Shown: piece by piece, positions 1 through 64,000 of the stretch
Position numbering within the stretch: position 1 is the stretch's first letter
How the letters are laid out: each line of letters opens with the position of its first letter
NCBI RefSeq assembly: GCF_000760095.1
Contig: NZ_JNAR01000013.1
Coordinates: 1-64,000, forward strand
Direction: 5' to 3'
Origin: Prochlorococcus marinus str. MIT 9401
Lineage (GTDB): Bacteria > Cyanobacteriota > Cyanobacteriia > PCC-6307 > Cyanobiaceae
Length of the DNA: 64,000 nucleotides
Position numbers and translations under genes: made by a program
Notes under the pieces: model-generated
What the model saw: the letters and a program-made list of their open reading frames with translations, nothing else
Databases searched by the model: none
Told to the model about the DNA's origin: nothing

Positions 1-1
1 A

Positions 2-517
2 AATATAGAACAAAATTCAAACGATCACTCTTCTCATTCCCACGATCACTCTTCTCATTCACACGATCACTCTTCTCATTCACACGATCACTCTTCTCAT
101 TCCCACGATCACTCTTCTCATTCACACGATCACTCTTCTCATTCACACGATCACTCTTCTCATTCACACGATCACTCTTCTCATTCACACGATCACTCTT
201 CTCATTCCCACGATTTGATCAATAATATCGAAGGTTTTACCTCAGTTTCATATGAGACATTTGAACCATTTTCTTTAAGGAAATTTCAATATTTCTTAGA
301 TAATCAAATCTCACAAAATGTATTTAGGGCAAAAGGAATATTATGGTTTATGGAAAGTGAAAGAAAACACATTTTTCACCTATCTGGAAAGCGTTTTTCT
401 CTAGATGATGAGGAATGGACGAAAGAAAAATCTAACAAGATAGTATTAATTGGAAAAAACTTAGATCACCAAACTATTAAAAATCAACTATCATCATGTA
501 GATTTAATTCAGATTAG
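2..517 (+). CDS. CobW/COG0523-family GTPase, C-terminal part (5' end outside window)
   Basis: The reading frame is open from base 2 and has no start inside the window, so this is the 3' part of a longer gene (171 residues seen). It begins with nine His-Asp-His-Ser-Ser-His-Ser heptads, then carries a CobW C-terminal domain: the FEPFSLRKFQYFLD and KGILWF segments, then an FHLSGKRF segment near the end. COG0523 proteins are GTP-dependent metal chaperones or insertases, and a His-rich stretch before the C-terminal domain is common in them. The P-loop half lies upstream and cannot be checked. An iron-type ABC permease follows 26 bases downstream on the same strand, which fits metal homeostasis. 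The metal (Zn, Co, Ni or Fe) cannot be told. A TTG at 215 could be read as a start but lies in the middle of this frame. Confidence 0.85.
   Translation, partial: NIEQNSNDHSSHSHDHSSHSHDHSSHSHDHSSHSHDHSSHSHDHSSHSHDHSSHSHDHSSHSHDHSSHSHDLINNIEGFTSVSYETFEPFSLRKFQYFLDNQISQNVFRAKGILWFMESERKHIFHLSGKRFSLDDEEWTKEKSNKIVLIGKNLDHQTIKNQLSSCRFNSD
20..208 (+). repeat. Nine tandem 21-bp repeats coding for a His-rich linker
   Basis: Nine in-frame 21-base units, each coding for H-D-H-S-S-H-S; the first unit starts with AAC (Asn) in place of CAC. Units differ almost only in the last serine codon (TCA or TCC), so they are nearly identical in DNA. A tenth, partial unit (CAC GAT) follows at 209-214. The array gives about 26 histidines in 63 residues, a strong candidate for metal binding or storage. 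The near-identity points to recent expansion by slippage or unequal recombination. Confidence 0.97.
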
Positions 518-543
518 AGTTCATATTAGGATTTAATTAATTT

Positions 544-2082
544 TTGAAAATACGCATTAAAGAGTTAAAAAAAACATTAACAGAATTAAATTTTCTTTAT
601 TTCACTGCGTTTATTGTTTCACTCTTAGTAATCATTCCAATTTCCAATTTTCTTCTAGAGGGGATTGATTACATTATTAGTGGAAATTTTTCATTAGGTA
701 TTGCTGGGGGAGAAGAGGTATTAGGCACTTTAAAAGTTCTAATACTTACAAGTTTTTTTGGTGGCGGGTTAGGAACTTTGAATGGATGGTTACTTTCAAA
801 TTGTGATTTTAAGTTCAGAAAAGTTCTCCGTATTTGTCAGCTAGTTCCACTAGCTGCCCCAGCATATTTAATAACAGCTATTTTGCAGGATTTAGGAAGT
901 ATTTTTGGGTATCAAGTAACTGGTTTATGGTGGGGGGTATTAATACTTTCAATTTCTACTTATCCATACGTATTCATTCTTGCTAACGAAAGTTTCAATA
1001 AATTTGGAGTTAATCAAATCAATGCTAGTAGAGGATTAGGAGTAGGGCCTTGGAGCAGCTTCTTTAAAATCGCTTTCCCAATGGCGTTACCAGCACTAAT
1101 AACAGGAATAAGTTTAATGTGTATGGAAGTAATGAATGAGTTAGGTACATTTGCATTATTAAACATACCAAGTATTTCTACTGGTATAGCTGAAAATTGG
1201 ATAATTGAGGGAAATCCAAAAAGTGCTATTGGATTATCTTTGGTAGCCTTATTAATGATTTTCACTTTAATTATTTTCGAAAAGTTATCAAGGAAAAAAT
1301 CAAAGAGGTGGAGTGAAAATCCTGCATCAAAAGATTCTCAAGGATGGGAATTAAACAAAACTAGAGCTTTTTTGGCAATAATTATATCTTTATTTCCTCC
1401 AATTTTCTCTTTTGGGATTCCATGTTTTTGGGTTCTACTCAATATAGATTTAATTCAAAAAGGGTTATCTATAGAATTACTTAGCCTATCATTAAGGACC
1501 ATAAGTCTAGGACTTTTAACTGCATTAATTGCGATGCTATTCTCCTTAATAATTTCTTTAGCTAGACGCCCAAATAAAAGCTTTTTACTAGGACTAATAA
1601 CAAATCTTGCGGGAATAGGTTACGCGATACCAGGGACTGTATTAGCTTTATCTTTAATAAGCATTTCTTCTTCAAAATTTAATTTTATTGCTATTTGCCT
1701 ACTAATTTGGGGTTATGTTGTCCGATTTCTAACTATCTCTAAAGGTTCTATTGATTCAAGTCTTGAGAGAATTTCTCCTAGTCTTGATGAGGCAGCACTT
1801 GGACTAGGAGAGAATTGGCTGGGGATCATCAAAAGAATTCATCTACCTCTTCTCCAAGGGCCAATATTCGTAGGATCACTTTTAGTTTTTGTTGATACGA
1901 TAAAAGAATTACCTATAACTTTTATTTTAAGACCGTTCGATTTCGATACATTATCTGTGAGAATATATCAATATGCTGGAGATGAAAGAATGGTAGAGGC
2001 AATATTACCGGCCATTCTTATCATGACTTTAGGCCTTATTGCATCAATGACATTGATACCAAGTTTAGAGAAAAAAAACTAA
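544..2082 (+). CDS. ABC transporter permease, two fused domains, iron(III)-type (FutB/HitB-like)
   Basis: A 512-residue inner-membrane permease with two fused binding-protein-dependent transport domains and roughly 12 membrane segments. The ATPase-contact (EAA) loops are visible twice: near residue 160 (ASRGLG then FPMALPAL) and near residue 416 (EAALGLG then HLPLLQG). Length and fused layout match the Fe3+ permease family (FutB, AfuB, SfuB), so import of ferric iron through a periplasmic binding protein is the likely role. The binding protein and ATPase are not adjacent. The start is TTG with an AGGA about 12 bases upstream. The gene follows the CobW-family gene and overlaps the convergent gene at 2079 by 4 bases. 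Specificity for iron is inferred; phosphonate or thiamine permeases look similar. Confidence 0.85.
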   Translation: MKIRIKELKKTLTELNFLYFTAFIVSLLVIIPISNFLLEGIDYIISGNFSLGIAGGEEVLGTLKVLILTSFFGGGLGTLNGWLLSNCDFKFRKVLRICQLVPLAAPAYLITAILQDLGSIFGYQVTGLWWGVLILSISTYPYVFILANESFNKFGVNQINASRGLGVGPWSSFFKIAFPMALPALITGISLMCMEVMNELGTFALLNIPSISTGIAENWIIEGNPKSAIGLSLVALLMIFTLIIFEKLSRKKSKRWSENPASKDSQGWELNKTRAFLAIIISLFPPIFSFGIPCFWVLLNIDLIQKGLSIELLSLSLRTISLGLLTALIAMLFSLIISLARRPNKSFLLGLITNLAGIGYAIPGTVLALSLISISSSKFNFIAICLLIWGYVVRFLTISKGSIDSSLERISPSLDEAALGLGENWLGIIKRIHLPLLQGPIFVGSLLVFVDTIKELPITFILRPFDFDTLSVRIYQYAGDERMVEAILPAILIMTLGLIASMTLIPSLEKKN

Positions 2083-3035
2083 ATTCTTTTAGACACTTTT
2101 CTTATTAAGAAAGGTAAGCTTAACAACAAATCTGCAGAGGTTGATATAATCCTAAAATAAATCAGGGTAATGAGGATTATATTTTGAGGAATACTTTTGC
2201 CAACAAAAAAAAGGAGGCAAGCCTCAAAAACACCAACTCCACCTGGGGCTGCTGGGACTACTAAACCCATAGCCCATGATAAAGAAAAGATTACTAATAA
2301 AAAAATGACATTGAGAGTATTACTTGTATAAAAAGAATTTAGGCAAATATAAAATCCAATAAATTTAGATAAAACAAAACAAATTTCAAGTAATAATGCT
2401 CTGGCAGGGAAAAAGGAAACTATATTTATTTTTTTTTCAAATTCGTCTTTTGAATTTACAAGTCTCAAAACTTCAAATACTTTCCCCTTAATAGACCCTA
2501 ATCTTTTTAATACAAGATAAACTAATTTCCTATTCAAAAATCCTAAAGGGAAAATTAAAAAAAAGTAAAGTGGTGAAAAAATTACTCCCAGTGATGCCAA
2601 CAGAAAAGAGCCACTCAACATAAAGTAAGGCTCTATAAGTGTCGAATATAAAGCAATCTGATTATTACTTATTTTTTTTATAAAATTAAATCTTTCAACA
2701 AAATGCCAAATTCCTCCTGGAACGTATTTAAGAATATTAGTTAAAACATAAAAAGAAACTAGGTTATTATTTTTAAATTCTTTCCCGAACCATTTAACAA
2801 TATATTTCCATGCAAAAGCATTAAGATAAATACTTATAATACAAAATAAAAATGATAAAAATAAATTAATTCCATTTTTTTCTAAATTAATATCAAAAGA
2901 AATTTGATCAATATTATAAAAAAAATAGATGAAAAAATATAACAAGCTTGAAATAAAGAAAGTACTCTTTAAAACTTCAAATTTAAATTTTTTTAGAAAT
3001 TTCCAATATGATTGATTACTTAATTTGAATCTCAT
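2079..3035 (-). CDS. UPF0104 / lysylphosphatidylglycerol-synthase-TM-like membrane protein
   Basis: A 318-residue integral membrane protein with about eight hydrophobic segments. The family signature is visible: the YVPGGIWHF segment near residue 105 and the VPAAPGGVGVFEA segment near residue 260. Such proteins (YbhN/AglD/MprF membrane domain) are thought to be lipid flippases or lipid-linked transferases, but this one lacks the MprF synthase domain, so the substrate is unknown. Its start overlaps the stop of larC by 4 bases (ATGA), so both are probably on one transcript. Its 3' end overlaps the convergent ABC permease by 4 bases. Confidence 0.8.
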   Translation of the reverse strand: MRFKLSNQSYWKFLKKFKFEVLKSTFFISSLLYFFIYFFYNIDQISFDINLEKNGINLFLSFLFCIISIYLNAFAWKYIVKWFGKEFKNNNLVSFYVLTNILKYVPGGIWHFVERFNFIKKISNNQIALYSTLIEPYFMLSGSFLLASLGVIFSPLYFFLIFPLGFLNRKLVYLVLKRLGSIKGKVFEVLRLVNSKDEFEKKINIVSFFPARALLLEICFVLSKFIGFYICLNSFYTSNTLNVIFLLVIFSLSWAMGLVVPAAPGGVGVFEACLLFFVGKSIPQNIILITLIYFRIISTSADLLLSLPFLIRKVSKRI

Positions 3036-4264
3036 TTCCAGTTTTCAAATGACTTAAATTTGTCGCTTGACTCGTTTATTATTTTTCTTATTTCGTCAGC
3101 TGATATTTTTTGCTCTAGTGTCAATCTTAAAACTTCGTCATTTTCAGGCTTCGTAGTTATTGATCCATCTGGTTTCAAAGTCTGTTTAACTTTTATATTT
3201 CCAAAAGTCGTTGAACATTCTCCTCGACGTCTAAGTAATAACCACCTGGATTGGGTCCTTTCACGAACCCCAATAGTATTGGAATAATCAAACCATAATC
3301 GCCTAAAAAATTCTTTTTTTTCTATGGGCAAGATTGCTTGAATAGAAAATCCAATTCTATTTTTTTTCATATTGATAGCTTGATAAGAAACATCGTAAGC
3401 TCCTTCAATTCTTAGTTTCTCCACAAAATTAGATATATCTTCGGGTGTTTGGTCATCAATCCATGCTTCTTGAATAGATATCTCTTCACACTTTGGACTA
3501 ATTTGTTCATTATCGCTAAAAGAGGAATCCTCAAATGAAGTAATTTTATAAACTCTTACCAAATTAGGGAATGAGAATTTCAGGTTACCAATACCTACTC
3601 CATATGAGTTAATAGAATATTTTGAGGGAGTTTCTAGATAGTCGACTAAATTAGCAAGTAGAGCAATGCCAGTTGGTGTTGAGAGTTCCCCCTCTATGTC
3701 TTCAAAGCTTGATATGACTTTAATATTTTTCTTTCTTATTAATTCTATTACTGCAGGAGTTGGTACAGATAATTTTCCGTGTTCTGTCCAAATAAAACCT
3801 TTTCCCAACGTTGGTTCATTGCAATACACCTTTTTAGGATTTAAATAATTTAACGCTGCACATACCCCTATTACATCCACTAATGAATCAATAGCTCCAA
3901 TTTCATGAAAATGAACATCCTCAGATTTGATGCCATGAACTTTTCCTTCCGCAATTGCTAAACATTCAAATACTTCATAAATGTTTTGCTTTAATTTGTC
4001 TTCTATTTGACCATTTGAGATAAGCTCTTTAATACTTCTCCAAGTTCTTTTCATAGGGCTGTAATCAATATTCTCAACTTTCGCCTTAATCCCTCGGATT
4101 GAACAACTTTTTGATTCTTTAAACTCTAGTTTATATAGAGCCTTTAATCCAAGATCAATAAGTGGTTGTTCAATGACTTCTTTAGGAACACCCAAATCGT
4201 AAAAAGCCGCTAACAACATATCTCCAGAGATGCCAGGAGAACATTCAATAAAAACATCTTCCAT
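3032..4264 (-). CDS. larC: LarC family nickel-pincer cofactor protein (DUF111)
   Basis: A 410-residue protein starting MEDVFIECSPGISGDM, the LarC N-terminal signature. It has the family's VHFHEIGAIDS block (H118, H120, E121) and a C-terminal IDDQTPEDI block near residue 268. In Lactobacillus plantarum LarC puts nickel into the pyridinium-dithiocarboxylate cofactor of lactate racemase, and there it is made from two ORFs joined by programmed frameshift; here it is one continuous frame. larA, larB and larE are not in this window. The downstream membrane protein is translationally coupled. The family call is secure, but the role in a cyanobacterium without a known Lar enzyme nearby is open. Confidence 0.9.
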   Translation of the reverse strand: MEDVFIECSPGISGDMLLAAFYDLGVPKEVIEQPLIDLGLKALYKLEFKESKSCSIRGIKAKVENIDYSPMKRTWRSIKELISNGQIEDKLKQNIYEVFECLAIAEGKVHGIKSEDVHFHEIGAIDSLVDVIGVCAALNYLNPKKVYCNEPTLGKGFIWTEHGKLSVPTPAVIELIRKKNIKVISSFEDIEGELSTPTGIALLANLVDYLETPSKYSINSYGVGIGNLKFSFPNLVRVYKITSFEDSSFSDNEQISPKCEEISIQEAWIDDQTPEDISNFVEKLRIEGAYDVSYQAINMKKNRIGFSIQAILPIEKKEFFRRLWFDYSNTIGVRERTQSRWLLLRRRGECSTTFGNIKVKQTLKPDGSITTKPENDEVLRLTLEQKISADEIRKIINESSDKFKSFENWK

Positions 4265-4321
4265 AAATCTTAGATTTCTTGATTGGTAGAGATTGAGATC
4301 AAGATCAACTTTATATTCTAA

Positions 4322-4918
4322 TTATTTTTTTGAGATTTTTTTTTCAATAACTTCGTATTTAAGTAATTGCAAAGAATTTCCATCTCTTCTGACATCTAAA
4401 CTTACAAAATCGTTTAAAAGTTCAAGAGAAAGCTCCCCTTTTATAACTAATTTAAAATTTTTATTTTTTTTATTCTTTAACTTTGAAGAAGAGCAGATTT
4501 TAATAACAACCTCTTTGTTTTTAGTGTTAACAAAAACTAATTCTCCTCTAATAGAAAAATAATTATCTTTTAAATCTAATTCATCTAACAATTCAGAAAA
4601 GTTAGTTTTTGAAGAATCATTTGGAAAATCATTAAGTTGGTAAGGATCCCAAATACCCGCAACTTGTAAATGCAAGTTTTGAGTATTTTTATTTTTTGGA
4701 TAAACAATCCAGTAATAATTTTTATTTAGATCGATATACTTTTTCAAAAGTGATAATGCTTTTCCAAGTACCACTGTTTCAATTTTTTCACCTTTATCAT
4801 CAGTTAAAAAGCCTCTATTTAATTGATCAACATCGTGAGGAGTAAATTTTCCATTAATAATACCAATTGCTCTGTACTGCAATTGATTAGTAACTTGAGG
4901 GATAGGATTTTTTAACAT
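4322..4918 (-). CDS. Conserved cyanobacterial protein of unknown function
   Basis: A 198-residue soluble protein that I cannot assign to a named family. The N-terminal part (QYRAIGIINGKFTP, then RGFLTDDKGE) looks like a beta-rich domain of the kind conserved among cyanobacteria. The C-terminal part is rich in Lys and Asn, with a basic run (KLKNKKNKNFK) near residue 148. There is no signal peptide or membrane segment. It lies 57 bases upstream of larC on the same strand and 39 bases downstream of another unknown gene, so a shared transcript is possible. Confidence 0.7.
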   Translation of the reverse strand: MLKNPIPQVTNQLQYRAIGIINGKFTPHDVDQLNRGFLTDDKGEKIETVVLGKALSLLKKYIDLNKNYYWIVYPKNKNTQNLHLQVAGIWDPYQLNDFPNDSSKTNFSELLDELDLKDNYFSIRGELVFVNTKNKEVVIKICSSSKLKNKKNKNFKLVIKGELSLELLNDFVSLDVRRDGNSLQLLKYEVIEKKISKK

Positions 4919-4957
4919 ATTAAAAATTAAAAATAATAATTGATCGTGTGAGATCTC

Positions 4958-5257
4958 TTATTTTTGCTGCAAATTTTTGAAAGACTCTAATGCATCGTCT
5001 AGGGCATCAGAAGGATTAGTCGCATCATTCATACTATTTTGTCTCCTAATCATTTCAACAATTTCAAATGGATTAGTTGGAATAGCTGAACTGCTATTAT
5101 CTGCTTTGGTTGAGGAATTAATTTCCAATTCATCAAATAAATATTCAGCCTTTAGAAAATCACCTTTAAAGGAACTTAAAGATATTAAAAAAATTAACAA
5201 AGAAATAGATTTAGAAAGATCACTAAAAAGATAATTTTTCATTTTATTTAATTTCAA
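4958..5257 (-). CDS. Small exported or membrane-anchored protein, unknown function
   Basis: A 99-residue protein with a hydrophobic stretch at about residues 17-30 (SISLLIFLISLSSFKG) preceded by lysines, as in a signal peptide or N-terminal anchor. The rest is polar and acidic, with a Ser/Asn-rich linker and a helical tail (PSDALDDALESFKNLQQK). The first Met is at 5257; a second Met (residue 6, 5242) would still include the hydrophobic segment. I recognise no domain. It stands head-to-head with xth, 56 bases away. Confidence 0.6.
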   Translation of the reverse strand: MKLNKMKNYLFSDLSKSISLLIFLISLSSFKGDFLKAEYLFDELEINSSTKADNSSSAIPTNPFEIVEMIRRQNSMNDATNPSDALDDALESFKNLQQK

Positions 5258-5313
5258 AATTCTTTAACACTAAAATTATTTGCTAGTTTAATTTTACATA
5301 ATTCAGGAGAAAT

Positions 5314-6159
5314 TTGTTAATAGCAACTTGGAATGTTAACTCTATCAGGACCAGACTCTCACAAATAATAAATTGGATTAATCAGGTTAATCCAGACATT
5401 CTATGTTTGCAGGAGACAAAAGTGATTGATGATAGTTTTCCTGTTGAACCTTTCAAAAAATTAGGATACTCAGTAGAGATTTATGGACAAAAGTCATACA
5501 ATGGAGTTGCTATTATTTCTAAGAAAAAAGCCGAAAATGTTAAAAAAGGATTCTACGGTAATATATATTCTGATCAAGAAATCGCAATTCTGCATGATCA
5601 AAAAAGATTAATATCTGCTGATTTTAATGGTATTAAAATCATCAACGTCTATGTGCCTAATGGATCTTCACTAGAATCTAATAAGTTTGAATACAAAATT
5701 AACTGGTTAAATTGTTTAGCCTCTTTTTTAGATGAGCAAGAAAAAAAAGGATCATTAATTTGTCTTATGGGTGATTTTAATGTTGCTCCATCTTACTTAG
5801 ATATCCATGATCCAGAAAAATATGAAGGAGGAATAATGGCATCTGAAGTGGAGAGAAATGCACTTAACAATGTTCTGAAAGGAAGATTAATAGATTGTTT
5901 TAGGATTTTTGAAAAAAGTACTGGCCATTGGAGTTGGTGGGATTACCGTAATAACGCATATGAATTAAATAAAGGATGGAGAATAGACCATATCTACATC
6001 AGTAAACAACTTTCATCAAAACTCAAAAGTTGTGTGATAGACAGCTCACCCAGAACTAATCCACGTCCAAGTGATCATGCACCAGTAATGATTGATCTTA
6101 ATTTTGATGACCCAAATGAACATTTTTATGAGGAGGAGGATAACTTTCTCGAAATATAA
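5314..6159 (+). CDS. xth: Exodeoxyribonuclease III (AP endonuclease)
   Basis: A 281-residue EEP-fold nuclease that cleaves at abasic sites and removes 3' blocks in base-excision repair. Active-site blocks are in order: TWNVNSIR at residue 5, LCLQETK with the metal-binding Glu34, GDFNVAP with the DxN pair, WSWWDYR, WRIDHI, and RPSDHAPV with the terminal catalytic Asp-His. Length is normal for the family. The start is TTG at 5314, with AGGAG at 5305-5309; no ATG lies upstream in frame close enough. The stop codon runs into a 16-base adenine tract. Confidence 0.95.
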   Translation: MLIATWNVNSIRTRLSQIINWINQVNPDILCLQETKVIDDSFPVEPFKKLGYSVEIYGQKSYNGVAIISKKKAENVKKGFYGNIYSDQEIAILHDQKRLISADFNGIKIINVYVPNGSSLESNKFEYKINWLNCLASFLDEQEKKGSLICLMGDFNVAPSYLDIHDPEKYEGGIMASEVERNALNNVLKGRLIDCFRIFEKSTGHWSWWDYRNNAYELNKGWRIDHIYISKQLSSKLKSCVIDSSPRTNPRPSDHAPVMIDLNFDDPNEHFYEEEDNFLEI

Positions 6160-6173
6160 AAAAAAAAAAAAAA
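6158..6173 (+). repeat. 16-base poly-A tract after xth
   Basis: A run of sixteen adenines that begins inside the xth stop codon (TAA at 6157-6159). It is among the longest homopolymers in the window. The 215 bases from here to hemL hold no ORF and no hairpin I could support. Confidence 0.95.
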
Positions 6174-6388
6174 GTACCTCTAATCCCTGAGATTCCTCAT
6201 CAATAAAGAGTTTTTACTAATTTTGGTAGGATTCTATGATGATTTCCTAAAAATTAATAATTTACATTCCAAAATATCGCAATAAAAATATCATAATGTA
6301 GAATTTCAATCTGATAGACAAAAATTTTTACTTATTTCTTTGTATAGGACATGACAAAATTTTTCTCAAAGTTTTTTTTAATTAAATT

Positions 6389-7690
6389 GTGACTGACATA
6401 TTAAATTGCACCCGATCAGAAGAAATTTTCTCCGCTGCTCAAGAATTAATGCCCGGAGGAGTAAGCTCTCCAGTAAGAGCTTTTAAGTCTGTAGGCGGAC
6501 AGCCAATTGTTTTTGATAGAGTCAAAGGTCCCTTTGCTTGGGATATTGATGGTAATAGATATATTGACTATATAGGAAGTTGGGGACCAGCTATATGTGG
6601 ACATGCCCATCCTGAAGTGACGATGGCTTTACAAGAAGCGATTGAGAAAGGTACCAGCTTTGGAGCTCCATGCGTTTTAGAGAATAAACTTGCAGAAATG
6701 GTAATAGATGCTGTTCCATCTGTGGAAATGGTTAGGTTTGTTAATAGTGGAACTGAAGCTTGTATGGCTGTTTTAAGGCTAATGAGAGCATATACAGGAA
6801 GAGATAAGGTTATTAAATTTGACGGTTGCTATCACGGACATGCAGATATGTTTCTGGTGAAAGCAGGATCAGGTGTGGCTACTTTAGGATTACCAGATTC
6901 TCCAGGGGTTCCAAGAACAACAACTTCCAACACACTTACTGCTCCCTACAATGATCTTGAAGCTGTTAAAAAACTATTCTCCGAAAATCCTGATGCTATT
7001 TCGGGAGTAATTCTTGAACCTATTGTTGGGAATGCTGGCTTTATTAAGCCTGAACCTGGATTCTTAGAAGGCTTAAGAGAATTAACGACTGAAAATGGAT
7101 CCTTATTAGTTTTTGATGAAGTGATGACTGGGTTCAGAATAAGTTATGGAGGTGCCCAAGAAAAATTTGGTGTTACTCCTGATTTAACCACACTTGGGAA
7201 AGTAATTGGTGGAGGCCTACCTGTTGGTGCGTATGGAGGGAAAAAAGAAATAATGTCGATGATAGCTCCCTCCGGACCTGTCTACCAGGCAGGTACATTA
7301 AGCGGAAATCCGCTTGCAATGACCGCTGGAATAAAAACTCTTGAGCTACTCAAACAAGAGGCTACATATGAGAAGTTAGAAACAACAACTTCTAGATTAA
7401 TTGAAGGGATAATGCAATCAGCAGAAAATAATGGTATCGCTATTAACGGGGGAAGTGTAAGCGCCATGTTTGGATTCTTCTTATGTGATGGACCAGTTAG
7501 AAACTTTGATGAGGCAAAAACTAATAATGCAGAACTTTTTGGCAAGTTGCATAAAGAGATGCTTCAAAGGGGAATTTATCTAGCCCCAAGTCCATTTGAA
7601 GCTGGTTTCACATCATTAGCACATAGCGAAGAAGAAATTGATAAAACTATTGAGGCATTCGATCAATCTTTTAACGCTATTAAAAAATAA
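6389..7690 (+). CDS. hemL: Glutamate-1-semialdehyde 2,1-aminomutase
   Basis: A 433-residue PLP enzyme that turns glutamate-1-semialdehyde into 5-aminolevulinate, the entry to haem, chlorophyll and corrin synthesis. The N-terminus has the family block [13 protein letters not shown]. The PLP lysine is K271 in the [10 protein letters not shown] segment, preceded by [11 protein letters not shown]. Length and motif order are those of HemL rather than other class III aminotransferases (short GGVNSPVR-type start, SGTEA block). The start is GTG at 6389. The 228-base leader is long for this genome and may hold regulation, but no motif was identified. Confidence 0.97.
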
Positions 7691-7751
7691 TTTTTTTTCT
7701 AAAAAAGTAATTAATTTAATTTAGGAGTAATAGAAGAAGTAAATTAGTTAA

Positions 7752-8555
7752 CTATCTTCTGCCTCCAACTATTACTGGAGGAGATCCTCCTTCTGAGCCA
7801 GGTAAGCCCGGAACAACTTGAGTACTACCATCCCATTTGTCGAGAAACAATTTGAAAAGTACTTGATCGTCAAGACTTCTATTTAAAGTTTCATATCTAA
7901 GAGCTTCTTGTTCTGCAATTTCCACTTCTGTTTTTGCTCTTAATAATTGTTGTCCAGCTATTTGCTTTTGTTCGATAGCAGCTCTATATTCTTCAGCAAT
8001 TTCTAACCCTGTAAGATCTAAACTTTTAACATCTACATAATCAAATGAATTTAGTTCCTGAGCAACTGTATCACCAACTTTTTCAGAAATGACTGCAAAT
8101 TCTGTAGCAATTGTCTCAAGCTCATATTGAGAAAAGACTGATTTAAGAGCTTTTAATAGAGAAGGCTGAACAATTTTTTGATAAACATCACTATTTCTGC
8201 TCGCAATTGTGGCAAAAATCCTTCCTGCTTCATTAGGTTTTACAGAGTACTTCACAGTAGCTGTAGCTCTAATAACCTGGAGATCTTTTGTTAAAGTTTC
8301 AAATTTTTCTGGTTGAACTTGAGTTTTAATATCAAATGGATAAACAGACTGAATAAATGGGATCTTAAAGTTTAAACCAGCTCTTCTTGAGGGGCCACTT
8401 ACTTTCCCTAATGTTGTTACAACAGCAACCTGTCCTGATGGAACAACGAAAAGAGACTGGGTGAGTAAAAGAAAGCCAGTAAAAGATAGTACAATCAATA
8501 ACGTGGCTGTCCCACCAGGGCCTGTTGGCGTTACATTCTTAAAGGATGTTGACAT
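7752..8555 (-). CDS. SPFH/prohibitin-family membrane protein
   Basis: A 267-residue protein with one N-terminal membrane anchor (about residues 18-38) followed by a Band 7/SPFH domain (VVPSGQVAVVTTLGKV, then GLNFKIPFIQSVYPFDI) and a coiled region (EIAEEYRAAIEQKQIAGQQLLRAKTE split over residues 180-210). This is the prohibitin layout. In bacteria and chloroplasts such proteins form large membrane rings that act with FtsH-type proteases in quality control, which is inferred here. The tail is Gly/Pro-rich. It is convergent with hemL. Confidence 0.9.
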   Translation of the reverse strand: MSTSFKNVTPTGPGGTATLLIVLSFTGFLLLTQSLFVVPSGQVAVVTTLGKVSGPSRRAGLNFKIPFIQSVYPFDIKTQVQPEKFETLTKDLQVIRATATVKYSVKPNEAGRIFATIASRNSDVYQKIVQPSLLKALKSVFSQYELETIATEFAVISEKVGDTVAQELNSFDYVDVKSLDLTGLEIAEEYRAAIEQKQIAGQQLLRAKTEVEIAEQEALRYETLNRSLDDQVLFKLFLDKWDGSTQVVPGLPGSEGGSPPVIVGGRR

Positions 8556-8656
8556 TAAATTTTTTCTTTTAATTAATCATATTTAATAAATTAATTAGTG
8601 CATTAGTAAGACATTTAATTAAAATATTTTTTTAATAATTCAAAGAAAAATAAAAT

Positions 8657-8893
8657 TTACTGTAATTGATTTTGGGATTTAAATTCCTGCAAAAGTTGTA
8701 AATAAAGTTCCTCATCTATCTCCCTAATATCATATTCAGAAGGCAAAACTCCATGCTTATGCTCATGCACTGCCATCCAACAAAATTTCTCTATTTCTTC
8801 ATTTGAAAAGCGAGGATATTCTTTTACCCTCATAAAAAGATCTTTAATAAGGGATGCTGGAAAATCTGCCATATTCAAAATAGTCTTATTCAA
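8657..8893 (-). CDS. Small conserved protein, unknown function
   Basis: A 78-residue, mostly helical protein with no recognised family. A block EEIEKFCWMAVHEHKHG (about residues 32-48) carries three histidines and one cysteine and could bind metal, but that is a guess. Met8 (8872) is a plausible alternative start, since the following ADFPASLIKDLF looks like a normal N-terminus. It lies 4 bases downstream of yajQ on the same strand, so co-transcription is likely. Confidence 0.65.
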   Translation of the reverse strand: MNKTILNMADFPASLIKDLFMRVKEYPRFSNEEIEKFCWMAVHEHKHGVLPSEYDIREIDEELYLQLLQEFKSQNQLQ

Positions 8894-8897
8894 TATT

Positions 8898-9395
8898 TTA
8901 TCTAAAGTTATTAACCTTTAGAGGTATATTCAAAGACTCTTCTAAGTCTCCAACAAGTTTAATTGCTAATTGAAGATCATTTTTGCTCTTACTCGAGACT
9001 CTAAGAGTTTCTCCATTTATGGTTACATTAATCTTTTTAATTTGATCTCTTATATTTTTACTAATTTTTTTTGCTATTTCTTGTTTAATACCCTGCTTTA
9101 ATAAAATTGTTTGTTTTATTTTATTACCACTTACTATCTCAATTTGACCATAGTCGAAAATTTTTAAAGATAAGTTTCTTTTTATTGCCTTTTGTCTAAT
9201 GATGTCAGTAACAGCATTTAGGGTTAATTCACTATTAGTAGTTAAAAAAATATTTTCTTTATCTAAATCAACTGTCGTCTCGGTTCCTTTTAGATCGTAA
9301 CGTTGAGAAATTTCCCTTTTTACTTGATCCAAAGTATTAACTAATTCCTGTCTCTCAAAATCAGAAACCACATCAAATGAAAAACTTTCTGCCAT
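8898..9395 (-). CDS. YajQ-family nucleotide-binding protein (UPF0234)
   Basis: A 165-residue protein that matches YajQ over its length: the SFDVVSDFERQELVNTLDQ start, the RYDLKG block, and the C-terminal KSKNDLQ and LKVNNFR ends. YajQ proteins have two ferredoxin-like domains and bind nucleotides; some bind cyclic di-GMP (shown in Xanthomonas). No GGDEF or EAL gene is present in this window, so the ligand in this organism is unknown. It is followed after 4 bases by the small unknown gene at 8657. Confidence 0.93.
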   Translation of the reverse strand: MAESFSFDVVSDFERQELVNTLDQVKREISQRYDLKGTETTVDLDKENIFLTTNSELTLNAVTDIIRQKAIKRNLSLKIFDYGQIEIVSGNKIKQTILLKQGIKQEIAKKISKNIRDQIKKINVTINGETLRVSSKSKNDLQLAIKLVGDLEESLNIPLKVNNFR

Positions 9396-9462
9396 TGGAA
9401 ATTTTTAAACTCAAGATTATTTTTATCATAAATTAGGTTTCAATAAGAAAAAATAGATTAAT

Positions 9463-9975
9463 CTAATCAAAAAATAACAAACTAACCACTTTTCCCATTT
9501 CTTCAGCGCATCTACAACTATTAAGTAAGGTTTCACTATCGTGAAAGGCAAAACATATTAATTGATCACACCTTGTAATAATTTCTTGATTACAAAGACT
9601 GCTTGCGAGTGGCAATGGCAATTCATCATTTTCACTTTTTTCAACCAAATGAATAACCCTCTCAAGTTGATCCTTAATTTCGGGCACTTGTCTATCTAGG
9701 CTTTGAGGCAATAATACGGTCAATAATGACGGATTAATATCTAAAACCGCTCGAATAACAGTAGCATTTACACCTTGAGATCCTGATGTAACAATGTTAT
9801 GTCCCTCCTCTGCTAAGGACCTTGCTATTAACTCAATCAAATGGATATCAACAACTGGTACATGTCTAGTTCCCAAAAAAGCAATTCTCCTTTTCCCTTT
9901 ATCCTGGAGTTTTGCGAGTTCTTGAGCTAAGGCATCAACGCCTTCGGTTGCTGGTAGATCTAAAGAGCGACTCAA
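9463..9975 (-). CDS. DprA/LOG-like Rossmann protein
   Basis: A protein of about 170 residues with a Rossmann-type core: RRIAFLGTRHVP, then VTSGSQGVNATVIRA, then DQLICFAFHD, in the style of the DprA/lysine-decarboxylase-like (LOG, SLOG) superfamily. It lacks the rest of DprA, so a nucleotide or nucleotide-derivative ligand is more likely than DNA processing. The start is set at TTG 9975 (protein beginning SRSLDLPATEG), as in related marine cyanobacterial proteins and with AGGA 11 bases upstream. An ATG at 10035 would add 20 residues and overlap the upstream gene by 35 bases. It lies 25 bases after the BioD-like gene. Confidence 0.78.
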   Translation of the reverse strand: MSRSLDLPATEGVDALAQELAKLQDKGKRRIAFLGTRHVPVVDIHLIELIARSLAEEGHNIVTSGSQGVNATVIRAVLDINPSLLTVLLPQSLDRQVPEIKDQLERVIHLVEKSENDELPLPLASSLCNQEIITRCDQLICFAFHDSETLLNSCRCAEEMGKVVSLLFFD

Positions 9976-10000
9976 AATAAAATGGTTCCTATATTTGAAA

Positions 10001-11110
10001 TTAGCATTTATCTGAAAAATTGCAGGGAAAATCAATCTTTTCGAGAATTCTTTTTAGATTCACATGGTCCTGAACTAATTGAATAGCATAAGAAGCTTTA
10101 ATTGATTCATGTATTCTGACATGACCAAAAGCTTGTTCAATAATTTCTACTGCAGCTAGAGTGTCTAATTCCACTTTTAAAATTGGTACCTCCAATTCCT
10201 CTGCTCTATGTATCAATTGTGATAAAGGATCTCCCAAACCAGTTAAGATAAGGCACTGAGTTGAAGCTTCCAAGGCAGCAAGTTGGATATCAGTTCTGTC
10301 AGCACCAGTAACTACAGCCATATTTCGTCTTCTTCTAAAAAATTCCATTGCAGAATTCACACCCATCGCCCCAATACTAAGTGTCTCAACAAGTAATTGA
10401 TCTTTCTCTGGACAACAAATTATTTGGGCATCTAATCTTCTTACTAGCTCACCGACGGTGACACTTCTAAGAAGTGGTGATTTAGGCATCACCCCAAAAA
10501 CTTCAATATCTATATCTTTAAGAGAGGGTATTATTTCATTTTTAATTTTTTCAATTTCTTGAGGTAAAGCTCCATTTAATACAACTCCTGCCAAATGATC
10601 TCCTAATTGTTTTTTTGCATCAAGTAATGCATCTACGCTTTTACAATCTTCCCATAAATTTACTATTAAGACTTTCGCTTTTAAACTCTCGGCAAGTTGT
10701 GGGAGACTTAAACCATAAATCATTCCTTCATAAAGACTTCCAGCCGCTTCTAAAATATTTAATCCTTCAAAATCATCATTAACTAATCCCTTAACCTTCT
10801 CATAACCTATTCCTGGAAGTAAATCTTTATTAAAGATTCTTTTTTCAGCAGATATATTATCCAATAATCCGACTGAAGAAATTAAATTATTGTCTTTAAT
10901 ATTTAATGTAGAACCGATGAACCTTACATCATCATCTATTAATCCTTCATAAGACATTGAAGGTAAATTTGTAAGTTCGATACATGTTGCTAACGGTTTA
11001 CCAATTCGTACTTTTTTTTTCTCCAGTAAGAGTCTTTTAGCCATTCCGAGAACCAATGCAGACTTACCACTAAATGGCTCACATGACCCAATTAATAATA
11101 TATCGCTCAT
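10001..11110 (-). CDS. BioD-like P-loop plus DRTGG-domain protein (phosphotransacetylase N-terminal type)
   Basis: A 369-residue protein with an N-terminal dethiobiotin-synthetase-like P-loop (SCEPFSGKSALVLGMAKRL at residue 9) and a C-terminal DRTGG domain (VVTGADRTDIQLAAL near residue 269). This is the regulatory N-terminal half of long phosphotransacetylases, but the catalytic Pta domain is absent, so it cannot by itself make acetyl phosphate. Stand-alone versions are common in cyanobacteria and have no proven role; a sensor or ligase-like function is inferred. It is first in a pair with the DprA/LOG-like gene. Confidence 0.85.
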   Translation of the reverse strand: MSDILLIGSCEPFSGKSALVLGMAKRLLLEKKKVRIGKPLATCIELTNLPSMSYEGLIDDDVRFIGSTLNIKDNNLISSVGLLDNISAEKRIFNKDLLPGIGYEKVKGLVNDDFEGLNILEAAGSLYEGMIYGLSLPQLAESLKAKVLIVNLWEDCKSVDALLDAKKQLGDHLAGVVLNGALPQEIEKIKNEIIPSLKDIDIEVFGVMPKSPLLRSVTVGELVRRLDAQIICCPEKDQLLVETLSIGAMGVNSAMEFFRRRRNMAVVTGADRTDIQLAALEASTQCLILTGLGDPLSQLIHRAEELEVPILKVELDTLAAVEIIEQAFGHVRIHESIKASYAIQLVQDHVNLKRILEKIDFPCNFSDKC

Positions 11111-11258
11111 AATTTAGTAAATTATTTATCAATAGATTCAAGATAATATTTTTTTCATAACTAAACAAATATTTATTTATGAGTTTTAATCAAATAAATA
11201 AATGTTTTATTAGGTAAATTTATTTAAGTTCTTTATTGTTTCATCAAATTCAAACAAA

Positions 11259-11975
11259 ATGATAAATTCATTGGAAAAAGAAAAAACTATTGGAATTACT
11301 GGGGCTTCTGGCGCGTTAGGTAAAGAACTCATAAAAGTGTTTCGTCAGAAAGGGTATAAAGTGATCGGATTTACTCATAGGAATACTGATTCTGAAATGA
11401 ATCTTGAATCTCCTAATGAATGGATAAAATGGGAATGTGGGAAAGAATCGAAATTAAAAAAGCATCTAAAAAAGATAGATATTTTAATTTTGAACCACGG
11501 AATTTATAATCTGAGTAGAGAAAACATCAATTACGAAAATTCAATAAAAATAAATGCATTAAGCAAATTCAAATTTTTAAATTTATTTGAAGATATTGCT
11601 CTAAAAAATGAATCTTCAACAAAAAAAGAGATTTGGATAAACACATCTGAAGCAGAAATATTACCAGCACTTAATCCATCATATGAGATCAGTAAGTCAC
11701 TTATTGGGAAATTGGTCTCTTTCAAGAAAAATCTTTTGGGAAAAGATAGTAAGAAAAAATTTATTATCAGAAAAATAATCCTAGGGCCTTTTAAATCAAA
11801 ATTAAACCCTATTGGAATTATGAGTCCCAAATTTGTCTCTAAAAAAATTTATGATTTAGCTAATTCAAATAATTATTTGATAATAATTAGTCCAAATCCT
11901 TTAACCTACATACTTTTCCCGTTCAAAGAATTCTTTAATTTTTTGTATTGCAAAATAATCTATAAATACACTTAA
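11259..11975 (+). CDS. Short-chain dehydrogenase/reductase family protein
   Basis: A 238-residue SDR with the nucleotide-binding loop TGASGALG near residue 14, the NHG block (LILNHGIYN) in place of the usual NNAG, an INTSEAE catalytic Ser region, and the active-site Tyr-x3-Lys as YEISK. All three catalytic residues are therefore present. Cyanobacteria often have a sterol-desaturase/SDR fusion with a similar SDR part; here only the SDR is found. The C-terminus is hydrophobic and basic and may touch the membrane. The substrate is unknown. It is divergent from the BioD-like gene over a 148-base spacer. Confidence 0.82.
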   Translation: MINSLEKEKTIGITGASGALGKELIKVFRQKGYKVIGFTHRNTDSEMNLESPNEWIKWECGKESKLKKHLKKIDILILNHGIYNLSRENINYENSIKINALSKFKFLNLFEDIALKNESSTKKEIWINTSEAEILPALNPSYEISKSLIGKLVSFKKNLLGKDSKKKFIIRKIILGPFKSKLNPIGIMSPKFVSKKIYDLANSNNYLIIISPNPLTYILFPFKEFFNFLYCKIIYKYT

Positions 11976-11981
11976 TAGTGT

Positions 11982-12821
11982 TTAGAAATCTCTATCCGTC
12001 AATATTTCAATACCATCTTTTAAAACGACTATTGTATGCTCCCATTGCGCTGATAATTTTCCATCTTTTGTGATAACAGTCCATCCATCATTCAATGTCT
12101 TGCAAAATTTAGTTCCTTCATTAACGATAGGTTCCACAGCCAATGTCATTCCTTCCCTAAGGACTACATTAGGTAATTCTTTAGTCCGAAAATTAAATAC
12201 AGATGGTTCTTCATGAAGATTTCTTCCAACACCATGGCCTGTGTAATCTTCAACGACGCTAAAACCATTTTTTATCACCACATCTTCAATTTCCCCAGCA
12301 ACATCGAGAAGTGTATTACCTGCTTTAATTTTTGAAAGCCCCGCATATAAAGCCTTAAATGCTACGTCACTAAGATGTTGGGCCTTTGAACTAACTTCTC
12401 CAACACAGATAGATATGCAACTATCTCCATGGAAGCCGTGTAAATAAGCCCCTGTATCAATCTTTACTAAATCACCTTTTTTGATTATTTTATTTTTATT
12501 TGGTATCCCGTGGACAACCTCATTATTAATACTTGAACAAATACTAGAAGGGAAACCATGGTAGCCCTTAAAGCTTGGCACAGCTCCGAAACTTTTTATC
12601 CTCTTTTCTGCGAAATCATCTAAATCCTTAGTGCTCATTCCAGGTTTAATTAAGTCACTAATTTCCCTCAAAACTGTTGCAACTATCCTGCTAGATTGTT
12701 TCATCAAATTTATTTCACGTGCAGATTTTATTTCAATCCCTCTTCTCCTTTGTATAAAAGGAACTTGATCATTACTTTTAAAATTGTTCTTATTTAATAA
12801 AAGATCTGCAAAATGTCTCAT
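11982..12821 (-). CDS. map: Methionine aminopeptidase, type I
   Basis: A 279-residue enzyme that removes the initiator Met from nascent proteins. The metal ligands are visible: Asp in VKIDTGAYLHGFHGDS, His in GHGVGRNLHEEP, Glu in LAVEPI, and the C-terminal QWEHTI glutamate. The N-terminal 28 residues before GIEIKSAREI are an extension compared with the E. coli enzyme, so a later start is possible, though no better RBS was seen. It is convergent with the SDR gene, 6 bases apart. Confidence 0.95.
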   Translation of the reverse strand: MRHFADLLLNKNNFKSNDQVPFIQRRRGIEIKSAREINLMKQSSRIVATVLREISDLIKPGMSTKDLDDFAEKRIKSFGAVPSFKGYHGFPSSICSSINNEVVHGIPNKNKIIKKGDLVKIDTGAYLHGFHGDSCISICVGEVSSKAQHLSDVAFKALYAGLSKIKAGNTLLDVAGEIEDVVIKNGFSVVEDYTGHGVGRNLHEEPSVFNFRTKELPNVVLREGMTLAVEPIVNEGTKFCKTLNDGWTVITKDGKLSAQWEHTIVVLKDGIEILTDRDF

Positions 12822-12912
12822 TGGAATAAATAATAGTAATAGTTAAACATCATCAAAATAGCCATTATGATCTTGGCTACCTTAAATCTATCAATAACAA
12901 TTGGAAACAGGA

Positions 12913-13221
12913 ATGAAATTATTCTCTAATTCTAGGCAATTTCATAAAACTTTGGCGCCTTGGGTATTTCTTCCATTATTTATATCTTCAATTACCGGCC
13001 TCCTCTATAGGGTTTCAAAAGATTTATTAGGTTACTCTAGAGATCAAGTTCATTGGTTAATGTCCCTACATGAGGGCGAATGGCTTGGAGATAATGGAGA
13101 ATTAATATATGTAATTTTGAATTCCCTGGGAGTTTTGTGGATGCTTATCACAGGATTCCAAATGTTTTCAAAAACAATTTCATTTACTAAAAAGGTTACT
13201 AAAGGCGAGACAAAAGGTTAA
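12913..13221 (+). CDS. Small PepSY-type transmembrane protein
   Basis: A protein of about 102 residues with two hydrophobic segments (PWVFLPLFISSITGLLYRV and a second near residues 70-88 ending in MLITGFQMF) around a soluble loop with HEGEWLG. This resembles the PepSY-associated membrane helix module (HKTLAPWV and the later LHEGEW-G motif). The ATG at 12913 was chosen, with GGAAACAGG just upstream; a TTG at 12901 would add four residues. It lies 32 bases before rplS and may be co-transcribed. The function is unknown. Confidence 0.75.
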   Translation: MKLFSNSRQFHKTLAPWVFLPLFISSITGLLYRVSKDLLGYSRDQVHWLMSLHEGEWLGDNGELIYVILNSLGVLWMLITGFQMFSKTISFTKKVTKGETKG

Positions 13222-13253
13222 GATATAACACTTGTAGGACAAATTAGACCAAA

Positions 13254-13724
13254 ATGGCTAAAGAGAATCAAGAAATTGAATTAGAAACCGGTACGCAAGC
13301 TGACGAGTCAATCGATGTGGCAGCTAAAAAAGAGGAAAAAAAATTGGTTTCTGAAGGTACAAAAACCATAAGTGTTTCCGAAATTATTGAGGTATTTGAA
13401 AATGAACAATTAAAAAAAGAATTACCTGAAATTTATGTTGGAGACACTGTTAAAGTTGGAGTGAAAATTACTGAAGGTAACAAAGAAAGAGTCCAACCCT
13501 ATGAAGGTGTTGTAATAGCAAAAAGACATGGAGGCCTCAACGAGACAATTACAGTTAGAAGAATTTTCCAAGGCATAGGTGTTGAAAGAGTATTTATGCT
13601 ACATAGTCCACAAGTTGCTTCTCTAAAAGTTGAACGTAGAGGTAAAGTAAGAAGAGCTAAATTATTCTATCTAAGGGATAGAGTAGGAAAAGCTACTCGC
13701 GTAAAACAACGCTTTGATCGATAA
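13254..13724 (+). CDS. rplS: 50S ribosomal protein L19
   Basis: The L19 core begins near residue 42 ([14 protein letters not shown]), with [19 protein letters not shown] and the QPYEGVVIA block, and ends in [13 protein letters not shown]19 sits at the 30S-50S interface. At 156 residues it is about 40 longer than the E. coli protein because of an acidic N-terminal extension ([19 protein letters not shown] and on), which is usual in picocyanobacteria. The tRNA-Trp gene follows 53 bases downstream. Confidence 0.97.
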
Positions 13725-13762
13725 AGTTGTAAATTAATCAACTTATTGGTCACAAAGGCGCT

Positions 13763-13768
13763 TATAAT
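13763..13768 (+). promoter_or_regulatory. Candidate -10 box for tRNA-Trp
   Basis: A perfect TATAAT ending 9 bases before the mature tRNA 5' end, a suitable distance for a start point near 13775. No clear -35 box lies 17 bases upstream, so support is partial. Confidence 0.35.
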
Positions 13769-13777
13769 CGTACAAAT

Positions 13778-13850
13778 GCGTCGTTAGTTCAGTTGGTAGA
13801 ACGCAGGTCTCCAAAACCTGATGTCGGGGGTTCAAGTCCTCCACGACGCG
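13778..13850 (+). tRNA. tRNA-Trp (CCA anticodon)
   Basis: A complete 73-base cloverleaf. The acceptor arm pairs GCGTCGT with ACGACGC, the D-stem is GTTC/GAAC, and the anticodon stem is CAGGT/ACCTG around loop CTCCAAA, giving anticodon CCA. The T-arm has GGGGG TTCAAGT CCTCC-type pairing. The discriminator base is G, as expected for bacterial tRNA-Trp. The 3' CCA is not encoded. Confidence 0.97.
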
Positions 13851-13884
13851 TTTGATCAACATATAGTAAATCATTTTTTATCAG

Positions 13885-14079
13885 ATGGAGTTAGATCTTC
13901 AACCTGGGGACGTAGTTAAAGTCCTCGAATCAGCGGCTTTAGGATGGGTTCGTGCCAGAGTCATTAGAGTTAAGTCTGGTGGAAGAGTTGTCGTACAAAG
14001 TGACCAAGGCAGAGAATTTACCGCCAGAGGTAACCAAGTGAGGTTAATAGAACCTGCCGGATTTAGACCGCAAAAATAA
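13885..14079 (+). CDS. Small conserved SH3/KOW-like protein
   Basis: A 64-residue beta-rich protein (LQPGDVVKVLESAALGWV, then GGRVVVQSDQGREF, ending in RLIEPAGF) that looks like an SH3 or KOW-type barrel. No named family was recognised. Its codons are less AT-rich than those of neighbouring genes, as expected of a well-expressed conserved gene. It lies between tRNA-Trp (34 bases upstream) and tRNA-Asp. Confidence 0.72.
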   Translation: MELDLQPGDVVKVLESAALGWVRARVIRVKSGGRVVVQSDQGREFTARGNQVRLIEPAGFRPQK

Positions 14080-14199
14080 ATATCCCTTTTTCTTAAGGAA
14101 GCTTAAAAAACTAACAATTTCTTTAAATCCTCAAATTAAAAATTTTTTTATTACAACAACACTAATAAAGTATTATGATCTGATAATTTTAAGAATAAC

Positions 14200-14218
14200 G
14201 TTCTAAAAAGTTTAGAAC
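14200..14218. other. Perfect 8-bp dyad before tRNA-Asp
   Basis: GTTCTAAA and TTTAGAAC pair perfectly around a 3-base AAG centre, 7 bases upstream of tRNA-Asp. It could be an operator or a processing hairpin. There is no T-run, so it is not a typical terminator. Confidence 0.45.
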
Positions 14219-14225
14219 AAACTCT

Positions 14226-14299
14226 GGGACCGTAGTTCAACTGGTTAGAGCACCGCCCTGTCACGGCGGAAGTTGCGGGTTCGAATCCCGTCGGTCCCG
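14226..14299 (+). tRNA. tRNA-Asp (GTC anticodon)
   Basis: A complete 74-base cloverleaf. The acceptor arm pairs GGGACCG with CGGTCCC, with discriminator G. The anticodon stem is CCGCC/GGCGG around loop CTGTCAC, giving anticodon GTC (Asp). The T-arm has the canonical GCGGG TTCGAAT CCCGT arrangement. CCA is not encoded. The TTG start of gltX comes 18 bases after the 3' end, so both are probably on one transcript. Confidence 0.97.
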
Positions 14300-14317
14300 T
14301 TTTTTCTAAAAAATAAT

Positions 14318-15757
14318 TTGGAAAAACGTTTAAGATTAGCCCCAAGTCCAACGGGTTTATTTCATATTGGTACAGCTCGAACAGCATTATTTAACTGGTT
14401 GTTTGCAAAAAACATAGGCGGAAAGTTCCTCATCAGAATAGAAGATACAGATTTTCTTAGATCTAAATCTGAATACACAATAAATATATTAGAGGGGTTG
14501 AAATGGCTTGGACTTAAATGGGATGAAGAACCTGTAAAGCAAAGTAACCGAATTTCAATTCACAAAAAATATATTAAAAAGCTATTAGGAACAGGTGCGG
14601 CATATAGATGCTTTACTACAGAAGATGAAATTTATGAATTAAGGGAAGAACAAAAAAAGAAAGGATTGCCTCCAAAGCATGATAATAGGCACAGAAATCT
14701 TTCAAAAGAAGAAATTGAGACATTCATATCCCAAGGAAGGACTTCCGTAATAAGATTCAAAATCGATGAAAAAATACAAATAAAATGGGTAGATCTGATA
14801 AGAGGTGAAATCAAATGGCAAGGGAAGGACTTGGGTGGTGATTTAGTTTTATCACGAAGGGCTAAGGGATATGAAATTGGAGATCCTCTTTATAATCTTG
14901 CAGTTGTAGTTGATGATAATTTCATGAATATCACACATGTAGTGAGGGGTGAAGACCATATATCTAATACAGCAAAACAAATATTGATTTATGAAGCTTT
15001 AGATTTCAAAATACCAACTTTTTCACATACACCGTTAATACTTAATACTGAAGGGAAAAAATTATCCAAGAGAGATTGCGTTACTTCAATCGATGAATTT
15101 AGAGATATGGGATATTTACCTGAGGCCTTAGCGAACTACATGGCCTTTTTGGGTTGGTCTCCAAAATCTCCCCAGAGTGAAATACTTTCACTTAATGAGA
15201 TATCTAAAATTTTTGACTTATCAGATGTAAACAAAGCTGGAGCAAAATTCAGTTGGGAAAAACTAAACTGGATTAATTCTCAATATATTAAAAACATGGA
15301 GTCAGTAAAGTTAAGTGAGATATTAATGAAATACTGGGATAGTATGGGTTGGAAATCTCCATCTCAAGAATGGGCTACTAAACTAACAATTTTGATTAAA
15401 GACTCGATGATCCTTTTAAATGACTCAATCGATCAATCAAAACCATTTTTCTTGTTACCTCAAATTCAAAAAGAAGGACAAGATTTTCTTGAACAAAATG
15501 ATAGTAAAGTGTCTCTTCAACTAATCTTAAACTATTTAACTGAGCAAAATACAACAAAACTAGATCAAAAGAAAGCAAAAGAAATAGTAAACGAAATCTC
15601 AAAAATGAATAATATTAAAAAGGGGATTTTAATGAAATCTTTAAGAGTGGCCTTTTTTGGCTCTCTCAGTGGACCAGATTTAATTCAAAGTTGGGAACTT
15701 CTCTCGGAGACTAGAAGTGATATGACCAGAATTGAAAGATGTCTTAAATCAATCTAA
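14318..15757 (+). CDS. gltX: Glutamyl-tRNA synthetase
   Basis: A 479-residue class I synthetase. It has the HIGH-type motif in SPTGLFHIGTARTALF near residue 10, the KMSKS-type LSKRD near residue 243, and VRGEDHI between them. In cyanobacteria this enzyme is usually non-discriminating and also charges tRNA-Gln for later amidation (family knowledge, not shown here). The start is set at TTG 14318 because the protein then begins EKRLRLAPSPTG as in its homologues; a longer frame from 14273 would begin inside tRNA-Asp. It also supplies Glu-tRNA for tetrapyrrole synthesis. Confidence 0.95.
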   Translation: MEKRLRLAPSPTGLFHIGTARTALFNWLFAKNIGGKFLIRIEDTDFLRSKSEYTINILEGLKWLGLKWDEEPVKQSNRISIHKKYIKKLLGTGAAYRCFTTEDEIYELREEQKKKGLPPKHDNRHRNLSKEEIETFISQGRTSVIRFKIDEKIQIKWVDLIRGEIKWQGKDLGGDLVLSRRAKGYEIGDPLYNLAVVVDDNFMNITHVVRGEDHISNTAKQILIYEALDFKIPTFSHTPLILNTEGKKLSKRDCVTSIDEFRDMGYLPEALANYMAFLGWSPKSPQSEILSLNEISKIFDLSDVNKAGAKFSWEKLNWINSQYIKNMESVKLSEILMKYWDSMGWKSPSQEWATKLTILIKDSMILLNDSIDQSKPFFLLPQIQKEGQDFLEQNDSKVSLQLILNYLTEQNTTKLDQKKAKEIVNEISKMNNIKKGILMKSLRVAFFGSLSGPDLIQSWELLSETRSDMTRIERCLKSI

Positions 15758-16953
15758 TTTTTTTTTTGGCCTAATTCAAGCCGATTAGCCAAAGGTTTAG
15801 CTGTAAGGCCTTGGATTCCTACTGTCATCAATATAGTAAGGAACACTAAACCTTGAAGGCGTCCGGCTCCAAGGATACCAGCCTGCTCTAATCTGATAGA
15901 AAAAAGAGAGGCTACCGCCGCAGTAACAATCCCTCTTGGAGCTAACCACGCTAAAAATACTTTTTCTTTAAATTCTAATTCTCTTCCCATAGTTGCTATC
16001 CAGATAGAGATGGGACGAATAATTACCATTAACATTAAAACGCAAATAACTCCTCCCAAACCCAGCGGACTTAATTCACTCCAAGAAACATCAGCTGCTA
16101 AAAGAGGGAAAAGAACTGTAATTGCTAATTGAGCTAATTCGCCTATAAGATTATCCAATCTCTCTTTATCTATTACTTCTCTTTTGCCAACAATAAAACC
16201 TGCCGCAACTGATGCAGGCAAACCTGATTCTGGCAAAAAATATTCACAAATCCCATACACAAGAAAAATAAATCCAAGGGTAACTTGAAGCTCGATACCA
16301 AATGAGGCTTCATTTTTTATTTTTTTTAAAATTTCTGATAGTAACCATCCTGCACTTAATCCAATTCCAACTCCGCCCCCTAATCTTTGCATTAATGCAA
16401 TAAATACATCGTTAATCCCACGTAGATCCCCTAAGGTTAGCTCTAACAGTAATAATGCTAGTACTGCACCTATTGGTTCAAGTAACAACCCTTCAGCTTT
16501 TAAAACTTCCGAGAGAGGAGAAGCTAATTTTATTTGTTCAACTAATGGCGAGACAACTGTTGGCCCAGTAGCAAGAACTATGGCACTATAAATTCCTGCA
16601 ACTTGCCATGAAAGGCCAGCCAGCCAATGAGCAATAAAAATTCCAGCAGATAATGAAATAAAAAGTCTTACAAATGAAATTTTCAAAACAGTATTTCTTA
16701 TATTCCCTTCAGGGAGTTTTAAATTTAATCCTCCTTCAAATAGAACTAAGCAGACTAATAGCCCTACAATTGTTTCAAGTCCTTGTCCTAGGTCTAAAGG
16801 TTCAACCAATCCCAAACCTGATCTTCCAACAAATAATCCAGAAAGCAATAAAATAACGACACTGGGGAATCCCGTCAAAGAAGAAAATAATCGAGCAGAA
16901 GCTCCTGCGAATACAGTTATTCCCCAAAGTAATCCGAGCCTTTCAGGCGTCAT
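15754..16953 (-). CDS. Sodium/proton antiporter, CPA family
   Basis: A 399-residue membrane protein with about 11-12 hydrophobic segments. CPA1/NhaP-type features are seen: LFEGGLNLKL near residue 73, a conserved ATGPTVVSPL block (the position of the ND motif in CPA1, here TGP), and LAWLAPRGIVTAAVASLFS near residue 335. It probably exchanges Na+ or K+ for H+. There is no C-terminal soluble domain. It overlaps the end of gltX by 4 bases. The 164 bases upstream hold only AT-rich sequence with no ORF. Confidence 0.9.
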   Translation of the reverse strand: MTPERLGLLWGITVFAGASARLFSSLTGFPSVVILLLSGLFVGRSGLGLVEPLDLGQGLETIVGLLVCLVLFEGGLNLKLPEGNIRNTVLKISFVRLFISLSAGIFIAHWLAGLSWQVAGIYSAIVLATGPTVVSPLVEQIKLASPLSEVLKAEGLLLEPIGAVLALLLLELTLGDLRGINDVFIALMQRLGGGVGIGLSAGWLLSEILKKIKNEASFGIELQVTLGFIFLVYGICEYFLPESGLPASVAAGFIVGKREVIDKERLDNLIGELAQLAITVLFPLLAADVSWSELSPLGLGGVICVLMLMVIIRPISIWIATMGRELEFKEKVFLAWLAPRGIVTAAVASLFSIRLEQAGILGAGRLQGLVFLTILMTVGIQGLTAKPLANRLELGQKKN

Positions 16954-17117
16954 ACAAATTTATAAATAATAAAAATATTTATTATTTTGATTAAATCAAT
17001 AATCTTATCGCAAGTCCATTAAATACAATACTTTTTAATTTAATTAATAAGCTGAACAAAACTTAATTTAATTAAATTTCTTAAAATTACTTTCAAGTCA
17101 AATGAATTTGATTTCTA

Positions 17118-17294
17118 TTAAGAAACTTGGCTTATTAAAGCAAAAATAATAAAAATTATTCCTATACCTATAGTTGCCATTCTTCCATTCCATATTTCAG
17201 CTTGAGGGGTAAAACCCCTTTTCCATAGATTTAGTTCATTTTTATCAACAAAGTTTTTTTTCTCTTTAATCTCAATTTTAGGTTGTTTTTTCAT
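17118..17294 (-). CDS. hli: High-light-inducible protein (Hli/Scp), one-helix
   Basis: A 58-residue protein with the chlorophyll a/b-binding one-helix signature GFTPQAEIWNGRMA, in which E33, N36 and R38 form the ExxNxR pigment-binding motif. A single membrane helix follows (IGIGIIFIIFALIS). The first 25 residues are basic and soluble. Such proteins bind chlorophyll and carotenoids and protect photosystems under excess light. The ATG is 5 bases after the tsaD stop, so it is likely read from the tsaD transcript, from an internal promoter, or both. No Shine-Dalgarno sequence precedes it. Confidence 0.93.
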   Translation of the reverse strand: MKKQPKIEIKEKKNFVDKNELNLWKRGFTPQAEIWNGRMATIGIGIIFIIFALISQVS

Positions 17295-17299
17295 TGGAG

Positions 17300-18370
17300 T
17301 TAGAAAGGAGGATTTTCTTTATAAAGGGTATTTGCTTGTTCAATTGATAGTCTCCCAGAGACACCTAAATTTAGGGAACTTAAATGATCCTTAAATTTGA
17401 TCCTGAACAACGCCGCTGCTCCAATCATCGCCGCATTATCTGTACAAAGATTAAGGGGAGCTAAATGAACTTTAATAGATTTTTTACAAGCTTCACTAAT
17501 CATCATTTTTCTTAATGTATTGTTAGCAGCCACTCCCCCAACCACAACAACATTATCCAAGCCATGATCTTCTGCACATTTTATAGTTCTCTCTACCAAA
17601 ACTTCTGCCACTACTCTCTCAAAACTTGCTGCGATATCATCAATAGGGATGGTTTTCTCATCTAAATTTATTTTTTCAACTAGTCTCAATACAGCAGTTT
17701 TTAGCCCACTAAAGGAAAAATCATATTTAAGAAATCCCCCCTTTTTATCAGAAATCCTACATTTTGGTAAATTAAACTTCATAGGGTCCCCATTTTTTGC
17801 AATCTTTTCAATTGCAGGTCCTCCTGGATAACTCAAGCCTAATAATCTTCCAACTTTATCGAAAGCTTCCCCAGCTGCATCATCAAAACTTTTACCAAGT
17901 CTCTCCATTCCCCTTCTATCATCAACCTTTATTAATTCAGTATGTCCGCCGCTAACAAGTAATGTAAGAAAGGATTTCTTTGGATAATTTTCAGAAAATA
18001 AAATTGAAGATAAATGTCCCTCCAAATGATGAATTCCCAGAAATGGCTTTGAATGTAAAATGCAAAGTGTTCTGGCAGTTATAGAGCCAACTCGTAAACA
18101 TCCAACTAATCCTGGAGCCACAGTTGATGCAATATAGTCAATTTCCTCAATCGTGATTTTTGATTCTGTTAAAGCCTTTTCTAAAACAAAAGGTAATAAC
18201 TCTAAGTGCTTTCTAGCTGCAAGTTCAGGAACAACTCCTCCCCATTTTGAATGATCTTCAATTTGAGATGCAATTATATTTGAGTGTATTTTAAAAGTAT
18301 CACCAATATTAGAAACTATTGAGACAGATGTCTCATCACAACTTGTTTCAATAGCTAAAACTTTGCGCAT
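17300..18370 (-). CDS. tsaD: tRNA N6-adenosine threonylcarbamoyltransferase
   Basis: A 356-residue ASKHA-fold protein that adds threonylcarbamoyl to A37 of ANN-decoding tRNAs with TsaB, TsaC and TsaE. Its start (VLAIETSCDETS) and metal-binding HHLEGH motif (H115 and H119), plus LLVSGGHTEL and VVVGGVAANN, are diagnostic. Length is normal. It lies just upstream of hli and is divergent from psaF. Confidence 0.97.
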   Translation of the reverse strand: MRKVLAIETSCDETSVSIVSNIGDTFKIHSNIIASQIEDHSKWGGVVPELAARKHLELLPFVLEKALTESKITIEEIDYIASTVAPGLVGCLRVGSITARTLCILHSKPFLGIHHLEGHLSSILFSENYPKKSFLTLLVSGGHTELIKVDDRRGMERLGKSFDDAAGEAFDKVGRLLGLSYPGGPAIEKIAKNGDPMKFNLPKCRISDKKGGFLKYDFSFSGLKTAVLRLVEKINLDEKTIPIDDIAASFERVVAEVLVERTIKCAEDHGLDNVVVVGGVAANNTLRKMMISEACKKSIKVHLAPLNLCTDNAAMIGAAALFRIKFKDHLSSLNLGVSGRLSIEQANTLYKENPPF

Positions 18371-18444
18371 ATTTGATTCAACTTGTTCTATTTTAATATT
18401 AATTTCTTACTTAACACACTCTAAGGAATTAAAGATTGCAACTT

Positions 18445-18999
18445 ATGAAATTCTTTTTTTCAATAATAACCTCGGTTTTTCTGTTCCTAGGAATTACTCC
18501 AATTGCTTTAGCTGCTAATGGACCTGCTCTAAACGCTGACAGAGCTAGCACAGAATATACCGCATCAGCCCTAACAAAATGCTCTGAAAATCCTAAATTC
18601 ATCGAGAGAGCAAATTCTGCGACTACCCAAAAAGACATCGCAAGATTTGAAAGATATGGAAAAGCATCATGCGGAGATGATGGCCTTCCACATTTAATAA
18701 TTGGACCTCCTCTTGAGCCATGGGGAGCCCTTTTAAATAGAGGTCATGAAGGAGATTTACTTATACCCGGAGTATTGTTCATTTACATTGCTGGAATTAT
18801 AGGTTGGTCAGGAAGAGAGTATCTCATTGAATCAAAAAAGACTAAGAACCCAGCAGATCTTGAAATCATTATTGACCTAGACTTAGCCAGAAAATGTCTT
18901 ATCAAAGGAGCTCAATGGCCTCTTCTTGCAAATAAACAAGGTAGAAATGGAGATTTAAGAGAGAAAGATAACAACATTACACTTAATGGTCCTCGCTAA
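18445..18999 (+). CDS. psaF: Photosystem I reaction centre subunit III (PsaF)
   Basis: A protein of 184 residues with a cleavable signal peptide (MKFFFSIITS to ALA) and a lumenal domain with two cysteines (LTKC near residue 45 and KASCGDDGLP) that pair in PsaF, followed by HLIIGPPLEPWG, a membrane helix (PGVLFIYIAGIIGWSGREYL) and a stromal tail. PsaF lies at the donor side of photosystem I. The tail after the LIKGAQWPLLA block is extended. A TTG at 18436, with AAGGA at 18423-18427, is an alternative start that adds three residues. psaJ follows 28 bases downstream. Confidence 0.96.
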   Translation: MKFFFSIITSVFLFLGITPIALAANGPALNADRASTEYTASALTKCSENPKFIERANSATTQKDIARFERYGKASCGDDGLPHLIIGPPLEPWGALLNRGHEGDLLIPGVLFIYIAGIIGWSGREYLIESKKTKNPADLEIIIDLDLARKCLIKGAQWPLLANKQGRNGDLREKDNNITLNGPR

Positions 19000-19027
19000 A
19001 CATCCTTAAAAAATTTTCATAAAAAAA

Positions 19028-19162
19028 ATGTTCAAAATTCTAAACACAAAATTTGTCAGATCTGCTCCAGTGGTAGCAGCAATTTGGCTAAGCCTTACAG
19101 CTGGAATAATTATTGAATTTAATAGGTTTTTCCCAGATTTATTATTCCATCCAATGAGTTGA
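19028..19162 (+). CDS. psaJ: Photosystem I subunit IX (PsaJ)
   Basis: A 44-residue single-helix protein ([18 protein letters not shown], then a membrane span and [13 protein letters not shown]), which is the PsaJ pattern including the chlorophyll-ligating E-F-N-R-F-F-P region. PsaJ anchors and stabilises PsaF. It is co-directional with psaF and ends just before a strong terminator hairpin. Confidence 0.95.
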
Positions 19163-19171
19163 TTAAGAAAA

Positions 19172-19207
19172 AATAATCAAGTTTTTATTAACTTGATTAT
19201 TTTTTTT
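19172..19207. terminator. Bidirectional terminator between psaJ and gmk
   Basis: A perfect 12-bp stem (AATAATCAAGTT with AACTTGATTATT) around a TTTATT loop, followed by a T-run on the plus strand (to 19207) and, read on the minus strand, by another T-rich stretch. It ends psaF-psaJ transcripts and overlaps the last codons and stop of gmk (TGA at 19177-19179), so it probably serves both directions. Confidence 0.85.
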
Positions 19208-19731
19208 GCTGTTTCATCAACATTGTGATTTATTAATTCAAAATCAAATTGATTTGATACAGAAATCTCATAATTAGCCCTTGAGAGTCTTTTTTTAATT
19301 GCCTCTTCTTTTTCTGTACCTCTATTTCTTATTCTTTTCTCTAGCTCTTCTTTATCCGGAGGAAGTAAAAATATTGATAGTGAATTAGGAAACTTATTTT
19401 TTATTTGCCTTGCACCCTCTACTTCAATTTCAAGTAGTACAGTAAATCCCTTTTTTATTTTCTCATTAACAGAAGACAAAGGCGTTCCATAGTAGTTTCC
19501 AGCAAATTGAGCCCATTCAAGGAAAAGGTTTTGTTCAATCATTTCCTTAAACTTTTCTTGATTTAAGAAATAATAATTTTCTCCGTCCTTCTCTCCCTCT
19601 CTAGGTTCTCTAGTAGTTGCAGATATTGAAAGCCAAAAATCTTTTTCTTTACCTAATATCTCTTTAACAACTGTTCCTTTGCCTACCCCGCTTGGTCCAG
19701 TAAGGATAATAAGTTTTTTTTGATTTTTCAT
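19177..19731 (-). CDS. gmk: Guanylate kinase
   Basis: A 184-residue P-loop kinase that phosphorylates GMP to GDP. It has GPSGVGKGT near residue 12, the GMP-binding ISATTREPREGE and YYFLNQEKF blocks, and RNRGTEKEE in the lid. Length is normal. Its last codons form part of the terminator hairpin shared with psaJ, so the C-terminal KIIKLIKT is constrained by RNA structure. Confidence 0.97.
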   Translation of the reverse strand: MKNQKKLIILTGPSGVGKGTVVKEILGKEKDFWLSISATTREPREGEKDGENYYFLNQEKFKEMIEQNLFLEWAQFAGNYYGTPLSSVNEKIKKGFTVLLEIEVEGARQIKNKFPNSLSIFLLPPDKEELEKRIRNRGTEKEEAIKKRLSRANYEISVSNQFDFELINHNVDETAKKIIKLIKT

Positions 19732-19781
19732 ATTAAATTTTTTACAGTAAAATAAACATCTTGTGAATTAAATAAGGAATA

Positions 19782-21506
19782 ATGCAAAAAGGTGTTCCAC
19801 AGATAATGGATATTACATCTATTAGGTCTGTCTTGCATTATTTGACAAAGAACATCTTACCTACAAAGTTTGAGACTGCCCAACAACCAGAGCCTAATAC
19901 AATTCAATTATGTTTCAGAGGAGTTGATTCTCAAACATGGTTAGAAGTTTCATGGAATGGAGACTCTCCAAGAATACTAAAGATAAACAAGCCAGAAAAG
20001 ATTGGGAGAGAAAGCACACTTTCTAAACAAATAAGATACGGATTAAAGTATATGGCTTTAATTTCGATTGATCAAGATGATTTCGAGAGAGTTATAAAAT
20101 TTAGTTTTGCGAAAAAACCTGGAGATGAAATTAATAAGTATTTAGTTTTTGAATTAATGGGAAAACATAGTAATATTTTTTATCTGGATAATAAATATAA
20201 AATAATTGCCGTTGGTAAACAAATTAAATCAAGTCAATCTAGTTTTAGAACAATTTCAACAGGATCAATTTATTCTGGCCCTCCAGTCAATCTCAAAAAA
20301 CAACCAAGAGAAGATGAGTCTTTTCAATCATGGAAAGACTCAATTTCAATAGTACCTGAGTCTTTGAAATACTGTTTAATAAATACCTATCAAGGAGTAA
20401 GCCCTATCCTCACAAAACAATTAGAGGTTGTTAGCGCAACCGTTAATTCAGAAATAATGGAAAAAAATATTGATTTAGTTAGCAACTCAGACTTAAAGGA
20501 GATATTTAAAAATTGGAAGATTTGGATAAACAGGTTTAAAAACAATAACTTTAACTTTTCTGCATTCAACAAAGATTTTTATTGCGTTTGGTTTTTTGAT
20601 AAAGAAATTAATTGCGAAAATAAAATAGATTTATGCACAAGTTTAGAGAATTATTATGATTACCATCTGAAACAAAAAAAACTTGAATTATTGGAAAAGA
20701 AAATTGAAGGGATAATTTTTAAACAGACCAATACTGAGAAAAAAAATTTAAATATTCAATATGATCTTCTGACAAAATCAGAAAACTACGAGTTATATAA
20801 AGAAAAAGCTGATAACATATTTTCCTCACACGAAATTAAAAAACAAGACATTATAAAAGGACAAAAACTATATAAAAAATCAAAAAAACTAAAGAGATCT
20901 AGAGAATTAATAAAAGAAAGGTTAAATATTTACAAAACAAATATAGAGAGGTTAGACGAATTCACTACGCTTCTAGAAAATTTAAATTCTTTAAATAATG
21001 AAAAACTTTTTATGAGAATCAAACTACTTGAAGAAATTATGGAAGAAATTTGTAACGAGTTTAATATCAATATCAAGAAGCAAAGAGATGATCAGAAAAG
21101 TACACATGAGATAGAGTCTTCACCAATTCAAGTTGAGACTCCCACAGGATTGAAGCTTCAGGTAGGGCGAAATATGAGGCAAAATGACTTAATAAGTTTT
21201 AAGTTCTCAAAAAAAGGCGATTTATGGTTTCATGCACAGGAATCACCAGGCAGTCATGTAGTTTTGAAGTCTTCATCTCAAGTAGCATCTGAACAAGATC
21301 TTCAAATAGCAGCAGATTTAGCTGCTTTATTTAGTAAGGCAAAAAGAAACATTAAAGTTCCAATTAGTTTAGTAAAGATTAAAGATTTGCAAAAAATCAA
21401 AAACGGAGGGCCTGGTTGCGTTTCCTTTAAAAATGGAGAAATTATTTGGGGAAATCCTACAAGAGGAGAAGATTACATTAAAAAAAATCTTAAAACAGTA
21501 ATTTAG
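19782..21506 (+). CDS. NFACT/RqcH-family protein (Rqc2 homologue)
   Basis: A 574-residue protein with an N-terminal NFACT-N domain (MDITSIRSVLHYL), a long charged coiled-coil middle (about residues 290-440) and a C-terminal NFACT-R/DUF814 domain (LWFHAQESPGSHVVLKS, then GPGCVSF). In Bacillus, RqcH binds 50S-peptidyl-tRNA complexes on stalled ribosomes and adds alanine tails. The position of the conserved Asp-Arg pair in NFACT-N seems to be E102-R103 (DDFERVIKF). Older names are fibronectin-binding protein. The first ATG has AGGA 5 bases upstream; Met9 (19806) is an alternative. Confidence 0.9.
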   Translation: MQKGVPQIMDITSIRSVLHYLTKNILPTKFETAQQPEPNTIQLCFRGVDSQTWLEVSWNGDSPRILKINKPEKIGRESTLSKQIRYGLKYMALISIDQDDFERVIKFSFAKKPGDEINKYLVFELMGKHSNIFYLDNKYKIIAVGKQIKSSQSSFRTISTGSIYSGPPVNLKKQPREDESFQSWKDSISIVPESLKYCLINTYQGVSPILTKQLEVVSATVNSEIMEKNIDLVSNSDLKEIFKNWKIWINRFKNNNFNFSAFNKDFYCVWFFDKEINCENKIDLCTSLENYYDYHLKQKKLELLEKKIEGIIFKQTNTEKKNLNIQYDLLTKSENYELYKEKADNIFSSHEIKKQDIIKGQKLYKKSKKLKRSRELIKERLNIYKTNIERLDEFTTLLENLNSLNNEKLFMRIKLLEEIMEEICNEFNINIKKQRDDQKSTHEIESSPIQVETPTGLKLQVGRNMRQNDLISFKFSKKGDLWFHAQESPGSHVVLKSSSQVASEQDLQIAADLAALFSKAKRNIKVPISLVKIKDLQKIKNGGPGCVSFKNGEIIWGNPTRGEDYIKKNLKTVI

Positions 21507-21535
21507 TTTATAATAAAAAAAATTTTTAAATCTAA

Positions 21536-21796
21536 ATGTTTGATTTTCTTTTAGGCACTCATGAATTTTTAGGAAATCATAGTTTTCCAGAATTTATTGT
21601 TGGATATCTATTTGGTGCTGCATTAATAATTGGAGCTCCTACTGTTTTCTTATTACTTGCCTTCGTAAGCGCTTTAATGAAAACAAATGGGAAAATGGGT
21701 GGATATAGAGAATATGAAACTTATGGTGAATCATCTTTAAATGATGCCCCTCCTTTCTTATTACCAGATCCAACTAATCCTAAATTGAGCAAATAA
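21536..21796 (+). CDS. Small membrane protein, unknown function
   Basis: An 86-residue protein with one or two hydrophobic segments (IVGYLFGAALIIGAPTVF and LLLAFVSALM, about residues 23-50) and a soluble C-terminus with GGYREYETYGES and PPFLLPDPTNP. No family was recognised. It is flanked by the RqcH-like gene (30 bases upstream) and tatC (80 bases downstream), both on the same strand. Confidence 0.65.
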   Translation: MFDFLLGTHEFLGNHSFPEFIVGYLFGAALIIGAPTVFLLLAFVSALMKTNGKMGGYREYETYGESSLNDAPPFLLPDPTNPKLSK

Positions 21797-21876
21797 TTAA
21801 GTTTATCGAAAAATAAATTGGACTTTGACAATAGTAGTTTTAAAACTTTTTCTTACACAATTTTTATCAAATAATA

Positions 21877-22635
21877 ATGAGAGCTACAGGTCAAGGGAAA
21901 AATAAATTATCAGATTCGATGACTTTTAGTGATCATTTAGAGGAGCTTCGTCAAAGGATACTAAACTCAATTTACTCAATACTTATTTCAATATTCTTTA
22001 GTTTTCTCATCATAAAGCCATTAATATCTTTTTTAGAAATTCCAGCTGGTGATATTCATTTACTACAACTTGCTCCAGGAGAGTTTTTATTTGTCGCTAT
22101 TAAAGTTGCAGGTTACAGCGGATTAATAGTTTCTATGCCCTATATTTTTTATCAAATAATATTATTCATTTCTCCTGGTTTAACAAAACAAGAAAAAAGC
22201 CTTATCTTACCTGCAGTTTTTGGTTCGGGTCTTCTGTTTTTTTTAGGATTAATTTTTTCATGGTGGATATTAGTCCCTGCAGCAATAAATTTCTTCATTA
22301 GTTTCGGTGCTGATATTGTTGAACCAACTTGGTCTATAGAAAGATATTTTGATTTTGTTCTCTTATTAATGTCTAGTACTGCAATAGCTTTTCAATTGCC
22401 AGTATTACAATTTATTCTTGGTTCTCTTGGAATAATCACAACAGAAAAAATGATTTCGAATTGGAAGATAGTCGTAATTTCCTCTGCAATATTATCTGCA
22501 GTGATTACCCCTTCAACTGACCCATTGACTATGTCATTGCTATCTATATCGATTGTGTTTTTATTTTTTGTGGGTACTGGATTAACTTACTTATCAGAAA
22601 ATCTTAAGTCAAAAACTCTTTCATCTTCTCATTAA
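21877..22635 (+). CDS. tatC: Twin-arginine translocase subunit TatC
   Basis: A 252-residue protein with six membrane segments. The TatC signature is present: FSDHLEELRQRI at residue 18 and the periplasmic PGLTKQEKSLILPAVFGSG loop. TatC binds the twin-arginine signal of folded proteins such as the Rieske protein, whose gene lies 410 bases downstream. Its 3' end overlaps the convergent DUF3067 gene by 32 bases. Confidence 0.96.
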   Translation: MRATGQGKNKLSDSMTFSDHLEELRQRILNSIYSILISIFFSFLIIKPLISFLEIPAGDIHLLQLAPGEFLFVAIKVAGYSGLIVSMPYIFYQIILFISPGLTKQEKSLILPAVFGSGLLFFLGLIFSWWILVPAAINFFISFGADIVEPTWSIERYFDFVLLLMSSTAIAFQLPVLQFILGSLGIITTEKMISNWKIVVISSAILSAVITPSTDPLTMSLLSISIVFLFFVGTGLTYLSENLKSKTLSSSH

Positions 22636-22921
22636 GATCTAATTGCAAGCTAACAGCTCTACCTAACCTTGGCTTCGCATTGACTTTCTTAAGCCATTCC
22701 CTTACTTCTTCTGAATATCCACATCTATTTAAAATCTCGATTTTATCAGCTATCGATTTTTTATATTCATCTTCACTTAAAGGGAATGATTCCTGTCCAA
22801 GAAATCCCCACATCATTTGAAAATAAACAAATTTTCCTCTTCTAAAGAGTCTAAAATCATATTTTTTCCCCCAGCGATGAATCAAATAATGTATAACTTC
22901 ATCTACTAGCAATGGGTTCAT
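22604..22921 (-). CDS. DUF3067-type cyanobacterial protein
   Basis: A 105-residue soluble protein with Trp- and Tyr-rich blocks (LIHRWGKKYDFRLFRR, then FVYFQMMWGFLGQESFP, ending in LGRAVSLQLD). This matches DUF3067 proteins, found in cyanobacteria and plastid-bearing eukaryotes; no proven function is known to me. It lies between tatC and petC on the opposite strand and overlaps the end of tatC by 32 bases. Confidence 0.8.
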   Translation of the reverse strand: MNPLLVDEVIHYLIHRWGKKYDFRLFRRGKFVYFQMMWGFLGQESFPLSEDEYKKSIADKIEILNRCGYSEEVREWLKKVNAKPRLGRAVSLQLDLNEKMKEFLT

Positions 22922-23044
22922 TTAACTCGATTAATTAAGACTTCCTAAACTTTTACTTTAAATTATTAAAAGTCCTATCTATTTGCAACAGAAATTGAAC
23001 AATTTGCTCCATAATAACTAATAAATAACAGAACCAAGTAGCGA

Positions 23045-23581
23045 ATGACTCAATTAAGTTCCAATGATGTCCCTTCAATGGGTCGAAGGCAATTTATGAA
23101 TCTTCTTACATTTGGTACTGCAACTGGTGTAGCTTTAGGAGCCCTTTACCCTGTAGCGAATTATTTCATGCCTTTAAGGGCAGGCGGCGGTGGAGGTGGG
23201 ACTTCTGCTAAAGATGAATTAGGGAATCCAATAACTAAGACAGGTTGGTTAGCTTCCCACCAAGCAGGAGACAGAAGTCTAGTGCAGGGGCTAAAGGGAG
23301 ATCCAACTTATTTAATAGTTAATGAGGGTGGGGAAATAGGAGAATTTGGTTTAAATGCAATTTGTACTCATTTAGGTTGCGTTGTCCCATGGGATAGTGG
23401 AGCTAATAAATTCATATGTCCTTGTCATGGCAGTCAGTACGATACTAACGGGAAGGTAGTAAGAGGGCCTGCACCTTTATCTTTAGCTCTAGCTCATGTC
23501 GACATTGAAAATGATGCTGTACTCGTCAAACAATGGTCAGAAACAGACTTTAGAACTAATGAAAATCCATGGTGGGCATAA
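23045..23581 (+). CDS. petC: Cytochrome b6f Rieske iron-sulfur protein
   Basis: A 178-residue protein with a twin-arginine-like N-terminus (GRRQFMNLL at residue 13), a membrane anchor, a glycine-rich hinge (residues 47-52) and the Rieske domain. The cluster ligands are C107 in CTHLGC, and C125, C127 and H128 in CPCHGS. It transfers electrons from plastoquinol to cytochrome f. petA follows 4 bases later. The Tat motif fits the nearby tatC. Confidence 0.97.
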
Positions 23582-23585
23582 AAAA

Positions 23586-24539
23586 ATGAAAGGTCTTAAA
23601 AATCAAATCATGAAAAAAACAAGTTTATTTATCTGTACTCTGCTTTTCATTTCAAGCATTGTATTTTATCCAAAGACCAGTTTTGCTTATCCATTTTGGG
23701 CTCAGCAAAACTACGAATCCCCAAGAGAAGCCACGGGTAAGATAGTTTGTGCAAATTGTCATCTAGCTCAGATGCCTACAATTGCAGAGGTTCCACAATC
23801 TGTTGGAGCAGACAGTGTTTTCAAAGCTGTAGTCAAAATACCCTACAAAAATGACTTAAAAGAAATAGGGGCTGATGGTTCGGAAGTCCCATTACAAGTT
23901 GGTGCTGTTGTAATGCTGCCTGATGGCTTTAAACTTGCTCCTCAAGAAAGATGGACCGAAGAAATAAAAGAGGAGACAGAAGGGGTTTATTTCACTAATT
24001 ACAGTGAAGAGAAAGATAACATCATTATTGTCGGACCTTTACCTGGTGATACCAATAAAGAAATCGTTTTCCCTGTACTTTCCCCTGACCCATCCACTAA
24101 TAAAGAATATCACTATGGAAAATACTCGTTACATATTGGAGGCAATAGAGGGAGAGGTCAGGTATACCCAACTGGAGACAAGAGCAATAATGTAGTATTC
24201 ACTTCTTCCACCGCAGGAACTATAAATTCAATAGAAACAATTGAAGATGGTAGTTATCAAGTCAATATAGAAAACGATAATGGTGAAATAACTACTGAAG
24301 CAGTGCCTGTTGGTCCTCAACTTATCGTAAAAGCGCAAGACAAAATTAATGTAGGTGACCCTCTTACTAATGATCCCAACGTTGGTGGATTTGGACAATT
24401 AGATGCTGAGGTTGTACTTCAGAGCCCTTATAGAGTTATTGGATTGATTGCATTCTTCATTGGTGTAGGCTTAACACAAATACTTTTAGTATTAAAGAAA
24501 AAACAAGTAGAAAAAGTGCAAGCAGCAGAGGGTATCTAA
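23586..24539 (+). CDS. petA: Apocytochrome f
   Basis: A 317-residue precursor with a signal peptide ending before YPFWAQQ (mature Tyr35, the axial haem ligand) and a c-haem site C55-A-N-C58-H59. The large lumenal domain is followed by a C-terminal membrane helix ([19 protein letters not shown]) and the stromal tail. The ATG at 23586 was chosen; another ATG at 23610 would give a shorter signal. It forms an operon with petC. Confidence 0.97.
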
Positions 24540-24549
24540 CTTTCTCTAA

Positions 24550-25443
24550 ATGCTCATACTTCAAGCTTTTATACAATCTCCAGGAGAAACTTTTTTAAAT
24601 TTAGGATTTATAAATATTAGATGGTACGGACTTCTTATTTCGTTTTCAGTTTTAATAGGCCTATTTATCTCTAAAAAACTAGCAAAGGCAAGAAATATTA
24701 ACCCAGAGTATATTAGTGAAATACTTCCATCATTAATAATCTCTTCAATAATTGGAGCTAGAGCTTATTACGTAATTTTTGAGTGGAGGCAATATAGCGG
24801 AGAGAACTTTTTTACTTCTTTTCAACTATTCAATAACATCATTCAGATACCTTCATTTCTTGCAGTTTGGGAAGGAGGCATAGCAATCCATGGAGGTTTA
24901 ATTGGAGCATTAATATCTATTATCTATTTCTGTAAGTCGAAAAAAATTAATTTAAAAACTTTTATAGATATATTAATACCCTCAATTATTCTTGGACAAT
25001 CCATAGGAAGATGGGGAAATTTTTTCAATAATGAAGCCTTTGGAGTTCCTACTAATTTACCTTGGAAATTATTTATACCCATCCAAAATAGGCCTTTAGA
25101 ATTTATTAATTATGAATTTTTTCATCCTACATTTCTCTATGAGTCATTGTGGAATCTTTTAATTTTCATCGTCCTTATTATTACCTTTAATAAACAAAAT
25201 AAAACAGCTTTTTTCAGGCCTGGCTTTATTAGCTGTATCTATTTAATAGGTTATAGCTTTGGAAGATTCTGGATTGAAGGTTTAAGAACTGACCCATTAT
25301 GCATTGGCGGACTTCCACCTTTCTGTGATGGCGGTATAAGAATAGCTCAATTTATAAGTATTTTTCTATTTTCTTCTGGATTAATTGGAATATTTTTTTT
25401 AAGATTAAGAACATATATTGGGAAAAGCAGAAAGAATGGATAA
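24550..25443 (+). CDS. lgt: Prolipoprotein diacylglyceryl transferase
   Basis: A 297-residue membrane enzyme with seven segments that puts diacylglyceryl onto the lipobox cysteine. It has [10 protein letters not shown] near residue 24, [16 protein letters not shown] near residue 106 and the signature [13 protein letters not shown] near residue 155. Lipoprotein substrates in this window include the products at 43737 and 46561. It overlaps cobM by 8 bases. Confidence 0.96.
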
Positions 25444-26191
25444 CAAAATATCCTTCATTGGTGTTGGTCCAGGCGATCCAGAATTATTAACTTTAAAAGC
25501 ATTAAAAAAGATAAAAATTGCAGATGTCATTATTTGGACTGATTCTCTAATTCCTGAAAAGATTTTAGATTCTGCTAAAGAAAGTTCTGAAAAAATAAAA
25601 ACGAGTTCACTCAACTTAGAGCAAATCACCTCAATTATGATAGAAAAATTTCAGGCAGGGAAAACTGTTGTAAGGTTGCATGATGGAGACCCTTGCCTTT
25701 TTGGAGCCATTAGAGAGCAAATCGAAATTTTAAAAAACGAAAAAATTGAAATCGAGGTTGTTCCTGGAGTAAGTGCTTTTCAAGTGGCTGCAGCATATCA
25801 TGAAGCTGAGTTAACAATCCCTGACGTAACCCAAACTATAATTTTAACTAGAGCAGGAGGGCGAACAGGGATGCCGGAGAAAGAATCTCTGAAAGATCTT
25901 GCGAAACACAATTCCTCTATATGTCTATATCTAAGTGCTAGGCATGTGAAAAGGTCTCAAGAAACTTTACTAGAGTTTTACCCTCCAGAGACTAAAGTGA
26001 TTGTTGGATTTAGAGTGTCTTGGGATGATGGTTGGACATCATTAATAGAATTAAAAGATATGGAAAAATTTTCTATTGAGAAAAAACTAATTAGAACAAC
26101 CATTTACATAATTAGCCCAGCAATAAGTATTTCTCAAAAAAAATCTAATCTTTATAATCCATCTTATAAGCATCTCTTTAGGAATAAATAA
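25436..26191 (+). CDS. cobM: Precorrin-4 C11-methyltransferase
   Basis: A 251-residue SAM-dependent methyltransferase of the corrin pathway: [16 protein letters not shown] at the N-terminus, then [16 protein letters not shown] and [20 protein letters not shown]. The [11 protein letters not shown] block points to CobM/CbiF rather than CobI or CobJ. The start is set at ATG 25436 (MDNKISFIG), inside the end of lgt; a start at 25418 would add six residues. The gene implies that the cell makes its own corrin. Confidence 0.93.
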
Positions 26192-26246
26192 TCTTAAAGT
26201 TGATAGAAAAATATTAATTACTATAATTAGTAAAAATTTATTTACT

Positions 26247-26741
26247 TTGAAAGAAATAAAATCTGTTTCGGGAATCAACAATAAAGGAGAAGATTCCTCT
26301 TTAAAGAAAATAGGAAATTTCATTAAAGAGGCTAGGTTAAGTAAAAATCAATCAATTGAAGAATTGGCTTGTGATTTAAAAATTGGAGCTCATCAACTTG
26401 AAGCCATAGAGGAAGGTAATGAAGAAAAACTACCTGAGAAAGTATTTATCAAAGCAATGATTAGACGGATTTCACAGAAGCTAAAACTTGATACAGAATT
26501 TTTAATGGATGAACTCAAGACAGAGAGGAAAGAAGTAAAAATTGAAGAAATAGTTGAAGAAGTTTCCAAAAAAAATTATAAATCTAGGCAATCTAATAAT
26601 TTTAATCCACTAGGATTCCTAATATTTATTTTAATTTCAGGCTTTCTCGGATTAATTGCCTCGTCCTTAATTTTCAATTTATTTTCAGATCCCTCTCAGA
26701 ATCAAACTCCAAAACAAGAACTTTTAAAGAAAACTAAATAA
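26247..26741 (+). CDS. RodZ-like HTH protein with one membrane segment
   Basis: A 164-residue protein with an N-terminal Xre-type helix-turn-helix (IGNFIKEARLSKNQSIEELA, then IGAHQLEAIEEGN) and one membrane span at about residues 122-145 (GFLIFILISGFLGLIASSLI). This matches the HTH-plus-TM layout of RodZ, which links MreB to the cell wall, but the periplasmic beta domain is absent. The start is TTG at 26247. Its end overlaps ppx by 8 bases (convergent). Confidence 0.78.
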   Translation: MKEIKSVSGINNKGEDSSLKKIGNFIKEARLSKNQSIEELACDLKIGAHQLEAIEEGNEEKLPEKVFIKAMIRRISQKLKLDTEFLMDELKTERKEVKIEEIVEEVSKKNYKSRQSNNFNPLGFLIFILISGFLGLIASSLIFNLFSDPSQNQTPKQELLKKTK

Positions 26742-28329
26742 CTTTTAATTCCAAATTCTTAAGTTCTTTTATTACATTACGGCATAATCCTAGGTTCCAT
26801 TTTTCAAGAAGAAGATCATGGTTACTATCTAAAGGTAAAAGTTGAAATGTAAGATTATTTTCCTCCAATTTTATTTGAACTGAGGAGATCACCTTGTCAG
26901 GTCTTTGATCAAGAGCTGCAGCTAGTCTAAGGATTAATGACATTTCAAGAACTAATGTTTTATCTTCTTTGGATATTAAATTTTGCCAAGAGTCATGTCT
27001 TTTCTTGGGTAAAGTCTTTCTATGGTACCTAGCAATTGAAGCAATAATATTTGTTTCTGCTTCAGAATATCCCAACAACTCACAATTTTTTATTAAGTAC
27101 CAAGAGTGTTTGTGATATGAACCAACATTCACATATTTCCCACAATTATAAAGATTAGAAGCTGCCCAAAGAAGTTCTTTAGCTTTAGGGTCATTATCGC
27201 TATGAAAGATATTTTTAGTCTGATCATAGATTTGAAAGGCAATATCAATAACTTTCTCAGCTCTTGTATTATCTACTCCAAACTTTCTGGCCTGATGAAC
27301 TATAGTTGTTTTTCTAATATTGCCTTGAATATTCAACTCATTTTTAATTATCCCTTTACGAAGCATCCAATCCACAACCAAACCCTCTCGAAGCGCTCGC
27401 TCACTTATTATTAATTCATTAAAGTTCAACATTTCCATTGCGGTGTTTAATATCAATGCTCCTGGAATAATTATTTCTGCTCTTCTCTCACTTAATGAAG
27501 GTATTTTCTTAATTTCCGAAACTGGCAATTTAACTAGTTTTTCCAATACATTTTGTAAATTTTCCCTTTTAAATTTATAACCATGTAACTTTTGTTTAGA
27601 TTCTCCCAAATCATCTGAAATCAAATTTCCTAATGAGGTTGCAGTGCCACTGGTTGCAATCATAGATAAAGGCTTATTTACCTTAGATCTAATCTTTATT
27701 TTTCGAACAGATGGTTCTAAAGATCCTTTAATAAAAGTTGTTAAGAAACTCGATCTTTCTGAAGTTATAGATCCTTCATTTAAAAAATCATTTTTAAGTC
27801 TTACCGCACCAATTCTCGAACTGGTAAGAGCTATAGCATCTTTTTTATCTGCAAGTATTAACTCTGTAGACCCTCCTCCAATATCTATGATTACAAAAGA
27901 CTGATCTTCAAAAGACATACCAGAAAGAACACCAAGGTAAATTAATCTGGCTTCCTCAGAACCACTTATCATTTCTATTTGAATACCAGTTTCATCAAGA
28001 ACTCTTCTAATAAAATCTTGACCGTTTGGAGCTTCCCTAACTGCACTTGTTGCTGCTGTTACTATTTGTTTTACTCCATTACTTTTACAATATTCCTTAA
28101 ATCGCTTTAGAGTAACTAATGCTCTTTGGATTGATTCTTCAGTAAGATTTCCCTCCTCATCTCTTTCTCCAAGACGAGTGGTAGATTTATCAGTGAATTT
28201 TATTGAAAATGATTTTAATTCTAGATTAATTTCTGCTACCAATAGATGTGTAGAGTTAGTTCCAATATCTATAGAAGCTACTAAAATTTGCTTTTCTTGA
28301 GAATATCTTAAATCTTGTTTCTGTATCAT
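26734..28329 (-). CDS. ppx: Exopolyphosphatase / guanosine pentaphosphatase family
   Basis: A 531-residue Ppx/GppA protein. The N-terminal ASKHA fold is shown by VASIDIGTNSTHLLVAE, GSEEARLIYLGV and VIIDIGGGSTELIL. The C-terminal half has an HD-like region (SYHKHSWYLIKN, then IARYHRKTLPK). It would release phosphate from polyphosphate, or hydrolyse pppGpp; sequence alone does not separate the two. This matters in a phosphate-limited ocean organism. Confidence 0.93.
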   Translation of the reverse strand: MIQKQDLRYSQEKQILVASIDIGTNSTHLLVAEINLELKSFSIKFTDKSTTRLGERDEEGNLTEESIQRALVTLKRFKEYCKSNGVKQIVTAATSAVREAPNGQDFIRRVLDETGIQIEMISGSEEARLIYLGVLSGMSFEDQSFVIIDIGGGSTELILADKKDAIALTSSRIGAVRLKNDFLNEGSITSERSSFLTTFIKGSLEPSVRKIKIRSKVNKPLSMIATSGTATSLGNLISDDLGESKQKLHGYKFKRENLQNVLEKLVKLPVSEIKKIPSLSERRAEIIIPGALILNTAMEMLNFNELIISERALREGLVVDWMLRKGIIKNELNIQGNIRKTTIVHQARKFGVDNTRAEKVIDIAFQIYDQTKNIFHSDNDPKAKELLWAASNLYNCGKYVNVGSYHKHSWYLIKNCELLGYSEAETNIIASIARYHRKTLPKKRHDSWQNLISKEDKTLVLEMSLILRLAAALDQRPDKVISSVQIKLEENNLTFQLLPLDSNHDLLLEKWNLGLCRNVIKELKNLELKVI

Positions 28330-28433
28330 TTCTTTTTATAAGATGCAGATATCTTTAATCCATTAATAAATATACCCAAGATTGATTATTAAATAATAGA
28401 AATCATTTAATCCTAGTAAGATTATTTAAAGTT

Positions 28434-29342
28434 ATGAAATATACAATAGGTTATATGCAAAATAAAGATCGACAATTTAGGATTAGTACTTTTTTTGAAT
28501 TATTAAGGTGGAATAAGCCGACTGGAAGAATGATCTTACTTATCCCTGCTGGATGGAGTTTATATTTAACTCCAGATGCTAATCCAACATTTTTAATGTT
28601 GCTAAAAATAATTCTGGGAGGACTACTAGTAAGTGGATTAGGCTGCGTGGTTAATGATATTTGGGACAAAAAAATTGATCAAAGAGTTTCTAGGACAAAA
28701 AATAGACCTCTAGCTGCAAATAAAATCGGTCTTAAAACAGCTTATTCAATTCTTTTCATTTTGATTTTATGTAGCTTCTTTTTAACTTTGTCACTACCTC
28801 AACCTGGAAGAATCCTTTCTATTTCGCTTGCTTTTTTAGCTTTACCTATTATTTTAATTTATCCTTCTGCTAAAAGATGGTTTAAATATCCTCAATTAAT
28901 TTTATCCATATGCTGGGGTTTTGCTGTATTAATTCCCTGGGCTGCAAATGAAGGCAATTTAAATAGTATTGTTTTATTGTTTTGCTGGCTAGCTACCATT
29001 TTTTGGACTTTTGGATTTGACACGATTTATGCTTTAGCAGATAAAAAATATGATATCAAAATTGGAATAAATAGTTCCGCTATCAACCTCCAGAAAAATA
29101 CAAGAATAACTATTCAAATTTGTTATCTTTTAACTTCTATTTTTCTCGCATTATGTGGATTTATTAATCAAATGGATTTTACTTTTTGGCCAATTTGGCT
29201 TATAACGTCAATCTTAATGCAGAAAGATATAATAAAAGTATTTCCTGAGGAAAAGCAATCAATAAAAAATATAGGGAATCACTTCAAAAATCAATCAATT
29301 TATGGAGGATTACTTTTATTAGGAATTATTATTGCCTCATAA
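28434..29342 (+). CDS. UbiA-family 4-hydroxybenzoate prenyltransferase (plastoquinone pathway)
   Basis: A 302-residue membrane prenyltransferase. The two Asp-rich sites are VVNDIWDKKIDQRVSRTKNR near residue 75 and DTIYALADKKYD near residue 198. The N-terminal LLRWNKPTGRMILLIPAGW is typical of UbiA. In cyanobacteria this enzyme prenylates 4-hydroxybenzoate for plastoquinone (family knowledge). It differs from chlG and ctaB, the other two UbiA-type genes in this window. Met8 (28455) is a possible start. Confidence 0.88.
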   Translation: MKYTIGYMQNKDRQFRISTFFELLRWNKPTGRMILLIPAGWSLYLTPDANPTFLMLLKIILGGLLVSGLGCVVNDIWDKKIDQRVSRTKNRPLAANKIGLKTAYSILFILILCSFFLTLSLPQPGRILSISLAFLALPIILIYPSAKRWFKYPQLILSICWGFAVLIPWAANEGNLNSIVLLFCWLATIFWTFGFDTIYALADKKYDIKIGINSSAINLQKNTRITIQICYLLTSIFLALCGFINQMDFTFWPIWLITSILMQKDIIKVFPEEKQSIKNIGNHFKNQSIYGGLLLLGIIIAS

Positions 29343-29351
29343 ATTCTAAAT

Positions 29352-30221
29352 ATGGTTTTTAGATTAAAAAAAGGCGATCTAATAGATATTTTAGCTCCAG
29401 GCTCCTTTATTGATGGAGACGAAAATTTTCAAAAAGGCATAGAAATCTTGAAAAACTGGGGCTTGGAAATTAATGAAAATAATTCTCTATCAAAAAAATT
29501 TGGTTATTTTGCAGGGGATGATCTAACTAGATTTGAAGAACTTGAAAAAGCACAGAATAGTAAGCTAATCATTTTTGCAAAAGGAGGCTGGGGTTCAGCA
29601 AGACTTCTAGAAAAAGAACCTTCTTGGCAGCATGGTTTAATGCTTGGATTCTCAGATACATGTTCTTTATTACTATCTAAATATTCTCAAGGATTTACAG
29701 GTTCTATTCATGGCCCAATGGTTACTGGCCTTTTCAAAGAGCCAGAGTGGAGTCTTGAGAGATTAAGAAATTTACTTTTTGAGGGATATGTTGAGGACAT
29801 AAGAGGAATTCCTTTAAAAGCTGGAAAAGCAAAAGGAGAAATTATCGTTTCTAACTTAACTATTGCTACTTTTTTAATTGGTACTAATCACTTTCCAAAT
29901 TGCAAAGGAAAAATAATAATTTTTGAAGATATTAATGAAGATATTTATAAAATTGATCGCATGTTGACTTACCTCAGAATGACTAAAACACTTTCTGAAA
30001 TTGCTGGTATTGGATTCGGAAGTTTTTCTCATGATTCCTGCGACTTTGAATGGAAAGATTCACTAAAAAACTGCATTATTGAAAGACTCAAAGAGTTTGA
30101 TTTTCCTATTCTTTTTGAACTCCCAATAGGCCACATATCGGGAAATGCTTGCATTCCTTTAGGATACGAAGCAACCCTAAATGGTGATGATGGCATTCTT
30201 AGTATCGATAAACCTTTTTAA
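29352..30221 (+). CDS. LD-carboxypeptidase (S66 family)
   Basis: A 289-residue S66 serine peptidase. The family blocks are ILAPGSFIDGDENF near the N-terminus, FAKGGWGSARLL, the nucleophile region (LMLGFSDTCSLLLS) and SIHGPMVTG; the Glu and His of the triad would lie in FEDINEDIYKIDRML and LPIGHISGN. Such enzymes trim the terminal D-Ala from cell-wall tetrapeptides or confer microcin resistance (MccF). It follows the prenyltransferase by 9 bases and is convergent with ispD. Confidence 0.87.
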   Translation: MVFRLKKGDLIDILAPGSFIDGDENFQKGIEILKNWGLEINENNSLSKKFGYFAGDDLTRFEELEKAQNSKLIIFAKGGWGSARLLEKEPSWQHGLMLGFSDTCSLLLSKYSQGFTGSIHGPMVTGLFKEPEWSLERLRNLLFEGYVEDIRGIPLKAGKAKGEIIVSNLTIATFLIGTNHFPNCKGKIIIFEDINEDIYKIDRMLTYLRMTKTLSEIAGIGFGSFSHDSCDFEWKDSLKNCIIERLKEFDFPILFELPIGHISGNACIPLGYEATLNGDDGILSIDKPF

Positions 30222-30893
30222 CTAAGGGTTCTTCACAAAAAGTTTTGCTATTTTCAAATCTATAGGGGATGTAATTTTTATATTGGAATAAGTTCCTTCA
30301 ATAATCTTCACTTTCCAATTGAGCATTTCGAAAAGTGAGGCATCATCTGTGACATTCCAGTTTTTATCAATTGCCATCTTATGAGCTTTTTTTAATCTAT
30401 CTACTAAAAAGCCTTGAGGGGTTTGCGCTGCCCATAAATAATTTCTATCTGGTGTTTTTTTAATAAAACCTTCATTATCAACAATCTTTATTGTGTCAGT
30501 TACCTTAGTAGCCAAAATTACAGCTTCATTTTCATCTAATTGCTTTGCACAACGGTCTATCAATTCAGGATTAATTAGACATCTAGCACCATCATGAATC
30601 AAAACTTTTTCAGCATCTTTTGGCAAAGCTTTTAAACCATTAAAAACTGACTGTTGTCTGGTGTTACCACCATTAATCCAATGAACTTTATGGGCAAAAT
30701 CCTTTGCTGAATTTAATAATAAATTTTTATCTTTCGGTTGCCCAATTATTCCAACCCAATTTGTTGAGCTTGCAGAAAATACAGATTTAAGTGTCCAATA
30801 AATCAAAGACTCTCCCTCTAAATCAATAAGTAATTTATTTTTTCCAGCTTTCATTCTGCTACCGCTTCCTGCAGCTGGTATTAAAAAGTGCAC
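30222..30893 (-). CDS. ispD: 2-C-methyl-D-erythritol 4-phosphate cytidylyltransferase
   Basis: A 223-residue nucleotidyltransferase of the MEP isoprenoid pathway. It has [18 protein letters not shown] at the N-terminus, the [14 protein letters not shown] block, [11 protein letters not shown] and the C-terminal [10 protein letters not shown]. It supplies precursors for carotenoids, phytol and quinone tails, linking with chlG and the prenyltransferase nearby. It starts and ends cleanly between two convergent or divergent neighbours. Confidence 0.95.
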
Positions 30894-30985
30894 AATAGAA
30901 GGTCTTAATATTTTCTAGACAATTATAAATAAAAGCAATATCTTTACACAAATAGTACTACGATTGAAAATTATAAAATTTCATA

Positions 30986-31735
30986 ATGTCCAATACAGAT
31001 TCATTATCAGGCAAAGTTGCTTTAATCACTGGAGCAAGCAGAGGAATTGGTAAAGAAATTGCTTTAGAACTAAGCCGCTTAGGAGCAGAAGTTTTTATTA
31101 ATTACTCTTCTTCTGATGAAAAGGCTGAAGAAGTTGTAAATTCAATAAAAAATTCGGGAGGTAAAGCTCATAAATTAAAATTTGACGTTTCAAAAGAGGA
31201 TTCTGTCAGTTTAGCTTTTGAACAAATAATCAAAATCAATGGCACCATCGATATCCTCATTAACAATGCTGGTATTACAAGAGATGGACTATTGATGAGA
31301 ATGAAATCAGAACAATGGGATGACGTACTAAATACAAACTTAAAAGGCGTTTTTCTTTGTACAAAATATGCTTCAAAATTTATGATGAAAAAAAGAAGTG
31401 GTAACATCGTAAATATTTCATCTGTTGTTGGAATAATTGGAAATCCTGGGCAAGCAAATTATTCTGCCGCCAAAGCTGGAGTTATTGGATTTACCAAAAC
31501 TTGCGCTAAAGAATTTGCTTCAAGAGGTATAAACGTAAATTCGATAGCACCAGGCTTCATAGAAACAGAGATGACTGAAAAACTTAATACTGAAGAGATT
31601 CTTAAAGTTATTCCTCTAGGGAAATTAGGAAGTTGTACTCAAATTGCAAACTTAGTATCATTCTTAGTTTCAAGTGAGGCAGGCAGGTATATTACAGGCC
31701 AAACAATCAGTATTGACGGGGGTATGAGTATTTAA
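30986..31735 (+). CDS. fabG: 3-oxoacyl-[acyl-carrier-protein] reductase
   Basis: A 249-residue SDR with ITGASRGIGKEIALEL, DILINNAGITRDGLLMRM (the FabG signature), NYSAAKAGVIGFTK with the catalytic Tyr/Lys, and the terminal TGQTISIDGGMSI. It reduces the beta-ketoacyl-ACP in fatty acid elongation. A FabG call rather than a general SDR is supported by length and by the GITRD block. It is convergent with a small membrane ORF that begins right after its stop. Confidence 0.94.
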   Translation: MSNTDSLSGKVALITGASRGIGKEIALELSRLGAEVFINYSSSDEKAEEVVNSIKNSGGKAHKLKFDVSKEDSVSLAFEQIIKINGTIDILINNAGITRDGLLMRMKSEQWDDVLNTNLKGVFLCTKYASKFMMKKRSGNIVNISSVVGIIGNPGQANYSAAKAGVIGFTKTCAKEFASRGINVNSIAPGFIETEMTEKLNTEEILKVIPLGKLGSCTQIANLVSFLVSSEAGRYITGQTISIDGGMSI

Positions 31736-31915
31736 TTATGTACTTTCATAAGGCTGGCCCAATTCATCTCTTAGTCTTCTAATTTTTTGTAAAAGTTTTA
31801 GTCTTCGACTCCTAGCAGTTAATGTCAAGAAAAATCTTAAAGGAAAGTATATTAGTGTCATAGCAATCGCGAGGATTGCAGTAAGAGTAAAAATAAGATT
31901 ATTTGTTTCTTCCAT
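31736..31915 (-). CDS. Small membrane ORF of 59 residues, unknown
   Basis: An ATG-started frame of 59 residues with one hydrophobic segment (LIFTLTAILAIAMTLIYFPL) and a strongly basic stretch (ARSRRLKLLQKIRRLRDEL). That positive-inside layout is coherent for a real single-pass protein. It ends one base after the fabG stop. I cannot assign a family. The length below the usual 60-residue cutoff makes it easy to miss. Confidence 0.6.
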   Translation of the reverse strand: MEETNNLIFTLTAILAIAMTLIYFPLRFFLTLTARSRRLKLLQKIRRLRDELGQPYEST

Positions 31916-32046
31916 AATCTAAAGATACTCTCATTTTAGTTAATTTGTATGTCTCATTAAAAGAAATTCGGCTTTCCCCACTTAATTAAATATCCCTTAA
32001 AAATGATTCTATGGGAGATTAGAATAAGTATAAAGATCAAATAATC

Positions 32047-33792
32047 ATGGCTAAACAGTTAAGTTTTTCTAATGAATCAAGAGAAGCGTTAGAAAAAGGT
32101 GTAAATTTCGTAGCTAATGCAGTAAAGGTTACTATTGGGCCAAAAGCAAAAAACGTTGTCATAGAAAAGAAATTTGGTTCCCCAGACATAGTAAGAGATG
32201 GATCTACAGTTGCTAAAGAGATCGAGATTGAAAACCCTATTTCTAATTTAGGTGCGAAATTAATAGAACAAGTTGCATCCAAGACAAAAGAGAGCGCAGG
32301 TGATGGAACAACAACAGCAACCATTTTGACTCAGAAGATGGTTCAGGAGGGATTGAAAAATATTGCTTCTGGCGCCAACCCTATGGAGTTAAAAAAAGGT
32401 ATGGAGGCAGGCCTAGCTTTTGTCTTAGAAAAATTAAGTTCCAAAAGTATTTCATTAAGTGGTTCTGACATCCAAAAAGTTGCAACAGTTAGTGCTGGAG
32501 GTGATGAAGAAATTGGATCTATAATTTCGAAAGCAATGGATATTGTTACTTCAGATGGTGTAATAACTGTTGAAGAATCTCAATCACTAGAAACAGAATT
32601 AGATATAACTGAAGGAATGTCTTTTGATAGAGGTTATAGTTCTCCATATTTCGTGACAGATCAAGAAAGACAAGTTTGTGAACTTGAAAACCCTAAAATA
32701 TTAATAACTGATCAAAAAATCTCAACTTTAGTTGATCTAGTTCCAATACTTGAAGAAATTCAAAAGGCAGGCTCACCTTTTCTAATTCTTGCTGAAGATA
32801 TTGAAGGAGAGGCTTTAACCACTCTGGTTTTGAATAAGAATAGTGGGGTTTTAAATGTAGCTTCAGTGAGAGCTCCGTTATTTGGTGAGAGAAGAAAAGC
32901 TGCCCTTGAAGATATTGCAATTCTTACAGGGGCTAAGTTAATTAGCGAAGATAAATCGATGACACTTGATAAAGTATCGATTAATGATTTAGGCAAAGCA
33001 AAAAAAATAACTATCACAAAAGATAAAACTACAATTGTTGCCTTCGAAGACACTAAAGATTTAGTTAAAGCGCGAGTAGAGAAATTAAAGAGGGAAGTCA
33101 ATATAACTGAATCTGAGTATGATCAGGATAAAATTAATGAAAGGATAGCCAAACTAGCTGGAGGAGTAGCTCTTATCAAAGTAGGAGCTGCTACAGAAAC
33201 AGAGATGAAGTATAAAAAGTTGAGAATCGAAGATTCCCTTAATGCTACGAAAGCTGCTATTGAAGAGGGTGTTGTTTCTGGAGGAGGACAAACTTTAATT
33301 GAAATATCAGATGACCTTCTAAATTTAAGTGAAACATCTTCAGATGATTTAAGAACAGGGATAAATATAGTCAAAGAAGCCCTTTTGGAACCCACCAAAC
33401 AAATAGCAAAAAATGCTGGTTTTAATGGAGATGTAATTGTCGCTGAAATTAAAAGACTTAACAAAGGCTTTAATGCTAATTCAGGAAAATATGAGGATTT
33501 AAAAGATTCAGGAATATTAGATCCAACCAAAGTAATAAGATTGGCTCTTCAAGATTCAGTATCTATTGCGGCTATGCTCCTCACAACAGAAGTTGCGATG
33601 GCGGACATCCCAGAACCTGAAGCCGCAGCCCCTGGAGGACCAGGCGGAGATCCAATGGGAGGAATGGGAGGCATGGGAATGCCAGGAATGGGTGGCATGG
33701 GAATGCCAGGAATGGGAGGCATGGGAATGCCAGGAATGGGTGGCATGGGAATGCCAGGAATGGGTGGCATGGGAATGCCGGGTATGATGTAA
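32047..33792 (+). CDS. groL: Chaperonin GroEL, without adjacent groES
   Basis: A 581-residue type I chaperonin. ATP-site blocks are present ([19 protein letters not shown] near residue 86, and SAGGDEEIG). The C-terminal tail carries five GGMGMPGM repeats. No groES lies within the spacer upstream, and no CIRCE element was seen, so this is the solo GroEL of the two usual in cyanobacteria; the other would be in a groES-groEL operon elsewhere. The 131-base upstream spacer shows no clear heat-shock motif. Confidence 0.95.
33667..33786 (+). repeat. Five 24-bp repeats coding for the Gro[10 protein letters not shown] tail
   Basis: Five nearly identical 24-base units code for residues 541-580 of GroEL. 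Units vary at Gly codons (GGA or GGT) and, in the last, at CCG and GGT. GGM-rich tails fill the chaperonin cavity and affect folding; the proline in each unit is unusual. The array could vary in length among strains. Confidence 0.95.
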
Positions 33793-33810
33793 AAGCTAAC
33801 TAGCTTTTTT
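33791..33810. terminator. Bidirectional terminator at the groL 3' end
   Basis: AAAAGCT and AGCTTTT form a 7-bp stem with a 4-base loop, followed by T-residues. The hairpin begins in the groL stop codon and contains the stop (TAG) of the convergent gene at 33796, so it probably ends both transcripts. Confidence 0.65.
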
Positions 33811-34227
33811 ATCGTTATTAATCCACTTTCTTAAATTTTTAATATAAGGTAGGGGTAATTTTGGGGTTTCAGTAAATTGATTTATTTTATTAGAATTTTG
33901 ATTTTTACTAGATATTTCATTGCTGCTAGCAGTTTCTAAGCCATTTGATTCCAATCTTGTTTCTTCAATATTTTTAAAAGTTTTTGATAATTCAAGCTTA
34001 ATTTGTTCTTGATTTTCTTCATGTACTTCATCAATTAGGGATATATGTTCTTGATTTTCTTCTTCAAGCTGATTTTCTTTTTGTAGTGAACTATGGATTA
34101 ATAAATCATTTAATGAATCAATCCCAAATCTATGGACCCACTTAAGAACAACATTTTCTTTAAGCAAGAAATTATTTTCTAAAGAGGCTTGTTTAAAAAC
34201 TTCTATTAAATGATTTTTTAAAAGCAT
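33796..34227 (-). CDS. Acidic, helical protein of unknown function
   Basis: A 143-residue protein. The N-terminal 45 residues (LLKNHLIEVFKQASLENNFLL and on) look like a small helical domain; the middle is a Glu/Asn/Gln-rich low-complexity linker with coiled-coil character (two EENQE repeats); the C-terminus has PKLPLPYIKNLRKWIN. No family was recognised. It lies 7 bases downstream of the ABC permease, last in the minus-strand run from ctaA. Confidence 0.6.
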   Translation of the reverse strand: MLLKNHLIEVFKQASLENNFLLKENVVLKWVHRFGIDSLNDLLIHSSLQKENQLEEENQEHISLIDEVHEENQEQIKLELSKTFKNIEETRLESNGLETASSNEISSKNQNSNKINQFTETPKLPLPYIKNLRKWINNDKKAS

Positions 34228-34234
34228 AAAATTT

Positions 34235-35059
34235 CTAATTTAACTTTCTATTTAACAGAGGCCTTATAATAATCAAGGAAAAAACTGTTAAAGAAAATAA
34301 AATTGAGATACAACTCTTACAAGTTAAATCACCATATGGGGCATGTAAAGCCACTAATTCTAAATCCATAGTTTGTGTATAGGCAGTCCTAATAGGTTCA
34401 ATAGCAAAAGTTAATGGATTTAATGAAGCTAACCATCCCAACCAATTTGGCATAAAAGAGATTGGCGCTAAAGCAGTACTCGCAAATAGAAGAGGTAAAT
34501 TTATTACGAATATAAGAGCGATTAATTCAATATGTCCCGGCAAAACAAACGCTAAACATAAACTTATTGATGTCACAAAAAGAACTAATAAAATTAGTGT
34601 TGTAAATACAATTCCTAAACCATATAAGTTGGGCCATCCATAACCCAAAATGTATGAAACAATCATTATTACAATACTCTGAACAAAGCTCAAGATTGTT
34701 ATGTAAAAAAAAGAAGATAAAACTATGGATAATCTACTGGTTAAAGGAGCCACAAGTAATCTATTAAGAAATCCAAACTCTCTATCAAACATTAAAGGGA
34801 GACCAGAGTTTAAGGCTCCGCTAAAAGCAGTAAAAACAATAAGTCCTGCTCCCAAAAAATTCCCATAAGAATCAACTCCTGGTAAAAAACCTTCAGGAGC
34901 TTTGGAGAATAATGCCCCAAATAAAAAAAGCCAAATTATTGGTTGTAGTATTCCTGCTAAAAGAGTTGATGGCCTTCTTTTTAATTGAATAAATAATCTC
35001 TTTGTTAAGGCAAATGTTTCTTGATATAAAAAGAGTAAATTATACTGTTGCAGTTCCAT
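34235..35059 (-). CDS. ABC-2 type transporter permease
   Basis: A 274-residue membrane protein with six segments and the ABC-2 signature blocks: IIWLFLFGALF near residue 42, DREFGFLNRLLVAPLTSRLSI (first as DREFGFLNRL) near residue 92, and PISFMPNWLGWLASLNPLTF near residue 203. It pairs with the ATPase gene 48 bases upstream. The DrrB-like layout suggests export of a drug-like or lipid molecule; the substrate is unknown. Confidence 0.9.
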   Translation of the reverse strand: MELQQYNLLFLYQETFALTKRLFIQLKRRPSTLLAGILQPIIWLFLFGALFSKAPEGFLPGVDSYGNFLGAGLIVFTAFSGALNSGLPLMFDREFGFLNRLLVAPLTSRLSIVLSSFFYITILSFVQSIVIMIVSYILGYGWPNLYGLGIVFTTLILLVLFVTSISLCLAFVLPGHIELIALIFVINLPLLFASTALAPISFMPNWLGWLASLNPLTFAIEPIRTAYTQTMDLELVALHAPYGDLTCKSCISILFSLTVFSLIIIRPLLNRKLN

Positions 35060-35107
35060 AATTAGCAGTAATTAGTATTCATTATAGTTAGTTAACTAAA
35101 AGTTTTT

Positions 35108-36127
35108 TTATCGCATGGATTGCTTTGATTCTTTTTTTAGGTCTCTTTTCCCTGCCATAGAAATTTCAGCATCCAATAATGTTTTTCCAGTTGCCTGAAG
35201 ATATACATCATCCAAGCTTGGCTGACTTTGGGTAAGAGAAAAAATTTCAAACTTTGAGAAAGCCAATTCCACTTTTAGTTTCGTAAGTAAATCTTTTTGC
35301 TTATCTGCTACGAAATTTAACGAGAAACCTTGAGCTTCATTTATGATAATCTGACTAATTCCATCTATTGAAGATAAAATTTTAGATATATTATTTGCTT
35401 CTTCCTGATTACTAAATTCTCTTACTTTCAAAGTTACTCTATCCCCTCCTAATTTATTTTTCAGCTCTGAAGGAGTCCCTTTTGCTATAACTCTTCCATC
35501 ATCAATTATCACTAATCTGTCTGCCAATTTATCTATTTCATCAAGATAGTGACTACTTAAAATAATGGTCATTCCATTATTTCTCAAATCTTTCAAAAGT
35601 TGCCATATAATATTTCTACTTTCGATATCTAAACCAACTGTAGGTTCATCCAAAATTAATACTTGGGGCAAATGTAAAAGTCCAGCTGCCAGATCTATTC
35701 TTCTTTTCATTCCCCCTGAATAAGTTCCGCACTTACGATCAATCCAATCATTCATTTTTAATTGATCTATTAATTTATTTATCCTTTCAAATTTTTTATT
35801 TTTGTTAATGTGATATAAATCTGATTGAAAATCCAAAAGCTCTCGTCCAGTTAATATTTTATCAAGTGCAATATCTTGGGCAACATAACCAATTAATTCT
35901 CTAATTTTCCTTGAATTTTTTATCAGATTAATATTATTTATAAAAACTTCTCCACTATCAGGCTCTATTAAAGTAGCAAGGATTTTTATTAGTGTTGATT
36001 TGCCAGCACCATTTGGGCCTAGTATTCCGAATAATGTGCCAGCTTCAATTTCTATCGATAAATTTTTTAATGCCTTGATATCTGAATAAGATTTTGAAAG
36101 CCCTTTTACTTTTATATAATCCATCAA
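35108..36127 (-). CDS. ABC transporter ATP-binding protein, daunorubicin-resistance (DrrA) type
   Basis: A 339-residue ATPase with Walker A GPNGAGKST, signature YSGGMKRR, Walker B VLILDEPTVGLD and the H-loop LSSHYLDE. The C-terminal 90 residues form the DrrA-type extension (QPSLDDVYLQATGK). It works with the ABC-2 permease. It follows ctaB by 36 bases on the same strand, so the exporter seems to be transcribed with the haem A genes. Confidence 0.93.
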   Translation of the reverse strand: MMDYIKVKGLSKSYSDIKALKNLSIEIEAGTLFGILGPNGAGKSTLIKILATLIEPDSGEVFINNINLIKNSRKIRELIGYVAQDIALDKILTGRELLDFQSDLYHINKNKKFERINKLIDQLKMNDWIDRKCGTYSGGMKRRIDLAAGLLHLPQVLILDEPTVGLDIESRNIIWQLLKDLRNNGMTIILSSHYLDEIDKLADRLVIIDDGRVIAKGTPSELKNKLGGDRVTLKVREFSNQEEANNISKILSSIDGISQIIINEAQGFSLNFVADKQKDLLTKLKVELAFSKFEIFSLTQSQPSLDDVYLQATGKTLLDAEISMAGKRDLKKESKQSMR

Positions 36128-36163
36128 ACTTACAATTTACTTAAAAAACATTTTACATCTAAT

Positions 36164-37165
36164 TTAATTACTAAGCAGGGATAATATAGATAAAAATATT
36201 TGCATAGATTGCTGCTCAAATTCTACAGATAGTTGGGTTCTGGAAATTAATAACAAAAGACAAATACCAAACATATAGAGAATAGACCATCTAAAGAGAG
36301 ACTTTGCTCTTGAAAGATCATCGGGAGATTTCATTAATTCATTTATTAATTGCAAAAGTCTTCCATTAAATGGTAATAACATAATTCCGTATAAGAGCCC
36401 CCCTTCAGGTAAGGCAAAAACTCCCATAGTACTCATTAAAATTGTGGCCCATCCATAACGAGAAATCGCTTTAGCAGTAAAAACAGATCCTTTAACAGAA
36501 GGGAGCATAGGAATACCAACAGATGCGTAATCATCCTTCAACAAAATTGCAAGTGCCCAGAAATGAGCTGGGGTCCATAACATTACTAAACCAAACAACC
36601 ACCACCCACTAAGACCTACATGCCCTGTAGCAGCTGAAGCTCCAACTAAAGGTGGGATAGCACCAGCAACTCCTCCGAAGACAATATTTTTTGTTGTGCG
36701 AGGTTTCAAAATAACTGTATATAAAATTACGTAGCTAAATAAACCAAGAAGAGTTAATCCCGCAGCCAAATAATTTACACCACTTACTAAAAGCATCGAA
36801 GCTGCCAAAGTACATGATACGGCAGCTAAAAATACAGTCTTAGATGACAACTTTCCAGCTGGCAAGGCTCTTTTGCTAGTTCTTGTCATCCTCTTATCTA
36901 ATTCCATTTCCCACAAACAATTAAGAGCTCCTGCTGCTGCTGCCGCCAAAGCTCCACCTCCTAAAGTACAGATAAGTTTCGGTGACGACAAAGGCCATTC
37001 TTCAGTTAAAGCCATTCCTCCCAAAGTTGTTGCCAGTAAAAGTGGGATTAATCTAGGTTTTGCTACTTCAAGCCAAGGCGGCAAAGTTATCTTTTTTCTT
37101 GAAGGTACAACTTCATCTCTAATTGAAGACTTATAGTTCAAGTTTTCTAAGTTACTACTGTTCAT
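36164..37165 (-). CDS. ctaB: Protohaem IX farnesyltransferase (haem O synthase)
   Basis: A 333-residue UbiA-type membrane enzyme that farnesylates haem B to haem O. It has [20 protein letters not shown] near residue 85 (the NxxxD motif), [14 protein letters not shown] and [12 protein letters not shown], which are CtaB/CyoE signatures. The start overlaps the end of ctaA by 4 bases, so the two are translationally coupled. It serves the ctaCDE oxidase encoded divergently. Confidence 0.96.
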
Positions 37166-38136
37166 GAATTGATACCAACCATTTGAGAATTTAGGGAGTG
37201 GTTTAGACCTTTTTTGGTAAAAGGATTTCTAAAAATTAATGTTGTTAATATCGCAATAAATAAAGAGGCGTTAAGTTGATGACCGATAATAAAAATAGGT
37301 TCATTCAAATTTGTTTTAAGACTTAAAACACCCAAAGCAATTTGGGAAAACAATAGAAAAATAAGTGCTGAGAGATATTTCCAATTTTCATTTAGCAAAC
37401 TTCTCTTATAAATTGCAGTAGCAATAATCAATAGAATTGAAAAAGCAATTGGAAAAGCAAATAATTTATGAGTATTTAGAATTAGACATTGTTTATTAAA
37501 AGATAAACAAATATGTGCTGACCAGGTTGATGAAAGCCTTACTCCAATAAAAGATTGAATAAGAGTAAGTAAAAGAGGAAAAAACAATAAAAATCTCCAC
37601 CAAATTAATGGCTCTTCTATATCGTCATTTTCTAAATTTTGATTTATTGAAATTGTTGTGATGAGAAGTAGAAAAGCTATTAAAAGATGGCCAGTAACAG
37701 TATATGAATCAAGCAAGTTTATTACTGTTAAAGCTCCAAAAGATCCTTGGACAATAACTAGAAAAAGTAATAGTGAATAAGTTTTAGGTAACCAATTTGG
37801 AATTTCATTTTTCCAAATAATTGAAAGGGCAAATTTAAAAAGAATTAATATTCCTACCAGAAAAGCATCCAGACGATGAAACCACTCTAGAAATACTCTT
37901 AGGTTCATATGATTAAAAGGCAAAAAAGATCCATAACATAATGGCCAATCTGGACAGGCAAGTCCAGCCTCCATGACTCTAGTAGCGCCTCCAATCACGA
38001 TTAGTGTAATAAGTGCGAGTACACTGTGACTTCCCAACCTCTTAAAAATTGTCAGATATTTTGATTTATATAATTGGTTATTAATCAAATGGATAAAACC
38101 TATTATTTTGCATAATAAATTAGATTTAAAAACCAA
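37162..38136 (-). CDS. ctaA: Haem A synthase
   Basis: A 324-residue, eight-helix membrane protein that oxidises haem O to haem A. It has [23 protein letters not shown] near residue 45 (the part [10 protein letters not shown] is diagnostic), the [12 protein letters not shown] His motif, VTGHLL and a later GHQLNA His. The first 36 residues are longer than usual; a TTG at 38088 or another at residue 34 may be the real start. It is divergent from ctaC across a 217-base spacer with no ORF. Confidence 0.92.
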
Positions 38137-38353
38137 ACATTAATTAAAAATTAATATGTTTAATTTAAAAAATAATTTACTAATTTAATCTTTTTTCCCT
38201 GACAATTAACTCTAAAAAGTTATTAATAATACGGCTTTTATTTCATAAATCTTAAGAAGTTGTGAATTTAAATGTTTTTCTTTTAATAAAGGATGCAGGA
38301 TTAAAAAAATTGAATATCTTGAGGATATAAATACAAATTTTTTTAGAGATCAA

Positions 38354-39157
38354 TTGTTAAATAAAAACTTTTATTTAATACTAATTATTTCCCTAGTTTT
38401 TGCTATATCTTTTTGGATTGGTTTTAATGTAAATTTGCTCCCAGCTGAAGCAAGTATTAATGCACCAATTTACGATGAACTCTTTAAAATTCTTTTCATC
38501 ATTGGATTAATCATTTTTATAGGAATGACAATAGCTGTTATATATAGCTTATTTAAGTTTAGAAAAAGAAATGATCAGATAGGCGATGGCATAGCTTTAG
38601 AGGGAAATTTAAGCTTAGAAATTGTATGGACAATTATCCCTTCAATAATTGTTTTATTAATAGGTTTATACAGCTACAACATCTACGATCGAATGGGAGG
38701 GATGAAAGAACTAAATCATAACCACGAAATGATGAGTTCTAATACTGAAAAAATTTGGGCTGGGATAAGTCAAACCTCTGATAATGAAATATCAATAAAT
38801 AATTTATCAATTGAAGTTTCAGCTATGCAATTTGCATTTCTATTCAATTATCCCAAGGGCAATTTCATATCAGGAGAACTACACGTTCCTGTTGATCAAA
38901 AAGTATCAATGAAAATGGAATCCAAAGATGTGATTCATGCTTTTTGGGTACCAGAATTCAGAATTAAACAGGATATTATTCCTGGACAGCCGACTATTCT
39001 AAATTTCACTCCAACAAAAGTAGGAAAATATCCGATAATTTGCGCAGAATTATGTGGTCCATATCATGGAGGAATGAGAGCCTCCATAATTGTTGAAGAA
39101 GAATCTGATTACAACGAATGGTTTAACAAAAATAAAAAACAAGAGGTAAATTTATGA
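38354..39157 (+). CDS. ctaC: Cytochrome c oxidase subunit II
   Basis: A 267-residue protein with two N-terminal membrane segments (residues 5-25 and 45-70) and a periplasmic/lumenal cupredoxin domain. The CuA site is CAELCGPYHGGM: C230, E232, C234, H238 and M241, with the upstream His in DVIHAFWVPEF. It accepts electrons from cytochrome c6 or plastocyanin. The start is TTG at 38354. Its end overlaps ctaD by 4 bases. Confidence 0.96.
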   Translation: MLNKNFYLILIISLVFAISFWIGFNVNLLPAEASINAPIYDELFKILFIIGLIIFIGMTIAVIYSLFKFRKRNDQIGDGIALEGNLSLEIVWTIIPSIIVLLIGLYSYNIYDRMGGMKELNHNHEMMSSNTEKIWAGISQTSDNEISINNLSIEVSAMQFAFLFNYPKGNFISGELHVPVDQKVSMKMESKDVIHAFWVPEFRIKQDIIPGQPTILNFTPTKVGKYPIICAELCGPYHGGMRASIIVEEESDYNEWFNKNKKQEVNL

Positions 39158-40779
39158 CAATATCAATTGATCCACAAAAAACTAATAATGAAAGTCTTCA
39201 ACCTAAAGGCTGGCTTAGATACTTTAGTTTTAGCCTTGATCATAAAGTTATTGGGATTCAATACTTAGTCTGCGGTTTTCTTTTCTATTTAATTGGAGGA
39301 ACCTTAGCTAGCGCTATAAGAATTGAACTAGCTAGTCCGATGTCTGACTTTATGCCGAGAGATGTATATAACCAAGTTTTAACCCTACATGGAACAATAA
39401 TGATTTTCCTATGGATAGTGCCTGTAGTTAATGGTGCTTTTGGAAATTATTTAATTCCATTTTATGTAGGTGCTAGAGATATGGCATTCCCAAGATTGAA
39501 TGCTGTAGCTTTTTGGTTAATTCCTCCTTCAGGTTTGATGCTGGTGGCAAGCTATTTTGTTGAGGGTGCTGCTCAGGCTGGATGGACGGCTTATCCTCCT
39601 TTGAGCATAACGACTCCTCAATCAGGACAAATTATTTGGATTCTGAGCGTTCTATTACTTGGAGGCAGTTCTATATTTGGTGGAATAAACTTTATCGCGA
39701 CCATTATCAAATTAAGAAGGCCAGGATTAAAACTTATGCAATTGCCAATGTATTGTTGGGCAATGCTAGGGACAAGTCTATTAGTTGTTTTGTCAACTCC
39801 TGTTTTAGCAGGCACTTTAATTCTACTTAGCTTCGATATCATCGCTAATACAGGTTTTTTTAATCCTGTTTTAGGTGGCAATGTAGTAGTTTATCAGCAT
39901 TTATTTTGGTTTTATTCTCATCCAGCTGTATACATTATGGTCCTTCCTGCCTTTGGTTTAGTTAGTGAAATACTTCCCGTACATGCTAGAAAACCACTTT
40001 TTGGATATACAACAATGGTTTTTTCAATAATGGGGATAGTAGTTTTAGGTTTAGTTGTTTGGGCGCATCACATGTTTACGAGTGGAACACCTCCTTGGAT
40101 GAGATTATTTTTTACTATCGCCACAGCATTTATTGCTGTTCCGACGGGTATAAAATTTTTCAATTGGGTTGCAACATTATGGGGAGGTAAAATTTCCATC
40201 AATAGTGCAATGTTATTCTCTTGCGGATTTATTATAAATTTTGTTTTTGGAGGTATTACAGGAGTTGCTTTGGCACAGGTACCTTTCGATATTCACGTGC
40301 ATGATACCTATTTCGTTGTAGCCCATTTTCATTACATAGTTTATGGTGGAACTGTTTTTATTATTTTCTCTTCAATTTATCATTGGTTCCCCAAAGTAAC
40401 TGGGAAAATGCTCAATGAAAAATTAGGAATTTTTCACTTTATTATTACTTTTATTGGATTTAACTTGTGCTTTGCTCCTCAACATTGGCTTGGTTTAAAT
40501 GGAATGCCCAGAAGAGTTGCAGAATATGATCCTCAATTCCAGTTCGTTAATCAAATTAGTAGCCTTGGAGCTCTTTTGATGGCTATAAGTACAATTCCTT
40601 TCTTAATTAACGTATTCCTAAGTGTGAGAAATGGTAAAAAGGCTGGAGATAATCCTTGGAATGCTCTTACACCTGAATGGTTAACATCTTCTCCACCTCC
40701 AGTTGAAAATTGGGAAGGAGAAGCTCCACTAGTTGAAGAACCTTATGGATATGGTAAAAAACTTTCTGAACAAAAATAA
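39154..40779 (+). CDS. ctaD: Cytochrome c oxidase subunit I, A2-type
   Basis: A 541-residue, 12-helix haem-copper oxidase subunit. The low-spin haem ligand is in TLHGTIMIFLW, CuB ligands are in WFYSHPAVY (H256, Y260) and WAHHMF, and the haem a3 ligand is in AHFHYI. At the place of the usual D-channel Glu (HPEVY) this protein has Y254-S255-H-P-A258, the mark of A2-type oxidases. It reduces O2 to water with proton pumping at the end of respiration. Confidence 0.96.
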   Translation: MTISIDPQKTNNESLQPKGWLRYFSFSLDHKVIGIQYLVCGFLFYLIGGTLASAIRIELASPMSDFMPRDVYNQVLTLHGTIMIFLWIVPVVNGAFGNYLIPFYVGARDMAFPRLNAVAFWLIPPSGLMLVASYFVEGAAQAGWTAYPPLSITTPQSGQIIWILSVLLLGGSSIFGGINFIATIIKLRRPGLKLMQLPMYCWAMLGTSLLVVLSTPVLAGTLILLSFDIIANTGFFNPVLGGNVVVYQHLFWFYSHPAVYIMVLPAFGLVSEILPVHARKPLFGYTTMVFSIMGIVVLGLVVWAHHMFTSGTPPWMRLFFTIATAFIAVPTGIKFFNWVATLWGGKISINSAMLFSCGFIINFVFGGITGVALAQVPFDIHVHDTYFVVAHFHYIVYGGTVFIIFSSIYHWFPKVTGKMLNEKLGIFHFIITFIGFNLCFAPQHWLGLNGMPRRVAEYDPQFQFVNQISSLGALLMAISTIPFLINVFLSVRNGKKAGDNPWNALTPEWLTSSPPPVENWEGEAPLVEEPYGYGKKLSEQK

Positions 40780-40785
40780 AAACAT

Positions 40786-41388
40786 ATGACAACACTAGAT
40801 AGCTCAAAAGAAATTCAAAAAAATAATTCTGAAGTTAATGAAACACATGAAGACTTCAGAATGTTTGGTCTTATAACCTTCCTAATTGCGGACGGAATGA
40901 CTTTTGCTGGATTCTTTGCTGCTTATTTAACTTATAAAGCAGTAAATCCATTACCGGATGGTGCTATTTATGAATTAGAACTACCAATACCTACACTCAA
41001 TACAATTTTGTTACTAGTTAGTAGTGCGACTTTCCATAAAGCAGGCAAAGCACTTTTAAAAGATAAAAACTCTGATTCCCAAAAATGGTTATTTTTTACT
41101 GCTTTTCTCGGAATTATATTTTTAACATGTCAATTATTTGAATATTTTCATTTGCCTTTTGGATTAACCGATAATTTATTTGCAAGTACTTTTTATGCTC
41201 TTACTGGTTTTCATGGATTACATGTCACTTTAGGCACTTTGATGATCTTAATTATTGCTTGGCAATCGAGAATCAATGGAGGAAGATTAAATAGTCAAAA
41301 TATGTTCCCATTGGAAGCTGTTGAATTGTACTGGCATTTTGTAGATGGAATTTGGGTTATTTTATTTATTATTTTATATCTTTTATAA
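40786..41388 (+). CDS. ctaE: Cytochrome c oxidase subunit III
   Basis: A 200-residue membrane protein with five helices. The family blocks are GLITFLIADGMTFAGFFAAY near residue 27, GFHGLHVTLGT near residue 142 and the C-terminal ELYWHFVDGIWVILF. It completes the ctaC-ctaD-ctaE operon, 6 bases after ctaD. Confidence 0.96.
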   Translation: MTTLDSSKEIQKNNSEVNETHEDFRMFGLITFLIADGMTFAGFFAAYLTYKAVNPLPDGAIYELELPIPTLNTILLLVSSATFHKAGKALLKDKNSDSQKWLFFTAFLGIIFLTCQLFEYFHLPFGLTDNLFASTFYALTGFHGLHVTLGTLMILIIAWQSRINGGRLNSQNMFPLEAVELYWHFVDGIWVILFIILYLL

Positions 41389-41485
41389 AAACTAAATTTA
41401 AAAATATTAAATATATTTTTTATTAATTTATATTGCCACAGTTCTCCTTTTTAGTAAGAATATATAATTAGAAATTTGTCAGATA

Positions 41486-41839
41486 ATGCTAGAAGGAAAA
41501 GAACTTCTTGAAAAAGCAAAATTATTAAGTAAAAAATCTGAAGATGAGATAGCAAAAGGTTGTGGTTATGTAGGTCCTGGAGGCAGAATCTTGAGAAAAA
41601 GTTTTTATAGGGCGCTTATCGAAGCTAAGGGTTACAAAATAGGAAAGGGTCGTTTGGGGAAAAATGGTAATAGAACTTCAAGAGGCAGACAGACAGAATT
41701 CAAGACTAAAGTTCATGGGAATGGGAACCTATTAATTGGTCATGCCTACACAAAAAAATTAGGTCTAGAGCCTGGTCAGGAATTTAAAATCGATCTTAAA
41801 AAAGAGTCAAAAACAATTTGTCTGATTCCATTAAATTAA
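41486..41839 (+). CDS. cyAbrB-type transcriptional regulator
   Basis: A 117-residue protein with the cyanobacterial AbrB pattern: a helical N-terminus (MLEGKELLEKAKLLS), then ARGCGYV-like GCGYVGPGGRIL, a basic middle (GKGRLGKNGNRTSRGRQ) and a C-terminal AbrB fold with KVHGNGNLLIGHAYTKKLGL. Such regulators act in carbon/nitrogen control and appear in pairs in most cyanobacteria. Targets cannot be told from here. Confidence 0.87.
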   Translation: MLEGKELLEKAKLLSKKSEDEIAKGCGYVGPGGRILRKSFYRALIEAKGYKIGKGRLGKNGNRTSRGRQTEFKTKVHGNGNLLIGHAYTKKLGLEPGQEFKIDLKKESKTICLIPLN

Positions 41840-41849
41840 AAAATAAATT

Positions 41850-42503
41850 TTACCAACCGTTTTCTTTAAGCCACTCGGAAGAAATATTATTTGAAGATAA
41901 ATCTTGATTACTATTTTTATTAAATAAAAGTAATTTCTCTACATATTTAATTAGTGCATCTGCCTCCAGGTTTACGCTGTCACCGATATTTAATTTATTC
42001 AGATTTGTGTTATGCCAAGTATGAGGAATTATCGCAATAGTAAATATTTCTCCTTCCTGCTTATATTTTGCAATTGTAAGACTTATACCATTTACACAAA
42101 TACTACCTTTATTAACTACATATTTCGAAAAATTATTATTTTTCCACTTTATAGATAAAAGCCAGGATTTATCTAATTTTTCTATACTCTCAACAATTCC
42201 AAGGCCATCAACATGTCCACTGACAATATGTCCTCCTAGACGGTCAGACACCCTAAGAGCGGGCTCCAAATTAACAATCTGATTCAGGTTTGACTTTACT
42301 CCCAAAGTTGTTTTGTTTAATGTTTCCTCACTAACATCAACAGTAAATTTATTTTGAAAAATCTCTTTAACTGTCAAACAAATTCCATCTACAGCAATAC
42401 TGTCACCGATTGTCATATCAAATAAGTTATCTAGAATTTCAATTTCTAAAATATTTTTTCCTTTTTTTAATTTTCCAATTGATTGAATTATTCCTGTGAA
42501 CAT
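41850..42503 (-). CDS. ribE: Riboflavin synthase, alpha chain
   Basis: A 217-residue protein with two tandem lumazine-binding domains: MFTGIIQSIG and GDSIAVDGICLTV in the first, and GHIVSGHVDG with GSICVNGISLTIA in the second. It joins two 6,7-dimethyl-8-ribityllumazine molecules to make riboflavin. The C-terminal tail is slightly extended. It is convergent with the AbrB gene. Confidence 0.95.
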   Translation of the reverse strand: MFTGIIQSIGKLKKGKNILEIEILDNLFDMTIGDSIAVDGICLTVKEIFQNKFTVDVSEETLNKTTLGVKSNLNQIVNLEPALRVSDRLGGHIVSGHVDGLGIVESIEKLDKSWLLSIKWKNNNFSKYVVNKGSICVNGISLTIAKYKQEGEIFTIAIIPHTWHNTNLNKLNIGDSVNLEADALIKYVEKLLLFNKNSNQDLSSNNISSEWLKENGW

Positions 42504-42605
42504 AGATTTAAGAAAAATATTTTTGCAAAATTTTATATTTACTTTAAACCATTTTCAACTATAAATAAATTAAAGAGTAAATAAAAAGAAATTGATAATA
42601 TTTAG

Positions 42606-43748
42606 ATGATTATTAATTCACATAAAAGATCATTTGGTATAGGGGCGAAAGTGAGCTTATTCACTTTAGGGACAATGAGAGCAACTGAAAGTCTCGAAAA
42701 AATGTATAGCATAATAAAAAATGCATATTATGTGGGAATTAACCATATAGAAACAGCACCCTCTTATGGTGATGCTGAATCACTTATTGGAAATTCAATA
42801 AAAAAATTAGCAATAGAAGAGAATATAAAAGAAAAAAATTGGGTGATTACTTCCAAAGTTTTACCAAAGGGTGATTTTGACTTTTTAAAAAATAATTTTA
42901 AAAAGTCTCTTAAAAATTTAAATCGCGAAAAAATTAATAATCTTGCAATTCACGGACTTAACTTAAAACAACATCTAGATTGGGTTCTTGCTGGAGAGGG
43001 TAAGAAATTCATATCTTGGATTCTTGAGAAGGAACTAGTTGATCAAGTTGGTTTTAGTTCTCACGGAAGTTATTCCCTAATTAAAGATGCAATTAACTGT
43101 GAAGTGTTTACTTTTTGTAGTCTTCATTTACATTATTTAGATCAATCTAAGATTGCTTTAGCAGAGGAAGCTTTAAAAAAAGGTATGGGCGTTTTAGCAA
43201 TATCACCTGCAGATAAAGGCGGTAGATTGTATTCTCCAAGTGATATTTTGATAGAGTCCTCTAAGCCTTTTCATCCATTAGAATTAGCGTATCGATTTCT
43301 GCTGGCAAAAGGGATTACAACTTTATCCTTGGGGGCGACAAGCAAAAAAGATTTTGAATTTGCGCATAAACTTAGAAATTCATTCGAGAAGCTTACAAAA
43401 CTTGAAAAAAGCGCCCTGAATAAAATTGAGGAAGTTTCAAATGAAAGATTAAACTCAACCAAATGTGAACAATGTAGATCTTGTCTTCCATGTCCAAATG
43501 AAGTGCCTATTCCAGAAATACTTCGTTTACGAAATATATCTATTGGTTATGGCCAATTAGAATTTTCAAAAGAAAGATACAATTTAATAGGCAAAGCTGG
43601 GCATTGGTGGGAAGAAAAAAATTCCTCATTTTGTCAAGAATGTAATGAATGTGTTCCTAAATGTCCTAGTAAATTAGATATACCAAATTTATTAAAGGAA
43701 ACTCATAACTTATTAATTGAAAATCCTACAAAAAGATTATGGGGATGA
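42606..43748 (+). CDS. Aldo/keto reductase with C-terminal double iron-sulfur motif
   Basis: A 380-residue protein with an aldo/keto-reductase barrel (GINHIETAPSYGDAESLIG, then WVITSKV) and a C-terminal ferredoxin-like part. The Cys motifs are C287-x2-C290-x2-C293-x2-C296-P and C343-x2-C346-x2-C349-x3-C353-P. The second is canonical for [4Fe-4S]; the first has one residue fewer before its last Cys. This architecture occurs in bacteria and archaea and has no general known substrate. It overlaps the convergent gene at 43737 by 12 bases. Confidence 0.9.
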   Translation: MIINSHKRSFGIGAKVSLFTLGTMRATESLEKMYSIIKNAYYVGINHIETAPSYGDAESLIGNSIKKLAIEENIKEKNWVITSKVLPKGDFDFLKNNFKKSLKNLNREKINNLAIHGLNLKQHLDWVLAGEGKKFISWILEKELVDQVGFSSHGSYSLIKDAINCEVFTFCSLHLHYLDQSKIALAEEALKKGMGVLAISPADKGGRLYSPSDILIESSKPFHPLELAYRFLLAKGITTLSLGATSKKDFEFAHKLRNSFEKLTKLEKSALNKIEEVSNERLNSTKCEQCRSCLPCPNEVPIPEILRLRNISIGYGQLEFSKERYNLIGKAGHWWEEKNSSFCQECNECVPKCPSKLDIPNLLKETHNLLIENPTKRLWG

Positions 43749-44735
43749 GGACTCATTCCAGATATTTTTAAGATTAATTTTTTGTTCATTTGTTAAGACA
43801 GGGAAAGACCAACTATTTTCCCAACATTTCTCAGAAGGTCCTGAGATGGGGAGATTTTCAGATTTATATTTATTTTGCAAATAATCACTATTGAATGGAA
43901 GATACCAACCCTGGCTTACTAATTTATCTACTATTGATTTATTTTCTAAAGATTTAATCCATTTAATTAATATTCCAATATTTAGATTTGATCGACTTAG
44001 TAGAAAATGCCACATCAAAGGTACTCCTTGACTTGGGAAAACTAAAGAAAGCCTTGGATCTATTTTTAAATATTTTGAACAAAGACTATAAGGAACTATT
44101 GCGACAATAGCATCAGAATTAATCAACCAATTGAGCATATTTTTATCATCAAATAACATTGCTTGGCTTTTGATTTTTTTTAAAGAATTAGATGAATTAA
44201 TTTTTTGAGCAATTGACAATATTATTCTGGGACTTTGTGGAAAAATAATTTTCCCAGTTAATTTTTTAGAAAGAAGAAAATCCCAAGATGTTCTTGCTGA
44301 ATTTATTAATTCTTTATTATTTTTAATGATAATTGTATAGGGTACTACGCCAATAGGAAATAATTTACTCCTCTGATTTTGATTAAAGCTTCCCAACAAA
44401 TCTATCGATCTCTTATCCAAATTTTCGAACAATGCATATTGATTTATATTTTCAAATTCTGAAAAATCTATACTAGAAATCCATCCATCATTTATTAAAG
44501 TAAAGTCAGAACTGGAAATTGTGTTTCTATTTTTTTGTAGCCGAATATTTTCAAAATTAATTTTTTCCTGCTTCCAATCTTTTGGAATCGTATCTTTAAA
44601 AGATTGTGGATAAAAAGAATTTTGCAATGCAATTTTTACTTTATTAGGTAGGTTACTGCAAGAGTTTAAGAAAAATAAAAGCGAAAGCTTACCACAATTT
44701 AAAAATTCTCTTCTGGTTGCAAATTTTGAGAACAT
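43737..44735 (-). CDS. Solute-binding-protein-like lipoprotein with Tat motif
   Basis: A 332-residue protein with TRREFL at residue 7 followed by a hydrophobic stretch and a lipobox LNSC (Cys26), so a Tat-exported lipoprotein is likely. The body resembles polyamine/iron-type periplasmic binding proteins (SDFTLINDGWISSIDF, GVVPYTIIIKNN, FPSQGVPLMWHFLLSRS, then GWYLPFNSDYL). It begins directly after the CobT-like gene. No ABC ATPase or permease is adjacent. The ligand is unknown. Confidence 0.78.
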   Translation of the reverse strand: MFSKFATRREFLNCGKLSLLFFLNSCSNLPNKVKIALQNSFYPQSFKDTIPKDWKQEKINFENIRLQKNRNTISSSDFTLINDGWISSIDFSEFENINQYALFENLDKRSIDLLGSFNQNQRSKLFPIGVVPYTIIIKNNKELINSARTSWDFLLSKKLTGKIIFPQSPRIILSIAQKINSSNSLKKIKSQAMLFDDKNMLNWLINSDAIVAIVPYSLCSKYLKIDPRLSLVFPSQGVPLMWHFLLSRSNLNIGILIKWIKSLENKSIVDKLVSQGWYLPFNSDYLQNKYKSENLPISGPSEKCWENSWSFPVLTNEQKINLKNIWNESSSP

Positions 44736-45893
44736 TCAACAATCCTTATCTAAAGAAATTTGACCTAGGCCCTTCATCATTTCCAGATTTAGTTGACACA
44801 ATGAAACGATTTCTTCATTTTTAAATCCATCTAAGAAAGCAAGCAATGATATTCCACCAGCACCTACACCTTCTTTTACATGACCTAATTCATAATCCCT
44901 CAATTCTTTGTATTTTGAAGATTTGAAATTTAAAGGACTGGCTAAACCTAATAATTTGACATCATATTTTTTATTAATTAGATTTACTAAATTATTTAGA
45001 GAATTATCTTTCACAAGCCACCCAGTTGTCGCAATAAAAACATCTTCAATAAATTCATCTTTATTTTTTTCATCTAAAAATTCTAATACAAGCAAAATTA
45101 CCGCTAACATCTGACTTCCTCCAGACAATATGACAGGTTGTTTTGCTAACCTGGCACCCATTAATAGACCCATTGAAAAAGCTTGGAAAGGATCACCTAC
45201 CGCCGCGACAACATCAAAAGAGTCAGGATTAGTCTTGAGATTTGCATTGAAAAGTCCTTTTTGAACTACTTTGCCTCTTAGTTCTCTTGGGGCTCTGAAT
45301 AAACTACTCCCTACCAAATTAGACACCGGCAAACCAAAAGCTTCCATTACTGCCTGAGCAGTTGTGGTACCCCCTGGTACAGATTCAGAAATAAAGATGG
45401 GTTGTTTTGAGGATTTTCCTATAGCAAGACCTTTTTCATATAGATTTATTACTCTATCTTTGGACATAGATTTTCCAGTAGTAAGACAATTTGATGGGCC
45501 TAAATCTCTATTTTCTACAACCAAATGCTTAAAATAAGGCTTTGATGTGATTCCCAAAGGAACGATAACTGGATAAATATTTATAAGCTTCGAACAAACA
45601 TGACTTATTAGGGCCGGGGTTACTCCTGCATTCAGTAGTGGCAATTTATATTTATGTTCTTTTGAAGCACCTTTAAGCAAAAATTCAGCATCTGCGAGCG
45701 CAGTTACTCGCCTTGATCTTGGATTAATACCTGCTGCGGAAATACCTGGAATCTGAGATGTATTAGTACCTGCAATTATAAGAAATATTTTAAAGTTATT
45801 TATATTCTTTCTCAACATTTCTATCTTATTAAATTGTCTTTTTTTATTGGATTCATTACCAAAAAACTTTATCCCTAAATCTGTACTATTCAT
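44736..45893 (-). CDS. CobT-like protein (TIGR00303 / UPF0284)
   Basis: A 385-residue protein of the TIGR00303 family, distant from nicotinate-nucleotide:dimethylbenzimidazole phosphoribosyltransferase (CobT). It has IIAGTNTSQIPGISAAGINP near residue 38, SESVPGGTTTAQAVMEAFG near residue 166, GDPFQAFSMGLLMGA and LSGGSQMLAVI, and ends in KEGVGAGGISLLA with the catalytic-region Glu of CobT. Picocyanobacteria make pseudocobalamin with an adenine lower ligand, so a role in lower-ligand activation is an attractive inference. It lies in a tight run with DUF2232. Confidence 0.85.
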   Translation of the reverse strand: MNSTDLGIKFFGNESNKKRQFNKIEMLRKNINNFKIFLIIAGTNTSQIPGISAAGINPRSRRVTALADAEFLLKGASKEHKYKLPLLNAGVTPALISHVCSKLINIYPVIVPLGITSKPYFKHLVVENRDLGPSNCLTTGKSMSKDRVINLYEKGLAIGKSSKQPIFISESVPGGTTTAQAVMEAFGLPVSNLVGSSLFRAPRELRGKVVQKGLFNANLKTNPDSFDVVAAVGDPFQAFSMGLLMGARLAKQPVILSGGSQMLAVILLVLEFLDEKNKDEFIEDVFIATTGWLVKDNSLNNLVNLINKKYDVKLLGLASPLNFKSSKYKELRDYELGHVKEGVGAGGISLLAFLDGFKNEEIVSLCQLNLEMMKGLGQISLDKDC

Positions 45894-45905
45894 TCTTATT
45901 TTTTT

Positions 45906-46544
45906 TCAATTATTTAAATCTACCAAGCTATTTAGTAATCTTGGAGGATCTGGGATAGTTAATTTAAATCTTGGAAACAGAGAATATGCAACTACGTGTA
46001 GAGTTAAAACATAAACTATTTCTTGAAAAATTATTAATATAACTGCACCTAATTGGATACTAAAAATTGAGGGAGAAAAAGGTAAATTGAATAATCCAAT
46101 TAACTTTTCTAGTAGGCTATAACTTGCTCTAGTAATTAACACCCAAAGATTATCACCCACCAAGGTAGATAATGCTACTACTCTTAGGAAGAAACCAAGA
46201 GTTCCAATAATAACTCCTACAGTTAAACTTATTCTCCAACTTTTTTCTTTAAGCCAAAACCAACCCAGCCAAAAAGCCAGGATCCCATAGGGAAATAAAA
46301 ATAAAGTTCCTCTAACGGGACCCATAATTATAAATAAAAGTAAAAGTTGTATTATGAGTCCTTCCAATGCAATTTTAGTTCCTCTTCTCAAGTGCAACAG
46401 GATCATTGGGAGGGGTAAAATCAACCTTAATAAAGCTCCCCCAATTGGCAAATAATATAATGCAACCCATAATAAAGAAGAAAGAGATGCTAGATATGAG
46501 GTCTCTACAATATTTAATGCTTCAGTTTTTGTTTTTATTTTCAT
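45906..46544 (-). CDS. DUF2232-type integral membrane protein
   Basis: A 212-residue membrane protein with about six segments. It resembles DUF2232/YybS proteins (LLWVALYYLPIGGALLRLILPLP, split over residues 24-45; LRRGTKIALEGLIIQ; FLFPYGILAFWLGWFWLKEK). The fold is close to that of ECF-transporter S-components, but no ligand is known. It sits 12 bases upstream of the CobT-like gene and 16 bases downstream of the lipoprotein. Confidence 0.8.
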   Translation of the reverse strand: MKIKTKTEALNIVETSYLASLSSLLWVALYYLPIGGALLRLILPLPMILLHLRRGTKIALEGLIIQLLLLFIIMGPVRGTLFLFPYGILAFWLGWFWLKEKSWRISLTVGVIIGTLGFFLRVVALSTLVGDNLWVLITRASYSLLEKLIGLFNLPFSPSIFSIQLGAVILIIFQEIVYVLTLHVVAYSLFPRFKLTIPDPPRLLNSLVDLNN

Positions 46545-46560
46545 TTTTTTTTGAATATTT

Positions 46561-47145
46561 TTAGTTAATTTTTTTCATACTTTTATTTTTTGAATCTAAT
46601 ATGCGTTCAATCTTTTCTATTTCGAAATTTACCTCAGATTTACTCAATATGGAACTTAACTCTTCCGTAGGATCTTTTGGATCTACATCTTTGAGAATGA
46701 AGATTATTTTGTAAGATTGAAGCTCGTTTTTTCTCTTTTTGGAAGAATTCTTGATTTTATTATTTTTTTGTTTTGGGATTTTTTCTAAATTTATATCCTT
46801 TTTATTTTCTAAAACATTTTTTGAATTTTCTACTTTTTTAATTTTGTTATTTTTTTTGTAATCAATTTCTTTCTTTTCTATTTTTAAATTTATATCCTTT
46901 TTGTTTTTCAAAACATTTTTTGGCTTTTCTAACTTTTTAATTTTGTTATTTTTTTTGTCATCAATTTCTTTGTTTTCCTCTACTAAGATTTTTTTATTTA
47001 ATAAATTCTTTTGTAAATCTTCCTCTTTACTTTTTTCTAAATCATTAAAACTACTTTCAAGAAAATTTCCAATCCTCCCTCCAGAGCATGATTGCAATAA
47101 AATTAAAAAAATTAATAAAAAAAATTCTTTTTTTTTAAAAATCAT
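46561..47145 (-). CDS. Lys/Asn-rich lipoprotein, unknown function
   Basis: A 194-residue protein with a signal peptide (MIFKKKEFFLLIFLIL) and lipobox LQSC (Cys20), so it is probably an inner- or outer-membrane lipoprotein. The centre is a highly charged linker with two 33-residue repeats. The C-terminus (SYKIIFILKDVDPKDPTEELS) resembles a small alpha/beta domain. No family was recognised. It follows topA by 7 bases. Confidence 0.68.
   Translation of the reverse strand: MIFKKKEFFLLIFLILLQSCSGGRIGNFLESSFNDLEKSKEEDLQKNLLNKKILVEENKEIDDKKNNKIKKLEKPKNVLKNKKDINLKIEKKEIDYKKNNKIKKVENSKNVLENKKDINLEKIPKQKNNKIKNSSKKRKNELQSYKIIFILKDVDPKDPTEELSSILSKSEVNFEIEKIERILDSKNKSMKKIN
46787..46984 (-). repeat. Two imperfect 99-bp tandem repeats in the lipoprotein gene
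   Basis: Two copies of a 99-base unit (46787-46885 and 46886 to about 46984) code for 33 residues each, both containing IDxKKNNKIKK and KKDINL. They differ at several positions, so the duplication is not very recent. This lengthens the charged linker of the lipoprotein. Confidence 0.85.
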
Positions 47146-47152
47146 ATTTTTT

Positions 47153-49759
47153 CTAACTTTTCTTTTTGCTTGAATTTTTTTTATTAATTGTTTTTGTTTT
47201 TTTTGAAATAGATCCTTTTTTATCTTTTAGTTTTTCTTCCAAAAGAATTACAGCATCATCAATCGAAAATTTTTCTAAATCAGTATCTTTAGCAATCGAA
47301 ACATTTGTTTTGCCACATTTTAAATAGACCCCATATCTTCCATTTAATATTTGAATTTTCTCTTTAAATTCTTTTGGTTTTCCAAAGTCTTTCAATACTT
47401 CTTGACCACCTCTACCCATTTTTGGCATCGCAAGAATTTCTAATGCCCTTTTAAGATCAACTGTAAAAACATTATCCTCTTTTTTTAGTGATCTATTTTC
47501 AGACTCATTTTCATTTTTAATCCATTTAATATAAGGTCCAAATCTACCTCTATCAGCCTCAACAAAACCACCTTGAGGATGAACTCCTAATAATTTTGGC
47601 AAGCTTAAAAGTTCTAGCGCCTCATCTAAAGTTAGATCATCAGTTTTCAACTCTTTAGGTAATGAAGCTCTTCTTGGTTTAGCTTTATCCTGATCATTAT
47701 TCCCAAGTTGGACGTAAGGTCCATAAGGTCCAAATCTCAAAAAAACTTTTTCCCCAGTTTTTGGATCAGTTCCAAGATCTGATGGACCACTTAAAATTTG
47801 ATCAACTTTCTTTTTGTCTAAATCTCCTGGAGTAATATCCATTGGAAGATTACCTTTTGCCTGAATTTCATTACCGGACTCATCAATTTTTACACCCTCT
47901 AGCCAAGGTCCATTAGAGCCTATTCTTACTACACAAGGGAGGTCATCGAAATCAACTTGTCTATAAGCTTTACCATCAATATCACCCTCTGTTTTCTGTA
48001 CTTTCACCTCTAACCCATTTTTACCTTTATAGAAAGTCTCGAGATATGGTAGCCACTCAAGGTTACCTGAGGATATTTCATCCAACGAAGATTCCATTTT
48101 TGCAGTAAAAGTAGTATCAACTAGATCAGGGAAATGTTCTTCTAATAGAGCCGTAACAGCAAAAGCTGTAAAAGTTGGAGCCAAAGTATTTGAAGATATA
48201 TTCGCATAACCTCTATCTACGATTGTTCCAATAATGCTGGCATAGGTAGAGGGTCTTCCAATCCCCTCTTTTTCAAGGACTTTAACTAGTGCAGCCTCTG
48301 TATATCTTGCAGGTGGTTTTGTTTCATGAAAAGTAGGTTCTTTATCAATAACCTTTAAGCATATTCCAGTTGTTAAGTTTGGGAGAATAATTTCTTGTTG
48401 TTCAATGGATGAACTTGGGTCATCACTTCCCTCGACATATGCTCTGAAGAATCCTGCGAAATCGATACTTTTTCCGCTCGATTTAAATAATCCATCCCCA
48501 ACACTAATTTCAGCATTAATCATTGTTAGCCTAGCTTCCGCCATTTGACTAGCTACAGTTCTTTTCCAAATTAAATCGTAAAGAGATAAGTCTCTGCCAA
48601 TTAGATTAGTTTCCTTTGGTGTTTTAAATACCTCACCTGCAGGCCTAATAGCTTCGTGTGCTTCTTGAGCATTTCTTGCACTAGAAGTAAATTGTCTTGG
48701 TGAGTTAGATAAATATTCTTTCCCATACATAGAACTTACACATTCTCTAGCAGCGTTTGTGGCTTGGTCGGACAGATGAACTGAATCAGTCCTCATGTAC
48801 GTTATGAAGCCTCTCTCATATAGCCCTTGTGCACATCTCATAGTTTCTCTTGCAGACAAACGAAGCTTCCTGTTTGCTTCTTGTTGCAATGTACTAGTTG
48901 TAAAAGGAGGAACTGGCTTACGAGTTGATGGTTTTTTTTCGATTTTTGAGACAACCCAATTTTCAGAGGAGAAAGTTTTCAATAATTCCTTTACTTTATC
49001 TTCTCCAATTATTAAGGATTTATTTCCTTGTTTTAATTTGCCGGTCTGTTCATCGAAATCGGAACCATTAGAAATTCTTTGACCGTTTAAACTAAATAAT
49101 TTAGTGTCGAAACTAACATTATCTTTTATCAGGGAAGCTTTAATCCCCCAGTAACTGGCTTTTTTAAAGGATCTTCTTTCTCTCTCTCTTCTAACAAGTA
49201 GTCGGACAGAAACTGATTGAACACGACCAGCAGATAATCGGGGGGCTACCTTCTTCCAAAGTAAAGGAGATAATTCATATCCAAAAAGTCTATCCAAGAT
49301 TCTTCTGGTTTCTTGAGCCTGAACAAGCTCCATATCAATTTCTCTTGTTTGATCTAAAGCTTTATTAATTGCCTTTTTTGTGATTTCATGAAAAACCATT
49401 CTCTTAGTTGGAATTTTAGGCTTAAGTATTTGCAAAAGATGCCAGCTAATACTCTCTCCTTCTCTATCTTCATCAGTCGCCAACAATAGTTGAGTAGCAC
49501 CTTTCAATGCATCTTTAAGCTCTTTAACAACCTTTTTCTTGTCTTTTGGGACTATATATAATGGTTCAAAATCTTCAGTAGTATTAACTCCTATCCTAGA
49601 CCATTTTTCCTTTTTGACTGCGGCAGGGATTTCAGCCGCCCCTTTTGGAAGATCTCTTACATGTCCCATTGAGGCAAGAACTTCATAATTAGAAGGCAAA
49701 AACTTTCTTATAGTTTTTGCTTTGGTGGGACTTTCAACAATAACAAGTGTGTGATCCAA
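47153..49759 (-). CDS. topA: DNA topoisomerase I
   Basis: An 868-residue type IA topoisomerase that relaxes negative supercoils. The Toprim domain starts LVIVESPTKAKTIRKFL and has ATDEDREGE. The active-site Tyr is in GFITYMRTDSV near residue 315. The C-terminus has several topoisomerase repeats without zinc Cys (FGPYGPYVQLG, GRFGPYIKW, GRYGVYLKCG) and a Lys-rich tail, usual in cyanobacteria. It heads a five-gene run on the minus strand and is divergent from ndhB across 175 bases. Confidence 0.97.
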   Translation of the reverse strand: MDHTLVIVESPTKAKTIRKFLPSNYEVLASMGHVRDLPKGAAEIPAAVKKEKWSRIGVNTTEDFEPLYIVPKDKKKVVKELKDALKGATQLLLATDEDREGESISWHLLQILKPKIPTKRMVFHEITKKAINKALDQTREIDMELVQAQETRRILDRLFGYELSPLLWKKVAPRLSAGRVQSVSVRLLVRRERERRSFKKASYWGIKASLIKDNVSFDTKLFSLNGQRISNGSDFDEQTGKLKQGNKSLIIGEDKVKELLKTFSSENWVVSKIEKKPSTRKPVPPFTTSTLQQEANRKLRLSARETMRCAQGLYERGFITYMRTDSVHLSDQATNAARECVSSMYGKEYLSNSPRQFTSSARNAQEAHEAIRPAGEVFKTPKETNLIGRDLSLYDLIWKRTVASQMAEARLTMINAEISVGDGLFKSSGKSIDFAGFFRAYVEGSDDPSSSIEQQEIILPNLTTGICLKVIDKEPTFHETKPPARYTEAALVKVLEKEGIGRPSTYASIIGTIVDRGYANISSNTLAPTFTAFAVTALLEEHFPDLVDTTFTAKMESSLDEISSGNLEWLPYLETFYKGKNGLEVKVQKTEGDIDGKAYRQVDFDDLPCVVRIGSNGPWLEGVKIDESGNEIQAKGNLPMDITPGDLDKKKVDQILSGPSDLGTDPKTGEKVFLRFGPYGPYVQLGNNDQDKAKPRRASLPKELKTDDLTLDEALELLSLPKLLGVHPQGGFVEADRGRFGPYIKWIKNENESENRSLKKEDNVFTVDLKRALEILAMPKMGRGGQEVLKDFGKPKEFKEKIQILNGRYGVYLKCGKTNVSIAKDTDLEKFSIDDAVILLEEKLKDKKGSISKKTKTINKKNSSKKKS

Positions 49760-49934
49760 GGTTTATTTCAAAAATTGGTTTTTTTGCTCGGTTAGGGCAT
49801 ATTATGATTATTTGAAACTTTTTCAAGTAATTTCTTCAGAAAATTTCAAAAATCATACCCACAAATTATAATCAAGTTAAGATTAACTCTTTGACCATTA
49901 CAATCAATCATCTAATTTAATCCTATTTAATAAA

Positions 49935-51455
49935 GTGCCCAACGAAATCTTTACAATTAATTTAAATGCTCAAGCCATTATTCCAGAGGCTTTTATCTTA
50001 TTAGGTATTGTTGGGACTCTTCTTGTAGATTTAGCAGGAGAAAAAACTGCTTCAAAGTGGGCACCCATTATTTGCTATTTATCAATTGGCAGCTCTCTTT
50101 TGAGTTTAGCCTTGCAATGGACTAATCCTGTAAATAGTGCATTTCTTGGTTCATTTAACTCAGATAATTTGGCAATCGCATTTAGAGCAATAATAGCTTT
50201 ATCAACTTTAGTTTCTTTACTCATAAGCTGGCGTTATACAGAACAAAGTGGGAGTCCTATTGGGGAGTTCGCAGCGATAGTTCTTTCGGCAACTCTTGGG
50301 GCAATGCTTTTGTGTGGATCTACTGACCTTATTAGTGTATTTATATCTCTTGAGACTCTATCGGTAGCAAGCTATCTACTTTCTGGTTATCTCAAGAGAG
50401 ATCCAAGGAGTTCAGAAGCAGCTTTAAAATACTTACTTGTTGGATCAGCAGCTGCTGCAGTCTATTTGTATGGCTCCTCTTTTCTTTATGGATTAAGTGG
50501 TTCAACAAACTTAGCAACAATTGGTTTAGAGATTATAAATAAACCCTCATTCATTACTTCTTTAGCTCTCGTATTTGTCTTATCAACTGTTGCTTTTAAA
50601 ATCGCTGCAGTTCCATTTCATCAATGGACTCCTGATGTGTATGAAGGATCACCTACACCTGTAGTTGCTTTTTTATCTGTTGGCTCAAAGACAGCAGGTT
50701 TTGCATTTGCGATAAGAATATTAAGCACTACTTTCTCTTCGTTCGATGAGGAATGGAAACTTTTATTTACTATTTTGGCCATCTTGAGCATGGCTCTAGG
50801 AAATGTTGTAGCTCTAGCTCAAACCTCAATGAAACGGATGCTTGCTTACAGTTCTATTGGACAAGCAGGGTTTGTAATGATTGGAATAGTGTCTGGTACT
50901 CAAGATGGTTTATCAGCTGCTGTTTTATATTTGGCTGCATATTTATTTATGAATTTGGGAGCATTCTCATGTGTAATACTTTTCTCACTAAGAACAGGTT
51001 CTGACAGAATTCTTGATTACTCAGGACTTTACCAAAAAGATCCCCTTATTACATTAGGATTAAGCCTTTGTCTTCTATCGCTTGGAGGTTTACCTCCAAT
51101 GTTGGGATTTTTTGGAAAGATCTATTTGTTCTTTGCAGGTTGGGCAAATCATCAATATCTATTAGTAATAGTTGGATTAGTAACTTCAGTTATATCTATT
51201 TATTACTACATTTCAGTGATAAAAATGATGGTAGTTAAAGAACCACAAGAGGCTTCAGAAATAGTCAAATCATATCCCGAAATCAATTGGGGAATTGTAG
51301 GATTGCCTCCCTTGAGGGTTGCACTATATACTTGCGTGGCGGTAACTGCTCTTGGAGGTATCCTTTCTAATCCTCTTTTTAAATTAGCCAACACAGCAGT
51401 TTCAGAAACTCCTTTCTTACAAGATATTATTGCTACAGCAAACAATATTTCCTAG
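49935..51455 (+). CDS. ndhB: NAD(P)H-quinone oxidoreductase subunit 2
   Basis: A 506-residue, 14-helix antiporter-like subunit of the NDH-1 complex, used in respiration and cyclic electron flow around photosystem I. It has [20 protein letters not shown] near residue 137, [20 protein letters not shown] near residue 218 and [15 protein letters not shown] near residue 300. The GTG at 49935 gives MPNEIF, a typical NdhB start. The upstream spacer of 175 bases has no clear motif. Confidence 0.96.
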
Positions 51456-51471
51456 AAGATTTTTTCGATAA

Positions 51472-52158
51472 ATGCCTAAGAAAGTCGCAAGTTTAGAAAA
51501 TATATCTAAAACATATGGCAAAGAGGATCTAACTGTTAATGCTTTAGATAGCATAAACTTAGAAATTTATAAAGGTGATTATTTGGCTGTAATGGGAGCT
51601 AGTGGCTCAGGCAAAAGTACAGCTATGAATATTATTGGATGTCTAGATAGACCATCTGAGGGTATTTATAAATTAAATGGTATTCCTGTTGAAAATCTAT
51701 CTGATGATGAGCTAGCAGAAATACGTAACCAAAAATTAGGTTTTGTTTTTCAACAATTTCATCTTCTTTCGGATGCAACTGCACTTGAAAATGTTATTTT
51801 GCCGATGATTTACGCTGGTATTGAGCATGATCAAAGATTAGAACGAGGTAAGAATGCATTAGAAAAAGTTGGCCTTTCAGAAAGAATGAATAATCGCCCG
51901 AACCAATTATCCGGAGGTCAACAACAGCGAGTGGCTATTGCTAGGGCTATTATCAATAACCCTGCAATATTGTTAGCAGACGAACCTACTGGAGCATTAG
52001 ATTCAAAAACCACTGAAGATGTATTAGATCTCTTTGATAAATTGCATGAGTCTGGAATAACTATAGTTTTAGTTACGCACGAAGATGAAGTTGCAAATCG
52101 CGCAAAAAAAATAGCCAGATTTAAAGATGGAAGAATAGTTGAATTAAAAGTTAATTAA
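51472..52158 (+). CDS. LolD/MacB-type ABC transporter ATPase
   Basis: A 228-residue ATPase with Walker A GASGSGKST near residue 43, Q-loop VFQQFHLL, signature LSGGQQQRVAIARA, Walker B LLADEPTGALD and an H-loop VTHED. It belongs to the LolD/MacB/DevA group that acts in lipoprotein or peptide export. No MacB-like permease is adjacent, so its partner is elsewhere. It follows ndhB by 16 bases. Confidence 0.93.
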   Translation: MPKKVASLENISKTYGKEDLTVNALDSINLEIYKGDYLAVMGASGSGKSTAMNIIGCLDRPSEGIYKLNGIPVENLSDDELAEIRNQKLGFVFQQFHLLSDATALENVILPMIYAGIEHDQRLERGKNALEKVGLSERMNNRPNQLSGGQQQRVAIARAIINNPAILLADEPTGALDSKTTEDVLDLFDKLHESGITIVLVTHEDEVANRAKKIARFKDGRIVELKVN

Positions 52159-52160
52159 AT

Positions 52161-52910
52161 TCAGAACCGTCCAATTACCTTCAGCTGAGTTTCATTTTGA
52201 ATTCTTAAATTTCCATTCGAATCAATATCTTTAATTTTCCATGTATGAGGACAATAACCATTAGGCAAAAAGCTTTTAGTTAGGAACTTATTTGCAGATT
52301 TGATCACATATTCTTTTTTATTATTACATTCAATTGAATCATGAAAAGCTTTAAGAACTTTGGCCGTCCAATAATGCTGATTAATATTTTTAGTTTGAAG
52401 TACTTTTGATAATGAAATCCCCTCTGATGGAGTATAATTTAAAATATTCATGCCAAGACCTATTCTTACATAAATAATTTCCTTACCTCTTGTAATAACC
52501 CTTGGTAAAAATCCAATCAACTTTTTTGATCCAAAAAAGATATCATTTGGCCATTTCAAAGAAACATTTATATTCTCCTGTCTAAGCATTTCACATATCT
52601 TGATTCCTATAGACAAATTAAATATTTGACTTATAAATTCTTTTGAAAATATTGGGTAAGCTGCACTTAACCAAATCCCACCTTCTGGGGAAACCCAAGT
52701 TTTTGAGTTTTGGCCAAACCCTGATAACTGTTCTCTTGCTATTATCGCTACTGGCTGGTTTCTCTTAATTTGAGAATTTCTGATCAAATTTGTTAGCTCA
52801 ATTTCGGTACTTTTACATTTTATTTTGTACTGAAGCCTCCAACTTGGATATTGACCCTGAATTTTTTTTAAATAAAAAACTGTTTTAGCTGCAGATCCAA
52901 TAAATTTCAC
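52161..52910 (-). CDS. birA: Biotin--[acetyl-CoA-carboxylase] ligase
   Basis: A 249-residue ligase that activates biotin and attaches it to AccB. It has SLKWPNDIFFGSKKLIGFLPR, with the conserved Lys of KWPND, and VRIGLGMNIL. The usual biotinyl-AMP loop GRGRRGR is here S63-G-F-G-Q-N-S-K70 before TW, so most of its arginines are replaced. There is no N-terminal HTH, so it does not repress biotin genes. It is convergent with the ABC ATPase by 2 bases. Confidence 0.88.
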   Translation of the reverse strand: MKFIGSAAKTVFYLKKIQGQYPSWRLQYKIKCKSTEIELTNLIRNSQIKRNQPVAIIAREQLSGFGQNSKTWVSPEGGIWLSAAYPIFSKEFISQIFNLSIGIKICEMLRQENINVSLKWPNDIFFGSKKLIGFLPRVITRGKEIIYVRIGLGMNILNYTPSEGISLSKVLQTKNINQHYWTAKVLKAFHDSIECNNKKEYVIKSANKFLTKSFLPNGYCPHTWKIKDIDSNGNLRIQNETQLKVIGRF

Positions 52911-52940
52911 AAATTCTTTGTAAAAACAACGAGCATCTTT

Positions 52941-53471
52941 TTGAAGATTAGATTAACTTTAGTCTTATTAAGTAAATTTTACAAATTGGAAAAAAAGTAT
53001 TTTTCAATAGAGAAGAAAAGGAATCCGCATCCATTAAAAAATTGTCTTGATAATTTTAAAAAGTCATGGGGAGATTTAGATAAACTTTCTAAAATCAACG
53101 AAAACTGGAAGGAATTAATTGGTTTGGAACTATTTCAAGAATGCAAACCATTAAATATTGAAAAAAAAATACTTACTATTGCAGTAAATCATCCACAGTG
53201 GCGCCAGGCCCTAATCTACAACAAGCATAAATTAAAAGAGAGAATCGAAAAAATTGGAATAACTTTGAATGAAATTAAAATAATACAAAATTATGAAATT
53301 AAAAATAAAAATATCAAAGCTAATAATGCAAAGATAGTTTGGGCAAAGCATCCAAGCAGAATCAATCAAAATAATATGTGCATTTGTACTCTCTGTAATT
53401 CCCCTACTCCTGAGGGCGAAATCAAAAGATGGGGAAAGTGTTCTTTTTGTTGGAGAAAAATAAAAAAATAA
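52941..53471 (+). CDS. DUF721-family protein with C-terminal zinc-ribbon-like Cys pairs
   Basis: A 176-residue protein with a DUF721 (DciA-like) core: WKELIGLELFQECKPLNIEK, then ILTIAVNHPQWRQALIYNK. In other bacteria DUF721 proteins of the DciA type load the replicative helicase. The C-terminus adds Cys pairs C149-x2-C152 and C167-x2-C170 in NNMCICTLCNSP and GKCSFCWRK, which look like a zinc ribbon. The start is TTG at 52941. A head-to-head birA gene lies 30 bases away. Confidence 0.85.
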   Translation: MKIRLTLVLLSKFYKLEKKYFSIEKKRNPHPLKNCLDNFKKSWGDLDKLSKINENWKELIGLELFQECKPLNIEKKILTIAVNHPQWRQALIYNKHKLKERIEKIGITLNEIKIIQNYEIKNKNIKANNAKIVWAKHPSRINQNNMCICTLCNSPTPEGEIKRWGKCSFCWRKIKK

Positions 53472-53476
53472 ATTCT

Positions 53477-54178
53477 TTATTTAGTTAAAATTAGTATTCC
53501 CATTTGCCCCCCAAAAATAGTCCTATATTCAGCTTTTTTAAATCCAACTTCCTTAGCAATATTTATAAGCTCATTTTTCTTTGGAAAATTACTAATACTT
53601 TTTTCAATATATGCGTACTCTGAACCTAAATTAAAAAGCCGCGAAATAGTTACTACAACTAATCTCAAATAAATTTTCTGAAAAATATTGGATAAAGAAT
53701 TTCTTGTTGAGTGATTAAAATCTAAAAATCCTGCCCTTCCTTTATCGTTCAAAAGATAAAAAACTTTTTTTATTCCTTCTTCAACGTTTTTCAAGTTTCT
53801 TAGTCCATATGACATACAAATCCCATCAAAATTTTTTGAATAATCATTAATTTCTAATACATCTTTAATTTCCCACTTAATAAATTTATTTTTTTTAAGT
53901 GCTGATTTTTTCTTTGCAATCTTTAAAATATCCTCTGCACTGTCAATCCCAGTAATTGAACCCCTTGGACTAACTCTCTCTGAAATTAAGAATGCTAAAT
54001 CTCCAGTTCCACAGCATAAATCAGCCCAATCTTCACCATTTAAAGGTGCCAATAAATTAACTAATTTCCTTTTCCATAATCTGTGCAGTCCAAAACTTAA
54101 TAGATTATTTAAAAAGTCATATTTATAGGAAATCTTATTAAATATATTTTTGACTTCGATAGTTTTTGTGAATTTCAT
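53477..54178 (-). CDS. menG: UbiE/MenG-type methyltransferase (phylloquinone)
   Basis: A 233-residue SAM methyltransferase with FNKISYKYDFLNNLLSFGLH near residue 13, the SAM-binding DLCCGTGDLAF near residue 72 and FDGICMSYGLRNLKN near residue 115. In cyanobacteria this family methylates demethylphylloquinone for the photosystem I A1 site. Assignment to MenG rather than UbiE follows from the organism. It is convergent with the DUF721 gene and followed upstream by hisF, 44 bases away. Confidence 0.9.
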   Translation of the reverse strand: MKFTKTIEVKNIFNKISYKYDFLNNLLSFGLHRLWKRKLVNLLAPLNGEDWADLCCGTGDLAFLISERVSPRGSITGIDSAEDILKIAKKKSALKKNKFIKWEIKDVLEINDYSKNFDGICMSYGLRNLKNVEEGIKKVFYLLNDKGRAGFLDFNHSTRNSLSNIFQKIYLRLVVVTISRLFNLGSEYAYIEKSISNFPKKNELINIAKEVGFKKAEYRTIFGGQMGILILTK

Positions 54179-54222
54179 TTTAAATTTTTAACTTATTTCT
54201 TATTGGTATTAAATTAAATTTT

Positions 54223-54993
54223 TTATCCATATGGTCTAATTGGAAGTTTTTTTTCGAGGAGGAAAGTCTTTATTTCTCTTAAAGAAAGTTTCTTATCATG
54301 AAGTAATGATGCTAGAAGTGCGGCAGATGCCCTGCCTTCATTGAAAACATCATAGATATCTTCTAAACAACCTGCTCCTCCAGAAGCAATCACTGGAATA
54401 TTAACAATATTGGCAACAGATTCAGTCAGATGTAAATCATATCCATTCTGCGTGCCATCACCATCCATTGAAGTAAGCAAAATTTCCCCTGCGCCTAACT
54501 CCTCAACTTTCTTTGCCCAACTTAATACATCAATTCCAGTATTTTCTCTCCCTCCTTTTACATATACCTCCCATTCATCAGTCTTATTAACTTTTCTTTT
54601 AGCATCAATTGCTATCACGATACATTGATTACCAAATTCTCTAGAACTTTTAGAAATTAGATCTGGATTTCTAACTGCAGAAGAATTCAAACTTACTTTA
54701 TCCGCTCCAGCTCTTAAAAGATCATTAATTGATGAAACAGAATCTATTCCTCCACCTACTGTAAATGGAATTTTTACTGATTTTGCGGTTCTAGAGACAA
54801 GGTCAACTAACGTATTTCTATTTTCTACACTAGCTCTAATATCTAAAAATACTAATTCATCTGCGCCCTCATCAGAATACCTACAAGCCAATTCAACAGG
54901 ATCGCCTGAGTCTCTCAAGTTAACAAAATTTACACCTTTAACTACTCTGCCATGGGCGACATCTAAACAAGGAATTAAACGAAGAGCTACCAT
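54223..54993 (-). CDS. hisF: Imidazole glycerol phosphate synthase, cyclase subunit
   Basis: A 256-residue TIM barrel of histidine synthesis. It has the starting [32 protein letters not shown] and [17 protein letters not shown], with the two catalytic aspartates (in LDVA and MDGDG). It takes ammonia from HisH to make IGP and AICAR. Confidence 0.97.
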
Positions 54994-55052
54994 TTTAGTA
55001 AAAATTGTCCAAATGCTGTTAATCTTGCATAATAGCTTCCATTTTACCTCTT

Positions 55053-55277
55053 ATGGCTGAAACAAAATTATTACCCAAAATCGGTAGTAAAATCAAAATT
55101 AACATTAACAAAGTAAAAGATAGACTACCAGCTAAATTAATCGATCAAATATCCTCGAGTCCTAAAGCCGTAATAACAGGCTATAAAATGACAGACGGCA
55201 GAAGTATTGGAATCACCGCAAAATTTCAGAATGGTGAGCAAAATTGGTTTTTCCCAGAAGAAATTGAGAAAGGTTAA
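55053..55277 (+). CDS. PetP-like small protein (DUF2862)
   Basis: A 74-residue protein with an SH3-like pattern: IGSKIKININKVKDRLP at the N-terminus, then ITGYKMTDGRSIGI and QNWFFPEEIE. This resembles DUF2862, the family of the cytochrome b6f subunit PetP (Ssr2998 in Synechocystis). The match is from memory and the sequence is divergent, so PetP is only a candidate. It lies 8 bases before chlG on the same strand. Confidence 0.7.
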   Translation: MAETKLLPKIGSKIKININKVKDRLPAKLIDQISSSPKAVITGYKMTDGRSIGITAKFQNGEQNWFFPEEIEKG

Positions 55278-55285
55278 AGAATAAA

Positions 55286-56233
55286 GTGAATGATCCAAAA
55301 CAACTATTAGGAATTAAGGGTGCCTCTGAAACATCAAGTATATGGAAACTCCGTATACAGTTAATGAAGCCCATAACGTGGATCCCTTTGATATGGGGAG
55401 TTATTTGTGGAGCAGCTGCAAGTGGGAATTTTGAATGGACATTTAGTAATGTTCTAGCTTCATTAGCATGTATGTTGATGAGTGGACCGCTTCTGGCTGG
55501 TTATACCCAAACCATAAATGATTTTTTTGATAAAGAAATTGATGCAATTAATGAACCAAATAGACCAATTCCTTCTGGGAAAATTTCAATTAAAGATGTA
55601 AAAATACAAATCTGGGTATTACTAATAGCGGGTTTAATAGTTGCTTTTCTATTAGATTTATATGCTAAGCACAGCTTCCCCTCCGTCTTACTTTTGGCAT
55701 TAGGAGGTTCCTTTGTTAGTTATATATATTCTGCTCCACCACTCAAATTAAAACAGAATGGTTGGCTTGGAAATTATGCATTAGGAGCATCTTATATAGC
55801 TTTACCTTGGTGGGCAGGACAAGCTTTGTTTGGGAAATTAACAATCGTGACGGCGATACTAACACTTGCTTATAGCCTTTCAGGACTTGGAATTGCTGTT
55901 ATTAATGATTTCAAAAGTGTTGAAGGAGACTCAAAGCTAGGCTTGAATTCTCTACCAGTAGTATTTGGAATTAAAAATGCAAGTAGAATAAGTGCAGGTC
56001 TGATTGATATTTTTCAATTAGCAATGGTTGTAGTATTAGTCATTATTGGTCAACATTTAGCCTCTGTAATTTTGGTTTTATTGATAATTCCACAAATTAC
56101 ATTTCAAGATATGTGGTTACTACGAGATCCTCTAAAGTTTGATGTCAAATATCAAGCAAGTGCCCAACCGTTTCTTATAACTGGAATGTTAGTTACAGCT
56201 TTAGCGATAGGACATAGTTTTTTAGTTGCTTAA
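55286..56233 (+). CDS. chlG: Chlorophyll synthase
   Basis: A 315-residue UbiA-type membrane enzyme that esterifies chlorophyllide with phytol or geranylgeraniol. It has QTINDFFDKEIDAINEPNRP near residue 72 (NDxxxDxxxD) and AVINDFKSVEGDSKLGLNSL near residue 208; the RLQLMKPITWIPLIWG start is ChlG-specific. The GTG at 55286 starts the protein. Prochlorococcus uses divinyl chlorophylls, so this enzyme should accept the divinyl form. It overlaps the PBP gene by 8 bases. Confidence 0.96.
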   Translation: MNDPKQLLGIKGASETSSIWKLRIQLMKPITWIPLIWGVICGAAASGNFEWTFSNVLASLACMLMSGPLLAGYTQTINDFFDKEIDAINEPNRPIPSGKISIKDVKIQIWVLLIAGLIVAFLLDLYAKHSFPSVLLLALGGSFVSYIYSAPPLKLKQNGWLGNYALGASYIALPWWAGQALFGKLTIVTAILTLAYSLSGLGIAVINDFKSVEGDSKLGLNSLPVVFGIKNASRISAGLIDIFQLAMVVVLVIIGQHLASVILVLLIIPQITFQDMWLLRDPLKFDVKYQASAQPFLITGMLVTALAIGHSFLVA

Positions 56234-58004
56234 GGTGCAAAAGGTAAAATTCAAATCTTTTGTTTTAATAATTCCAATATTAATTTTTTCTGGAATATCT
56301 TTTTATTTTTTTAGTCTAATTTTTAGTACCTTAAAATTTGATATTTCTAAAAATAAAAAGTTTCGGGAAACCAAATATTCTTACGTAATATCATCCTCTG
56401 ATAATAAGATATTAAGCAAATTAAGCCGCAAATTTGAAATAGATAATAGTTATCATAAAATCCCATTTTTTCTTAAACATTCTTTTATTTCTTCTGAGGA
56501 TAAAAGATTTTATAAACATAATGGAATAGATTTAAAAAGTATTTCACGTGCCCTTATTCAAAATATTAGAAGTGGTTATGTTAAAGAGGGAGGAAGTACG
56601 ATTACACAACAAGTTGCTAGATTACTTTTTCTAAATAATGATTTAAGTTTTCAAAGAAAAATCAAAGAAATATTTATATCACTCATACTTGAATTTAGAT
56701 ATAACAAAAATCAAATTTTAAAATTATATTTAAATAATATTTATCTAGGTTCAGGAGCATACGGAGTACACGAGGCTGCCCAAGTTTATTTTGGAAAATT
56801 TATAGAAGAATTGACATTATCAGAGATCGCATTAATTGCAGGATTAGCTCCAGCTCCATCAATTTATTCACCCTATCAAAATTTAGAACTAGCTATTAAA
56901 AATAGAAATAAAGTTCTTGAATCAATGTATGTTGATGGATATATATCTCTTGTAAATAAGAATAAGGCCATTAAAGAAAAAGTAAAGTTAAATTATCAAA
57001 CAGTTGATAATTTTTTAGATGATAAATTGTTAATAAACTTTATTCTTCAGGAAACAAATAAAAAAATTGGAAGTAAAAATGATTATAAGTTTTTAAGAAT
57101 TAAATCCTCTATCAACAAAGATTGGCAAGAAAAAGGTCAAAAAATATCAAGTTACGCAGGGCCTAAAGAACTTGAATTTGGTCTGTTATCTATCGAATCA
57201 AACACAGGACTAATCAGGGCAATGATAACCAGCAAAAATCCATCAATTAATGAATACAATAGAGTGATTTCATCTGTAAGACCTTTAGGTTCTACTTTTA
57301 AAATAATCCCTTATGCTGCTGCATTAATAGAAGGAATAAAATTAAGCGATAAATTTGAAGACTTACCAATATGCTGGGAAAGTTATTGCCCAAAAAATTT
57401 TTCAGAAGACTATAGAGGTTCAATATCTTTGATTGAATCATTTAAAAGTTCATCAAATATCGTTCCAATATCAATAACAAAAAAAATTGGCTTGAAAAAT
57501 ATTATTAATTTAGCGAATTCATTTGGACTAGGTTTCGAGCAAGAGTTTGAGGAATTCCCATCATTAGCTATTGGCGCTTACGGGGATAATCTTTTAAACA
57601 TCACAAATGCATATTCTGCAATAAACAATAATGGGAAGATTCAAAGCCCTGAAATCATAGAAAAAATAGAATCATTTAAAACAAAACCTGTTTGGGAAAA
57701 TAAATCTATTTCCAAGAAAATATTAGATTTAAAAATAAACAAGAACATAAATAAACTTCTTGAAAAATCTGTAAAAGAAGGCACTTCAAAAGCAGCCTCT
57801 ATAAAAGGAAAGAAAATTTATGGGAAAACAGGAACATCTGATGGAAATAAAGATCTCTGGTTTATAGGTTCCATTGACAACCTTACAACAGGGATCTGGA
57901 TAGGTTACGACGATAACAAGGAATCTGAATTATCTAGTGGGAATGCAGCTTATTTATGGAAGAAGTACATATCTGAAATTTATAAAATTCCAATTAAAAA
58001 ATAA
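56226..58004 (+). CDS. Class A penicillin-binding protein (PBP1)
   Basis: A 592-residue bifunctional cell-wall synthase. It has an N-terminal membrane anchor (residues 10-35), a transglycosylase domain (SSEDKRFYKHNGIDLKS with the catalytic Glu, then GGSTITQQVARLL) and a transpeptidase domain (PLGSTFKI with the catalytic Ser/Lys, SSNIVP and YGKTGTSDGN). The start is TTG at 56226, overlapping the chlG end; a GTG at 56235 is possible. The transpeptidase core is compact, without C-terminal extensions. Confidence 0.93.
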   Translation: MLKVQKVKFKSFVLIIPILIFSGISFYFFSLIFSTLKFDISKNKKFRETKYSYVISSSDNKILSKLSRKFEIDNSYHKIPFFLKHSFISSEDKRFYKHNGIDLKSISRALIQNIRSGYVKEGGSTITQQVARLLFLNNDLSFQRKIKEIFISLILEFRYNKNQILKLYLNNIYLGSGAYGVHEAAQVYFGKFIEELTLSEIALIAGLAPAPSIYSPYQNLELAIKNRNKVLESMYVDGYISLVNKNKAIKEKVKLNYQTVDNFLDDKLLINFILQETNKKIGSKNDYKFLRIKSSINKDWQEKGQKISSYAGPKELEFGLLSIESNTGLIRAMITSKNPSINEYNRVISSVRPLGSTFKIIPYAAALIEGIKLSDKFEDLPICWESYCPKNFSEDYRGSISLIESFKSSSNIVPISITKKIGLKNIINLANSFGLGFEQEFEEFPSLAIGAYGDNLLNITNAYSAINNNGKIQSPEIIEKIESFKTKPVWENKSISKKILDLKINKNINKLLEKSVKEGTSKAASIKGKKIYGKTGTSDGNKDLWFIGSIDNLTTGIWIGYDDNKESELSSGNAAYLWKKYISEIYKIPIKK

Positions 58005-58013
58005 ATTATATTT

Positions 58014-59330
58014 TTAAGATTTATAAGAAATTATTGCAGAATAAAATCCATCACCAGGATAATCCAAGCTAGGTAAAATTTGCTTTTGGCTGACCAATTT
58101 TAAAGTTTTGTTTTTTTCAATAAATCGCTCAATTAATAGATTATTTTCATCAGGACAAATAGTACAAGTTGAATAAACTAAAGTGCCATCTTTTTTCAAA
58201 AGAGGGAAAATACTTTCCAAAAGTTTTTCCTGTATTAAAGTTAAAGATTTTATTTTTTCTTTACTTAAAGACCATCTAGAATCTGGATTCCTGGAAAGAG
58301 TTCCAATGCCTGAACATGGAGCATCTAATAAAATCTTATCAAAATAAGATATAAACTTAGGATTTAATTCAATCAAACTCGTAGCATCAGCCTTAAGGGT
58401 ATTAACAGATTTCAAATTTAACCTTTCTAAATTTGATTGCAGTATTTTCAATCTTTTTGCTGATCTATCTACGGCAATGATTTCAGCACTATCATTTGTC
58501 AATTCTGCAAGGTGGGTAGACTTACTTCCTGGAGCAGCACAAGCATCTAAAATCTTTTCGCCTTCTTTTGGATTTAAGAGAGGTGCTATCCACTGAGAAG
58601 ATCTATCTTGAATTGTCCAAAGTCCATCACTATATCCTGGTAAATTTTTTATGGATCTTGGATTAGATTTTAAAGTAATTCCATTATGTAAATCATTAAT
58701 AATTTCAGCATCAATTTTATTTTCATGAAGTACTTTCAAAAAGTTATCTGAATTAGTTTTTAATTGGTTAATTCTCAAATCAATTGATGGTTTCTTATTA
58801 AATGCCTTAATGATATTTTCACCTTCACTATTCCCGACCCATTTATAAAGATCCTTAACAAGCCATAATGGAAATGATTCAAGATATGAAATTCTTTCTT
58901 TTCTATCAGAAGATAATTCCGGAAAGATTTTTTGTTCTAATTTTCTTGATGCATTTCTCAATATCGCATTTACAGTTCCCGCTAAACCATTTAAATCTGT
59001 TTTTTTAGCTACTTCTACAGTGGTAGAAATAGCAGCAGGAAATGGGATTTTATCCATTTTCAATAGTTGATATAAACCTATATGTAGAAGCCATCTTAAC
59101 TTTGGAGGCTGCTTTTTATGAGTAATTTTTGATGTATGATCCGTCCACAGATCAAGAAATTTTCTATACCTTATGCATCCAAAAGATAATTCCGTAATAA
59201 AAGCTATATCAAGAGGATTAAATTGATAATTTTTTAAAACCTTTTCAAGAGCATGATCAGAAAAATCACCAGAACTAACTTTTAATAAAATTTCCCAAGC
59301 TGCCTTTCTTTGTAAATATCCTATGTTCAA
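58014..59330 (-). CDS. rsmB: 16S rRNA m5C967 methyltransferase
   Basis: A 438-residue RsmB/Sun protein with an N-terminal NusB-like domain (residues 8-140) and a SAM methyltransferase domain: DACAAPGSKSTHLAE near residue 262, LLDAPCSGIGTLSRNPDSRW with the release Cys, and VYSTCTICPDENN with the catalytic Cys. Length is normal. It is convergent with the PBP gene by 9 bases. Confidence 0.95.
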   Translation of the reverse strand: MNIGYLQRKAAWEILLKVSSGDFSDHALEKVLKNYQFNPLDIAFITELSFGCIRYRKFLDLWTDHTSKITHKKQPPKLRWLLHIGLYQLLKMDKIPFPAAISTTVEVAKKTDLNGLAGTVNAILRNASRKLEQKIFPELSSDRKERISYLESFPLWLVKDLYKWVGNSEGENIIKAFNKKPSIDLRINQLKTNSDNFLKVLHENKIDAEIINDLHNGITLKSNPRSIKNLPGYSDGLWTIQDRSSQWIAPLLNPKEGEKILDACAAPGSKSTHLAELTNDSAEIIAVDRSAKRLKILQSNLERLNLKSVNTLKADATSLIELNPKFISYFDKILLDAPCSGIGTLSRNPDSRWSLSKEKIKSLTLIQEKLLESIFPLLKKDGTLVYSTCTICPDENNLLIERFIEKNKTLKLVSQKQILPSLDYPGDGFYSAIISYKS

Positions 59331-59381
59331 AATTTAATTAATTTTTACAAGATAACTTTAATATACAAAAAATTCAAAAAT

Positions 59382-59525
59382 TTAAACTACTTTTTCAATT
59401 GCAGAATTCAACCAGATAAAACCTAAGATAGAGATAAGTGAAAGATTAAATCCTAAAAAAAGAAAGATATTTAAAGAATGGATTCTTTCCCGAAAAAATG
59501 TTTTATTCTCTTTTTGATACTTCAT
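59382..59525 (-). CDS. Small membrane ORF of 47 residues, unknown
   Basis: An ATG-started frame of 47 residues. The first 17 are charged (MKYQKENKTFFRERIHS) and the rest is a single hydrophobic span (LNIFLFLGFNLSLISILGFIWL) with a short tail. This is a coherent single-pass layout. It lies 19 bases downstream of the 59-residue ORF at 59545. No family is known to me. Confidence 0.5.
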   Translation of the reverse strand: MKYQKENKTFFRERIHSLNIFLFLGFNLSLISILGFIWLNSAIEKVV

Positions 59526-59544
59526 TATTAAAATAAAAACTTAT

Positions 59545-59724
59545 TCAGGATTTCAAACGGCAACCAATATTGATAGATCCTGCATCAAGCATTCTGCCTA
59601 ATTTAATAGCTATGGATTCCTCCAACCTAGTGAAATTTGATTGATGGGTAGTTATCCAATCTAATTCAGAAAAAGTGATAATTCCCGTCGAATTACTTTT
59701 TAAAAAAAGTGTTCCAATTTCCAT
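59545..59724 (-). CDS. Small conserved ORF of 59 residues, unknown
   Basis: An ATG-started frame of 59 residues with soluble, balanced composition (TGIITFSELDWITTHQSNF, then RLEESIAIKLGRMLDAG and INIGCRL). It looks like the small proteins shared by marine cyanobacteria. The amphipathic ends and the good start context make it more likely real than chance. It lies 105 bases downstream of the photolyase gene on the same strand. Confidence 0.65.
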   Translation of the reverse strand: MEIGTLFLKSNSTGIITFSELDWITTHQSNFTRLEESIAIKLGRMLDAGSINIGCRLKS

Positions 59725-59829
59725 TAGATAAATCCAATTTTACCTAAACTAACATCCGTACTTAATATTTCTTCGTAACATAATATTCTTTTAATTTTTC
59801 AAAGACAACTGTAGGTTATTACTCTTAAT

Positions 59830-61320
59830 TTATTGAATATCTCTTAAAAATTTATCGGCCGTTTTTAAGTGATTATTTAATTTTTCCTCTGACATTTTAT
59901 CGAGATTTCTCGTTAACATTGCCAGACGATATTGCTTTCTAAAAAAGCTTTCATTATCTTTAATAAATTTCCAAAATAACCCATCCCATATTTCACACCA
60001 TGGGCCACTTTTAAAATTAGACATTTTTTTTACATAATTAGAGCTGGATATATATGGCTTTGTTGAAAAGATACCACCATCACTAAACTGACTCATTCCG
60101 TAAACATTTGGGACCATAACCCAATCATAGGAATCAATAAACATTTCCATAAACCACTTATAAACTTGGTTAGGGTGAATTCTACATAGAAGCATGAAGT
60201 TACCAATAATCATTAGCCGCTCAATATGATGACAATAACCATATTTAATAATATTTTTTATAACAACGTCTACTGGTTCAATTCCTGTATTTCCTTGATA
60301 AAAAGATTTTGGAATTGGCTTGTCTTCAAAATTCCAAAAATTACTATTTCGCATCTTTGTTCCGTACTTTTTATAGACGAGGCAAATAAATTCTCTCCAT
60401 CCAATAATTTGACGAATAAAACCCTCTAAAGAGTTAATGGGAACATTATTATTTTTTGCAAAAAGTAATGCTTTATTTACTACTACGTCTGGGGTTAATA
60501 AGCCGCTATTTAAAAGAGGAGAAAGTAAACTATGCCATAAAAAAGAGTTTTCTTTAGAAATAGCATCCTCATAATCTCCAAATAAGAAAAATCTATGTTT
60601 AAAAAAATCATTTAACCATTCATCTGCCTCTTCAAAATTAGTTGGATATAAAAAGTTATTACTTTCTCCAATAAACTCAATATCAAAATTGGCTAATGAC
60701 CTTTCTGCATTAACTACAAATTTATTTTTTTGTAATTTAGGTGTATAGGGTATATTTATTTTTTTTGGTAATTTTTTTCTGTTCATTTCATCGAAACTCC
60801 ATTTGCCACCTTCAGGAGTATCATCAGGATTAACTAATATCTTTTGGCTCTTTCTTTGATTCTCATAAAATCTCCCCATGAGTGGTTTTTTTGCATTTGA
60901 TGCAAATAAATCTTTTAAATCTTCACTGCTCATAAACATAGGAGATGGCAAAATATTTAAAGCTAAATTATTACTCTTAACAAAATTATTAATCCTCTTC
61001 ATTATTAAAAAATCATGAGGTTCAATGAGATTTATTTTCTGATATTTATTTTTAATAAATTCCGATAAGAAATCAACTGTAGAAACATTATTCTTGTTTT
61101 CGATATATAAAACTTTGAAGCCAGATATTTCTAAATAATTTTTATAAGCGAGCATAGATGCTTTATGAAAAACTAACTTATTTTTATGGTTAATTAATTT
61201 ATGAAATTTATCATTTCCAAAAAATAATGAGTCTTCCAAAATCAAAACTTCACAATTTATTTTTAAGATTGGGCTTTCTCTAAAAAGTTGATTCGGGAAA
61301 ATAATTGATACTTGTTTCAT
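59830..61320 (-). CDS. Cryptochrome/photolyase-related protein (FeS-BCP group)
   Basis: A 496-residue flavoprotein of the prokaryotic (6-4)-photolyase/FeS-BCP type. The N-terminal half is a Rossmann fold ([13 protein letters not shown], then [11 protein letters not shown]). The C-terminal helical half has [28 protein letters not shown] (C363), [18 protein letters not shown] and [14 protein letters not shown]. After that the region that normally holds a Cys-rich loop is short and leaves only C442 (GPWCEIWDG). It would repair UV (6-4) photoproducts in light. It overlaps the DUF2256 gene by 4 bases. Confidence 0.88.
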
Positions 61321-61448
61321 CTTTGCGACTTCCTGTTACTGCATCTTTTTGAACAGTAGATAACATCATCCCAGCAGTTTTTCCATTTTTTACGCCACTC
61401 AAACGGCCTATTGCAAACAGGACAAGTTTTAGTAGAAAGATTTTTCAA
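61317..61448 (-). CDS. DUF2256 zinc-ribbon-like mini-protein
   Basis: A 43-residue protein with TTG start: [16 protein letters not shown], then [13 protein letters not shown] and SNRKSQR. The cysteines C9, C12, C25, C32 and C36 form a zinc-finger-like pattern, as in DUF2256 proteins, which I recall as common neighbours of FeS-BCP photolyase genes. Its stop overlaps the photolyase start as ATGA. It begins 3 bases after the TIGR03643 gene, so it is inside a tight operon. Confidence 0.88.
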
Positions 61449-61451
61449 AAT

Positions 61452-61688
61452 TTATAATTTTCTTTTATGAGTAGATTTAAATCTAGTTGAATCTTTAAGG
61501 GCCATATGTTTTGTATTTCTTCCCGAAACTCTCTTTCTCCAGACTTTGAAAGATTTGGGTTTTAGATTTTGACGCATAATTTTTATCGCATCTTCCTCTT
61601 TTAAACCAAATTGATACTCGATAGCTTCAAAGGGTGTTCTATCTTCCCAACACATTTCTATTATTCTGTCTATATCGATACTTTCCAT
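61452..61688 (-). CDS. TIGR03643 / DUF2805 family protein
   Basis: A 78-residue protein with RIIEMCWEDRTPFEAIEYQ, GLKEEDAIKIMRQNLKP and KVWRKRVSGRNTKH, as in the TIGR03643/DUF2805 family. It is basic at the C-terminus, which fits nucleic-acid binding, but no function is established to my knowledge. It sits 2 bases after the DCC-family gene and 3 before DUF2256. Confidence 0.85.
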   Translation of the reverse strand: MESIDIDRIIEMCWEDRTPFEAIEYQFGLKEEDAIKIMRQNLKPKSFKVWRKRVSGRNTKHMALKDSTRFKSTHKRKL

Positions 61689-61690
61689 AT

Positions 61691-62095
61691 TTATTGTTCA
61701 CATTGTGAGGTACAAAGTTTTTCAATATCGGATCTACCTGTAATTTGAAGTCTATATTTTGCCCAATATCTGTAAACCAATCTCAATAATGGAGATAAGA
61801 TCTTAATCTTCAAGGGATAATAAACCCAACCTAAACCAACTAATTCATAAGAATACGCAAGTACATCTAGTCCCCTAATAATTTCTCCATTTTCAATAAT
61901 CCCATGCAGGTTTGACATGGCTTCTGAATATGAGATGTCATTAAAAAGACTTTGATCATAATCCTTAGTATTAATATCTATAAATGCAATTCGATTTAAG
62001 GTATCTCTTTTTTTAAGAAAATTTGTTTCTCTCAAACAAAGTGGGCAACCACCATCGAATAAAAAGATTAATTTATTTTTCATATTTTTATTCAA
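61691..62095 (-). CDS. DCC-family thiol-disulfide oxidoreductase-like protein (DUF393)
   Basis: A 134-residue protein with IFLFDGGCPLCLRE near residue 10 (CxxC as C17 and C20), the DCC family signature. The rest is typical: FIDINTKDYD, then ENGEIIRGLDVLAYSYE and VYRYWAKYRLQITGR. The family is predicted to have a thioredoxin-like fold; partners are unknown. It is first in the photolyase cluster. Met5 (62083) is an alternative start. Confidence 0.88.
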   Translation of the reverse strand: MNKNMKNKLIFLFDGGCPLCLRETNFLKKRDTLNRIAFIDINTKDYDQSLFNDISYSEAMSNLHGIIENGEIIRGLDVLAYSYELVGLGWVYYPLKIKILSPLLRLVYRYWAKYRLQITGRSDIEKLCTSQCEQ

Positions 62096-62260
62096 ATATA
62101 GATATTAAATAACTTTTTTGTGGAATAAAAAATTTTTTTTAGGGTACAAGCTTTATAAAGCCTTAATAATTGCCAGTTCTAATTTAGTGAAATTATATTA
62201 TCTTATTAATTAATAAGCCATTGATTAAGGGATACATCAATGGTTTAAAACTATTTATGA

Positions 62261-62464
62261 TCAGTCATCTAGAAGATGAACTCCTTCTCCTACATCAGGA
62301 GTAAATTTACAATATTTTTCAAAAATAAGTCCAACACCCCTCATTTTTTCTCCTAATTCATCGTTAAATTTATTCCATTCCTCCGATTCACGATCAGGTA
62401 AATCCCACCCTTGCTTTTCTACCATACTTGTTATTATTGTATAGTCCCATTCTATGTATGCCAT
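62261..62464 (-). CDS. Small acidic protein, unknown function
   Basis: A 67-residue acidic protein (MAYIEWDYTIITSMVEKQGW, then WNKFNDELGEKMRGVG and a DVGEGVHLLDD end). No family was recognised. It stands alone between the photolyase cluster and the SpoU methyltransferase, with a hairpin after its stop (62218-62243). Confidence 0.6.
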   Translation of the reverse strand: MAYIEWDYTIITSMVEKQGWDLPDRESEEWNKFNDELGEKMRGVGLIFEKYCKFTPDVGEGVHLLDD

Positions 62465-62560
62465 TAAGTTAATTTAAACTACCAAAACATTATAAACCAA
62501 GAGATCTAATAGGTAATCAATATTTTTTGAATATAATTTAAAAGTGTGAAAAAATTATAA

Positions 62561-63232
62561 ATGTCAATTTTGCCAAGAAGATTTGAACGAATCAAAAGTG
62601 TTTTAGATTGCAGAATGAAAAACTTGACTGTTTTAGTTGAGGATGTCAATAAACCACATAATTTATCTGCGATATTAAGGTCATGTGATGCGGCAGGAGT
62701 TTTCGAAGCAAATTTTATTAGCAAAACTAATGCCGTTAAGACTTTTAATAGTACTGCTCAAGGAAGCCAAAAATGGGTAAAACTGAATAATCATGAAAAC
62801 ATTATCACGGCAATATCTGATTTAAAGAATAAGGGTTTTAAATTATATGGAACGACTCTTAATAGTGAATCAGTAGATTATAGAAATTTTGATTATTCTC
62901 AAAATACATGTTTTGTTTTAGGAGCAGAAAAATGGGGACTAAGTAATGAAATTATATCAATGGTTGATCAATCAATCTTTATACCTATGAGAGGTATGGT
63001 TCAATCTCTGAATGTTTCAGTTGCTGCCTCTATATTATTATTTGAAGCTGTTCGCCAAAGAAAAAATAAAGGTATATTGCCCGCTAATGGAGAAGGGTTA
63101 AATATGGATGAATATCAAAAAACACTTTTTGAATGGTGTTACCCAGAATTAGCAGCAATCTATAAAAAATCAGCTAAAGAATATCCAAAGTTGAATGATC
63201 AAGGAGAACTTGATCCTATTACAGATAACTAA
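62561..63232 (+). CDS. trmH: SpoU-family tRNA (guanosine-2'-O)-methyltransferase
   Basis: A 223-residue SPOUT methyltransferase with the TrmH order: VLEDVNKPHNLSAILRSCDA-type block near residue 26 (here VEDVNKPHNLSAILRSCD), FVLGAEKWGLSNEI near residue 125 and IPMRGMVQSLNVSVAASIL. TrmH methylates G18 of tRNA. The IPMRGMVQSLNVS block is typical of TrmH rather than RlmB. It is convergent with the permease gene. Confidence 0.92.
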   Translation: MSILPRRFERIKSVLDCRMKNLTVLVEDVNKPHNLSAILRSCDAAGVFEANFISKTNAVKTFNSTAQGSQKWVKLNNHENIITAISDLKNKGFKLYGTTLNSESVDYRNFDYSQNTCFVLGAEKWGLSNEIISMVDQSIFIPMRGMVQSLNVSVAASILLFEAVRQRKNKGILPANGEGLNMDEYQKTLFEWCYPELAAIYKKSAKEYPKLNDQGELDPITDN

Positions 63233-63234
63233 AT

Positions 63235-63990
63235 TTATTCAGAATTTTGACTATCAAAAATTTCTTCAAGGTCCTCTCCTATAAAAGAAAGACCTAAAAC
63301 TAAAAAAAACATTGCCAAACCTGGGAACAAAGCCGTCCACCAGATACCTGTAGGTAAAGCGGCAAGAGCCAGATTTAAATCACTTCCCCACTCTGGGACA
63401 TCTGCAGGAACGCCAAGGCCTAAAAATCCTAAACTTCCTAATACCAAAACAGCATCTGCAGCATTTAGGGTAAGCAGAATAGGCAATGGTGTTATTACAT
63501 TTGGGAGAATATATTTGAAAATAATTTTTTTAACATCAGCTCCTGCAACTTGAGCTGCCTCCACATAAGTTTCGGATTTAACCAATATTGTCTGATTTCT
63601 GATTAATCTAAAGTATTGAGGAGAGTAAACAATACACAATGCCAAAGCCGCGTTAAGGATACCCTTACCCAATACAAAAGCCACAACAACTGAAAGCAAA
63701 ATTACAGGTATTGAAAAAATAGTATCCATTATTAGTGATAAGCATTTATCAAAAAAACCACCAAAATATCCACTTAATAATCCCAACGGCAAACCCAAAC
63801 TTAATGAAAAAAGAATAGCTAAGAATACAACTTCTATAGCTAATGATGATCCTTGCAAAGTTCTTAAGCAAACATCTCTTCCTAATCTATCTGTGCCACA
63901 AAAATGATTAAGAGAAGGAGGGGCAAAGATGTCATTGCTTAACATTGAAAATGAATAGCCAAAAAAATTATTGGCCTCTAAAAATTTCAT
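63235..63990 (-). CDS. DppC-type ABC transporter permease (5' end may lie outside window)
   Basis: A 251-residue membrane protein of the oligopeptide/nickel permease family. It has HFCGTDRLGRDVCLRTLQG near residue 29, and the EAA loop YVEAAQVAGADVKKIIFKYI near residue 140, then GSLGFLGLGVPADVPEWGS. The frame stays open upstream of Met1 to the window edge (codons Val-Leu-Ile), and the usual N-terminal helix of DppC is missing. The true start is therefore probably beyond 64000. The substrate is unknown. Confidence 0.85.
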   Translation of the reverse strand: MKFLEANNFFGYSFSMLSNDIFAPPSLNHFCGTDRLGRDVCLRTLQGSSLAIEVVFLAILFSLSLGLPLGLLSGYFGGFFDKCLSLIMDTIFSIPVILLSVVVAFVLGKGILNAALALCIVYSPQYFRLIRNQTILVKSETYVEAAQVAGADVKKIIFKYILPNVITPLPILLTLNAADAVLVLGSLGFLGLGVPADVPEWGSDLNLALAALPTGIWWTALFPGLAMFFLVLGLSFIGEDLEEIFDSQNSE

Positions 63991-64000
63991 TATTAAAACA

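Follow-up and report, generated by a model that had tools for sequence, protein, structure and literature searches.

DUF2256 and TIGR03643 proteins are conserved companions of DPRP photolyases with and without an iron–sulfur cluster

The window, which is the whole stretch of 64,000 nucleotides analysed here from Prochlorococcus marinus str. MIT 9401 (genome size 1.67 Mb), carries a tight cluster of a photolyase gene and three small genes, with a further small open reading frame (ORF) behind it (Table 1). The gaps between the DCC, TIGR03643, DUF2256 and photolyase genes are 2, 3 and -4 bases, the DUF2256 gene overlapping the photolyase start by 4 bases; the cluster, its coordinates, these gaps and the extra ORF at 59545, all given in the first-pass annotation, were exact on re-check. 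Every one of the four proteins matched a Pfam family above its cut-off: DCC matched PF04134 at 87 bits (curated cut-off 27.8), the TIGR03643 protein matched PF10985 at 111.2 bits (22.5) and the NCBIfam model TIGR03643 at 123.7 bits (66.55), DUF2256 matched PF10013 at 66.1 bits (curated cut-off 25), and the photolyase matched both PF04244 (145.8 bits; 22.1) and the FAD-binding family PF03441 (32.1 bits; 27). No NCBIfam model scored above cut-off for DUF2256, DCC or the window photolyase, and the 59-aa ORF matched neither Pfam nor NCBIfam. The DCC gene may alternatively begin at an in-frame ATG at 62083, 12 bases downstream, and its CxxC motif reads GGCPLC.

Table 1. Genes of the photolyase cluster and the adjoining ORF, in window coordinates
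Feature	Coordinates	Strand	Length	Remarks
DCC (DCC1-like thiol-disulfide oxidoreductase, PF04134)	61691-62095	minus	134 aa	first cluster gene
TIGR03643/DUF2805 protein	61452-61688	minus	78 aa	predicted all-helical, HTH-like, basic tail
DUF2256 (PF10013)	61317-61448	minus	43 aa	TTG start; CxxC + CxxxC, C4 zinc-finger-like; three invariant Trp
Photolyase, prokaryotic 6-4-type (DPRP + FAD-binding)	59830-61320	minus	496 aa	lacks all four Fe-S cysteines
Small ORF	59545-59724	minus	59 aa	conserved; uncertain cluster member

The gene order was identical in all six genomes sampled within the genus, including the one that holds the window (G000). The gaps of 2 and 3 bases were found in 6/6 and the overlap of 4 bases in 5/6, the exception being L105, where the match to DUF2256 stops two residues short, with a computed gap of 2. 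In all six, the 59-aa ORF followed the photolyase gene at a distance of 104-105 bases. Scans for promoters and terminators did not rise above shuffled sequence (20 versus a mean of 20.2 and 1 versus 1.1, respectively).

The sequence of the window photolyase places it in the DPRP family, within the prokaryotic 6-4 group. Judged from molecule names, prokaryotic photolyases of DPRP type make up eight of its nine PDB matches; the nearest solved relatives are 8ijy, 9hnk, 5kcm, 9q8f and 4dja, with alignments spanning residues 44 to about 495 for 4dja and 5kcm and 44-478 for 8ijy. The first-pass annotation had described DUF2256 and TIGR03643 as frequent neighbours of FeS-BCP photolyases. The FeS-BCP label is wrong for the window enzyme, because all four [4Fe-4S] cysteine positions are missing (they read P, gap, gap and E), as in PromaPL, and this had been overlooked. 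PromaPL/Phr2 of marine picocyanobacteria is described as lacking the cluster (PMC9178010, PMC9426592), with differing lesion assignments: a 6-4 photolyase without cluster (PMC9178010) versus a probable CPD photolyase (PMC9426592). Disruption of phr2 in Synechococcus RS9916 led to poorer survival after UV (PMC9426592). Within the Cyanobiaceae, all four cysteines (CCCC) were present in 32 of the 79 DPRP rows that were classed and absent from the other 47, which represent 46 genomes (G137 appears twice); this count leaves out two truncated proteins (L060, L113), two fragments (G087 and the second copy of G048) and G144. As a side observation not used as evidence, tables of the RpoH regulon and of IscR include Rhodobacter RSP_3076, numbered beside RSP_3077 (cryB).

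The association of DUF2256 and TIGR03643 with DPRP photolyases is conserved far beyond close relatives. One set of 151 Cyanobiaceae genomes, some of them incomplete, was searched for each family, and DUF2256 was found in 74 and DPRP in 82: both in 73, DUF2256 only in one (G025), DPRP only in nine and neither in 68. By genus (59 genera, counted by hand), 20 had both, one had DUF2256 only, one had DPRP only (a single genome, 62% complete) and 37 had neither. Evenly drawn samples of two other phyla gave DUF2256 in 57 and DPRP in 59 of 219 Pseudomonadota (both 50, DUF2256 only 7, DPRP only 9, neither 153) and in 70 and 72 of 218 Bacteroidota (64, 6, 8 and 140), where one of the 70 DUF2256 matches lies below the family cut-off. 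The Pseudomonadota set includes L122, a DUF2256-bearing 'Tatlockia' contig with cyanobacterium-like neighbours that may be misbinned. The Fisher p-values for DUF2256 with DPRP in the three groups are 1.6e-31, 2.8e-32 and 9.4e-39, and are descriptive only because genomes were treated as independent, with phylogeny uncorrected. Some of the 9, 9 and 8 genomes with DPRP only may hold a missed DUF2256, given the incomplete Cyanobiaceae genomes and the at most 32 first-look candidates scored per genome elsewhere.

All 25 Cyanobiaceae genomes bearing TIGR03643 also had DPRP, and it was missing from 57 of the 82 DPRP-positive ones; in Bacteroidota, 58 genomes matched above cut-off, 53 of them with DPRP and 54 with DUF2256. 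Among 14 control genomes, none matched TIGR03643, Caulobacter vibrioides and Synechococcus elongatus each matched DUF2256 and DPRP, and Haloferax matched DPRP without a DUF2256 match. A genome of genus g56 (G146) matched none of DPRP, DUF2256 and TIGR03643 and had two DCC matches, one of them in a broken frame; the cluster is present in four of its g56 relatives. A search of phages for DUF2256 found none.

In Pseudomonadota, for which the list of genomes with FAD_binding_7 photolyases is complete, DUF2256 occurred in 50 of 59 DPRP-positive genomes, in 7 of 64 with FAD_binding_7 photolyases only and in 0 of 96 with neither. This comparison acts as an internal control that tells DPRP apart from photolyases at large.

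Physical neighbourhoods point the same way. Scanning GTDB contigs with an alignment of DUF2256 yielded at least 573 confirmed loci, and the figures that follow describe the best 80 of them, with gaps to photolyases measured on stop-to-stop frames. A photolyase frame lay within 300 bp of DUF2256 at 43 of the 80; from the few photolyase genes among thousands in a genome, we estimate a chance expectation of well under one per 80 loci. By record-title group, the adjacent loci comprised 29/44 Pseudomonadota, 11/17 Bacteroidota/Balneolota, 3/5 others and 0/14 cyanobacteria, and gaps of tens of bases between DUF2256 and photolyase recurred in separate phyla. Of the 37 loci where no photolyase was adjacent, ten had less than 1.5 kb of contig on one side, and 35 of these 37 genomes had a FAD_binding_7 photolyase elsewhere; the two others (G176, G181) had no match in this search, which covered FAD_binding_7. 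The neighbouring enzymes fell into several classes, some loci having more than one: DPRP (19), a divergent DNA_photolyase + FAD_binding_7 class (17), ssPL-like (7, three with low ssPL scores) and DASH-like (7). The divergent class we label 'phr98', a name coined here after PhrSph98, with which it may be identical; 'ssPL' and 'DASH' are likewise used here as class labels. In at least three genomes (G208, G259, G323), DUF2256 sits beside another photolyase class while DPRP is distant or on another contig. Since DUF2256 adjoins other classes at many loci, its direct partner could be photolyases generally or a process that they share.

Gene distances in the co-occurrence samples, taken from one place per genome, placed the starts of DUF2256 and DPRP at most 2.5 kb apart in 24 of 50 Pseudomonadota and 27 of 64 Bacteroidota genomes; in Bacteroidota, 20 of the 58 genomes with TIGR03643 had it no more than 8 kb from DPRP or DUF2256, and all three genes fell inside 8 kb in 10. 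With partners conserved far beyond close relatives and reaching separate phyla, the neighbourhood is thus not at chance level, and the description of DUF2256 and TIGR03643 as frequent photolyase neighbours holds, through co-occurrence in Cyanobiaceae, Pseudomonadota and Bacteroidota and through adjacency in many genomes. The adjacency to several photolyase classes, and the separation of companion and photolyase genes in many genomes, would also suit a set of general UV- or light-lifestyle genes sharing an ecological distribution with the photolyase and not acting on it. We consider this unlikely, however, because DUF2256 is rare in Pseudomonadota that have other photolyases but lack DPRP (the 7/64 above), and because close adjacency recurs across phyla. 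A functional link of DUF2256 and TIGR03643 to the DPRP photolyase is, in our judgement, very probable.

Within the Cyanobiaceae, with distances again taken from one place per genome, DUF2256 and DPRP starts lay within 2.5 kb in all 10 genomes having both genes in genera g1 and g56, which we infer to be Prochlorococcus, and in 1 of 63 other genomes (G051), 33 of the 63 carrying them on different contigs. TIGR03643 belonged to the cluster in each of these 10, and none of 15 other genomes had it within 2.5 kb of DPRP. Just downstream of the module in g56 comes an ssPL-like photolyase. Linkage alone does not explain the Cyanobiaceae co-occurrence, because the genes co-occur even though unlinked. 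Partners that lie apart elsewhere in the family therefore seem to have been brought together separately in Prochlorococcus.

The first-pass annotation had proposed a four-gene light-repair module. Co-occurrence and adjacency bear this out for DUF2256 and TIGR03643, but not for DCC, which was matched in 138 of 151 Cyanobiaceae whether or not a photolyase was present, so that its presence carries little information. A single weak DCC match was found among the 80 DUF2256 neighbourhoods, with an HMM built from Prochlorococcus DCC only, by which distant members could be missed. DCC was accordingly rejected as a core member and is judged a lineage-specific local passenger.

Cofactor assembly by the small proteins had also been suggested. 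On such a reading they would help to load the Fe-S cluster, FAD or an antenna pigment, with DCC as a redox partner. The four invariant cysteines of DUF2256, the CxxC of DCC and the tight gene coupling in the window would fit such a role, and the variation in cluster cysteines offers a direct comparison. In Bacteroidota, with every one of the 72 DPRP-positive genomes represented by a single DPRP gene, the four cysteines were present in 48 and missing in 24; DUF2256 occurred in 44/48 and 20/24 of these genomes, respectively, and TIGR03643 in 34/48 and 19/24. The Cyanobiaceae figures were 29/32 Fe-S rows and 42/47 Fe-S-less rows for DUF2256, and 4/32 and 21/47 for TIGR03643. Thus DUF2256 accompanies both enzyme types in two phyla (summed over both, 62/71 Fe-S-less versus 73/80 Fe-S), and TIGR03643 goes with both as well, leaning in Cyanobiaceae toward the Fe-S-less type. 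Heterologous expression adds to this comparison. SePhrB made in E. coli is described as carrying FAD, the cluster and 6-4 activity, and as acquiring the 8-HDF antenna on co-expression of a foreign FO synthase (PMC9178010), and Synechococcus RS9916 phr2 raised light-dependent E. coli survival nearly 10-fold (PMC9426592). E. coli, in our control set, had no match for PF10013 or TIGR03643. On these published accounts, the companions are therefore not required there for catalysis or cluster loading. Their about equal frequency with Fe-S-less enzymes, taken together with the activity in E. coli, argues against cofactor assembly; a role in Fe-S assembly was rejected on the frequencies, and cofactor maturation in the broader sense, with DCC unlinked elsewhere, is very doubtful. 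The companions may still affect the speed or yield of cofactor loading in the native host. DNA delivery, which the first-pass annotation had also raised, or some different accessory role is conceivable.

Both small proteins are strongly conserved, with 13 invariant columns in 25 aligned DUF2256 members, including the four cysteines and three tryptophans, and 12 in 25 aligned TIGR03643 members. Structure comparison gave weak matches in both cases, with no Foldseek match for either at E below 0.001. The DUF2256 model (pLDDT 83) weakly resembled, in Foldseek (best E 0.35), a chain of the PNUTS:Tox4 complex (rank 1), then MYND fingers and YacG, a DUF329 protein, and in VIA-align (best Z 3.1) pre-60S/L24e-type ribosomal chains, as we interpret the entries, and YacG; its profile weakly matched bacterial ribosomal L24 (E 0.042). 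A chain of 4tma (gyrase-YacG) ranked third in both searches (Z 2.9 over 36 residues at 2.8 A). The TIGR03643 model (pLDDT 79) has predicted helices at residues 3-14, 20-27, 31-41 and 44-54, and VIA returned six weak rows (Z 2.9-4.2): two spliceosome chains, LrpA, TnpE, ST1022 and a sigma-28 complex chain. The weak likeness to LrpA and the sigma-28 complex chain, and the basic character of both proteins in the window (pI about 9.9), could be read as marks of regulators, the HTH-like TIGR03643 protein and/or the zinc finger controlling expression of light-repair genes. This too seems improbable to us, as sequence conservation from Cyanobacteria to Bacteroidota is stronger than we would judge usual for local regulators and the gene is often far from its supposed target.

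Taken as a whole, the best explanation, to which we assign a probability of roughly 0.6, is that DUF2256 and TIGR03643 are Fe-S-independent accessory proteins of DPRP photolyases, gathered in Prochlorococcus into a tight cluster. As to how they might act, DUF2256 would be a stand-alone treble-clef zinc finger (TRASH/MYND/YacG-like) docking on the photolyase, perhaps by way of its invariant tryptophans much as YacG engages GyrB, and TIGR03643 would be a basic, HTH-like DNA-binding protein. The pair would control the engagement of the photolyase with UV lesions in the cell, or its release from them, and would not serve to build its cofactors. Docking and lesion handling are favoured over regulation or maturation, and this specific mechanism is put forward tentatively.

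Photolyases are mostly studied as single enzymes that need no partner. It is conceivable, at about the same tentative level, that DPRP photolyases instead work together with dedicated partners, a zinc finger of 40 residues joined in many lineages by an HTH protein, which control lesion engagement independently of the Fe-S cluster, and that DUF2256 may serve several photolyase classes. If so, two domains of unknown function would gain a role and the view of light repair in vivo would be revised, with the persistence of the partners where the cluster is gone serving as a natural experiment. In the literature searched, as far as its available text extends, no report tying DUF2256 or DUF2805/TIGR03643 to a photolyase was found, and the association may well be visible in automatic neighbourhood databases; what is new is its breadth, its specificity, at the genome level, for DPRP, and the finding that it does not depend on the Fe-S cluster. 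The question is directly testable, because DUF2256 and DPRP occur together in Caulobacter and S. elongatus, and work on 6-4 photolyases from Caulobacter crescentus and from S. elongatus has already begun (PMC12082625, PMC9178010).

Among known systems close to the window enzyme is PromaPL/Phr2, in that both belong to the prokaryotic 6-4 photolyase group and have no Fe-S cysteines; the available excerpts of the two papers (PMC9178010, PMC9426592) make no mention of small companion genes, and the context named for RS9916 phr2 is uvrC (PMC9426592). The FeS-BCP photolyases AfPhrB, RsCryB and SePhrB share the DPRP family with the window enzyme, which differs in having none of their four cluster cysteines. 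For DUF2256, the nearest known behaviour is that of YacG, an analogy rather than a claim of membership. DUF2256 and DUF329 have been placed in one clan, TRASH (PMC4047054), and YacG, a zinc-finger protein of 65 residues, is described as inserting a tryptophan into GyrB and blocking DNA binding by gyrase (PMC10886550). DUF2256 is likewise a putative stand-alone finger of similar size with its weak match to the 4tma chain, but no YacG chain is among the 12 PDB sequences matched by its profile (E up to 1). The TIGR03643 protein of the window is, by curated cut-offs, a clear member of DUF2805/TIGR03643, whose model is named only 'TIGR03643 family protein' or 'unknown function', and the link to photolyases is what is added here to that family.

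Two small ORFs flank the cluster formed by the DCC, TIGR03643, DUF2256 and photolyase genes, one at either end. Homologues of the 59-aa ORF lie close to photolyases of the DPRP family (prokaryotic 6-4-type, PF04244) in all six sampled genus genomes, the window's own included, and also near DPRP photolyases in three further loci, namely L066, L083 (upstream) and L093 (downstream); L011 holds a partial match. The 67-aa ORF is likewise kept in 6/6 genus genomes.

Small ORFs flanking the cluster and photolyase loci elsewhere
Feature	Position	Strand	Remark
59-aa ORF	59545-59724	-	no Pfam or NCBIfam match
67-aa ORF	62261-62464	-	acidic, pI 4.3; upstream of cluster; no Pfam or NCBIfam match
ssDNA-photolyase-like locus, L087	9378-13001		genus g56
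Divergent photolyase, L128	9287-10828		no close solved structure found

In genus g56 (Cyanobiaceae, probably Prochlorococcus), the TIGR03643-DUF2256-photolyase genes of L087, L067, L076 and L091 are followed downstream by an ssDNA-photolyase-like gene. Judged from sequence, a putative peroxiredoxin-like ORF separates this gene from the cluster in L087, where antenna-protein-like ORFs also appear to stand in tandem ahead of the cluster.

A divergent DNA_photolyase + FAD_binding_7 class was found in the flanks of 24 of the best 80 of at least 573 DUF2256 loci. It often neighbours DUF2256, and many of these loci are labelled Rhodobacteraceae. DUF2256 is also encoded by 133 PLSDB plasmid records, mostly from Pantoea (57) and Acinetobacter (13), indicating that the gene is plasmid-borne and travelling in some lineages. 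On L122, a contig labelled Tatlockia, the neighbours of DUF2256 group with cyanobacterial loci, and this contig is possibly misbinned.

Bacteroidota (for example, the sampled genomes G467, G552 and G611) also contained another, weaker set of DUF2805-like frames, ~92-102 codons long, at 11 places that all scored below the TIGR03643 cut-off.
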